A stretch of 39,333 nucleotides of DNA, from the NCBI GenBank assembly GCA_944325005.1, contig CALUYO010000016.1, positions 1-39,333 on the forward strand. Reading direction: 5' to 3'. This stretch comes from Candidatus Gastranaerophilales bacterium (GTDB lineage: Bacteria; Cyanobacteriota; Vampirovibrionia; Gastranaerophilales; Gastranaerophilaceae). Of the stretch, positions 1-39,333 are shown in pieces. The notes under the pieces were generated by a model. It was not told where the DNA came from, ran no database searches, and was given only the letters and a program-made list of their open reading frames with translations. The position numbers and the translations under genes are program-made. Position 1 is the first letter of the stretch; each line of letters begins with the position of its first letter.

Positions 1-2
1 CA

Positions 3-107
3 GCTATTTGTCGTATTTTAGACCCTGAAAATACTTCAATCACCTTGAATACAATAGAAAAAGTTGCTAAATACTTAGGGAAAAGAATTATTTTATCTTT
101 CGCTTAA
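3..107 (+). CDS. HTH (XRE-type) antitoxin, C-terminal end only
   Basis: The first bases of the window encode the last 34 residues of a protein whose 5' end lies outside. The tail reads IxRILDPENTSIT, then LxTIExVAKYLGK and IILSF. This matches the end of small Cro/C1-type HTH antitoxins, where the last helix and a short beta strand follow the DNA-binding helices. The stop TAA is at 105-107. It converges on the toxin-like gene on the other strand and the two 3' ends overlap by 15 bases. Role as antitoxin is inferred from this tail and the neighbour; most of the protein cannot be seen. Confidence 0.6.
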   Translation, partial: AICRILDPENTSITLNTIEKVAKYLGKRIILSFA

Positions 108-449
108 ATCTTTATACCGTTTGATTGCAATATCTAAATCTTTTTGCGGTGTCTTTTGACTTTTCTTGATAAATGCGTGTAAAAGCACCATTGTGTTATC
201 TTCGACATAAAAGATAACTCTTGCAATCCCATTTGATACATTACTGCGAACTTCTTCTAAGCCGTTTGTGCCATGCAAAACTCTTGTCAAAGGCATACCT
301 ATCGGATAGCCATATTGAACAGTTTTGACGTCAAAACCGATTGTACGCTTATCTTCTTTGGGCAAGTCTTTAAGCCATTCTCTCACTGGTTCATTACCTG
401 AACTTGTCTTGTAAAAATATACTTCCAATGCCTCTGTTCGCTTTGCCAT
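93..449 (-). CDS. RelE/HigB-like toxin (phage Gp49-like family)
   Basis: A 118-residue protein of the phage-derived Gp49-like/HigB group of RelE-superfamily toxins, which cleave mRNA at the ribosome in characterised members. Visible hallmarks are the N-terminal VYFYKTSSGNEPVREWL segment, the central pattern GxPLTRxLxGxxGLEEVR, and the C-terminal strand VLLHAFIKKSQKTP followed by a helix DLDIAIKRY. Length is normal for the family. An ATG at 449 is followed by a full domain. The usual partner would be encoded directly next to it on the same strand; here the HTH antitoxin tail sits on the opposite strand and converges. Activity is not shown by sequence alone. Confidence 0.8.
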   Translation of the reverse strand: MAKRTEALEVYFYKTSSGNEPVREWLKDLPKEDKRTIGFDVKTVQYGYPIGMPLTRVLHGTNGLEEVRSNVSNGIARVIFYVEDNTMVLLHAFIKKSQKTPQKDLDIAIKRYKDLSER

Positions 450-503
450 GCGTTTATTATAGCATAATTATGTTCATGGTAAAATTATTTAATAAGGAGT
501 AGC

Positions 504-530
504 TATGGCAGATGAAATGATTTTTTACTA
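504..530 (+). other. Eight-codon ORF behind a strong ribosome binding site
   Basis: AAGGAG at 496-501 is followed by an ATG at 504 and the reading MADEMIFY, then TAA. It may be the start of a decayed gene or a leader peptide ahead of the YjbR-family gene at 574. The reading frame is very short, so the call rests mainly on the good Shine-Dalgarno match. Confidence 0.25.
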
Positions 531-573
531 ACAATAGCAAGAATGATTTAATAGCGATATTTTAAGATGTATT

Positions 574-1245
574 ATGACTGAGTACTACAAGAATAAAAAA
601 ATCAACAAGACAAAACTATTGAATTTCGGTTTTAAGAAAAAAAATGATACATTTATATACAATCAACCAATATTAGATGAACAATTTAATCTAACAATTT
701 TAGTTGATACACAGGGTAACGTTCATACCAAATTAGTTGAAACTGCAACAAACGAGTTATACATTTTACATCTGGTAGAAGATGCCTGCGGAGATTTTGT
801 AGGCAAAGTAAAAAAAGAATATAATGATATTCTGGAAAGATTATACAAAGAATGTTTTGAGCCGGATGTTTTTAAAACTAAGCAAGCACAGAAATTGATT
901 GAATATATTAAAGAAAGATATTCTAATGAGTTAGAATTTCTATGGGAAAAGTTTGCAAACAATGCAATTGTCAGGAGAAAAGATAATTTAAAATGGTATG
1001 CTGCATTTTTAACAGTGTCAAAGGAAAAACTCGGTTTTGAAGATAAAACTTTAGCAGAAATTATTGACTTAAGAGCTGAGAATGTTGATAAAATTATTGA
1101 TAATAAACAGATTTTTCCGGGTTATCATATGAATAAAAAGCACTGGATAACAATAATTCTTGACGGCTCTGTTCCTCTTGAGACTATCAAAACTAAAATT
1201 GATGAGAGTTATGAACTTGCCAGAAACAGAAAAAGGGGGAAATAA
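574..1245 (+). CDS. MmcQ/YjbR family protein with N-terminal extension
   Basis: A 223-residue cytoplasmic protein. The C-terminal half (about residues 120-220) fits the MmcQ/YjbR (DUF419, CyaY-like double-wing) family: a predicted helix near WYAAF, the strand around DLRAEN, then FPGYHMNKKHWITIIL and the closing helix after DGSVPLETIKTKIDESYEL. The KKHWITI core with the GS.P...I..LI-type helix is the family hallmark. The first 100 residues form an additional region known from longer Firmicute-type members, with KKIN..KLL.FGF and a strand LTILVDTQGNV. YjbR proteins have a fold suggesting DNA or partner binding, but no clear biochemical role. It stands alone between the toxin and a methyltransferase. 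Confidence 0.75.
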   Translation: MTEYYKNKKINKTKLLNFGFKKKNDTFIYNQPILDEQFNLTILVDTQGNVHTKLVETATNELYILHLVEDACGDFVGKVKKEYNDILERLYKECFEPDVFKTKQAQKLIEYIKERYSNELEFLWEKFANNAIVRRKDNLKWYAAFLTVSKEKLGFEDKTLAEIIDLRAENVDKIIDNKQIFPGYHMNKKHWITIILDGSVPLETIKTKIDESYELARNRKRGK

Positions 1246-1337
1246 CAATCTATAGTCAACAAATTACTTAATTTTAAAGTTATGTAAAAAAATTTTAAAT
1301 TAAGTAAAATAAAATTTTGTTTTGTATTAATAACAAT

Positions 1338-2330
1338 ATGGATATTGCAAATCTATCTTATCAAAATAAAATTTATCATAATACGCACGTTTCAAAATCT
1401 AATGTAAACTTTTGCGGACAGGCAGGTATTGAGAAACTTGGAAAAGATATTTACGTAGGGACAAGAAACTTTTTAATACAGGAAACAGCCTTCTTTAGAG
1501 AACCGGAAGTCCTTGAATTTGTAAAAGGCTATATAGCAACAACGCTAAAACATAAACCAGAAATAAATATTATAGATGGGGCCTGCTCTAAAGGATATGA
1601 AACCTATACACTTGCAATGATGCTTGACAAAGCCAGCCAGAAAATTAATATAACAGGATTTGATCTCGGGGAAGAAGCCATCAAAGAAGCAAATAACAGA
1701 AAATTTGTAATAAAAAAATTAATTATAAATAGTGAACGCGATGAATATTACAAAATGGGATATGCCGCTTTTAATGATGACTATCTGGCATTCGCACCTA
1801 AAGAAACATTACAAGGGAAAGAAGCAGAATATCAGACAATGTTTAATGATTTTTTTGAGGAAATCCCTAATGATAAAGAAAAACACTCATTGAGCGAATG
1901 TATAAAAAGTATAATATTTAAAGGATTGATACCGCAATTTGAGACAAAATGTTTTCGTCCCAAACCCGCAGTCACGGATAAATGCCGCTTTGTACAGGGT
2001 GATATTTTAAAATTAGATGAAATAGTTCCTCCACATAATGCAGATGTACTTTTATTTCGAAATGCTTTATATCATTTAACAACAAAAGAAGGGGGGTCTG
2101 GCTTTAAAATTTCTCTTCCACAGGAATATGTTAACATGGTTGTAAAAAAAGTTGTTGAACAGGTAGATAACTCCTTAAATAAAAACGGACTCTTTGTAAT
2201 TGGACAACATCAGAGCGATCACACCAGTCCAGTAAAAGATATACTTTATAAGGAACTGACAAAACGCAATTTTATTCCGGCCTTTACAAACCAATACGAT
2301 TCAATTGTTACAGTATGGGAGAAAAATTAA
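1338..2330 (+). CDS. CheR-like SAM-dependent methyltransferase
   Basis: About 330 residues. I place the start at ATG 1338 rather than an in-frame TTG at 1317. Typical CheR signatures follow in order: TAFFREPEVLEFV near residue 48, the SAM-binding stretch IIDGACSKGYETYTLAMML around residues 75-93, an acidic strand ending GFDLGEEAI, and late ADVLLFRNALYHL corresponding to the DLIFCRNVLIYF motif. CheR enzymes methylate receptor glutamates, but no chemoreceptor or flagellar gene is nearby, so the substrate is unknown. Residues 24-28 (NFCGQ) form a short tag seen in other proteins of this type of organism. A second, more degenerate relative lies at 7666-8478. Confidence 0.75.
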   Translation: MDIANLSYQNKIYHNTHVSKSNVNFCGQAGIEKLGKDIYVGTRNFLIQETAFFREPEVLEFVKGYIATTLKHKPEINIIDGACSKGYETYTLAMMLDKASQKINITGFDLGEEAIKEANNRKFVIKKLIINSERDEYYKMGYAAFNDDYLAFAPKETLQGKEAEYQTMFNDFFEEIPNDKEKHSLSECIKSIIFKGLIPQFETKCFRPKPAVTDKCRFVQGDILKLDEIVPPHNADVLLFRNALYHLTTKEGGSGFKISLPQEYVNMVVKKVVEQVDNSLNKNGLFVIGQHQSDHTSPVKDILYKELTKRNFIPAFTNQYDSIVTVWEKN

Positions 2331-2400
2331 CATATTTATGCATTTATCTGTAAAAAGTTAAATTACATGCTATATTAAATTTAGAAGGGAACCGAATATA

Positions 2401-3549
2401 ATGAAATACAGAAATCTGGGGAGTACTGGCATTTCAGTCAGCGAAATAGGAATCGGCTGTGAAGGATTTGCAGGAAAGACCGATGAAGAAATTTTGGAAT
2501 TTATTAATTTAATGGAACTTGAAGGGGTTAATTGTATTGATCTCTATACACCAAACCCGCAGGTCAGAAAAGGGCTAGCTAAAGCTATTAAACACCGTAG
2601 AGAAAAATTTATACTACAGTCACATTTATGCAGTATATGGGAAAATGGACAATATTTAAGAACCAGAAATATAGCAAAAGTCAAGTCCGGTTTTGAAACA
2701 ATGCTTAAGGAACTTGATACTGATTATATAGATATTGGGATGATTCACTATGTTGATTCAATATCTGATCTGGATACAATTTTAAATGGACCGATTATTG
2801 AGTATACAAAAGAACTAAAAGAACAGGGGAAAATTAAATGTATCGGTATGAGCAGTCATAATCCGGTTGTAGCTCAAAAAGCCGTTGAGACAGGTATCAT
2901 AAAAGTACTTATGTTTAGTGTAAATCCATGCTATGATTTACAACCGGCAGATGAAGATGTAGAACAGTTATGGAATCCTGAGAAGTATAACAAACAGCTA
3001 TTGAATATGGATAAAGACAGGCAGAACCTGTATGAAACCTGTGAAAAACTCGAGGTAGGAATTACTGTAATGAAAGCTTTCGGTGGAGGGGACTTATTAA
3101 ATTCAAAGTACTCACCGGCTAAAGTTTCTCTAACGCCTATTCAATGTATTCATTATGCATTAACCCGCCCTGCCGTAGCTTCAATTATGTGCGGAGCCAG
3201 AAGTATTGAAGAGTTAAAAGAAAGTATTTACTACGAGAATGCAAACAATGAAGAAAAAGATTACGCTTCAACTCTTGCGTCTTTTCCAAAAATAAGCTGG
3301 GAAGGACATTGCATGTATTGCGGTCACTGTGCACCATGTCCAAAAGGGATTGATGTTGCATCAGTTACAAAATTTTTAAATCTGGTAAAGGCTCAGGGGG
3401 AAATCCCGGAAACAGTTCGTGAACATTACAAAGTCCTGCCCCATAAAGCAGTAGAATGTATTGCGTGCGGAGCTTGTGAAAAACGCTGTCCGTTTAAGGT
3501 CGAAATAAGAAAGAATATGAGAGAAGCAAAAGATGTATTTGGAGAATAA
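2401..3549 (+). CDS. Aldo/keto reductase with C-terminal double [4Fe-4S] ferredoxin domain
   Basis: 382 residues. The N-terminal 280 residues are an aldo/keto reductase barrel, starting MKYRNLGSTGISVSEIGIGC, with IDLYTP in place of the usual FDTAxxY motif, and IHYVDS and CIGMSSHNP later. The C-terminus has two ferredoxin clusters, CMYCGHCAPCP near 302-312 and CIACGACEKRCP near 351-362, each with four cysteines. Such fused enzymes are common in anaerobes and presumably move electrons from ferredoxin-like centres to a carbonyl or other substrate; the substrate is unknown. Promoter-like TATATT and an AAGGG ribosome site precede ATG 2401. Its last 17 bases overlap the start of larE, so the two are likely translated together. 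Confidence 0.85.
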   Translation: MKYRNLGSTGISVSEIGIGCEGFAGKTDEEILEFINLMELEGVNCIDLYTPNPQVRKGLAKAIKHRREKFILQSHLCSIWENGQYLRTRNIAKVKSGFETMLKELDTDYIDIGMIHYVDSISDLDTILNGPIIEYTKELKEQGKIKCIGMSSHNPVVAQKAVETGIIKVLMFSVNPCYDLQPADEDVEQLWNPEKYNKQLLNMDKDRQNLYETCEKLEVGITVMKAFGGGDLLNSKYSPAKVSLTPIQCIHYALTRPAVASIMCGARSIEELKESIYYENANNEEKDYASTLASFPKISWEGHCMYCGHCAPCPKGIDVASVTKFLNLVKAQGEIPETVREHYKVLPHKAVECIACGACEKRCPFKVEIRKNMREAKDVFGE

Positions 3550-4339
3550 AGTAACAAAATTAAAACAATACATAAAAGCTTTAGATTCATTTGCAGTAGC
3601 ATTCTCATCCGGCGTTGACTCAACTTTTCTGCTAAAAATAGCTCATGAACAAGCAGGTGATAAAATAATAGCCGTTACAGCCAAATCTTCTCTGTTTCCT
3701 GAAAGAGAATTTAATGAAGCAATAAACTTCTGTAAAAAAGAAGGAATAAAACATATAATAATAGAAGCAAATGAACTAAACACTGAATGTTTTCGCCAAA
3801 ACCCGCCAAACAGGTGCTATCTGTGTAAAAAAGAATTATTTAAAAAATTTTTAACAATAGCCGAAGAAAATAATATTAAATACGTTGTAGAAGGTTCAAA
3901 TGCTGATGATATACAAGATTACCGTCCCGGCATGCGGGCTGTAAAAGAGTTAGGAATAAAAAGTCCTCTGCTTGAAGCAGGGTTGACAAAAGCAGAAATA
4001 AGAATTTTATCAAAACAGCTGGGACTTTCAACCTGGGAAAAACCATCTTTTGCTTGTCTGGCCTCAAGATTTGTTTATGGAGAAGAAATCTCGGAAGAAA
4101 AATTGAAAATGGTTGAGAATGCTGAAGAATTTCTGCGGAATGCCGGTTTCAAACAGGTTAGGGTACGTATTCATAATAATCTTGCACGAATTGAAGTTAT
4201 GCCTGAAGAATTTGAGAAATTACTGCAAATTCGGGAAAAAATAATTTCCGAATTTAAAACTTATGGTTTTAATTACATCACAATGGATTTAACCGGATAT
4301 AGAACAGGAAGTATGAATGAACCACTTAAGCTTCAATAA
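3533..4339 (+). CDS. larE: LarE, sulfur transferase of nickel-pincer nucleotide synthesis
   Basis: 268 residues, normal length for LarE. It turns pyridinium-3,5-biscarboxylate mononucleotide into the bisthiocarboxylate form, giving up sulfur from its own cysteine in the Lactobacillus enzyme. Seen here: an ATP-pyrophosphatase P-loop SSGVDST at about residues 25-31, the conserved NRCYLCKKELF near 93-103, EGSNADD near 120-126, and PSFACLASRF near 171-180, with Cys175 at the position of the sacrificial cysteine. The gene starts inside the reductase gene and ends inside the EamA transporter gene, a three-gene overlapping run. The larB and larC genes lie on the other strand just beyond the transporter. 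Confidence 0.93.
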   Translation: MYLENKVTKLKQYIKALDSFAVAFSSGVDSTFLLKIAHEQAGDKIIAVTAKSSLFPEREFNEAINFCKKEGIKHIIIEANELNTECFRQNPPNRCYLCKKELFKKFLTIAEENNIKYVVEGSNADDIQDYRPGMRAVKELGIKSPLLEAGLTKAEIRILSKQLGLSTWEKPSFACLASRFVYGEEISEEKLKMVENAEEFLRNAGFKQVRVRIHNNLARIEVMPEEFEKLLQIREKIISEFKTYGFNYITMDLTGYRTGSMNEPLKLQ

Positions 4340-5198
4340 AACAAAAATCGCCATATTAAGCGCATTGTTTTCCGCAATACTTTATGCACTGTGTGTACCC
4401 TGTGCCAAAATATTAGGGAAACATGTCGAATCCGCAATTATGGGCGGACTTCTATATTTAGGAGCAGGTTCAGGGCTTTTGTTAACTGCATTGTTCAAGA
4501 AAAGTAAATCCAATTTATCTCTTACAAAAACAGAAGCTCCATATGCTGTTGCTATGGTTTTACTGGATATAACCGCGATAATTCTTTTAATGCTCGGGGT
4601 TTCAAGAACAAGTGGGGCAAATGTCGCACTGCTCGGAAATTTTGAACTTGTAGCGACATCTGTTGCGGCATTTGCATTTTTCAAAGAATTTGTTTCTATA
4701 AGACTGTTTTGCGCAATTATTTTGATAACACTTGCGAGCATAGTACTAAGTTTTGAAGGAGCCGGAAGTTTTATCTTCAATGCCGGCTCAATACTTGTTC
4801 TTCTATCCTGTGTATGCTGGGGAATTGAAAATAATTGTACAAGAATGATGAGTTCAAAAGACACAAGACAAATTACAATTATAAAAGGTTGTTTTTCCGG
4901 TGCCGGCGGACTTATTATTGCATTTTTACTTGGAGAAAGCCTTCCGCAAATTAAGTGGCTTATTTTAACATTGATACTCGGCTTTGTATCATACGGAATA
5001 AGTGTGAGTCTTTATATTTATGCTCAAAGATTTCTCGGTGCAGCCAAAACAGGTGCATTCTACTCAGTTGCACCGTTTTTTGGGGTGTTAATTTCAATGA
5101 TATTTCTTGGCGAAAGACCAGATATGAGATTTTATATCTCGCTTTTAATAATGCTTGCAGCAAGTATATTAGTTGTCAGAGATACTCAAAACTCTTAA
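4317..5198 (+). CDS. EamA/DMT-family membrane transporter
   Basis: 293 residues with about ten hydrophobic segments and two internal repeats, as in the drug/metabolite transporter family. Typical features are an early GGLLYLGAGSG segment, the helix pair boundary SGANVALLGNFELVATSVAAF and, in the second repeat, FLGAAKTGAFYSVAPFFGVLISMIFLGERP, which matches the conserved end of EamA domains. Substrate cannot be read from sequence. The start overlaps larE by 23 bases and AGGAAG precedes it, so it may export or import something linked to the Lar pathway. Its last 30 bases overlap the 3' end of larC, which converges from the other strand. Confidence 0.88.
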   Translation: MNHLSFNKTKIAILSALFSAILYALCVPCAKILGKHVESAIMGGLLYLGAGSGLLLTALFKKSKSNLSLTKTEAPYAVAMVLLDITAIILLMLGVSRTSGANVALLGNFELVATSVAAFAFFKEFVSIRLFCAIILITLASIVLSFEGAGSFIFNAGSILVLLSCVCWGIENNCTRMMSSKDTRQITIIKGCFSGAGGLIIAFLLGESLPQIKWLILTLILGFVSYGISVSLYIYAQRFLGAAKTGAFYSVAPFFGVLISMIFLGERPDMRFYISLLIMLAASILVVRDTQNS

Positions 5199-5936
5199 AA
5201 CAGGATTTTCATAAGGTCTTTTGCCGGCACCGTAACCTGTTTTTTGCAAAATAAACTCCTGAGGTAATTTATCACCTGTATAGAGAGCTGCAACAATAGC
5301 TGCGCCGGTGGGCGTAACCATTTCACCGTTATTATCACTGATTTTTAAAGGAAGTTTATACGCAGATGCTATTTCACAGACTGCAGGAACAGGCACAGGC
5401 ATTTTACCATGCTGACAGGTAACAAAACCCTGTCCGTCAGTAAGTGCCGAAAAATAAACTTTTTCAGGTTTTAAATCATCTAAAAGCACTGCAAAACTTA
5501 CTATATCAACAATAGAATCTATTGCGCCTACTTCATGGAAATGCACATCTTTAATATCTTTACCATGTACCTTGCTTTCTGCTTCAGCAACAATTTTAAA
5601 AATCTTTTTAGCCAAATTTCTTGCATTTTCGGAAATCTCAGCTTTATCAATTATTGCATTTATATCATCAAGATTCCTATGTAAATGGTGATGTCCAGGA
5701 TTTGAATCCTGATGTGAATGTCCTTGATTATGATAGTGTTCAGGTAGTATTACATCAAAATCAGTTGCCATAATAGCATTAATTGATTTTTTTGAAATTG
5801 TATAAGAAAATTCGTTATCCAATTTCAATGAAGCAAGCGCCGTTTCAAGTTTTTCTCTGCCCGCACCAAGATCCAGCAGTGCAGCAACAGACATATCACC
5901 TGATATTCCCGATTTACATTCAAAATATAAGTCCAT
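5169..5936 (-). CDS. larC: LarC N-terminal domain protein (nickel insertion), lacking LarC2
   Basis: 255 residues. It shows the LarC opening DLYFECKSGISGDMSVAALLDLG, a histidine-rich stretch (residues about 71-86, HNQGHSHQDS then PGHHHLH) likely to bind nickel, HFHEVGAIDSIVDIV near 130-144, TPTGAAIVAAL and the final KTGYGAGKR. This is the region called LarC1. Full LarC proteins are about 400 residues, and in Lactobacillus the C-terminal CTP-binding LarC2 part is joined by a programmed frameshift. Here the stop is followed by the antisense strand of a transporter gene with no LarC2-like reading in any frame I checked. larB ends one base upstream, so the two are co-translated. Function as metallochelatase is therefore uncertain. 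Confidence 0.88.
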   Translation of the reverse strand: MDLYFECKSGISGDMSVAALLDLGAGREKLETALASLKLDNEFSYTISKKSINAIMATDFDVILPEHYHNQGHSHQDSNPGHHHLHRNLDDINAIIDKAEISENARNLAKKIFKIVAEAESKVHGKDIKDVHFHEVGAIDSIVDIVSFAVLLDDLKPEKVYFSALTDGQGFVTCQHGKMPVPVPAVCEIASAYKLPLKISDNNGEMVTPTGAAIVAALYTGDKLPQEFILQKTGYGAGKRPYENPVLRVLSISDN

Positions 5937-6611
5937 TTATCTTTTCCTTTCTATAAGTTTATTAATCTGATTAGCACTGTAACCCGCGCCGAAACCGTTA
6001 TCAATATTCACAACTGTCATACCTTCAGCACAAGAATTTAGCATTGTCAAAAGTGCTGAAATTCCGTTAAATGAGGCTCCATATCCGACAGAGGTCGGAA
6101 CCGCAATAACGGGAACATCAACCATGCCTGCAAGTACACCGCCAAGAGCACCTTCCATTCCGGCAACAGCAATAATTACATTTGCTTTCTTAATATCCTC
6201 TACTTTATCAAAAAGCCTGTGAATACCTGCGATACCAATATCATAATACTTTTTGACAGAGCTTCCGTAGAATTGTGCTGTTTCAGAAGCTTCTTCAGCT
6301 ACCGGAATATCTCCGGTTCCGCCCGTGCAGACAGCAATTTCTCCCACAGTTTTAATCTCATTTTGTACTAAAGTTACAACACGCGCTGATTTATTGTATT
6401 TAACTTCGGGTAAAACATTTTGCAAAGCTTTTGCCTGTTTTTGGGAAACACGGGTACCGAGAACATTTTGACCTGCATTTTTAAATTCCGTAAAAATTTT
6501 TACAAGTTGGGCTTCTGTTTTACATTCACAAAAAACAGCTTCAGAACAACCTCTGCGTTTTGTACGTTCCACATCCAATTTTGCAAACCCTAATTCTATA
6601 TATTTATCCAT
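5937..6611 (-). CDS. larB: LarB, pyridinium-3,5-biscarboxylate mononucleotide synthase
   Basis: 224 residues of the LarB family, a PurE-like fold that carboxylates nicotinic acid adenine dinucleotide as the first step of nickel-pincer nucleotide synthesis. Diagnostic blocks are TGGTGDIPVAEEA near residues 115-127, GIAGIHRLF, AGMEGALGGVLAGMVDVPVIAVPTSVGYGASF and VNIDNGFGAGY near the C-terminus. The start codon overlaps the stop of the upstream membrane-protein gene (ATGGATAA), and larC starts directly after its stop. This gene belongs to the long minus-strand operon that begins at the flavodoxin gene. Confidence 0.94.
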   Translation of the reverse strand: MDKYIELGFAKLDVERTKRRGCSEAVFCECKTEAQLVKIFTEFKNAGQNVLGTRVSQKQAKALQNVLPEVKYNKSARVVTLVQNEIKTVGEIAVCTGGTGDIPVAEEASETAQFYGSSVKKYYDIGIAGIHRLFDKVEDIKKANVIIAVAGMEGALGGVLAGMVDVPVIAVPTSVGYGASFNGISALLTMLNSCAEGMTVVNIDNGFGAGYSANQINKLIERKR

Positions 6612-7662
6612 TAACTTCTCCTATAGATTTCCGGTTATCACGTTCAAATTTATTCTTTGTTGCAATTCTGTTTAAAATAGCAACCGCCGCTGCTATAGCC
6701 ATAGTATTTATGGTAAACGTAAGTCCGTAAGCCAAATTTTTAGATTTCAGCATCTGTTTCTTCTGCTCGGGCGGAAGATTCAAAATTTCTTTATAATTCT
6801 TTATATTACCATCGTTAAAAACATTAGTTTTAAATATTTTATCAGCTTTTTTATAAATAGGATTTTGTATAAGTTTTTCGCCCCAGAACATTAACGGAAC
6901 AGTTATTGAAAATCTGCGTGCGTTTTCAAGTTTTTCATATTTATCTCTGCTTGCATAAAAATAACTTGCTATACTAACCGGATAAATTAACATACCATAA
7001 TGCGCAAGTTCCAGATCACAGTTTTTAGTAAAATCAAGATGTTTTAGAGTTTTATCCAAAAATGGTTCAAATTTCTTATAAACATTTTTATTTTTTGCAA
7101 GAGCAAGAATACCAAATGAAGCACCAAGCCCGGCAAGTACAGTTAAACCGAGAGTTTTAAAAAGTTTTCCGGCCTTATTTTTGGCATCCTGTATCTGTTT
7201 TTGTTCTGCATTGATTTTAAGTCCAACAACAGATGTAAATTCTTTTTTCCCGCTGCTTGAAAGTGTCATCAAATTTCTTAAAGGTGCAATCCCGAATACA
7301 AGAGGTAATATTATACTAAAAGTTGAAGCTATTTGTGCAAATTTAGCAAGTTTTATATTTTTTCTTGTTTCATTACATGTTACTCTTGCTAAATCTTTGA
7401 AGGGGGTTGTAAGTTGTTCTTTAGAAATACCTTTTTGTTTTGCAAAATATCCGGCGCTCATTCTGGCAAGTGCCGGAGCAGAAAAATAAAATAAGGCAGA
7501 TTCTGATAATTCCACAAAACTAATTTCCTTAGATTCATCTTTACTTCTGGAAAGTCCGAGACGTGATATAAGACACCCGCCTGTATCACGAGCAAACATT
7601 CCGACAGATGAACTTGTTTCTAAACTTTTTAAAACATTTGTTGTAACTGATAAACTACACAT
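6604..7662 (-). CDS. Unknown multi-pass membrane protein
   Basis: 352 residues, not recognised. It has a hydrophilic N-terminus with cysteines (MCSLSV, then FARDTGGCLISRLGLSRS), a helical region rich in K and E, and about four to six hydrophobic segments: around FAQIASTFSIILPLVFGIA (~115-133), TLGLTVLAGLGASFGILALA (~175-194), YGMLIYPVSIASYFYA, and a C-terminal TFTINTMAIAAAVAIL. It sits in the operon between the CheR-like gene and larB, overlapping larB by 8 bases. I recall proteins of this style in Gastranaerophilales genomes, but give no function. Co-transcription with larBC makes a link to nickel handling possible but unproven. Confidence 0.6.
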   Translation of the reverse strand: MCSLSVTTNVLKSLETSSSVGMFARDTGGCLISRLGLSRSKDESKEISFVELSESALFYFSAPALARMSAGYFAKQKGISKEQLTTPFKDLARVTCNETRKNIKLAKFAQIASTFSIILPLVFGIAPLRNLMTLSSSGKKEFTSVVGLKINAEQKQIQDAKNKAGKLFKTLGLTVLAGLGASFGILALAKNKNVYKKFEPFLDKTLKHLDFTKNCDLELAHYGMLIYPVSIASYFYASRDKYEKLENARRFSITVPLMFWGEKLIQNPIYKKADKIFKTNVFNDGNIKNYKEILNLPPEQKKQMLKSKNLAYGLTFTINTMAIAAAVAILNRIATKNKFERDNRKSIGEVNG

Positions 7663-7665
7663 TTT

Positions 7666-8478
7666 TTATTTTTTCTCAAAAAATCCAAACTCTTTAAATA
7701 CAGGTTTCGTCTTTGGTGTGCCAACATATTGTGCAGGATAATCTGTCTCAAAAAATGTAAACACATCTGTTTCAATACCTTTAAAATTATTACGCTGAAG
7801 CGCATCAGAGGCTCCGCTTTTATATAAATTAGACTGTCCAATACCGACAAGGGTTTTGCAGTTACTGTTTTCATATAAAGATTTTGCTATTTCATTCTGT
7901 TCTTCGAGAGTATTAAAGCCCCAGCCGTTTCTAAACATAAATACAGAATCAGAAAAATTATTTTCTTTTACGGCTTTTCTCACATCCTGCACTGAAAAAT
8001 CTACTTTATCTCTCAATTCATTTTTTACTTTAAATGGAAAAAATTTAACTTCACGCATTACTTGAACTTTTTCGTTATAATCTCTTTCAAAAAATCTGTC
8101 TGCATCCATCTTTTGTATATAATCTAAATCCTGAGCGGTAAGAAGTATTCTGCTTTCGTTTGCGGCTTTTACTGTTTCAGGGGAGATATCAGAGGCGAGA
8201 ATAGGAAAAAACTTTTTTGCTTTATTGCCAAGTGTTTTCATTAAATTTATTATAAGAGTGTAAACATCTGAACCATCCGATGATCCAAACAGATTAACCG
8301 GCACCCTTTCCTGTTTGCAATATCTGTTACTTAAAAGCACAGGGAATTTACCCCAGTTAATGTCTCTTCTATTAATCTTAGTATAATGACAATTTATAAT
8401 ATTACCTGAAGCATCATATACATGCGTCATAGTAGATGTAAAAACAGGTCTACTACATACATTATTTGCGACTTTCAT
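7666..8478 (-). CDS. Divergent CheR-like methyltransferase-fold protein
   Basis: About 270 residues when started at ATG 8478, which has AAGGAAAAG seven bases upstream; a longer frame starting at 8523 would run into tatC more deeply. The Rossmann-type order of CheR can be followed: VNLFGSSDGSDVYTLIINL (the SAM loop, altered from ACSxGEExY), ILASDISPETVKAA, VDFSVQDVR and DSVFMFRNGWGF. The loss of the usual glycine/cysteine pattern in the SAM loop suggests weak or lost catalysis. The start lies 17 bases inside the tatC 3' end. It shares its fold with the gene at 1338-2330. Confidence 0.55.
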   Translation of the reverse strand: MKVANNVCSRPVFTSTMTHVYDASGNIINCHYTKINRRDINWGKFPVLLSNRYCKQERVPVNLFGSSDGSDVYTLIINLMKTLGNKAKKFFPILASDISPETVKAANESRILLTAQDLDYIQKMDADRFFERDYNEKVQVMREVKFFPFKVKNELRDKVDFSVQDVRKAVKENNFSDSVFMFRNGWGFNTLEEQNEIAKSLYENSNCKTLVGIGQSNLYKSGASDALQRNNFKGIETDVFTFFETDYPAQYVGTPKTKPVFKEFGFFEKK

Positions 8479-9196
8479 TATCTTTTCCTTTATATTTTCG
8501 TGCAAACAATAAACCCGATTCAAACAAAAGATAAGTTGGAGTAAAGAGCATTATCTGGCTTACAATATCAGGAGGAGTTAAAATTCCTGCAAGTATTAAA
8601 AGCAGAACAATTATATAAGGTCTGCAGTTTTTAACAGTTTCATAAGACACTATTCCTGACTTAATAACAGAATATGTAATAAGCGGCATCTGAAACATCA
8701 AGCCAAAAGCCAGAATAAGCCATAAAGAAAGACTTACCACATTTGAAATTCCAAGCACTGCCTGAATTTTTGAGGTAACAAAACTCATACCGAAATTTAT
8801 AATAAGCGGAAGAATAACAAACAGACAAAACAAAGCTCCAAGAATAAATAATCCGCTTGATGTAAATACTATTGATTTAATAAACTTTTTTTCATGTTCA
8901 TATAAAGCAGGGACACAAAAATTCCAAATCTGCTTCGCGATATAAGGAAAACATATTATTATATCTAATACAAAAGCTGTTTTAATCTGGATAAGAAAAA
9001 CCTCAGCAGGAGAAAAATAATTTAATGAAACATTATGCCCCCTGAGAATAAGTTCTACAAATAAATCTAAAGCTTTTGGCGCAACAAAAAGCATTGGAAT
9101 TAATACAATTCCAACGGCTTTTATACATTTCAAAAGCATTTGTCTGAACGCCTCAATATGCGAAATTATGTTCTCGTCTTTATCTGTATTTTCCAT
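8462..9196 (-). CDS. tatC: TatC, twin-arginine translocase receptor subunit
   Basis: 244 residues with six predicted membrane spans. Family marks are the N-terminal HIEAFRQMLL, YFSPAEVFLIQIKTAF in the first periplasmic loop, FPYIAKQIWNFCVPALYEHEKKF (containing the signal-peptide binding Glu region), GLMFQMPLITYSVI and LTPPDIVSQIMLFTPTYLLFE at the end. TatC recognises RR signal peptides and, with TatA, moves folded proteins over the inner membrane. It follows tatA by two bases and precedes the CheR-like gene with overlap. Likely clients are encoded in the same operon at 10697-11938 and 9426-10697. Confidence 0.95.
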   Translation of the reverse strand: MENTDKDENIISHIEAFRQMLLKCIKAVGIVLIPMLFVAPKALDLFVELILRGHNVSLNYFSPAEVFLIQIKTAFVLDIIICFPYIAKQIWNFCVPALYEHEKKFIKSIVFTSSGLFILGALFCLFVILPLIINFGMSFVTSKIQAVLGISNVVSLSLWLILAFGLMFQMPLITYSVIKSGIVSYETVKNCRPYIIVLLLILAGILTPPDIVSQIMLFTPTYLLFESGLLFARKYKGKDNESRK

Positions 9197-9198
9197 AA

Positions 9199-9414
9199 TT
9201 AAACGTCTTTAGGCTGATATTCTTCCGGCTTCTCCGCTTCATTTTCAATAGCTTCTTTTAAACCGTTTGCTTCTTCCTTTAGTATATTTTTGGCCTTTTT
9301 ATATTCATAAGAGGCACGTCCTAAGGCTCTTGCGATTTCAGGAATTCTTTTTCCTCCGAATAACAACAGTATTACAACTAATATCAGCAATATTTCAGTT
9401 ATACCAAGTGACAT
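9199..9414 (-). CDS. tatA: TatA/E-type translocase subunit
   Basis: 71 residues: one N-terminal membrane helix ([15 protein letters not shown]), the hinge [16 protein letters not shown] forming the amphipathic helix, and an acidic, lysine-rich tail. This is the classic TatA/TatE layout. No separate TatB-like gene is visible, so a minimal TatAC system is likely. The start has AAGGAGAAA upstream, and tatC follows after two bases. Confidence 0.93.
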
Positions 9415-9425
9415 TTATTTTCTCC

Positions 9426-10697
9426 TTATATTTCCTTTTGTTCTTTTATAGAAAAAACTTCTATTGCGCCAAAATGGCAGGCATTTTTACAGGCACCGCA
9501 TCCTATACATTTTAAGGCATTCAAGACAGGCTGTTTTCCGTTTTCTTTAATTATAGCATGTGCAGGACACGCTTGCACACACAGACCGCACTGGCTGCAT
9601 TTATCTTCCATTATCATAGCCATTGCGATTCTTGTCTTTTGTTTTTCTTCTAATTTCAGACGTTTAATTGCTCCTGTAGGACAAACCTCTCCGCATCTTG
9701 CACAATCATACTTACAAAAACCTTTTGAGTAATCAAGATGAACTGCAGGGAAATTTTCATCAGCTTTTACAATAATTTTATTCGGACAGTTTTCCACACA
9801 TAAATTACAATTAAAACATTTATTAGTAAATCTTTCTTCTGAAATTGCGCCCGGAGGCAGTATTTTATTTCTAATTTTCTCAGCAATCTTATCTTTTAAG
9901 ACAAGACCCGCCTTAACCATTCCGCCAAACAACGCCAATGCCGCAGCGCCTATAATTACCTTGCGCCTTTTCAAACTAAATTTCACATCTGAGGATGGTT
10001 TCAGTCCAAACTTAATTCCGCCTTTCGGACAAACCTCTATACATTTCAAACATCTCACACATGTCTCATTATCCACTTTTTTTTCTTTTGAATGTATGCA
10101 TCCTGACGGGCAATTTTTTTCACACATTCCGCATGAAACGCAATCATCTGTTTTAATATAAATTTTATTCAGAGAAATTTTAGACACGAGTCCCAGTAAT
10201 ACACCTACCGGACATATATTAGTACAGAAAAATCTGTTTTTGAAAAATACAATTACAAGTAATCCGACAACAGCTATTATTCCCGGAATTGAAAAAGTCA
10301 CAGCAGAGCCAAACAGTGTATAAGGTTCGATATAGTGCAACAGTATAGCACTACCTCCGGTAAGAACACCGAACACAATAGCGGCAACAAAGTACTTTAC
10401 CGGATAATTAGGAGTATATTTATTTTTCTTCCTGAATATAAGTGCCGCCAGTTCCTGTAAAAAACCAAACGGACAAATTAAAGAGCAGTAAAACCTTCCA
10501 AACAGTAATGTAAAAAGAACTATACTGCTCAAAAGTACAACTGCAATTATTGAAAAATCAATAAAAACCCTTTGCAACAACGGTGCAAATTGGATATCAA
10601 GGACCTTTACGGAATAAAAGATACCGCAAAGTCCTAATATGGCTAGCACAAAAATCAAAAAAGAAACAGCCAATCTTATTTTATATGCATATTTCAT
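9426..10697 (-). CDS. NapH/NapG-like fused membrane polyferredoxin
   Basis: 423 residues. The first 170 residues hold four membrane helices and the two NapH-type motifs CSLICPFGF (71-79) and CTNICPVGV (158-166). Two [4Fe-4S] clusters follow: CVSCGMCEKNCP (186-197) and CVRCLKCIEVCP (213-224). Then comes a new basic-hydrophobic segment SLKRRKVIIGAAALALFGG (241-259), which looks like a twin-arginine signal, then PPGAISEERF as in NapG, and further cysteine clusters at 294-305, 328-339, 367-378 and 397-407. So NapH and NapG, normally separate, appear joined. It would pass electrons from the quinone pool or cytoplasm to an external acceptor, plausibly the exported reductase encoded just upstream, whose stop overlaps its start by one base. 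Confidence 0.82.
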   Translation of the reverse strand: MKYAYKIRLAVSFLIFVLAILGLCGIFYSVKVLDIQFAPLLQRVFIDFSIIAVVLLSSIVLFTLLFGRFYCSLICPFGFLQELAALIFRKKNKYTPNYPVKYFVAAIVFGVLTGGSAILLHYIEPYTLFGSAVTFSIPGIIAVVGLLVIVFFKNRFFCTNICPVGVLLGLVSKISLNKIYIKTDDCVSCGMCEKNCPSGCIHSKEKKVDNETCVRCLKCIEVCPKGGIKFGLKPSSDVKFSLKRRKVIIGAAALALFGGMVKAGLVLKDKIAEKIRNKILPPGAISEERFTNKCFNCNLCVENCPNKIIVKADENFPAVHLDYSKGFCKYDCARCGEVCPTGAIKRLKLEEKQKTRIAMAMIMEDKCSQCGLCVQACPAHAIIKENGKQPVLNALKCIGCGACKNACHFGAIEVFSIKEQKEI

Positions 10698-11938
10698 TAT
10701 TTCATCGCCTTCTCTGCATCTTCGTAAGCTTTTTGAACATCTCCTAACAATTTTGGAATATCAAGATTTTGCGGGCAATTTTTACTGCAAAGACCGCATT
10801 TTATACACTTGTCCGCACGTTCATCCTCTTTTAATGCCGCATAATTAGCTGTAAACATAAAATATTTATTGGGGGCAGTGCTACCCTTGAATATATTATA
10901 TAATCCAAAAATCGCAGGGATATTTATTCCACGTGGACAGACCTCCATACAATATTTACATGCCGTACAGCTGATTGCTCCTTGTGATTGGATAACCTGA
11001 GCTATTTCATGCGCAATTTTTACTTCATTTTCAGTAAATTCACGGTAATTTACAAATGTATCAACATTTTCTCGCAGCTGCTGAAAATTACTCATGCCAC
11101 TCAAAATTGTAAATACTCTAGGTTTTGCGGCAACCCATCTTAGCCCGAAAGATGCCTGGGTATCATCAGGACATTCCTCTTTTAATTTTTTTGCAGCCTT
11201 TTCGGGTAAATTACACAAAGCCCCGCCGCGTAAAGGTTCCATTACAATAACAGGAACGCCGGCTTCATCTGCAATCTGGTAAAGCTCATCAGCATTTACG
11301 ACTTCCCAGTCAAGGTAATTAAGCTGGAGCTGGCAGAAATCCCATTTGTGTTCCTTAATAACTTCTCTGAGCATTTGAGGATCGCCATGGAAAGAAAATC
11401 CCATATTTTTAATCAGACCTTCTTGCTTTAATTTTGCAAGTTCATCGTACATATTATTGTCACGATAGTTACTTAGAGTATTTTTATTTATGTTATGAAC
11501 CATATAATTGTCAAAATATTCAACCTGACATTTTTTCAACTGTTCTTCACAAAGTTTTCTCACATCAGAAGGAGAATTTACCAGATAGGCCGGACATTTA
11601 TCCGCAAGAAAGAAACTATCCCTTGGATATTTCTTTAAAATTTCACCTATTGCATTTTCACTCTTGCCTTCAACATACATATATGCCGTATCAAAATAGT
11701 TAGCCCCGTGTGCCATTGCATAATCAACCATCTTATCAAGTTCTGCCATATCTATTTTACCGTCACGCATAGGCAACCTCATACAGCCAAGCGCAATCAA
11801 AGGCATTTCGTCATTTCCAAACTTTCGTCTGACAACCTGATTTTCTGATTTCTTAACTTCTTTTTTACCGCATCCCGATAAAAGTGCAGTTCCGCCGAGT
11901 GCAAGTGCAGAACTAATTATAAATTCTCTTCGTTTCAT
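10697..11938 (-). CDS. Tat-exported aldo/keto reductase lipoprotein with two [4Fe-4S] clusters
   Basis: 413 residues. The N-terminus MKRREFIISSALALGG has the twin arginines, and TALLSGCGKK gives a lipobox with Cys23, so the folded, cofactor-loaded enzyme is probably exported by Tat and lipid-anchored. The barrel carries the expected AKR residues in NYFDTAYMYVEG (Asp, Tyr), FLADKCP (Lys) and YMVHNIN (His). The C-terminus has CTACKYCMEVCP and CIKCGLCSKNCP clusters. It lies between the flavodoxin gene (13 bases upstream) and the NapHG-like gene (1-base overlap), followed by tatA and tatC. The substrate is unknown; an envelope reductase fed by the polyferredoxin is my inference. Confidence 0.87.
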   Translation of the reverse strand: MKRREFIISSALALGGTALLSGCGKKEVKKSENQVVRRKFGNDEMPLIALGCMRLPMRDGKIDMAELDKMVDYAMAHGANYFDTAYMYVEGKSENAIGEILKKYPRDSFFLADKCPAYLVNSPSDVRKLCEEQLKKCQVEYFDNYMVHNINKNTLSNYRDNNMYDELAKLKQEGLIKNMGFSFHGDPQMLREVIKEHKWDFCQLQLNYLDWEVVNADELYQIADEAGVPVIVMEPLRGGALCNLPEKAAKKLKEECPDDTQASFGLRWVAAKPRVFTILSGMSNFQQLRENVDTFVNYREFTENEVKIAHEIAQVIQSQGAISCTACKYCMEVCPRGINIPAIFGLYNIFKGSTAPNKYFMFTANYAALKEDERADKCIKCGLCSKNCPQNLDIPKLLGDVQKAYEDAEKAMK

Positions 11939-11951
11939 TTATTTACCTCTC

Positions 11952-12518
11952 TTATAAATTCAAACTATTAATCCATTTTTTTATATCATTAATATTCGCC
12001 GAGTTTTCGTAAGTTGTATATCCATCCATAACTTTAGCGTTTGGTGCCAGTTTCTGCATATCAACATAAGTTGAAGATTCTCCTCCTCCGCCATGGGTAC
12101 AAAATGGAACTATCACCTTACCGGCAAAATTATTTTTTGTCAGGAATGTTTTGACCGGAGAAGCCATTGTATACCACCAGACAGGAGTTCCTATAAATAT
12201 TATATCATAATTTTCTATATTACCGTTATCTTTAAGTTCAGGTCTTATATCTTTTTGTTTTTCAATCTGAGCCAGCTGTACAACAGCATTATAATCCTTT
12301 GAATATTCTTTTACAGGTATAATTTCAAACAGATCTCCGCCGGTTACCGACTGAATTTTTTCCGCGGCTGCTCTAGTATTACCGGAGTAAGAATAATATG
12401 CTATTAAAACTTTTTTATCTTTCATATCAACCTCCTTATTTGAAAATAGCGTAAACAATGCAATAAGAAGTAAACAAGCGATAACAAATATAATTATTCC
12501 AATTAAAGCTTTATTCAT
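11952..12518 (-). CDS. Flavodoxin with N-terminal membrane anchor and internal second start
   Basis: 188 residues from ATG 12518. Residues 4-25 are one hydrophobic helix; the flavodoxin domain then starts at MKDKKVLIAYYSYSGNT, where SYSGNTRA is the FMN phosphate loop, with IFIGTPVWWYTMASPVKTFL and FCTHGGGGESS forming the isoalloxazine side. It resembles short-chain NAD(P)H-type flavodoxins of anaerobes. A second in-frame ATG at 12425 has a perfect AAGGAGG five bases upstream, so a 157-residue soluble form is likely to be made as well. First gene of the long operon; the promoter and dyad are at 12542-12570. It may feed electrons to the exported reductase chain. Confidence 0.88.
   Translation of the reverse strand: MNKALIGIIIFVIACLLLIALFTLFSNKEVDMKDKKVLIAYYSYSGNTRAAAEKIQSVTGGDLFEIIPVKEYSKDYNAVVQLAQIEKQKDIRPELKDNGNIENYDIIFIGTPVWWYTMASPVKTFLTKNNFAGKVIVPFCTHGGGGESSTYVDMQKLAPNAKVMDGYTTYENSANINDIKKWINSLNL
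12426..12437 (-). promoter_or_regulatory. Internal ribosome binding site inside the flavodoxin gene
   Basis: On the minus strand the bases read AAGGAGGTTGAT directly before ATG 12425. These codons (K-E-V-D) lie between the membrane helix and the flavodoxin domain. The match to the anti-Shine-Dalgarno sequence is as good as or better than that of the upstream start (AGGAGG six bases before ATG 12518). Confidence 0.7.
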
Positions 12519-12541
12519 AAAAAACCTCCTGTTATTAAAAT

Positions 12542-12570
12542 ATTACAACCTGATAGCAGCTATCAGTCAA
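12542..12570 (-). promoter_or_regulatory. Promoter with dyad operator for the flavodoxin-Tat-Lar operon
   Basis: Read on the minus strand: TTGACT (12570-12565), a 17-base spacer, then TGTAAT (12547-12542), a good sigma-70 match. A perfect dyad CTGATAG-CAG-CTATCAG (12550-12566) fills almost the whole spacer, so a dimeric regulator bound there would block the polymerase. A MerR-type activator is less likely because the spacer is 17 rather than 19 bases. The start of transcription would fall about 17 bases ahead of ATG 12518. Confidence 0.7.
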
Positions 12571-12695
12571 GTAGTTTAAATTTTTATATTATACTTTAAA
12601 AGCATTATTAATAATACAATATAAGTATTTGTTATTTTTAAAAATATAGTAAATAATAATAATACAATTCCTACCAAATAAGAAGGAGCGTAAAA

Positions 12696-13736
12696 ATGCT
12701 AAAAAGAATTATAGTTTTTGCAGTGACACTTTTACTAATTATAGGAGGATCGACAATGAGTATGGCAAAAAACAGTGATTGGGACAAAACTTTTACAAAA
12801 AGTGATAAAGTTGACATAAAAAAAGTAACTTTCAAAAATCGTTATGGCATTACCCTTGCAGGAGATTTATATACACCGAAGGAAAAAACTTCTGAAAAAA
12901 TGGCTGCCATTGCAGTAGCCGGTCCTTTCGGTGCAGTTAAGGAGCAGGCATCCGGCTTATATGCACAAACAATGGCAGAAAGAGGTTTTATAACTCTGGC
13001 TTTTGACCCTTCATATACGGGTGAAAGCAGCGGGGAACCAAGGAATGTATCTTCTCCGGAGATTAATACCGAAGATTTCAGTGCCGCTGTAGATTTCTTA
13101 AGTAACCGGCCCGATGTTAACCCCGATGAGATAGGTATTATCGGGATATGCGGATTTGGCGGTTTTGGTTTGAATGCTGCTGCTATTGATACAAGGATTA
13201 AAGCAACAGTTACCGTAACTATGTACGATATGACACGTGTTACTGCTAACGGATATTTTGACTCAATGGATGAAAAAGCAAGATATGAGTTGAAAAAATC
13301 TCTTAATAAACAAAGAACAGAAGATTTTAGAAACGGAACATACGCTAAAGCCCCCGGGCTGCCGGAAAAACTTACAGGAGAAGAACCTCAGTTTGTTAAG
13401 GATTATTTCGGATATTATAAAACTCCGCGGGGTTTTCACAAACGTTCAATTAACTCCAATGGAAACTGGAATACAACAGCTTCTCTAGCATTGATTAATA
13501 TGCCTATTTTGGCATACAGCAACGAAATTCAAAGCGCCGTATTAATGATTCATGGAGAAAAAGCTCACAGCAGATATTTTTCAGAAGATGCTTTCAAAAA
13601 ACTAAAAGGAGATAACAAAGAATTGATAATTATTGAAAACGCAAACCATGTAGATTTATACGACAATCTTGAAAAAATTCCTTTTGATAAAATTGAAAAA
13701 TTCTTTACAACATACTTAAAAAATGACAATAAATAG
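12696..13736 (+). CDS. Secreted alpha/beta hydrolase with cysteine in the nucleophile elbow
   Basis: 346 residues with a signal peptide (MLKRIIVFAVTLLLIIGG... cut near SMAKN). The fold follows the YcjY/dienelactone-hydrolase-like group: FKNRYGITLAGDLYTP, an oxyanion region VAGPFGAVKEQ, GFITLAFDPSYTGESSG, then the elbow GICGFGGFG where Cys stands at the place of the usual Ser, MIHGEKAHS for the acid and ENANHVDLYD for the catalytic His. Relatives with GIC elbows are known, so this is probably active as a thiol hydrolase or esterase. It has AAGGAG upstream and is divergent from the flavodoxin operon; a strong terminator follows. Confidence 0.82.
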   Translation: MLKRIIVFAVTLLLIIGGSTMSMAKNSDWDKTFTKSDKVDIKKVTFKNRYGITLAGDLYTPKEKTSEKMAAIAVAGPFGAVKEQASGLYAQTMAERGFITLAFDPSYTGESSGEPRNVSSPEINTEDFSAAVDFLSNRPDVNPDEIGIIGICGFGGFGLNAAAIDTRIKATVTVTMYDMTRVTANGYFDSMDEKARYELKKSLNKQRTEDFRNGTYAKAPGLPEKLTGEEPQFVKDYFGYYKTPRGFHKRSINSNGNWNTTASLALINMPILAYSNEIQSAVLMIHGEKAHSRYFSEDAFKKLKGDNKELIIIENANHVDLYDNLEKIPFDKIEKFFTTYLKNDNK

Positions 13737-13758
13737 CCAATTATTATAATCATCAAAC

Positions 13759-13798
13759 AATTCCCGTATTATGCAAACATAATACGGGAATTTATTTT
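13759..13798 (+). terminator. Intrinsic terminator after the hydrolase gene
   Basis: A 15-base perfect stem (AATTCCCGTATTATG / CATAATACGGGAATT, 13759-13773 and 13778-13792) with a CAAA loop, followed by the T-rich TATTTT. It ends the hydrolase transcript and separates it from the phage-like cassette. Confidence 0.85.
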
Positions 13799-13892
13799 AA
13801 CAATAACATCGGTATGAAATCACTGACTTGTGCAATAAAGTTAAATTCGAAATAATATTAATGTTTAGCACTGCTAAGGAAGTTAAAATAAT

Positions 13893-14258
13893 ATGGAAAA
13901 CGATTTTAAAATAAAATTAATTATGCAATTTTTAAACAAACACATTAACAGGGTTGGCTATAAACAGGCAATTAAAGATTTACAATACGGACTAAATATT
14001 ATGAACCGGAAACGAAAAATTTTTTCAGATGAAAAATTTAAACAAATTCCGGAAGATGGAGATTTCGGAGTTAAAACATACAGTTGTTTACTGAATTTAT
14101 GTAAATATGCCAAACCTGAAATTATATTCAGGAATATAAAAAAGGCAGCAATAACAAATGCAGTGTTTGATACAAAAAATGATAGACGTATAAATACAGA
14201 AAAACGTATTGAAAATATAAATAACGACTTAAATTTTCAGGGGGATATTAGTGAGTGA
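13893..14258 (+). CDS. Peptidoglycan-binding-like protein, phage lysin remnant or relative
   Basis: 121 residues without signal peptide. The middle section resembles the peptidoglycan-binding domain found at the end of GH108 phage lysins: repeated LQYGLNIMNRK, then PEDGDFGVKTYSCLLNL, matching the pattern LQ..LN...DG.iG..T...L. The catalytic part of the lysin is missing, so it is a stand-alone binding domain. The gene ends with an 8-base overlap with the next coding region (GTG 14251), which has AGGGGG before it. The pairing with a MuF-like gene suggests phage origin. Confidence 0.5.
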   Translation: MENDFKIKLIMQFLNKHINRVGYKQAIKDLQYGLNIMNRKRKIFSDEKFKQIPEDGDFGVKTYSCLLNLCKYAKPEIIFRNIKKAAITNAVFDTKNDRRINTEKRIENINNDLNFQGDISE

Positions 14259-15066
14259 TAAAGTATTAAAAGGCGGCATAAGCAATACAATTTATATATG
14301 GCACACGTCGGATAATGCCTGTGAAAAATGTCAGGCTTTAAACGGTCTGAAATTTTATACTATTGAAGATATTCCTGACAGACCTCATCCCAACTGCAAA
14401 TGTTATCTGTAAGAAAAAACAGATGATGACATTTGTGATTGTTATGAACTCTACGAACAATTAGAGGAAATAATACTTGATTTAAACATTCTATGGAGTG
14501 TTGTGGAAGATGAAGTTTCCTCTATAGAAAATATTGTGTCTCATACCGGTGATACTATATCGGAATTAGATGAAAACCTAAACGGGCTTATATCAGAATA
14601 CGGGATGCATTTGCCGGAATGTGAATATAATATCGACAACGATTTTGAACAAATGTATGCTCAAAAATTCGAACTGAAAATATTAATAAACGATATATCA
14701 GGTTTAATAACCCCTTTACAATCAATCTTAGGCAGCATTAACAGCTTTGTGAATAATTATATAGATCTACTTTCTGAAAGAGACGGTTCAATGGACAAAT
14801 TTTATCACTCAAAAGCAAATTGCGAAGCTGCGCAGAATGGAATACTCGGAAGTGCAGTCGCAAAAGGCCTTAGTGATTTAAAAGAATTATATGATTCATA
14901 TACTTATATTCACACTCACAAAGTCAGCAAAGAAGAAGCTTTAGCCGATTCTGCCCGCGACCAGAAAGCGAACAGAGAAGGTAGAACAAGAGGAAGAAAT
15001 TATCCTGATTGCGATTGTGCAGTACTTATGTGGGATTTACGCCCTGCACACAGAAAGCAGAAATAA
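14251..15066 (+). pseudogene. MuF-like/KANCEAAQ-domain protein interrupted by an in-frame TAA
   Basis: One reading frame of 272 codons with a single stop TAA at 14410-14412. The first 53 codons give WHTSDNACEKCQALNG and PHPNCKCYL, the Cys/His motif at the end of phage MuF/SPP1 gp7-type proteins. After the stop the same frame continues EKTDDDICDCYEL, a long coiled-coil-like acidic region, then FYHSKANCEAAQNG, LSDLKELYD and DQKANREGRTRGRNYPDC. That last domain is one I recall at the tips of Rhs/CdiA-like and phage proteins. One base change would restore a full protein. GTG 14251 with AGGGGG is the start; a new start at GTG 14503 is weak. It may be a pseudogene or be read through. Confidence 0.6.
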
Positions 15067-15118
15067 AAACAGGATATATTTTTAATATATAAAAGCGAAA
15101 TAAATTTATAATGTATGT

Positions 15119-15358
15119 ATGAAATACATATATGTATCAATAATTTTTTTAATAGTTTTTACTTTTTTTTCAGAAGAATTTAAACAGGCCTATGATGCTT
15201 TTGTTAATCTTAATATGTGCATTGACACAGGGATTTGTAATGAAGGAATAAAAACCAAAATCGACGGAGTACTAATAGAAATTAATGAAGAAAACTGTAA
15301 AAAGTATAAAAAGATCTGGAATTCAGAAAACAGTACATGCATTATAAAAAATAATTGA
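15119..15358 (+). CDS. Small secreted four-cysteine protein
   Basis: 79 residues with a hydrophobic N-terminus (YIYVSIIFLIVFTFF) that can act as signal or anchor, then a short soluble domain with four cysteines in NMCIDTGICNEG, EENCKKY and NSTCIIK, likely forming two disulfides outside the cytoplasm. It lies 52 bases after the KANCEAAQ gene on the same strand. The layout would fit an immunity or accessory protein for that gene, but this is inference; I know similar short CxDTGxC proteins from phage-like loci without a defined function. Confidence 0.5.
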   Translation: MKYIYVSIIFLIVFTFFSEEFKQAYDAFVNLNMCIDTGICNEGIKTKIDGVLIEINEENCKKYKKIWNSENSTCIIKNN

Positions 15359-15424
15359 TATTAAACACTTTATCTGATAAAATTCTCAAAGAGTATAGTA
15401 GCTTTTATATCATTATTTATTTTT

Positions 15425-16288
15425 ATGCAGATTTTTTATAATTTTATAGCAATATTTATCAGAATAATAACTAACTCATTAAGCAATGTTTTTCAAAAAA
15501 AACTTGCTTTTGAAGGCGAAAATCCTGTCAATATAAATTTTATAAATTATCTTATATTAAGCTTATTATCAATTCCGCTCCTATTTTTTGCAGATTATTC
15601 TGTAATTAATTACAAATTTTGGTTTTATGCTCTGGCAGGCGGTATTACAGGAGCTGTTTGCAATTGTTTTATGGTTCTGGCTCTTGAAAAAGGAGAATTA
15701 TCTGTTTTAGGACCGATAAATTCATATAAAGCAGTCATAGGTCTGATTTTTGGAATAATAGTACTTCATGAAATGCCTAATTTATACGGTTTGGCCGGTA
15801 TCATACTTATTATAGCCGGTTCATATTTTATTCTTGAAAGTCCGAAAGCCTTTATGAGGAAAGATATACAATATAGAGTTTATGCACTGATTTTCTCTGC
15901 CATAGAAGCTGTATTTATAAAAAAAGTAATTATGCTTTCATCAATAACAACTTCTTTTATAATGTCAAGTTTTTTCGGAGCATTTTTCTCTTACATAATT
16001 ATGAATATTTTTTCAAAAACTGAAAAATTGGGAATTCCTATTCCTACTAAAAGACATACCATTTTTTACGTCTTAACAGCAGCATGTTTCGGTCTGATGA
16101 CATTAACAACTGCTTACGTTTTCAGATATATGAATGTGGGATACGCTCTGTCATTGTTTCAACTTTCAATTATTATTAATGTAATTCTCGGATATAAACT
16201 ATTTAACGAAAAGAAACTCATAAAAAAACTTTTCGGCTGCTTAATAATTCTTATAGGTTCAGCAACAATTTTAATTTTTGGACATTAA
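15425..16288 (+). CDS. EamA/DMT-family transporter
   Basis: 287 residues and about ten membrane segments. It opens with FIRIITNSLSNVFQKKLAFEGENPV, carries LEKGELSVLGPINSYKAVIGLIFGIIVLHEMP at the end of the first EamA repeat and YALSLFQLSIIINVILGYKLFNEKKLIKKLFGCLIIL in the second. The pattern resembles EamA proteins of the PecM/RhaT-like kind. No ligand can be read. It is only distantly similar to the transporter at 4317-5198. A glycine-rich membrane protein follows 30 bases downstream. Confidence 0.83.
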   Translation: MQIFYNFIAIFIRIITNSLSNVFQKKLAFEGENPVNINFINYLILSLLSIPLLFFADYSVINYKFWFYALAGGITGAVCNCFMVLALEKGELSVLGPINSYKAVIGLIFGIIVLHEMPNLYGLAGIILIIAGSYFILESPKAFMRKDIQYRVYALIFSAIEAVFIKKVIMLSSITTSFIMSSFFGAFFSYIIMNIFSKTEKLGIPIPTKRHTIFYVLTAACFGLMTLTTAYVFRYMNVGYALSLFQLSIIINVILGYKLFNEKKLIKKLFGCLIILIGSATILIFGH

Positions 16289-16318
16289 CATGTTAGAATT
16301 ATTTTGAAAGGACGAGAA

Positions 16319-16948
16319 ATGCTTGCACCTGTTACAGGCACAAAAGTAGAATATGATATAAGACCATATAAAAGCTATCGTAGACACGTAGTCGAAGAAC
16401 CGGATACTGCAACTAAAGTAAAAGTTGCCGCAGGTTCTGTTGCCGGAACAGTGTTGCCTATGGTATTACTCGCAAATAAACAAAAAAGTAGAATTTATAA
16501 CATAAAATACGGTGTAAAAGAAATGATTCTGGTAAGCGCCGGAAGTATTGCAGGAGGTCTTGCAGCCGGTCTTATTGCCGATAAAAAAGAAAATAAAAAA
16601 CAAAAAGTTAATGAAAGCGTTTTTCAATTTATGAATGCATCTGTACCACCGCTAATTACGGGTATACTCTATTCATTCAGCAGGAATATTAAATATCGTA
16701 TCGCAAGTACTATTATTGGACTTTTTGGAGGAATGCAGCTTGCAGCAAAACTTTCTAACAAAATAAATGACCCGCACGATAAAGTTCCGGACAGAAAATT
16801 AACTTTCAAAGACTCTATTGCTAATATTGATGATGCCCTTGGAGTTTTAATACTCGCAAAAGTTCCGATAGCGGAAAAATTGCATGTTGATAAAACTTTG
16901 CCCGCCATTTACAGCTGGTGCGGCTATAGGGCAGGCATAAGCAATTAA
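16319..16948 (+). CDS. Unknown membrane protein with glycine-zipper helices
   Basis: 209 residues from ATG 16319, which has AAAGGA seven bases upstream; a TTG 15 bases earlier is less likely. The protein has a basic N-terminus (TKVEYDIRPYKSYRRHVVEE) and several helices rich in small residues, such as VAAGSVAGTVLPMVLLANK, ILVSAGSIAGGLAAGLIADK and IIGLFGGMQLAAKLSNK, separated by lysine-rich loops. I do not recognise a family; proteins of this style are common in Gastranaerophilales. The stop overlaps the convergent gene at 16945. Confidence 0.6.
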   Translation: MLAPVTGTKVEYDIRPYKSYRRHVVEEPDTATKVKVAAGSVAGTVLPMVLLANKQKSRIYNIKYGVKEMILVSAGSIAGGLAAGLIADKKENKKQKVNESVFQFMNASVPPLITGILYSFSRNIKYRIASTIIGLFGGMQLAAKLSNKINDPHDKVPDRKLTFKDSIANIDDALGVLILAKVPIAEKLHVDKTLPAIYSWCGYRAGISN

Positions 16949-17238
16949 TTTGAAATATCACTGTTATCATTTTCTATCTTAATTTGTCCGTCCTGCTCAA
17001 CAAACTTTTTTTTATGGAAAAGTTTGTTAATCAGCGGTTCTCTGGGAGAATTTTTCTTTTCAAAACGTGCTTTTTCTGTTTCAACATCATTATAATCGTT
17101 TAGCTCTTCCATCCGGAACCTTTGCTGATTAATCATCTGCATATCATGCACCTGAATAATTGCAGCATCAGGCGGCAGAACAGAGTATGCCGGTAACATT
17201 AAAAATGATAAAAGTACAGCAGAAATAATTTTTTTCAT
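16945..17238 (-). CDS. Small exported protein of unknown function
   Basis: 97 residues with a clear signal peptide (MKKIISAVLLSFLMLPAYS, cut near AYS-VL) and a charged mature part rich in glutamate, lysine and asparagine (MEELNDYNDVETEKARFEKK). No family recognised. The gene is 15 bases downstream of the SIMPL protein gene on the same strand, and they probably form a transcription unit. Confidence 0.6.
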   Translation of the reverse strand: MKKIISAVLLSFLMLPAYSVLPPDAAIIQVHDMQMINQQRFRMEELNDYNDVETEKARFEKKNSPREPLINKLFHKKKFVEQDGQIKIENDNSDISN

Positions 17239-17253
17239 ATCAAATTCTCCCGA

Positions 17254-17973
17254 TTATTTTATGCGAAAAACAACATTAGCAACTGCAGTTACCTTCTTTT
17301 CCACAGTTGATGTATCGTTTATTCCCATATCAGATACATTTGTAGAATCTACAGGAGTAATCTGAAAAACTCCCATATTGACAGATTGAATTTTTCCCGG
17401 TCTATTATGAGTTGCTTTTAACATTGCGGCAGCCCTATCTTTTGCATCTGCCGAAGCTTCCTGAAGAAGCTTAATTTTCAAATCAGAAAGACCTGAATAA
17501 AAGTACTGCGTACTTACTACATTTATATCTATACCTTTATCGAGCAGATTTTGGATATCAGTTGAAATATCTTTTATTTTTTGGACATCATTTGACTTAA
17601 TAACAATCTGCTGCGACAAATTATAATAAGCAATTTCATTTGTCATACTGCCGTTAGGATTATACTTATATGAATTCCACACATTTGAAGCCTTCACATC
17701 AATATCAGTAATCCCTTTAGCTTTTAAATAATCCATCACAACAGGCAGCTGAGACTTAAGAGTATTATATGCAACAAGTTTATCATGCTTTCTTGTTGAA
17801 ATCTGAAATTCAAGCCTTGCCGAATCAGATTTAACAATCTGATAAGCAGAACCTGTAACGGTGATTTTATCTTTTGACATTGCGCCAGTTCCTGCATTAA
17901 CAGCAACAATCAGGCCTAATGCAAGTATTACGGCTAACCATACTAATTGAAGTTTTTCAAATCTTTCAAACAT
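17254..17973 (-). CDS. SIMPL-domain (YggE/DUF541) envelope protein
   Basis: About 239 residues from ATG 17973, which has AAAGGAG upstream; an earlier start is also open but lacks a site. One N-terminal membrane helix (LVWLAVILALGLIVAVNAG) anchors a periplasmic SIMPL domain: DKITVTGSAYQIVKSDSARLEFQIST, LKAKGITDIDVKASNVWNSYKYN, and YNLSQQIVIKSNDVQKIKDISTDIQNLL, then EASADAKDRAAAMLKATH. SIMPL proteins are periplasmic or surface proteins of unclear biochemical role, linked to oxidative stress in E. coli. Divergent from gdhA, sharing a 120-base intergenic region. Confidence 0.88.
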   Translation of the reverse strand: MFERFEKLQLVWLAVILALGLIVAVNAGTGAMSKDKITVTGSAYQIVKSDSARLEFQISTRKHDKLVAYNTLKSQLPVVMDYLKAKGITDIDVKASNVWNSYKYNPNGSMTNEIAYYNLSQQIVIKSNDVQKIKDISTDIQNLLDKGIDINVVSTQYFYSGLSDLKIKLLQEASADAKDRAAAMLKATHNRPGKIQSVNMGVFQITPVDSTNVSDMGINDTSTVEKKVTAVANVVFRIK

Positions 17974-18034
17974 ATACACACTCCTTTTACTAAAACTATA
18001 TATCATATTATAACCTATATTTTATAAAAATCAA

Positions 18035-18063
18035 TTGCGTAAGATTAAATAATATGTTAAAAT
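18035..18063 (+). promoter_or_regulatory. Candidate gdhA promoter
   Basis: TTGCGT (18035-18040), a 17-base spacer and TAAAAT (18058-18063) lie about 35 bases before ATG 18098. The -35 context AATTGCGTAAGATTA is nearly the same as in front of the GH13 gene (22826-22840). Confidence 0.5.
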
Positions 18064-18097
18064 AAGTTACAAAATATAATATAAAAGCGGGGTTCTT

Positions 18098-19450
18098 ATG
18101 AACAAATATATTGAAAAAGTATTAAATGATGTTAAGACAAATAACTATGGAGAAAATGAGTACCTTCAAGCAGTCGAAGAAGTTTTACTTACAATAGAAC
18201 CTGTTGTTAAAAAGCATCCTGAATATGAGAAAATTGCGCTTCTGGAAAGAATGATTGAACCAGAAAGAATTATAACCTTCAGAGTCCCATACATTAACGA
18301 TAACGGAAAGGCTATTGTACATCGTGGTTACAGGGTACAGTTCAGCAGTCTTATCGGACCCTATAAAGGAGGTCTGAGATTTCATCCGAGTGTAAACCAG
18401 AGTATTATGAAATTTCTCGGTTTTGAACAAATATTTAAAAATGCATTGACAGGATTGCCAATAGGCGGCGGCAAGGGGGGAAGTGATTTTGACCCGAAAG
18501 ACAAATCTGAGGGAGAAATTATGAGATTTTGCCAGAGTTTTATGACTGAACTCCAAAGACATATAGGCAAAGATATTGATGTTCCTGCGGGTGATATAGG
18601 TGTCGGGGAACGAGAAATAGGTTATCTTTTCGGGCAGTATAAAAGAATAAAAGATGTATATGAGGGCGGAGTAATCACAGGCAAAGGGCTTTCCTACGGC
18701 GGATCGCTTGTCAGAAAAGAAGCTACCGGTTTCGGGCTAATCTATTTTATGCGAGAAATGCTGAAATACAATGGAAATCAATCTTTAAAGGGCAAAACTG
18801 TTACTATATCCGGAGCGGGAAATGTTGCAATATATGCCTGTCAGAAAGCGAAGGAATATGGTGCAAACGTTGTTGCTATGAGTGATTCTAACGGTTGTGT
18901 TTATGATCCTGAAGGAATTGATTTAGCCCTTATAAAACAAATTAAAGAACAAAAAAGAGGAAGAATTTACGAATATCTTGAAATGCACCATAAGGCAGAA
19001 TATATTGAAAGCATAAATGAAGATTCTCCTATATGGGAAATTAAAACAGACATAGCTCTTCCCTGTGCAACTCAAAATGAATTAACACTTAATTCTGCAA
19101 AAAAACTTGTAGAAAACGGCTTAATAGCGGTTGGAGAAGGAGCAAACATGCCCTGCACAAAAGAAGCAACAGAATATTTTCTCTCGAATAACATACTCCT
19201 TGCTCCGGCAAAAGCTGCCAATGCCGGCGGCGTAGCAACTTCTGCCATTGAAATGAGCCAGAACAGTATGAGATATTATATGAATTTTGAGGAAGTTGAT
19301 AATATGCTCAATAACATAATGGTTAATATATTTAACTCCTGCAAAACTGCCGCAGATGAATACAATCTGGGGAACAATTATATAGCAGGAGCAAATATAG
19401 CATCATTTACGAAACTAGCAAAAGCAATGGAAGCTCAGGGAATTGTATGA
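18098..19450 (+). CDS. gdhA: NADP-type glutamate dehydrogenase
   Basis: 450 residues, the normal size of hexameric bacterial GdhA. It makes glutamate from 2-oxoglutarate and ammonium with NAD(P)H and is a key nitrogen entry point. Motifs seen: HRGYRVQFSSLIGPYKGGLRFHPSVN near residues 69-94, GGGKGGSDFDPKDKS near 124-138 (substrate lysine and binding residues), VPAGDIGVGEREIGYLFGQYK, the nucleotide-binding turn SGAGNVAIYACQKAKEYGA and the C-terminal NAGGVATSAIEMSQNSMRYYM. The GGSDFDPKGKS-like stretch is typical of NADP enzymes. Its 3' end overlaps by 16 bases the convergent gene at 19435. Confidence 0.96.
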   Translation: MNKYIEKVLNDVKTNNYGENEYLQAVEEVLLTIEPVVKKHPEYEKIALLERMIEPERIITFRVPYINDNGKAIVHRGYRVQFSSLIGPYKGGLRFHPSVNQSIMKFLGFEQIFKNALTGLPIGGGKGGSDFDPKDKSEGEIMRFCQSFMTELQRHIGKDIDVPAGDIGVGEREIGYLFGQYKRIKDVYEGGVITGKGLSYGGSLVRKEATGFGLIYFMREMLKYNGNQSLKGKTVTISGAGNVAIYACQKAKEYGANVVAMSDSNGCVYDPEGIDLALIKQIKEQKRGRIYEYLEMHHKAEYIESINEDSPIWEIKTDIALPCATQNELTLNSAKKLVENGLIAVGEGANMPCTKEATEYFLSNNILLAPAKAANAGGVATSAIEMSQNSMRYYMNFEEVDNMLNNIMVNIFNSCKTAADEYNLGNNYIAGANIASFTKLAKAMEAQGIV

Positions 19451-19887
19451 AATAAGCTGTCAAGCCTTTCTTTTGAACAAATTTGAGGATCTTTTTTTGT
19501 AAATTTATACATATTATATTTACAGTATTCATTTACAATCAGCCTGTAATTCTCAAGTTCTCTTTTATCCATTGTAATTGCATAATTAGCTTTTAGCGCA
19601 GGATACTGCTCTTTATACCAGTCCTCTCCATTATTAGTTATTGGGAACAGACTATCAAGCAGTCTTTGTCTATCAGATTCAAAAAGCAGACATCTGTTTC
19701 TGAAATAATTCGAAAACCTGTTATCCGAACGAAAGTTCCTTGAGATATTAATACATGTATCATGCAACATCTGATGACTTCTTGCCATATTCCTGAATGC
19801 ATTTTTGTTCACATCAGTATTATTTGCAGCTAAAGCACAATTAACACACAACATTAATATTGTTACTAATAAAACTACTTTTTTCAT
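19435..19887 (-). CDS. Small exported protein of unknown function
   Basis: 150 residues with signal peptide (MKKVVLLVTILMLCVNCALA, cut before ANN). The mature part is helical, with cysteines in DTCINISRN, RNRCLLFE, NEYCKYN and PQICSKE, which could form two disulfides in the periplasm. The layout (small, helical, Cys-paired) loosely resembles lysozyme-inhibitor-like LprI proteins, but I see no firm match. It overlaps gdhA at the 3' end and sits downstream of the histidine kinase gene on the same strand. Confidence 0.55.
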   Translation of the reverse strand: MKKVVLLVTILMLCVNCALAANNTDVNKNAFRNMARSHQMLHDTCINISRNFRSDNRFSNYFRNRCLLFESDRQRLLDSLFPITNNGEDWYKEQYPALKANYAITMDKRELENYRLIVNEYCKYNMYKFTKKDPQICSKERLDSLFHTIP

Positions 19888-19905
19888 AAAGTTATTATAG
19901 CAGAT

Positions 19906-21210
19906 TCAACAAGCTATGGCAGAAAGTTTACATTCATTAATACATGGGAGTTCAATATTATAATTATTATAATTTGACATCTTGCTCTCCACATTAATCT
20001 TCCCATTATGCGCATTTATAATCTGCTTTGCAAGATATAAACCAAGACTGCTTCCGACTTTATCCATTTTTTCCGAAGATGTGGTATACATTCTAAACAT
20101 ATTCCGGATTGTTTCTGAGGATACATAAGGACTTTCAAACCCGAGTGAAACAAATATATTATTCTGTCCGCTCTGTTTTCCGATTTCACAAATAATTTCA
20201 GTATTTTCATAAGCACTTGAAACACAATAGTTAATTAAGTTTTCAAATGCCTTTTTCATCTGATTTTTATCAGCATAAAAAGATACAAACTTATCTTTAG
20301 CATTAACCTTTATATGTATATTTTTATGGTGCATGGTTTTATACATTTTTGCAAAACAATCATCAAGAAGTTTAAGCATTTGTATTTTCTCATAATTTAA
20401 GGTGACGTCATTATTCTCATATTTATATGTAGTCAAAAGAGTAGACAGCATATCATACATACAATAACACGAATCAAGAGTTAAATTAAGAATTTCACGC
20501 TGGCCTTCATTAATCTTTCCCATTTTTTCATTAACAATTAATTCCAGGGCTCTTATTTGAGCAAGTGTAGGAATTTTCAAATCATGGCTTAAAGTAGAAA
20601 TATAAGTTTCTCTTTGTTTTTGTGCCGCTTTTTCAGCATCAATATTTCTTCCGAAAACAATAAAACCTTTTACGTCCTGTTGCTTGTCAATAATCGGAAC
20701 TTTTCTAATTCTGAACCACTGATTTTTTCCGTTTTTAAGCTTTACCTGTTTGTCTGACACAAAAATTTTTTTGTTTTGAATAATAAGGTCGTTTTCTTCT
20801 CTGATTAATTCCATGGTTTCCCTTTCAAATACATCTAAAGACAACTTCCCGAACTGCTTCTCGTTAGTAATTTCAAAAAATTTTAAAGCTTCAACATTAC
20901 CTGTTACAAACTTGTAATCTTTATCAAGTATAACCGCAATAAGGGGTAAATTATTTATAATAGAAATAAGATGAGCAGAACTGCGTTCTACCTGATGTTT
21001 TAATCGGTTTTCTCTTTCTTCATTTTCTTCCAAAAACTGATTTCTGAACACACAAACGACCAGAAATATATTAACAGAATTAGAAAATAGAAATAAACCG
21101 ATTAATAATGGCGAATACCTGAAACCAGCCATAGCATAAAAAATCATACAGATGACTGTCGTAAGTAACATGCTATAAAAGAAATTTTTAAGTACTGCCG
21201 TTCTGAACAT
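19906..21210 (-). CDS. Orphan PAS sensor histidine kinase with degenerate ATP-binding box
   Basis: 434 residues. Two N-terminal membrane helices (about 8-27 and 32-53), a PAS domain around 82-190 (NNLPLIAVILDKDYKF ... GFIVFGRNID), then the HisKA box TLSHDLKIPTLAQIR with phospho-acceptor His209, and an HATPase domain. The N box is present as KKAFENLINYCVSSA, and the G2 box as VGSSLGLYLAKQIINAHNGKI. The G1 box, normally D-x-G-x-G, is not there: the segment reads SLGFESPYVSSETI. No response regulator lies nearby. It may be an active kinase with unusual ATP binding, or a phosphatase/scaffold; it likely reads redox or small ligands via PAS. Confidence 0.85.
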   Translation of the reverse strand: MFRTAVLKNFFYSMLLTTVICMIFYAMAGFRYSPLLIGLFLFSNSVNIFLVVCVFRNQFLEENEERENRLKHQVERSSAHLISIINNLPLIAVILDKDYKFVTGNVEALKFFEITNEKQFGKLSLDVFERETMELIREENDLIIQNKKIFVSDKQVKLKNGKNQWFRIRKVPIIDKQQDVKGFIVFGRNIDAEKAAQKQRETYISTLSHDLKIPTLAQIRALELIVNEKMGKINEGQREILNLTLDSCYCMYDMLSTLLTTYKYENNDVTLNYEKIQMLKLLDDCFAKMYKTMHHKNIHIKVNAKDKFVSFYADKNQMKKAFENLINYCVSSAYENTEIICEIGKQSGQNNIFVSLGFESPYVSSETIRNMFRMYTTSSEKMDKVGSSLGLYLAKQIINAHNGKINVESKMSNYNNYNIELPCINECKLSAIAC

Positions 21211-21309
21211 ACTTTCCTCTATTTCTAATTACATGTACATACTAAATTAAGATACCTGAAAATACATTACCCACATGAGCAATAGTTAGACAAACGGGTA
21301 ATATATTTT

Positions 21310-22194
21310 TTATTCACAATGGCATTTCTTTTTGCTGACCGGACTGCCGAATATAAGCCTTAAACCTCCAAACGGCTTCTTCATAGTACAGTTTAATCCC
21401 GCAGTCATTTCGTCAATATTGCACAATACCCTGTTAACCTTGTTAATAGTACATCCCAGCTGCGGGATTGTACTATTCAGTTCATTTGTCATGAGTTTTA
21501 CATTTCTGCTGACAATTTGAAAATTTTTAGCGGTTGTATCAAGCCTGTTTTCATTAAATGCTTCATTTAGATTACTCGTAGTTACACCGGCATTTGACGA
21601 GATTTTAACAAAATTAGCCGTACTTTCGCTTAAATCAGATGAAGCCTTTACAATATTAGGTTTAACATCCGACGCCATAGAATTTATAGTAGCAAATAAA
21701 TCGCCGAGTGTTTGAATTGTGATATTAAGATTTTTTATGGTTTCTGCTGCATCAGCCTTCATAGCTTCTAATGATTCCGGATCCTGATTTGCGAGATAAG
21801 ATTCAAGTTCTACAGAAGTTTTACCGGATATTCTATCCCCGTCTTTCAGAAAAAATGAAGATGGTACATCAGGCGATATAAGATCTATATAATCAAATTT
21901 TTTATTCCATTTGTTTCGTTCTTTTTTTAGATTAGCCGAAACATTTATAGGCAAATGCAAATCATGCGGATGAAGTTTCATAGTTACAATTGTTGATGTA
22001 TAAGTTTTATTCGGGCGAACCTTAACTACACTTCCTATTTTAAAACCGTTATAATAAACCGGCGCTCTGTCATGAAAAGGACGCAGATTTTTAAATTCTG
22101 CCGTAACATAGGTATTTGTTCTGTAATTGTAATATGCAGCACCTATAATCAAAAGTATTGCTATAACCGTTAGTGATTTATAAATATTGTTCAT
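21310..22194 (-). CDS. MlaD/MCE-family lipid transport protein
   Basis: 294 residues. One N-terminal membrane helix (LTVIAILLIIGAAYYNY) anchors a single MCE domain: PVYYNGFKIGSVVKVRP, then TSTIVTMKLHPHDLHLPINVSANL and SFFLKDGDRISGKTSVELESYL. A long helical tail with repeated N-x-x-x-x-x-heptads (for example TTSNLNEAFN and NLNITIQTLGDLFATI) follows, as in MCE proteins that form tube-like coils across the periplasm. The Cys-rich end is SKKKCHCE. The usual Mla permease and ATPase genes are not adjacent, so it acts alone here or with distant partners. It supports an outer membrane in the host. Confidence 0.82.
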   Translation of the reverse strand: MNNIYKSLTVIAILLIIGAAYYNYRTNTYVTAEFKNLRPFHDRAPVYYNGFKIGSVVKVRPNKTYTSTIVTMKLHPHDLHLPINVSANLKKERNKWNKKFDYIDLISPDVPSSFFLKDGDRISGKTSVELESYLANQDPESLEAMKADAAETIKNLNITIQTLGDLFATINSMASDVKPNIVKASSDLSESTANFVKISSNAGVTTSNLNEAFNENRLDTTAKNFQIVSRNVKLMTNELNSTIPQLGCTINKVNRVLCNIDEMTAGLNCTMKKPFGGLRLIFGSPVSKKKCHCE

Positions 22195-22265
22195 ATTGGA
22201 AATTCTATTTTATGTAAAATAAAAACACATTCCCGAACAGATTAATTTTATAGTACAATATCTTT

Positions 22266-22733
22266 ATGACAGAAAATAAATATTCTAAAAGAGCCGGAGA
22301 ACTTTTTAGAAAAGGGTATAACTGTGCTCAATCAGTATTTTGTGCTTTTGCAGATGATCTGGAAATTGATTTTGAAACGGCACTTAAGCTTTCATCCTCG
22401 TTTGGAGGCGGAATGGGGCGTTTAAGGGAAGTATGCGGGGCTGTAAGTTCAATGTTTATGATAGCAGGACTTAAATATGGTTATACTACACCGGCTAATG
22501 ACAAAATTAAAGCAGAGCACTACCAAAGAATACAATACCTCGCAAATGAATTTACAAAGAAAAATAATACTATAATCTGCAGAGAACTTCTGGGACTTGA
22601 CATAAAACATGATTCTCCTATACCTTCAAAAAGAACCTCAGAATACTACAAAGACCGTCCATGTGAACGGCTGGTAAAGGAAGCAGCAGAGATAATAAGT
22701 AATTACATAAATTCAAAATCAAGTATGTCATAG
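22266..22733 (+). CDS. C_GCAxxG_C_C family redox protein
   Basis: 155 residues of the family named by its cysteine pattern. Seen: KGYNCAQSVFCAF, SSSFGGGMGRLREVCGAVSSMFMIAGLKYG, CRELLGLD and the late RPCERLVKEAAEII. These proteins occur in anaerobes, where the four conserved cysteines are thought to hold a metal or redox centre; no reaction is established. It starts at ATG 22266 with a short spacer from the divergent MlaD-like gene and precedes the GH13 gene by 150 bases. Confidence 0.9.
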   Translation: MTENKYSKRAGELFRKGYNCAQSVFCAFADDLEIDFETALKLSSSFGGGMGRLREVCGAVSSMFMIAGLKYGYTTPANDKIKAEHYQRIQYLANEFTKKNNTIICRELLGLDIKHDSPIPSKRTSEYYKDRPCERLVKEAAEIISNYINSKSSMS

Positions 22734-22827
22734 TCTTTTTGTAACAAAACTACAAACATAATAGAATTAGCTTACTGTATATAACTTTTATAATATAATT
22801 ATTTTGTTACATTAGCTGATTTGATAA

Positions 22828-22855
22828 TTGCGTAAAATTACTCTGATGCTACAAT
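22828..22855 (+). promoter_or_regulatory. Candidate promoter of the GH13 gene
   Basis: TTGCGT (22828-22833), a 16-base spacer and TACAAT (22850-22855) lie about 30 bases before ATG 22884, which has GGGAG as ribosome site. The -35 surroundings AATTGCGTAAAATTA resemble those of the gdhA promoter. Confidence 0.5.
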
Positions 22856-22883
22856 AAAAAAATAAAAAACGGGAGACATTTTT

Positions 22884-24926
22884 ATGAAAAAGCTAATTGC
22901 AGGATTACTGGCGTCACTTATTATATTTAACTGTACGTCATTGGCTTCGTATGCTGTTATTGAAAATGTAGCTTCAAAACAGCTAATTCAGGCAGAAGAA
23001 AATGCAATAATTCCGCTTAAGCTTGAAAAAGAAATTAAAACCTCCCTTGCAAAAGTATACGGAACAGAAAATGTTGAAGTAATATATTCAAATATTCTTG
23101 CCATTGCAAAAAAAGCAAAAGAAGAAAGATCATCTGCCCTGATTGAAGAAGATTTGACAAGACCTTCCGACTGGTATAAAGATGAAGTTATATACATGTT
23201 TTATGCCAACCACTTCGGTGTAAAAAATCCGGATAAGACAAATACTTTTAAAGATGATATAGAAATGCTCGATTATCTTAAAGGTCTCGGAGTAACTACA
23301 ATTTATATTCTGCCATTTGTAGATTCACCGATGGAAGATGCCGGATTTGATATACGAAACCCCAGAGGTATAAGACAGGATCTTGGCGGAATGTTTGAAT
23401 TTCAAAAATTTATCTCTGCAGCAAGAGAAAAAGGTCTTAAAATTAAGGCTGATTTAGTTTTAAATCACCTTTCAGATCAACATGAATGGTTTCAATCAGC
23501 CCTGAAAGGAGATACTTCAAAAATTGATTACTTTGTAGTAAGAGAACAAATGCCGGAATATACCCGTTACAAAGACCCAAAACTTGGATGGGTAGCAGAA
23601 TATAAAGAACCTAACGGGAAAATTTCAAAAAGAAGAATTATTTTCCCTGAAATAACAGAAAATAACTACAGAAAAGTAACTATAAACAAAAAAGATTATT
23701 ACTTCTATCACACTTTTTACCCATTTCAGCTTGATATAAACTGGAAAAACCCGAAGGTTTTGTACTATAACCTTGAAACAATTGCTTTCTGGGCAAATCA
23801 GGGGGTAGACATTTTTAGAATGGATGCAATTCCGTACCTTATAAAAGAAGATGGGACAAACGCAGAAAACCTTGAAGAAACCCACAGGATTATTAAAATT
23901 CTAAGCGCATTTATTCAAGCTATAGCTCCGCGTTCTGTAATTCAGGCAGAAGCTTGCCAGATGCCGAATAAAATTCTTCCATATTTTGGAGCTGAAAGAA
24001 AAATTAAAGAAACTATAAAAGGAGAAGAAAAAGAATTAACCAGAACAGATGAAGTTCAAATTGCCTACCATTTTCCGTACATGCCGGCAATTTGGGCATC
24101 TCTAGTGACAGCTGATAACAGCTACTTCTGGAAAGCATACAAACAAACCCCGCAAATTCCTGACAGCGCTTCATGGGCAATATTTTTAAGAGTTCATGAT
24201 GAGCTTACACTTGAAATGGTAAATGAAAAAACTAGAGAAATTCTATTTGAAGACTTGGCTCCAAAAGGCGCATCATTTAGAAAGGGCTTCGGGGTTTCCG
24301 GAAGAATGGCAAACTTTTTAGACAATAACCCAGATAGAATAGGTATGGCTTTTTCAATATTGATGTCGCTCCCTGGAATCCCGATAATTTATTACGGAGA
24401 TGAAATAGGGATTCAAAATAACTTTGCAAATGCAAATAAAAGTGCAAAACTGCGAGAAGCAAAACAGAAAAAAGCTAAAGATGTTAAAAATAAAGTTAAA
24501 ATGCTAAGCTACTTTGACAGCCGCGACATAAACAGAGGCCCTATTACGCAAAAAACTTTTGAAGACGCGGTTAACCATAAAGGTACATATAATAACAAGG
24601 TTTATGAACGTGTAAAACAGCTTATAAAAGTCAGGAAACAATATCCGGTAATGACAAGAGGCACTTTTGTCGAACTTAAAACAAAATCACCGGAAGTTTT
24701 TGCCTATGTCAGAGCAACAGATACTGACAGAGTTGTTGTAATAAATAACCTGTCTGACAATAAAATCAAAGCAACAATTATGTTTACGGACGATAACTTC
24801 GGGAAAAAAGGTAAAGACATTTATTTGAAAAACCTTTTAACAGATAAAATGGTGCGTGCACGTGTTGAAAACAAAGAACTCACCGTAAGACTGAACGCAT
24901 ACGATGCACTCTGGTTAAAGATGTAA
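22884..24926 (+). CDS. Exported GH13 alpha-glucan enzyme (trehalose-synthase-like)
   Basis: 680 residues with a signal peptide (MKKLIAGLLASLIIFNC..., cut around SLA or SYA). After a helical linker the GH13 barrel begins at WYKDEVIYMFYANHFG. Catalytic residues: DLVLNH (Asp190-His195), FRMDA with nucleophile Asp314, QAEA with acid/base Glu356, and VHDE with Asp439. The string FLRVHDELTLEMV and the FPEI/FYHTFYPFQLDINWKNP segment look like trehalose synthase and related GH13 families rather than a plain amylase. An all-beta domain closes the C-terminus. An exported enzyme would act on oligosaccharides in the envelope. Exact product is unsure. Confidence 0.83.
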   Translation: MKKLIAGLLASLIIFNCTSLASYAVIENVASKQLIQAEENAIIPLKLEKEIKTSLAKVYGTENVEVIYSNILAIAKKAKEERSSALIEEDLTRPSDWYKDEVIYMFYANHFGVKNPDKTNTFKDDIEMLDYLKGLGVTTIYILPFVDSPMEDAGFDIRNPRGIRQDLGGMFEFQKFISAAREKGLKIKADLVLNHLSDQHEWFQSALKGDTSKIDYFVVREQMPEYTRYKDPKLGWVAEYKEPNGKISKRRIIFPEITENNYRKVTINKKDYYFYHTFYPFQLDINWKNPKVLYYNLETIAFWANQGVDIFRMDAIPYLIKEDGTNAENLEETHRIIKILSAFIQAIAPRSVIQAEACQMPNKILPYFGAERKIKETIKGEEKELTRTDEVQIAYHFPYMPAIWASLVTADNSYFWKAYKQTPQIPDSASWAIFLRVHDELTLEMVNEKTREILFEDLAPKGASFRKGFGVSGRMANFLDNNPDRIGMAFSILMSLPGIPIIYYGDEIGIQNNFANANKSAKLREAKQKKAKDVKNKVKMLSYFDSRDINRGPITQKTFEDAVNHKGTYNNKVYERVKQLIKVRKQYPVMTRGTFVELKTKSPEVFAYVRATDTDRVVVINNLSDNKIKATIMFTDDNFGKKGKDIYLKNLLTDKMVRARVENKELTVRLNAYDALWLKM

Positions 24927-24979
24927 AAAGCTTAACTCTAACACACATACTGATATCTTTCATAACATTCACATTGATT

Positions 24980-25000
24980 AAACTTGACGGAATCAAGTTT
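24980..25000. terminator. Hairpin after the GH13 gene
   Basis: AAACTTGA (24980-24987) and TCAAGTTT (24993-25000) form an 8-base perfect stem with a CGGAA loop. There is no long T run after it, so it may be a weak terminator, or an operator for the tiny regulator encoded 70 bases later. Confidence 0.4.
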
Positions 25001-25071
25001 ACAATTGATATTTCCAGAGTAATCATATAAAATTTTACATAGATTTACAAACTTATTATAAAGGTAGACAA

Positions 25072-25221
25072 ATGGTAATAAAAAAAGAAAATCATAGATT
25101 TGTTGTTATTATCCAAAAAGAGATATTCGAAAAGTTTAAAAAATTGGCAGAAAAAGAAAAACGCTCGGCAAGTAATTTAGCTGCGAAAATGATTGAAGAT
25201 TATGTAGAGAAACAATCATAA
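25072..25221 (+). CDS. Ribbon-helix-helix DNA-binding protein, 49 residues
   Basis: MVIKKENHRFVVIIQKEIFEK opens the frame; FKKLAEKEKRSASNLAAKMIEDYVEK follows. The strand RFVVII followed by two helices with the SASNLA turn is the Arc/CopG/MetJ ribbon-helix-helix pattern, which binds DNA as a dimer through the beta ribbon. AAAGGTAG before ATG 25072 is a fair ribosome site. Its stop is only five bases from the 3' end of the convergent acyltransferase gene. No toxin partner is visible, so it is likely a lone regulator. Confidence 0.72.
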   Translation: MVIKKENHRFVVIIQKEIFEKFKKLAEKEKRSASNLAAKMIEDYVEKQS

Positions 25222-25225
25222 TATC

Positions 25226-26314
25226 TTATTTTTTCAGAATTTCAAGAGCTTTATTGTAAACTTTTTTCTGCCAGACGCCAACATAAGTTGTAACAACCAT
25301 AGTTACAACAAAATATAAATATGTCGTCTGAACAGGGTTATAAATCCAGTAAATATCATGATTTGCGCGCTCCTCTATCGGAATGCCGTTCAGCCGCAAA
25401 AATATTGCCGTCATAATATACATAACCAACAAATGATTTGCCATAATATGGTATGTAACGTTTCCCATATCCTGAATAAATTTTATATCTTTTAAATACG
25501 GATAAAGAATTTTTACGGTAAACAATGACGCCCATATACCTGTTAGTGCAGTAATTATCGGAACTATTAACTGCTCGTCAAATCTTGCCCAAACAAGAAC
25601 ATAGCTTAAACCAATCCCGTGCTCAGGATCATAATCCCTGTTAAACAGCCACAATATAGACTGCAAAACAAACACAGCTCCGAACCATTTCGGGGTGAAA
25701 ATATTGTAATTGTCTTTTATATAATGGGTATAAAAATAACCTAAGTAAACAAAAAACAGAGAAAACATTGTTCTTATAACAATAAGCATTAAAGGAGTAA
25801 CCGCAAACCATTTTGAAAAAGGAATTGCCAGAACACCAAGCAGTCCAAATAATCCAAGATGAATAAATTTATTTTTAGTAACAGCACTTACTGCCCTGAA
25901 TAAAAACAAAAATGTTATCATTGTCATAAACAACTGGGTTACAAACCACAGCGGGCAAGATAGGTCAAACTGATGCCCGTTTAAAAACGGGGTGATAAAA
26001 AAGTTCTTGAAACTCAAAGGCATTCCCCAGAATTTTCCGGTAAGCTTGGCAATTAAAATCGTAACCAGCATATAAAATAAGTTGTACCAGAAATACGGCA
26101 CCAATAAACTTTTTATTCTTCTCTCAACAAATGTTGCAACGTCAGTTAAATACTTATCCTTAAACAAACAGCCTGATATGAAGAAAAACAAAGCAAGCTG
26201 AAAAGAGTAAGGCGGGAAAATTCCTAAAAGAGAAAATTCCAGATGGCCTGAAACCACAAGCAAAATTGCAAGAGCCTTTAATACATTCATTTCGTTTGAA
26301 AAAACTTTATCCAT
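25226..26314 (-). CDS. Acyltransferase family 3 membrane protein
   Basis: About 362 residues when started at ATG 26314 (MDKVFSNEMNVLKALAILLVVSGHLEFS); a longer TTG start at 26356 and an ATG at 26290 are alternatives, none with a clear ribosome site. It has about ten membrane helices and the family's early pattern NVLKALAILLVVSGH with the catalytic-type His, then LFFFISGCLFKD, and RRIKSLLVPYFWYNLFYM. AT3 proteins transfer acyl groups to sugars or lipids at the membrane, in this case most likely on a surface glycan. Divergent galE next door supports a glycan role. Confidence 0.83.
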   Translation of the reverse strand: MDKVFSNEMNVLKALAILLVVSGHLEFSLLGIFPPYSFQLALFFFISGCLFKDKYLTDVATFVERRIKSLLVPYFWYNLFYMLVTILIAKLTGKFWGMPLSFKNFFITPFLNGHQFDLSCPLWFVTQLFMTMITFLFLFRAVSAVTKNKFIHLGLFGLLGVLAIPFSKWFAVTPLMLIVIRTMFSLFFVYLGYFYTHYIKDNYNIFTPKWFGAVFVLQSILWLFNRDYDPEHGIGLSYVLVWARFDEQLIVPIITALTGIWASLFTVKILYPYLKDIKFIQDMGNVTYHIMANHLLVMYIMTAIFLRLNGIPIEERANHDIYWIYNPVQTTYLYFVVTMVVTTYVGVWQKKVYNKALEILKK

Positions 26315-26370
26315 ACGAAAATAATAACATAAATATTTTGATATATAATAAAACAAAAGGAGAAATATAA

Positions 26371-27360
26371 ATGACTATTCTGGTTTTAGGCGGAGCAGGT
26401 TACATCGGCTCCCATACAGTGTATGAATTAATTGACAACGGTAAAGACGTTGCTATTATTGATAATCTTCTTACAGGTCATGAAGAAGCTATACATCCTA
26501 AAGCCAGATTTTATAAAGGCGATATAAGAGACAGAAAATTTATTGATGAAGTTTTCAAAAACGAAAAAATTGATGCAGTAATTCATTTTGCCGCCAGTTC
26601 ACTTGTTGGCGAGAGTATGCAAAACCCTTTAAAATATTATGATAACAACCTTTGCGGAACAAAAATCCTGTTGGATTCAATGGTAGCAAACGGAATTGAT
26701 AAAATTGTTTTCTCATCAACAGCTGCGACATACGGAGAACCTGAAAGAGTGCCCATACTTGAAGATGACAGAACAGAACCCACAAATACATACGGAGAAA
26801 CAAAACTTTCCATGGAAAAAATGTTTAAATGGGTCAGCAAAGCTCATAATCTCCGCTATGTTTCATTGAGGTATTTCAACGCCTGCGGAGCACATATTTC
26901 AGGACAAATCGGAGAAGATCACAATCCTGAAACTCATTTAATCCCGCTGATTTTACAGGTGCCGAACGGTAAAAGGGAATTTATATCAATATTCGGAGAT
27001 GATTACAACACAAAAGACGGAACGTGCATAAGAGATTACATACATGTAACAGATCTGACACAAGCACATATTCTTGCCGTTAAATATCTTCAAAACGGCG
27101 GACAAAGTGATATATTTAACCTCGGCAACGGAGTCGGTTTTACGGTAAAAGAAGTAATAGAAACTGCAAGAAAAGTTACAGGGCATCCTATTCCTGCTCA
27201 AATTGCGCCCAAACGAGCCGGCGATCCTGCTAAACTTATTGCCTCAAGCAGCAAAGCAAAACAAATTCTGGGCTGGAAACCAGATCATGCTTCATTAGCA
27301 GAAATAATTTCATCCGCCTGGAAATGGCATAAAAATCATCCGAACGGATTTAGCATATAG
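26371..27360 (+). CDS. galE: UDP-glucose 4-epimerase
   Basis: 329 residues of the extended short-chain dehydrogenase GalE family. Seen: the NAD-binding VLGGAGYIGSHTVYEL, the core HFAASSLVGESMQNPLKYY, STAATYGEP, the catalytic TYGETKLSMEK (Tyr and Lys), LRYFNACGAH and DGTCIRDYIHVTDL. It interconverts UDP-glucose and UDP-galactose for cell-surface sugars. ATG 26371 has AAAAGGAG at the usual spacing. Confidence 0.95.
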   Translation: MTILVLGGAGYIGSHTVYELIDNGKDVAIIDNLLTGHEEAIHPKARFYKGDIRDRKFIDEVFKNEKIDAVIHFAASSLVGESMQNPLKYYDNNLCGTKILLDSMVANGIDKIVFSSTAATYGEPERVPILEDDRTEPTNTYGETKLSMEKMFKWVSKAHNLRYVSLRYFNACGAHISGQIGEDHNPETHLIPLILQVPNGKREFISIFGDDYNTKDGTCIRDYIHVTDLTQAHILAVKYLQNGGQSDIFNLGNGVGFTVKEVIETARKVTGHPIPAQIAPKRAGDPAKLIASSSKAKQILGWKPDHASLAEIISSAWKWHKNHPNGFSI

Positions 27361-27395
27361 TAGCAAAAAATTTTTTGTTTAGACTTATAATAACT

Positions 27396-27794
27396 ATGAA
27401 AATTCAAAATACACCATCGCAACAAACGTTTCAGGCTAAATTTTTATACAGCGATTCATTAAAGCAGATTGCTGACTATGCTGTGGAACATAATAAATTT
27501 GAGAAATTAAATACTGCCAGAAAAAATATTGAAAGATCTTATCTCACTACTCGCTTAAGGGCAGATATATATGAAAACGAAGAAGGGAAAAAATTTATTA
27601 GTTTTTCAAAATTTATACCTAAGAAAAATGTATTAGTTGCGAAAAATCAGGATGATTATATAATGGCAAAAACTACAACCTATGAATCCAATAAAAAAGG
27701 CAGCCTTTTAAAGTTTGGTCTTGAACAAATTATTAAACTCGGTAACAATGCCCCAAATAATAAGATGTACAAATACGTTGTAATAGAAAAATAA
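27396..27794 (+). CDS. Small unknown protein with N-terminal F-x-A-K tag
   Basis: 132 residues when started at ATG 27396 (MKIQNTPSQQTFQAKFLYSD). A 21-base longer frame exists, but the tag region at the start is typical. The body alternates helices and strands (NTARKNIERSYLTTRLRADIY, NNKMYKYVVIEK at the end) without a family I know. The motif TFQAK at residues 11-15 resembles NFCGQ in the CheR-like protein at 1338. Its neighbours are galE and the EEP gene on the opposite strand. Confidence 0.5.
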   Translation: MKIQNTPSQQTFQAKFLYSDSLKQIADYAVEHNKFEKLNTARKNIERSYLTTRLRADIYENEEGKKFISFSKFIPKKNVLVAKNQDDYIMAKTTTYESNKKGSLLKFGLEQIIKLGNNAPNNKMYKYVVIEK

Positions 27795-27805
27795 AATTAA
27801 TAGTG

Positions 27806-28768
27806 TCAGAAGGACAAATCAACAAAAACCGGCAAATGGTCACTTCCAAAATTTTTGCCTACTTCAAAAGCCTGAACTTTTAACCCCGGCGAAATTAAAA
27901 CATGTTCAAGAGGAATTCTCAAAAACGGGAAATGTTTTGCATTCCAGGTGCCTTTCATAGTTTTTGCAAGAATTTGCGCATCTTTTAGATTAGAAGATGT
28001 TATATATTTTTTATAAGAAACAGAATACACTGTAGTATTTAGGTCTCCGGCAAAAATAAACTTATGTACATTGCTATCATTAGACAGTTCAATAATCTTT
28101 GCCAGCATTTCATTTCTAACCTTGAAATATTCACTACCCGTAGGAGGTAAGGTATGCACACCATATATCTTTAACACTTTGCCATATAGCTTTATTTCAG
28201 CAGTAATAACAGGGACTTCATTATCCGTCCAATCTTCAATTTTAGGCTCTATAAGAGGTATCTTAGAATACAATGCAATACCGAAATTATCTAACCTCGA
28301 GTGTTCTAAAAAATATGGATAATCGTTTTTTAATTCTTGAATATTTTCCAGCCAAATGTCATCAACTTCCTGCAAAATAATAATATCAGGTTTTTGCTCA
28401 TTGACCTGCTGTTTTAATTCACTATATTTTTTATTTTTTGTCAAAACGTTAAATAATGCTATTTTTAATGTATTTTCTGCTTTTGAGATTTGTGTATTCC
28501 CGAAATAATCTCTCATACAAACAAGATTAATGACTGCAAACATCAAAGCTATAATAGACCATATTAAAAATTTTTTACTCAGGCTACCCAAATACAAAAA
28601 TAAAATAAAAAAACAGCCTCCAAGTAAAACAAATTGAAATTTAAAATGAGAAAATATGTCTATATAAATATTTTCAAAGGGTAATAGCCCCGCAATATTA
28701 ATGAATATAAAAATTATAAAAAGGAACAATCCTCTTGTTTTCAGGTAATTATCAATTTTATTTTTCAT
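27806..28768 (-). CDS. Membrane-linked endonuclease/exonuclease/phosphatase family protein
   Basis: 320 residues. Three N-terminal membrane helices (GLFLFIIFIFINIAGLLPF, FVLLGGCFFILFLYLG, FLIWSIIALMFAVINLVC) precede an EEP domain with the expected metal-binding and catalytic marks: KIALFNVLTKN, PDIIILQEVD (metal Glu), IYGVHTLPP, FAGDLNTT (catalytic Asp/Asn) and GSDHLPVFVDL at the end. Such membrane EEP proteins hydrolyse phosphodiesters of lipids or nucleic acids; the substrate is unknown. Its ATG overlaps the stop of a short upstream remnant. Confidence 0.85.
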   Translation of the reverse strand: MKNKIDNYLKTRGLFLFIIFIFINIAGLLPFENIYIDIFSHFKFQFVLLGGCFFILFLYLGSLSKKFLIWSIIALMFAVINLVCMRDYFGNTQISKAENTLKIALFNVLTKNKKYSELKQQVNEQKPDIIILQEVDDIWLENIQELKNDYPYFLEHSRLDNFGIALYSKIPLIEPKIEDWTDNEVPVITAEIKLYGKVLKIYGVHTLPPTGSEYFKVRNEMLAKIIELSNDSNVHKFIFAGDLNTTVYSVSYKKYITSSNLKDAQILAKTMKGTWNAKHFPFLRIPLEHVLISPGLKVQAFEVGKNFGSDHLPVFVDLSF

Positions 28769-28896
28769 AATATTGAAATATTATCATTATTAAGTGTATA
28801 AATCAAATGTTTCATATCTTTTCCGGATACATTCTTGACAAACTCACCTGTTATAACAGCACCACATTTTTCAGCTATTTTTCTTCTTTGTAAAAA
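28765..28896 (-). pseudogene. C-terminal remnant of an unknown gene
   Basis: On the minus strand a 43-codon open stretch without a usable start reads FLQRRKIAEKCGAV, ITGEFVKNVSGKDMKHL, then IYTLNNDNISIL and TGA. The stop overlaps the EEP start in the ATGA style of an operon, so an intact upstream gene once ended here. The 5' part is gone; a stop lies directly before the fragment. No family is recognised. It marks the left edge of the accessory region. Confidence 0.45.
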
Positions 28897-29152
28897 TTAT
28901 ATAAAATATGGTTTTATAAAAAGTTTTGTTGTGCAGGTATACCGAACTGACATTTTATTATGATGGCATTTTTCTACACTTTGTCTTGATTGGTTTATGA
29001 GATAAATTCTCATCTCAATTTACAAATTATTAAAGTTTAATATCTGTTCCTATTTAATTCTTTTTGGTTTACTCACAATATAATGGGGTATTTGGAAAAT
29101 AAATTTGCTAAAAAGCTACTTTATTTTTTCCACATGAAAAAAGAAAGGAAAA
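28897..29152. other. AT-rich boundary without gene
   Basis: About 250 bases between the gene remnant and the recombinase gene. Apart from a short palindrome TGAGAT-N8-ATCTCA at 28998-29017 and the ribosome site at its end, I see no coding or RNA structure. It may hold recombination or promoter sites of the neighbouring recombinase. Confidence 0.4.
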
Positions 29153-29707
29153 TTGAGAAAATCTATGACAACTGTTGAGCCGATTAGAAGTATTGAAAAT
29201 GTAAAAAAATTAGAACACTATCTTGAACAAAAGAATCCCAGAGATTTACTGCTGCTCACAATAGGAATAAACTGCGGACTAAGAATTTCAGATATTGTTG
29301 CATTAAATGTTGGAGATGTTCAAAATAAAACTCATATCCAAATTATTGAGAAAAAAACAGGTAAATACAAAAAATTTCCGATTAATGCAAAACTTAAACC
29401 AATGTTTGATGAATTTACAAAAGGCAAACACTCTGGAGAAGCCTTATTTAAAACAAGGTTTCATAACAGAATGGATAGATTTACGGCATACCGTATTATA
29501 AAGACTGCCTGTAGATTAGCAGGACTTACTGAGAAAGTAGGCACCCACACTATGAGAAAAACTTTTGGATATCATCATTATAAAAAATATAAATATATTG
29601 CAATGCTTCAAAAAATATTCAACCATTGTAGCTCTACTATAACTCTAAGATACATTGGCATTGAACAGGAGCAAATTGATGAGAGTTATACAAATTTCAT
29701 TTTATAA
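29153..29707 (+). CDS. Short tyrosine recombinase, catalytic domain only
   Basis: 184 residues. All catalytic residues are visible: Arg in CGLRISDIVAL, Lys in KKTGKYKKFPIN, His-x-x-Arg in THTMRKTFG, a second His in FNHCS, and the nucleophile Tyr in TLRYIGIE. The N-terminal core-binding domain of XerC-type integrases is almost absent, as in FimB/FimE-size recombinases. TTG at 29153 has AAAGGAA at good spacing; ATG 29165 is an alternative. It is followed 37-67 bases later by the large adhesin gene in the same direction, so a role in switching or moving that gene is possible. Confidence 0.85.
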   Translation: MRKSMTTVEPIRSIENVKKLEHYLEQKNPRDLLLLTIGINCGLRISDIVALNVGDVQNKTHIQIIEKKTGKYKKFPINAKLKPMFDEFTKGKHSGEALFKTRFHNRMDRFTAYRIIKTACRLAGLTEKVGTHTMRKTFGYHHYKKYKYIAMLQKIFNHCSSTITLRYIGIEQEQIDESYTNFIL

Positions 29708-29774
29708 TTAAAATTATAAATAACCATAACATTTTATTTAAAATGTGACAATAATTGAAGGAAATAAAAGTTTT

Positions 29775-32700
29775 ATGTATAAGAATTCAGAGTGGCTAAA
29801 GAGAATACTATTATCTGCATCAATTCTTATTGCAACAAACTTACCGGTACATGCAGACTCACTTTCACTTAGTGATTTTAGTCCTGAAATGCAGGATGTC
29901 TTAAAAGATAACACTTCCTATGGTGAGGGCGCAGCGCAAAAATATTTTGAATTTCAATATGATGCAAATAATAACATTGTAATGGTAGAAGTCTCATCTC
30001 CATCCATAGGAGCTTATACTATTACATATAATTATGATGATATATCAAATCCACATTTCAGAAACTATCAGAACCTTAACCCAGTAGAACTTATAGAAGG
30101 TAATTTTATTAATTTGCACTCTGAAGAACAATATGATGCCGGCGCGCTGTTTAATCATGAGTCTGTCATTGGAACTATTAACGGTAATTTCATAGGTAAA
30201 TTATGTTTTGGTAGAAGAAAACGGTTATGAAACCTCTCGAGGTGGGGCAATAGGAAACAGCAGCAGATATGCAGACAATGTAATTATAGAAAAAATAACA
30301 GGCGATTTTATAGGCAATCATGCAATTGCAAATAATTCTATTGTTGCACGAGGAGGAGCTATATCCAATTCTTCCACTTTAAATACCGTAGAAATAACTG
30401 ATATCCAAAGTAATTTTATAAATAATTATGTACAGGCAACTTATGGAACTGCAAATGGCGGAGCTATAGTTAATGTTGCGTTTAATGCTGATAGTATTTC
30501 AAAATTAGGTAACATCACCGGTGATTTTTCAGGGAATTATGCATCCTCAATCACCGGAGTTGCAAATGGCGGAGCTATATCAAATGATAATTTTGCAGGT
30601 TATAATATAGGTGAAACTACAATAGGTACGATTTCCAGAATTTTTACAGCTAATCATGCTGATTCTGGAGGTTCTAATGTTTATGGTGGTGCAATTGCTA
30701 ATGTTAATACCGTAATAAATGAAATTAAAGATTTCACATTCAATAATAACTATACAAAAACTAATTCCGGTTATTCATACGGTGGTGCAATCTATAACAC
30801 AGGAGATATAAATGAAATTATTAATTCATCATTTAAGAATAATTATGTGGAAACTGCATCCGGAGAAGCTCTTGGCGGAGCAATATATACACTGCGAGAT
30901 CAAACGATTACGGCAGATAACGGACAATCCATATTCAGCGGTAATTACACCAATAGCGCGGGAACAATAGAACAAAACGCCATTTATGTTGCAGGGAGTT
31001 CTTCTACTCTTTCCTTAAATGCGATAAATAACGGTGAAATAGTTTTTGACGATACGATAAACGGTATTGATGGATATTCTCTAGAATTGACCGGAGATGA
31101 CAGCGGCAAGATAACATTTAATAATCTCGTTCAAAATGCCGACGTGTCACTTGATACAACTACTCTTAACATAGGTGTAACCGACACTACATCTAATACT
31201 TCCAACGTTTTTGCAAATTCCACACTGACTGCAAACTCTGGCAATATAACCACTGCAGATGGCAGTTATACAAATTATAATATAGAAAAACTGACTTCTT
31301 CTGATGATGTAAGATACAGTATTGACTTGAGTCTGTCACCGGAAGAACAAAAGGCAGACACGTTTACTGTCGGTGCAGGCTCATCCGGAACTATCTATCT
31401 TTCTTCTTTTAATGTTGAAAACACCTCCGGCGACAATGAAAAATATATTCTTCAAATCATTAAAGCAGAGGATGATTCTGTACAATTAGACTATGATAAT
31501 TCAAAAGTTCTTCAATGGGCAGAAGCTGTTATGACCAGCGATATGATTCTTGCTAAAGACTTTGGACTTTATACAACGGATACAACTAATGATTCTTTGA
31601 TAATAAGAGGGCTACAGGATTCACTTGCAGAATGGGCTGAACTGATACAACAGAAGATAAATTTTTCACCTATGTTAACAATTCGGATTATACTCTTTCC
31701 AGAGATGTAACCGCTTTAAAAGGTAATAATATAACTATTACCGGAGCCGGTAATACTATTAATGTTAACAATAAAACTTTCCTTGACTTAATTTCAGATA
31801 ATCAAAATGTTTCAATATCCGATGTAACAATCAAAAACTCAAATGATATTGTAAATAACGGCACTCTTTCTATTGGCTCTGTAAATGTCAAAGATGCTAA
31901 TATTGAAAATAATAATATATTTAATATTTCAGGTGAAAGCAAACTTTCAGGAGATTTGATAAACAACTCAAATGTTAATATATCTGACGGAGAAATTACT
32001 TTTGATAATAAAATAACCGGCGATGGCAACATTACCGTATCAGATAGTACAGTCAATTTAAACAACGCTGTATCAAAACAAAAATTTACCGTAAACAACT
32101 CTGATATTAATCTTGTATATGCTAATTCATTTACAAATAATTCGCTTTATATGAATTCGGGTAATTTTAACGTTGCTAATTTAGGTATGTCTTACCTGAA
32201 TTTTGACACTCTGTCATTTGCGGGCGGGAATATTAACATAAACAGTGTTGATGTTGATCTTGCAAATGAAACAATGGGCAGAATAACAGCTGAATCTTAT
32301 GAGAATATTCTGGGCACCATAAATGTTAACAAACTTAACCTGATATCTTCAACAGATAAAAATTCAACAGATATTTTGTTTGTCGACAAAGAACTTGCAG
32401 ATTCTGTAAATTATAACGGAGAACAACAAATCGCATATTCACCTATTTATAAATATAATGTAACTTACAATGCGAAAGATAATGGCGGATTTTTCAATTT
32501 TAATCGAGTAGCTTCCGGTGGTGTGGATTCATTTAACCCATCAGTTTTAGCGGCTCCGGTGGCCACACAGGTTGGCGGTTATTTAACACAAGCCGAAACA
32601 CTTCAACAAGGTTTCTACCACATGGACAGATTTACCAAATACTCACACAACCAATGACTTGCGGCTGAAAAATATAACCTTTACGCATTAAAAAATGGAG

Positions 32701-33551
32701 CGGTTTCTTATGGACACAACTCTTTACCTGAAACGGATAAAGGTATATGGGTAAACCCATATACATCCTTTGAAACTGTTAATCTCAAAGGCGGAATCGG
32801 TGTTTCAAATGTAACGTATGGAACTTTAGTCGGTGGGGATACTGATTTATATGATTTAGGACATGGTTACAGGGGCGTTATTTCAACATTTATAGGCTAC
32901 AACGGGTCTCATCAATCATATAACGGAAATAGTATTTATCAGAATGGCGGCACTCTCGGTGTTACAGGAACTTTATATAAAAATAATTTCTTTACCGGTA
33001 TAACTGCATCAACAGGAGCAAGTACAGGTAGTGCCGATACCATGTATGGTACGGATAATTTTACTATGCTGACTGCAGGTATTGCGTCCAAAACGGGTTA
33101 TAACTGGGAGCTTGCTCAAGGTAAATTTATCATTCAGCCATCTTTGTATTTAGGTTATGTATTCGTAAATACATTTGATTATACTAATTCTGCCGGTGTT
33201 CGAATAGATTCAGATCCGTTGCATGCATTACAAATAATGCCCGGTGTAACATTTATATGTAACCTGAAAAATGGCTGGCAGCCTTATGCTTCCGTAAATA
33301 TGGTATGGAATGCAATGGACAACACTCATTTTAATTCAAATGGAGCAGCTCTTCCACAATTATCTGTAAAACCTTATGTACAATATGGAGTTGGGCTACA
33401 AAAAAGATGCGGTGAAAATTTCACAGGATTTTTACAGGCAATGATCAGGAATGGCGGACGTAATGGGATTGCTTTAAGTGCCGGATTTAGATGGGCTATC
33501 GGAAAGAAAAACGAACATAACAAAAAAGCTAAAACACGATTCCAAGACTAA
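29775..33551 (+). pseudogene. Large autotransporter adhesin with PMP repeats, broken by three lesions
   Basis: One original gene of about 1,260 codons. Signal peptide: KRILLSASILIATNLPVHA-DS (ATG 29775; GTG 29745 is possible). The passenger (about 30220-30960) has at least seven GGAI repeats alternating with FxxN motifs (FIGN, FINN, FSGN, FTAN, FKNN), the pattern of chlamydial polymorphic outer-membrane proteins. The translocator barrel spans about 32700-33551. Lesions: one extra A in the AAA at 30198-30200 (restored reading FIGNYVLVEENG), one lost base near 31642-31646 (restored AEL-DTTEDKFF), and an in-frame TGA at 32655-32657 (NQ*LAAEKY). Surface-exposed adhesion is the likely former role. 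Whether it is dead, phase-variable or affected by sequencing errors cannot be told here. Confidence 0.75.
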
Positions 33552-33566
33552 TCTTGTCCTGAATTT

Positions 33567-33920
33567 TCACAAAAAAAATTGCTTTTTGTAAAATTTTGCT
33601 TTTGCCATTTTAATCATTTGTTCTTCACAAGCTTTTTTATCAGCAAAATGCTTATAATAAGGTATTGAAAGCATAATTAATCCGGCACCATGCGGCAAAT
33701 CTTGATAATACCCGTTTAATGCATGTTCCATTGTATGTTTTGAAGTGCAAAGCATATAAAATCCGGCGAGTGTGTTGGCTAGTGCCATATAGTAACGAGC
33801 ATCTTTGTTTGAACCGCCTTTGACCGCTATAGGCAAATATTTTGCAGCAAGTTCAACAGCTTTTATAGCGAACATTTCACAAAATGGAGTGGAGTATTTT
33901 TGGTATTTATCATGCTTTCA
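33567..33920 (-). pseudogene. Iron-containing alcohol dehydrogenase, internal fragment
   Basis: The reading YQKYSTPFCEMFAIKAVELA, then GGSNKDARYYMALANTLAGF, HTMEHALNGYYQDLPHGAGLIM and FADKKACEEQMIKMAKA matches the late part of iron-type alcohol dehydrogenases, including the metal-ligand region HTMEHAL..DLPHGAGL. The N-terminal nucleotide-binding half and the very end are missing; at the 5' side it joins a piece of an acetyltransferase gene. No start or full length, so non-functional. Confidence 0.72.
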
Positions 33921-33924
33921 GAGG

Positions 33925-34287
33925 CATGGAAAAAAGATAAGGGATGATTTACCGTACTAATCATGGTGTTTGGGCCTATCATACAATAATCTCCGATATA
34001 AACAGGTGCAATATCAAGTATCGTAACGTAACATTGTAATTTGTTAAAAAGTCCTCTCCTACATGGATATTCTTACCGCAGTCGCAATTAAAATTCGGTT
34101 GTATATAGACGTGCTTTTTTGTTGAACCAAATAAATCTTTTATAGCTTTTTCCTGTGCTTCAAAATCAGATGGGGCTATAGCATTGAAATTTCTGCACTT
34201 CAAAAGTGCTCTCTCTTTTCTCTTTGCTATTTCTTCATCAAAAAAACAATATTCTAATCCGGCTTCCAGCTTTTCTATCTCTTTCAT
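33925..34287 (-). pseudogene. Sugar O-acetyltransferase (Maa-like), frameshifted and truncated
   Basis: It starts well (AAAGGAT before ATG 34287; MKEIEKLEAGLEYCFFDEEIAKRKERALL as in maltose acetyltransferases, later NFNCDCGKNIHVGEDFLTNYN). A tandem 5-base duplication (CGTAA twice, 34022-34031) shifts the frame after NVT. Past it, the other frame gives ILDIAPVYIGDYCMIGPNTMISTVNHPLS, the expected continuation. After NHPLS the gene stops matching and is joined to an alcohol dehydrogenase fragment. An intact relative lies just upstream at 34433-34987. Confidence 0.75.
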
Positions 34288-34290
34288 AAA

Positions 34291-34428
34291 TTATCCTTTC
34301 AAAATATTTAATTTATTAAGGGCATTTTCAGCTGCTTCTACAGCATAGTTAACCTTATCTTGACAACGCCAGGGAACGGGCTTTTCTCCTTTTAAAATTT
34401 CCAAGCAGGTAAGTCCGTCGCATTTTTC
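34291..34428 (-). pseudogene. C-terminal remnant of an unknown gene
   Basis: Between two acetyltransferase genes the minus strand reads EKCDGLTCLEILKGEKPVPW, RCQDKVNYAVEAAENALNKL, NILKG and TAA, directly after another stop and without a start. The cysteine-containing, protein-like text indicates the tail of a lost gene, but I cannot name the family. It supports deletion-driven decay of this region. Confidence 0.4.
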
Positions 34429-34432
34429 TTAT

Positions 34433-34987
34433 TTACTCCGCAACTTGCGGGAATTTATCCGGATCAAGATATTTAACAACTCTTGCAGGACAGCCGGCAA
34501 CTATGGCATTATCCGGAACATCCTTTGTAACAACAGCACCGGCACCGACAATGGCATTTTCGCCTATAGTCACTCCAGGGAGAATCGTTACGTTTACTCC
34601 TATCCATACATTTCTTTTTATATGAACAGGTTTGCAGGTTATGATATTTCTTTCGTAAAAATCATGGTTGTTTGTCGCAATAGTACAGTTTAATGAAATC
34701 ATAGTGTCATCTTCAATCGTTAAACCGCCTGATGACATGCACTGAAAACCGTTCATAATGACTACATTTTTCCCGATTTTCACCTTGTCTGCCAGAAGTG
34801 TAAATACCGGCGGATGAATTACCGTTCCTTCTCCAAGCGTATTATTAAAAAGTTCATCTATAAGCCTTTTGCACTCGGGACTTGTCGGCATTGTGTGATT
34901 AATTTTAAAACATAATTCGGAACTTCGTTTTGCTTCCGCAATCATTTCAGGTTTCTGATTTCTTACGTCAATTCTAACTTCTTCCAT
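34433..34987 (-). CDS. Hexapeptide-repeat acetyltransferase (maltose/galactoside acetyltransferase type)
   Basis: 184 residues, complete. Left-handed beta-helix repeats are visible (VKIGKNVVIMNGFQC, LTIEDDTMISLNC, VTIGENAIVGAGAVV), with the catalytic-type His in TNNHDFYERN, RNVWIGVNVTILPGV and the final DNAIVAGCPARVV. It transfers acetyl from acetyl-CoA to a sugar or similar hydroxyl group. Ribosome site GAGGAT precedes ATG 34987, 10 bases after the stop of the truncated beta-propeller gene. It may be expressed from the TetR-controlled promoter at 35498-35526. Confidence 0.88.
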   Translation of the reverse strand: MEEVRIDVRNQKPEMIAEAKRSSELCFKINHTMPTSPECKRLIDELFNNTLGEGTVIHPPVFTLLADKVKIGKNVVIMNGFQCMSSGGLTIEDDTMISLNCTIATNNHDFYERNIITCKPVHIKRNVWIGVNVTILPGVTIGENAIVGAGAVVTKDVPDNAIVAGCPARVVKYLDPDKFPQVAE

Positions 34988-34997
34988 TTTTTTATCC

Positions 34998-35477
34998 TCA
35001 CTTAATAACTTCTTCTTTTTGGTTTTTCAGATTATAATTTATCCTGTATATTCTGTTTGTATCAGTTGCCGTAACATAGAGTTCATCTTTGGATAATACA
35101 ATGTCATTTAAAATTTTGTCATCAGCGGCAAACAAGATTTTTTGAGGAGTTTCGTTTAAATTTTTTAAATTATAAACCCATAATTTATCTCTGTCGCAAA
35201 CAAATAATTTTTTGTGATAAACAGTCATTGCAGTCGGGGCTTTTAAATTACCTTTTGCAGGTATAAATTCGCTTAACTTTCCATTTTTATAATATAAAAT
35301 ATATCCTTTAAGCTCTCCCTCTTTAGGGTGTAGTGAGTCCGAACCGAAATTTGAAATTAAAATACCGCCTTTGTATGGCAGCAAACTTTCGTTATAACGA
35401 ATTTGGGTATTTGCAAATGCCGGCATTGATATTAACAGTAGCAATAAAAGTATGTACTTAAATCTTTTAACAAACAT
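34998..35477 (-). CDS. Exported SMP-30/NHL-like beta-propeller protein, probably 3'-truncated
   Basis: 159 residues with a signal peptide (YILLLLLLISMPAFA-NTQ). The text YNESLLPYKGGILISNFGSDSL, GYILYYKNGK, LKAPTAMTVYHKKLFVCDRD and DIVLSKDELYVTATDTNRIYRI follows the strand repeats of SMP-30/gluconolactonase-like propellers. Family members have about 280-300 residues and six blades, so roughly half is missing; the end is a lysine/glutamate-rich run. AAAGGAG precedes ATG 35477. Its promoter (TAGTCA, 17 bases, TATGAT) starts inside the TetR double dyad. Confidence 0.7.
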   Translation of the reverse strand: MFVKRFKYILLLLLLISMPAFANTQIRYNESLLPYKGGILISNFGSDSLHPKEGELKGYILYYKNGKLSEFIPAKGNLKAPTAMTVYHKKLFVCDRDKLWVYNLKNLNETPQKILFAADDKILNDIVLSKDELYVTATDTNRIYRINYNLKNQKEEVIK

Positions 35478-35497
35478 GGAATTCTCCTTTGTAAAAA

Positions 35498-35562
35498 ATC
35501 ATACCACAAAAATTAATTTATGACTATAAGTCATTGACTTTTAGTCATAATTATGTTAATAT
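35498..35562. promoter_or_regulatory. TetR double-dyad operator with divergent promoters
   Basis: TGACT-ATA-AGTCA (35521-35533) and TGACT-TTT-AGTCA (35535-35547) lie one base apart. On the plus strand TTGACT (35534-35539), 17 bases, TAATAT (35557-35562) reads towards tetR. On the minus strand TAGTCA (35526-35521), 17 bases, TATGAT (35503-35498) reads towards the propeller gene. Both -35 elements lie in the dyads. The same double dyad recurs at 39051-39077, so this is very likely the operator of the TetR protein. Confidence 0.8.
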
Positions 35563-35589
35563 TATTTTATACACAAACAGGAGTAAGAT

Positions 35590-36195
35590 ATGAACAAAAG
35601 ACAGACATCCGCTCAGGAAACAAGACGTAAACTTGTAACGGCAGGCTTGGAACTTCTTAAAGAAAAAGGATTTGATGCAATTAATGTTGAAGATATTACA
35701 AAAAAAGCAGGAGTCGCTAAAGGAACTTTTTATATTTATTTTAAACGAAAAGAAGATATTGTTCTTGATATAAGCAGAGTTCCGTTTGGTGAAATTGCAG
35801 AAGAACTGCAAAAAATGGAGGGCTTGACAATAACTGAAAAGTTGCCGCATTATTTTCACCGTTTTATGGAATGTGTTGAATCCTGCGGAATAAATGTTTG
35901 CCGCCAATGGACAAGAGATGTATTAGATCCTAATAATGCTCCTAATACCAAAGATGGGCAGAAATGGAAATACGATTTTGAAATGCTCAAAGGTATCTTA
36001 GAAGATGCTGTTTCTAAAGGTGAATTAAAAAAAGATACTCCTGTTGAACTTCTGACACATATTATAATCTCTGAACTTTACGGAATGATGACCTGCTGGT
36101 GTATGTCAGACGGAAAGTTTGAACCGCTTGATTGGACTGACAGATTTTGTAATATGCAGATTGATGCAATTTTTAAGCAATATATAAGGAGATAA
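35590..36195 (+). CDS. TetR/AcrR-family repressor of the reductase cluster
   Basis: 201 residues. The N-terminal helix-turn-helix is standard: SAQETRRKLVTAGLELLKEKGFDAINVEDITKKAGVAKGTFYIYFKRKEDI. The C-terminal ligand domain holds six cysteines, three of them close together at residues 95, 99 and 104 (MECVESCGINVCRQW) and two in MTCWCM (169, 171). A thiol cluster near this position is reminiscent of NemR, which senses electrophiles by Cys106; this is a comparison only. It is the first gene of a run with two dehydrogenase genes and probably represses itself via the dyads just upstream. Confidence 0.88.
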   Translation: MNKRQTSAQETRRKLVTAGLELLKEKGFDAINVEDITKKAGVAKGTFYIYFKRKEDIVLDISRVPFGEIAEELQKMEGLTITEKLPHYFHRFMECVESCGINVCRQWTRDVLDPNNAPNTKDGQKWKYDFEMLKGILEDAVSKGELKKDTPVELLTHIIISELYGMMTCWCMSDGKFEPLDWTDRFCNMQIDAIFKQYIRR

Positions 36196-36198
36196 ATT

Positions 36199-37044
36199 AT
36201 GCAGACAGTAAAATTAAACAACGGCATTGAAATGCCGATTTTAGGTTTTGGTGTATATCAGGTGCCTGACCACAACGAATGCGAAAGAGTTGTGTCAGAA
36301 GCATTGGACGTAGGTTACAGATTAATAGATACTGCACAGGCTTATAACAATGAAGAAGCCGTAGGCTCCGCCATTAAAAAGAGCGGTTTTGACAGAAAAG
36401 ATATTTTTCTTGTGACAAAAATCTGGATTTCAAATGCAGGTGAAGAAAAAGCGTATAAATCAATTGATGAATCTTTAAGAAAATTGCAGACAGATTATGT
36501 TGATTTGCTTTTAATCCATCAGCCTATCGGAGATTATTACGGAACATACAGAGCAATGGGAAAGGCTTACAAAGAAGGCAAAACCCGTGCAATCGGTATA
36601 AGTAATTTTTATCCGGACAGATTTGTTGACCTTTCTAATTTTGTAGAAATCCAGCCTGCAATCAATCAGGTTGAAACTCACGTATTCCAACAGCAAAAAC
36701 TCGCAAGAGAGATTATGAAAAAATATAATACGCAGATTATGTCCTGGGGACCTTTTGCAGAAGGAAGAAACAATTACTTCCAAAATGAAATCCTAAAAGA
36801 AATCGGTGCAAAATACGGAAAATCCGTTGCTCAGGTTGCTTTGAGATTTTTGACCCAGGAAGGTGTGATAGTTATTCCAAAATCAACCCACAGAAACAGA
36901 ATGGAAGAAAATATCAACATCTTTGATTTTGAACTTTCTTCTGAAGACTTGGATAAAATTAGAGCTTTAGATACAGGAAAGAGTCTGTTTTTTTCTCACT
37001 ACGATCCTGAAACTGTGGAATTTTTGGCAAGTTTGGGGAAATAA
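36199..37044 (+). CDS. Aldo/keto reductase (2,5-diketogluconate reductase type)
   Basis: 281 residues, complete. Seen: NNGIEMPILGFGVYQV, GYRLIDTAQAYNNEEAVG (catalytic Asp and Tyr), FLVTKIWISN (Lys), LLLIHQPIGDYYGTYRAM (His), AIGISNF, INQVETHVF and VIPKSTHRNRMEENINIFDF for NADPH binding. Small soluble enzyme that reduces carbonyls with NADPH; exact substrate unknown. It follows tetR by three bases, so both are under the same operator, consistent with a response to aldehydes or similar compounds. Confidence 0.93.
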   Translation: MQTVKLNNGIEMPILGFGVYQVPDHNECERVVSEALDVGYRLIDTAQAYNNEEAVGSAIKKSGFDRKDIFLVTKIWISNAGEEKAYKSIDESLRKLQTDYVDLLLIHQPIGDYYGTYRAMGKAYKEGKTRAIGISNFYPDRFVDLSNFVEIQPAINQVETHVFQQQKLAREIMKKYNTQIMSWGPFAEGRNNYFQNEILKEIGAKYGKSVAQVALRFLTQEGVIVIPKSTHRNRMEENINIFDFELSSEDLDKIRALDTGKSLFFSHYDPETVEFLASLGK

Positions 37045-37047
37045 ATT

Positions 37048-37949
37048 ATGAAAGCATATATTTTAGAAGAAAAAGGCAAAGCGGGATTTAAAGACATCCC
37101 GCTTCCTGAAAAAAAACTTATGATGCATTGGTCAGAACAACTGCCGTTGCAACCTGCACAACAGATATTCATCTTATAAAAACTGCGGCCTGGGAAAATG
37201 CAATAGGTAAAGTTATCGGACATGAATCTGTCGGGGTTGTAGAAAAGGTCGGTTCAGAGGTTAAAGACTTTAAACCCGGTGACAGAGTTGTAATTCCGAG
37301 TGCCGGAACTGATTGGCATACTCCTATGGCACAAAGGGGAGAAGCAAAATATTATCAGCATAACAATCCGTATTTTTCAGATGACCCGATGGTGCAGGGA
37401 AATTTCTCAGAATACGTAAGAGCGATTGATGCGGATATGAGATTGGCTCATATTCCTGATAATGTAACGGATATTCAGGCGATAATGGTTCCTGATATGG
37501 TTGCAACAGGATTTACCGGAATTGAGCGAATGAATGTTCAATTCGGCGATACTGTGTTGATTTTAGGTATAGGCCCAGTAGGGCTTATGGGAGTTGCGGC
37601 GGCTTCATTAAGAGGAGCAGCAAGGATTATTGCGGTTGGCTCCCGCCCAAACACAATCGAACTTGCAAAACAATACGGTGCAACTGATATTGTGGATTAC
37701 AAAAAAGGTGATATCTTAACTCAGGTTATGGAGCTTACAAATAACAAGCCTGTTGATAGTGTATTGATTGCAAGCGGCGGAAATCCAGATGAAATTTATA
37801 CAACTGCGATGAAATCAGTGAAATTTGGAGGCACTGTTGCCTGTGTTTCAATATTTTTTGATGATGAAAATGTTACCCTTCAGCTTGATGTCTGGTGTCA
37901 GGGCAGAAACAGGGATAAATCAGTGATAAAGCCCGTTATTGTAATTTAA
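37048..37949 (+). pseudogene. Zinc-type alcohol dehydrogenase, frameshifted and C-terminally short
   Basis: ATG 37048 gives MKAYILEEKGKAGFKDIPLPEKK, then the frame leaves the family at a run of eight A (37109-37116). Nine A would restore ...KKTYDALVRTTAVATCTTDIHLIK, which continues the MDR alcohol dehydrogenase: VIGHESVGVVEKVGSEV, FKPGDRVVIP, the nucleotide-binding ILGIGPVGLMGVAAASLRGA, then VDSVLIASGGNPD. The start Cys and Asp in CTTD, GHE (His, Glu) and the rest resemble NADP-dependent isopropanol/butanediol-type enzymes. The C-terminus ends in QGRNRDKSVIKPVIVI, about 50-70 residues short. Third gene of the tetR unit. Confidence 0.75.
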
Positions 37950-37980
37950 TATCATGATTTAATTCAAGTTCCTAAAGTTT

Positions 37981-38008
37981 AAAAGCCGGATTTTTAAATC
38001 CGGCTTTT
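37981..38008. terminator. Bidirectional intrinsic terminator
   Basis: AAAAGCCGGATTT (37981-37993) pairs with AAATCCGGCTTTT (37996-38008) as a 13-base perfect stem around two bases. A and T runs on both ends allow use from either side; it separates the tetR unit from the converging aldo/keto reductase gene. Confidence 0.88.
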
Positions 38009-38011
38009 GAT

Positions 38012-38995
38012 TTATTTTCCGCTGTGTCCGCCAAAGACCAACAAGTCCATTTTATCCAGTCTGTCATCAATGTTTTTAATTTCATCTTCCGTCAAAATTA
38101 TGTTTGCGGAATTTAAGTTTTCCTCTAATCTTTCAACCTTTCTGCTTCCGGGAATCGGAATAATATAAGGCTTTTTACACAGCATCCACGCAAGAGAAAT
38201 TTGTGCAGGAGTTGCATTCTTTTCTTTTACAAGATTGTTTAAAATCTCCAGCAATTCGTCTGCTTTTTCAAAACCTTCTTTTGTAAATTGGGGCATACTG
38301 CTTCTGTAATCAGCTTTTGATGTGAATTTTGTTTCAGAATTATACTTTCCTGAAAGCAGACCGTTTGCAATAGGTGAAAATGCCACAAATGCTATTCCTA
38401 ATTCTTCCAAGACAGGGAATAACGTTTCGTGCCAGCGTGCCATCATTGAATATCTGTTCTGGATTGCTGTCACAGGACAAACTGCATGGGCTTTTCTTAA
38501 ATAAGTTTCGTCAACTTCCGAAATTCCCCAGTACCTGATTTTACCTTCCTGAATAAGTTCTTTCATTGTCTGTGCGACAATTTCGGGGTCAACTTTCGGG
38601 TCGATTCTATGCTGATAATATAAATCAATATAATCAACTCCAAGACGCTTCAGACTGCCCTCTACAGATTTTTTAATTCTTGCAGGTGAGCTGTCCACAC
38701 TTAGCGACTTATCAGGATTGTGGCTGACACCGAATTTCGTTGCAATTATAACTTTATCTCTGACAGATTTTAGAGCTTCGCCGACAAGTTCTTCATTATA
38801 CGAAACTGTGCCGTCTGTATTTAGCCCTGCATAACATTCTGCCGTATCAAAGAAATTGTATCCCATATCAAAAGCAGATTTTATGGTTTTTATGGCTTCC
38901 GATTTTTCTGTTGCTTCTCCGTATGCGTGGCTGAATCCCATGCACCCTAAACCGAGCGGAGAAACTTTGTCATTTCCGAGTTTTCTGTATTTCAT
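38012..38995 (-). CDS. Aldo/keto reductase (IolS/AKR13-like)
   Basis: 327 residues, complete. Motifs: MKYRKLGNDKVSPLGLGCMGF, GYNFFDTAECYAG (catalytic Asp and Tyr), VIIATKFGVSHN (Lys), YIDLYYQHRIDP (His), YWGISEVDE, AIQNRYSMMAR, and IPIPGSRKVERLEENL for the cofactor. It uses NADPH to reduce carbonyls; the exact substrate is open. AAGGAGG precedes ATG 38995. The promoter (TAGTCA, 17 bases, TATTAT) starts within a double dyad identical in plan to that of tetR, so it belongs to the same regulon. Confidence 0.93.
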   Translation of the reverse strand: MKYRKLGNDKVSPLGLGCMGFSHAYGEATEKSEAIKTIKSAFDMGYNFFDTAECYAGLNTDGTVSYNEELVGEALKSVRDKVIIATKFGVSHNPDKSLSVDSSPARIKKSVEGSLKRLGVDYIDLYYQHRIDPKVDPEIVAQTMKELIQEGKIRYWGISEVDETYLRKAHAVCPVTAIQNRYSMMARWHETLFPVLEELGIAFVAFSPIANGLLSGKYNSETKFTSKADYRSSMPQFTKEGFEKADELLEILNNLVKEKNATPAQISLAWMLCKKPYIIPIPGSRKVERLEENLNSANIILTEDEIKNIDDRLDKMDLLVFGGHSGK

Positions 38996-39027
38996 ATTGA
39001 CCTCCTTTATATTCTATTTGCAAGAAC

Positions 39028-39077
39028 ATAATATCACAAAACCTAAAATATGACTATAAGTCATTGACTAAAAGTCA
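39028..39077 (-). promoter_or_regulatory. Second TetR double-dyad operator with AKR promoter
   Basis: TGACT-ATA-AGTCA (39051-39063) and TGACT-AAA-AGTCA (39065-39077), one base apart, as at 35521-35547 except for the central triplet of the second dyad. On the minus strand TAGTCA (39056-39051), 17 bases, TATTAT (39033-39028) forms the promoter of the aldo/keto reductase gene. The sequences outside the operators differ, so the shared part is the binding site itself. Confidence 0.8.
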
Positions 39078-39333
39078 TAAATCTGGTATAGAAAACTGAG
39101 AACATGTCCGTCTGCTATCAAGACATCTCCAACTTTTATTTTACTTATATCTCTTTCAATATACGGTTCAACATTATCGTGGTAGGCTTTCATACCCTCA
39201 CGTCTTAACACCCACTCTGCATAATGGTTTCTTCTAAAATGTTCCGCAAAGCGTTTGAAAGTTATATTACTCGGCAGAGCATCTTCATCATATCCTTTTT
39301 TAATCAATACTTGTTTTGCAAGCCTGATTGCCG
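39068..39333 (-). pseudogene. Mu-type transposase, truncated inside the catalytic domain
   Basis: The frame enters from beyond the right edge (AIRLAKQVLIKKG before the first internal ATG) and reads FAEHFRRNHYAEWVLRREGMKAYHD, NVEPYIERDISKIKVGDVLIADGH. This matches the region before and at the first catalytic Asp (D in ADGH) of Mu/MuA-like and related DDE transposases. After VLSF the match ends, and the frame closes at TAG within the operator of the aldo/keto reductase. So the 3' two thirds, with the other acidic residues, are lost. The true 5' end is not in the window. Confidence 0.72.

What the first reader, a model, noticed from the sequence alone, without database searches (positions are those of the whole stretch)
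13893..15358. Phage-like cassette with a possible effector and immunity pair
A peptidoglycan-binding domain gene, a MuF-like protein joined to a KANCEAAQ domain and a small secreted four-cysteine protein lie in one row, isolated from other phage genes. The KANCEAAQ-type domain occurs at tips of Rhs/CdiA-like proteins as I recall. The set could be a domesticated phage weapon: wall binding, delivery and protection.
Basis: partly seen in the sequence, partly recalled or inferred. Interest (0 to 1): 0.55.

Follow-up and report, generated by a model that had tools for sequence, protein, structure and literature searches.

The report
Interrupted serum-amyloid-like phage toxin cassette
A gut bacterium carries a three-gene, phage-derived cassette whose toxin end resembles the animal blood protein serum amyloid A and sits beside a gene that probably protects against it, but in this genome the toxin gene is cut by a stop codon.

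Summary
The three genes exist. The "KANCEAAQ" region is a serum amyloid A (SAA) domain (PF00277, E 1.4e-12, above cut-off) keeping the His/Glu/Asp positions and sNxxGR motif of the "lipocone" superfamily. Upstream in frame lies a MuF-like capsid-protein end, but a TAA (14410-14412) separates the two here; relatives have one ORF. The 79-aa protein belongs to a membrane-anchored family with four invariant cysteines; 16 of its 20 copies in 58 relatives lie beside SAA. Gene 1 folds like the peptidoglycan-binding half of GH108 muramidases, without the catalytic half. The same MuF module also carries M23 peptidase tips, and SAA versions lie among structural genes in four viral contigs. So this is a chromosomal, interrupted copy of a phage-derived, envelope-targeting polymorphic toxin cassette. 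Prokaryotic SAA toxin tips, MuF-linked lipocones and a four-Cys immunity family are published (PMC12419801). New here: the Gastranaerophilales cassette, SAA/M23 tip exchange on one MuF module, the GH108-derived partner, and the mostly phage-free setting. No function was tested.

The parts
13893..14258 (+). Gene 1, 121 aa, all-helical; predicted to resemble the C-terminal (peptidoglycan-binding) half of GH108 muramidases, catalytic half absent
   Evidence: ORF; family alignments A2/A6; AF2 pLDDT 83; SagA Z 10.6, NMB1012 9.9, Sen1395 9.5, TtsA 8.5, each on the chain's second half; no Pfam hit for the window protein and none convincing in 7 members
14251..14409 (+). MuF-like C-terminal piece (CxxC ... 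HPNCxC), GTG start overlapping gene 1 by 8 nt
   Evidence: phrog_1657 E 2.6e-5; PF04233 E 0.015, below cut-off; family alignment A5
14410..14412 (+). In-frame TAA that separates the MuF piece from the SAA region
   Evidence: sequence and translation; continuous ORF in relatives
14413..15066 (+). Linker plus SAA (lipocone) toxin tip, same frame as the MuF piece; SAA core 14740-14994; His 14806-14808, Glu 14884-14886, Asp 14959-14961, ANREGR motif 14968-14985
   Evidence: PF00277 E 1.4e-12, 48.3 bits against cut-off 30.8; PDB SAA 7zh7 E 7.9e-6; residue check
14503..15066 (+). Possible re-initiated ORF (GTG 14503, GGAG at 14495-14498) that would make SAA without MuF
   Evidence: ORF list and sequence; inference only
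15119..15358 (+). Predicted immunity gene: membrane helix followed by a small beta domain with four invariant Cys
   Evidence: alignments A3/A7: C34, C40, C60, W67, C74 invariant; AF2 pLDDT 88, long helix then five short strands; neighbour of SAA in 16 of 20 copies

Best explanation
The row is a chromosomally kept, interrupted copy of a phage-derived, MuF-type polymorphic toxin cassette that targets the cell envelope. Intended mechanism in intact relatives: the MuF-like module places the protein in or on the phage particle (inferred); gene 1, a GH108-derived peptidoglycan-binding protein made from an overlapping frame, helps it hold or cross the wall (inferred from fold and overlap); the C-terminal SAA lipocone domain, with the conserved His/Glu/Asp pocket, removes or swaps a lipid head group at the outer face of the target's inner membrane, with lipid II as the precedent from TelC (inferred from homology); the membrane-anchored four-Cys protein neutralises the toxin outside the cytoplasm (inferred from frequent pairing, anchoring and the published family). 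In this genome the toxin frame is interrupted after the MuF piece, so the fused effector is probably not made; immunity and gene 1 are intact.
For: SAA domain above the Pfam cut-off and matching solved SAA structures (relative L092 E 3.4e-14). Active-site His in 62 of 63 and sNxxGR in 57 of 63 loci. In 63 loci (59 genome, 4 viral; the duplicate L052 was dropped) 47 have MuF, 14 gene 1 and 40 a four-Cys gene within -30 to +1500 bp; four more (L075, L082, L087, L101) were missed only because the called starts overlap further. 16 of 20 four-Cys copies in 58 genomes lie within 1.2 kb of SAA and one lies beside gene 1. Tip exchange: the same MuF module carries M23 peptidase (Pfam E 7e-30 and 3e-28 for the two tested; six seen). 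Displaced tips lie behind extra immunity genes (L037 and L043; M23 tip behind SAA in L058). Phage setting: all 4 viral contigs carry portal or connector and capsid genes; in L050 and L051 the toxin lies between connector and capsid. Published precedent for the toxin and immunity roles: PMC12419801 sections 7, 29, 30.
Against: No activity, interaction or particle was measured. The window's MuF and SAA are not one ORF. 23 of 63 loci lack a four-Cys gene by the stated criterion; 10 of the 18 of these that were inspected have instead a small convergent membrane-protein gene. Only 11 of 63 loci show homologues of the four phages' hallmark genes, so delivery in the other 52 is unknown. Purifying selection continues downstream of the stop (dN/dS 0.10 against G004, 0.08 for the neighbour EamA), which fits a recent stop but also a still-used SAA part. 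The GH108 match is a fold match of a helical protein (Z 8.5-10.6; the tool warns that helical models can reach about 13 by common arrangement), with Foldseek E only 0.17-0.46.
Confidence: 0.7

Rival explanations
1. Immunity bank: the chromosome keeps the cassette mainly for the four-Cys gene, which protects the cell against incoming phages or neighbours that carry MuF-SAA toxins; the toxin part is expendable.
For: In the window the toxin frame is interrupted while the four-Cys gene is intact. Four-Cys genes without SAA occur in G008, G017 (weak, truncated) and G037. Tandem immunity copies in L032, L033, L037.
Against: SAA parts remain under purifying selection in the copies compared, the post-stop region here included; 16 of 20 four-Cys genes keep an SAA neighbour.
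Confidence: 0.3
2. Split but working: the SAA part is made separately by re-initiation at GTG 14503 and acts as a stand-alone effector released by lysis, or as an envelope enzyme.
For: GGAG four bases before GTG 14503; SAA ORFs without MuF exist, e.g. L051 and L092; low dN/dS after the stop.
Against: The Shine-Dalgarno-like match may be chance, no signal peptide is apparent before the SAA part, and a recent stop explains the low dN/dS equally well.
Confidence: 0.2
3. The domain is a lipid-binding or host-modulating SAA mimic aimed at the animal gut, not an antibacterial toxin.
For: The organisms come largely from animal guts by record titles, and L092 resembles animal SAA over most of its length.
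Against: The pairing with a membrane-anchored four-Cys gene, phage location and M23 tip exchange are bacterial-conflict features.
Confidence: 0.06
4. Plain prophage debris with no present role.
For: In-frame stop; no other phage structural genes nearby.
Against: Same neighbourhood in three species (G000, G004, G027) and low dN/dS in gene 1 and SAA; whole row intact in G004.
Confidence: 0.2

Closest known systems
prok-SAA lipocone toxin tips (Burroughs, Nicastro and Aravind 2025, PMC12419801)
   Same: Same Pfam domain, His/Glu/Asp pocket and sNxxGR motif; described there as polymorphic toxin tips; MuF-linked lipocones and a four-Cys immunity family coupled to prok-SAA are also described there
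   Different: The main text does not name Melainabacteria (word search), nor, in sections 29-30, an SAA/M23 exchange on one MuF module or a GH108-derived partner; its supplementary data were not seen. Here the toxin frame is interrupted
MuF polymorphic toxins (Jamet et al. 2017, PMC5576092; Bxa, PMC11699363)
   Same: MuF-like module, variable C-terminal tips, small immunity ORF downstream, head/packaging-module position in some phage relatives
   Different: Those are reported as exclusive to temperate phages or prophages, with delivery to the cytoplasm discussed; here tips act on the envelope by homology and most copies lie without detected phage genes
GH108 muramidases (TtsA, SagA, NMB1012, Sen1395)
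   Same: Gene 1 aligns to their C-terminal half
   Different: Catalytic N-terminal half absent; no Pfam match
TelC/TipC (Whitney et al. 2017; paper seen only as a listing, details via PMC12419801)
   Same: A lipocone toxin acting outside the cytoplasm, with extracytoplasmic immunity
   Different: Different lipocone family and type VII secretion

Membership tests
prok-SAA (lipocone SAW clade) | Match to PF00277 above the curated cut-off | tested here: met
   48.3 bits against 30.8
prok-SAA (lipocone SAW clade) | His (H2), Glu (H3), Asp (H4) pocket and sNxxGR motif | tested here: met
   H132, E158, D183 and ANREGR in the window piece
prok-SAA (lipocone SAW clade) | Acts on lipid head groups | not testable with these tools
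   predicted in PMC12419801; no assay
MuF polymorphic toxin | MuF domain | tested here: inconclusive
   Window piece below the Pfam cut-off, PHROG head morphogenesis E 2.6e-5; second copy L025 at the cut-off
MuF polymorphic toxin | MuF and toxin tip in one ORF | tested here: not met
   TAA 14410-14412 in the window; in relatives MuF overlaps the SAA ORF in 47 of 63 loci, L090 among them in two overlapping frames
MuF polymorphic toxin | Exchangeable C-terminal tips on the same module | tested here: met
   SAA and M23 tips
MuF polymorphic toxin | Lies in a temperate phage, prophage or remnant | tested here: not met
   No phage structural gene in the window; 11 of 63 relative loci positive
Four-Cys immunity family of PMC12419801 | Alpha-helix, run of four strands, four absolutely conserved Cys, coupled to SAA | tested here: met
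   Four invariant Cys in 32 sequences; helix plus five short strands in the model; pairing
Four-Cys immunity family of PMC12419801 | Sequence homology to the published alignment | not testable with these tools
GH108 muramidase | C-terminal peptidoglycan-binding fold | tested here: met
   Z 8.5-10.6 to four GH108 proteins, next unrelated 5.1; helical-fold caveat
GH108 muramidase | Catalytic N-terminal half | tested here: not met
   121-aa protein aligns only to chain residues 71-197

The most novel reading that the evidence does not exclude
Gastranaerophilales carry a phage-derived but largely phage-independent weapon system in which one small MuF-derived module delivers exchangeable envelope-attacking tips (SAA lipocone, M23 endopeptidase), assisted by a catalytically empty GH108 peptidoglycan-binding protein. 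This would be a periplasm-directed branch of MuF toxins, resident in the chromosome and using SAA-type enzymes related to the animal acute-phase protein.
Probability: 0.3. Interest if true: 0.75.

Novelty: new variant of a known kind. Interest (0 to 1): 0.52.

Why it matters
It gives compact, natural, phage-located SAA toxin/immunity pairs in which the predicted enzymatic activity of SAA domains, whose animal counterpart is an abundant acute-phase protein of unsettled biochemistry, could be tested directly. It also suggests that phage-borne MuF toxins can be aimed at the envelope, and that cells retain such cassettes, or only their immunity genes, outside prophages in gut Melainabacteria.

Tried and rejected
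Rejected: phage structural protein only; the C-terminal region matches SAA, not a capsid or tail family. Rejected: recoded TAA; nothing supports another genetic code and relatives have continuous frames. Not found: SAA relatives of the window protein in INPHARED phages or PLSDB plasmids by tblastn; a PDB relative of the four-Cys protein by fold or sequence; any PADLOC match for the SAA piece or gene 1 (a weak JetB3 match for the four-Cys protein at E 0.0026 and weak LmuB matches to L025, mainly in its linker, are taken as chance). VIA-align rows absent for other families are not evidence against them. Weak or partial: PHROG scans of 132 flanking proteins from 26 loci without hallmark hits show only the first 25 families per scan, so 'no terminase, portal or capsid' holds only for what was shown (integrases and two tail-protein matches were seen); the 132 were chosen from 255 non-redundant proteins, mostly those nearest the cassette. 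dN/dS is a simple Nei-Gojobori count with near-saturated dS. Numbers of membrane segments were judged by eye. Papers: PMC12419801 (passages and sections 6, 7, 29, 30), PMC7216683, PMC5576092, PMC11699363 (passages); the TelC paper PMC5555719 only as a listing. Literature searches behind novelty statements. That the GH108 C-terminal domain binds peptidoglycan, and that the four named PDB entries are GH108 enzymes, is recalled; the PDB titles alone do not say it.

Full report
What is there. The window lies in a 2.0-Mb genome (27 contigs) whose homologues in the named genome collection are nearly all Gastranaerophilales/Melainabacteria or unnamed metagenome bins, many from animal guts by their titles. 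At 13893-15358 there are: gene 1 (13893-14258, 121 aa); a MuF-like piece (14251-14409) overlapping it by 8 nt; an in-frame TAA (14410-14412); the same frame onward to 15066; and a 79-aa gene (15119-15358).

The KANCEAAQ domain. It is a serum amyloid A domain: PF00277, E 1.4e-12, 48.3 bits against a cut-off of 30.8. phmmer against the PDB gives nine matches at E<=1, of which the eight best are SAA chains, best 7zh7 at E 7.9e-6; the relative L092 reaches 3.4e-14. PMC12419801 (section 7 read, section 9 seen as a passage) gives His, Glu and Asp on helices H2, H3, H4 as the pocket and sNxxGR as the clade motif. The window has H132, E158, D183 and ANREGR (numbering of the 14413-15063 piece); in 63 loci the His is found in 62 (the exception is a fragment, L090) and the motif in 57. 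The own genome has a second SAA copy on contig 8 with a continuous frame. SAA occurs in 20 of 58 genomes of the relatives set, own included, and in 36 of 292 genomes drawn from the phylum, 35 of these in the window's own family.

The partner genes. The four-Cys family has four invariant cysteines and an invariant tryptophan in 14 and then 32 sequences, and a model with a long N-terminal helix followed by short strands (pLDDT 88). Its profile hits 20 places in 17 of 58 genomes. Set against the SAA places, 16 of 20 lie within 1.2 kb; a seventeenth lies beside a lone gene 1 (G051 contig 167), and three are apart from both (G008, G017, G037). PMC12419801 section 30 describes a helix-plus-four-strand domain with four absolutely conserved cysteines coupled to prok-SAA toxins as a candidate immunity protein; this is the same description, though I could not compare sequences. 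Gene 1 has no convincing Pfam match in 7 members, but its AF2 model (pLDDT 83) finds TtsA, NMB1012, Sen1395 and SagA chains (GH108 muramidases, recalled) as the first eight PDB hits (Foldseek E 0.17-0.46). On re-alignment it covers their second halves with Z 8.5-10.6, while the next unrelated row has 5.1. The catalytic half is absent. Gene 1 occurs at 8 places in 7 of 58 genomes, 7 of them directly before MuF-SAA.

The cassette elsewhere. One scan each of the viral and genome collections with the MuF-SAA alignment gave 4 of 38 and 59 of 85 pattern matches confirmed as loci. Dropping L052 (same contig as L048), 63 loci were typed: MuF overlapping the SAA ORF in 47 (in L090 in two overlapping frames), gene 1 in 14, four-Cys gene within -30 to +1500 bp in 40, and homologues of hallmark genes of the four viral contigs in 11 (4 viral, 7 of 59 genome loci). 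All 14 with gene 1 have the whole row. Of the 23 without a four-Cys gene by that rule, 18 were inspected: 10 have a small convergent membrane-protein gene 3-7 bp away, 2 a larger convergent one, 2 a membrane protein without the full four-Cys pattern, 1 another membrane protein, and 3 (L075, L082, L087) a four-Cys gene whose called start overlaps further.

Phage origin. All four viral contigs carry phage structural genes by PHROGs: portal, major head and tail genes in L048, connector and major head genes in L049-L051, terminase in L049 and L051. In L050 and L051 the toxin lies between connector and capsid genes; in L048 gene 1, MuF-SAA and two immunity-like genes lie inside the tail genes.

Polymorphism. 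Searching 58 genomes with the MuF module alone finds it in 24 (148-position model) or 25 (52-position model at E<=0.01). Six of the ORFs inspected carry, instead of SAA, an M23 peptidase tip; Pfam was run on two of these (E 7e-30, 3e-28). Short SAA or M23 tips without MuF lie behind extra immunity-like genes in L037/L070, L043/L099 and L058. Exchange of tips on one trafficking module, with displaced tips and tandem immunity genes, is the hallmark of polymorphic toxins.

The window copy. It lies beside the same EamA gene as the G004 cassette and in the same neighbourhood as that of G027; G017 has the neighbours without the cassette. dN/dS against G004 is 0.10 for the region after the stop, 0.14 for gene 1 and 0.08 for EamA: the reading frame after the stop was under selection for most of the divergence. 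Either the stop is recent, or the SAA part is still translated from GTG 14503; I cannot tell which, and an assembly error is not excluded.

Mechanism and how far it is shown. Shown: domain identities, conserved pocket, pairing, tip exchange, phage location of relatives, interruption here. Inferred: packaging by MuF, wall binding by gene 1, lipid head-group attack outside the cytoplasm, neutralisation by the four-Cys protein. That two different tips (SAA lipocone, M23 endopeptidase) both fit envelope targets, and that the partner is membrane-anchored, supports action in the periplasm.

Novelty. Prok-SAA toxin tips, MuF-linked lipocones and the four-Cys immunity family are published (PMC12419801), and MuF toxins are known (PMC5576092, PMC11699363). 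Jamet et al. report MuF toxins as exclusive to temperate phages, with 96% of muf genes in prophages or remnants (passages). Hence a new variant of a known kind.

Noticed in passing
L186:6949-8044 and L187 (reverse-strand orientation), about 6454-7619: Short MuF-like ORFs with an 'IFTREKIGKMSGDEF' type N-terminal motif are followed by a secreted VRR-NUC nuclease-like gene (Pfam E 2.7e-10 in L186); a similar motif occurs in phage contig L049:6008-6484. Possibly another virion-sorting module.
   Followed up: partly
L178, L180, L182, L183 downstream of the MuF-M23 ORF: Convergent secreted proteins of about 170-190 aa (EYKPIPE...LSKQYKKEMEQII) are the likely immunity partners of the M23 tips; no convincing Pfam match for the one tested.
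   Followed up: partly
L059, L060, L062-L067, L069, L072 (3-7 bp after the SAA ORF, opposite strand): A conserved small convergent membrane-protein gene replaces the four-Cys gene beside one SAA subfamily; candidate immunity gene in reversed orientation.
   Followed up: partly
G088:C128:17946-18287: The only SAA hit outside the window's family in 292 phylum genomes lies in a 3001-aa open frame; probably a large polymorphic toxin.
   Followed up: no
L029:8617-9141 and L038:6595-7032: LprI-like lysozyme-inhibitor genes (Pfam E 3e-10 in L029; L038 by eye) lie near MuF-SAA cassettes; L038 also has a GH108-like N-terminal fragment at 7103-7234 (by eye).
   Followed up: partly
G000:C9:42229-43167: A terminase large subunit match (E 1.8e-35) suggests prophage-type genes elsewhere in the same genome.
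   Followed up: no
L037 (G036:C341), reverse strand 2473-4782: Three tandem membrane-anchored immunity-like genes and a detached SAA C-terminal fragment follow one MuF-SAA gene.
   Followed up: partly
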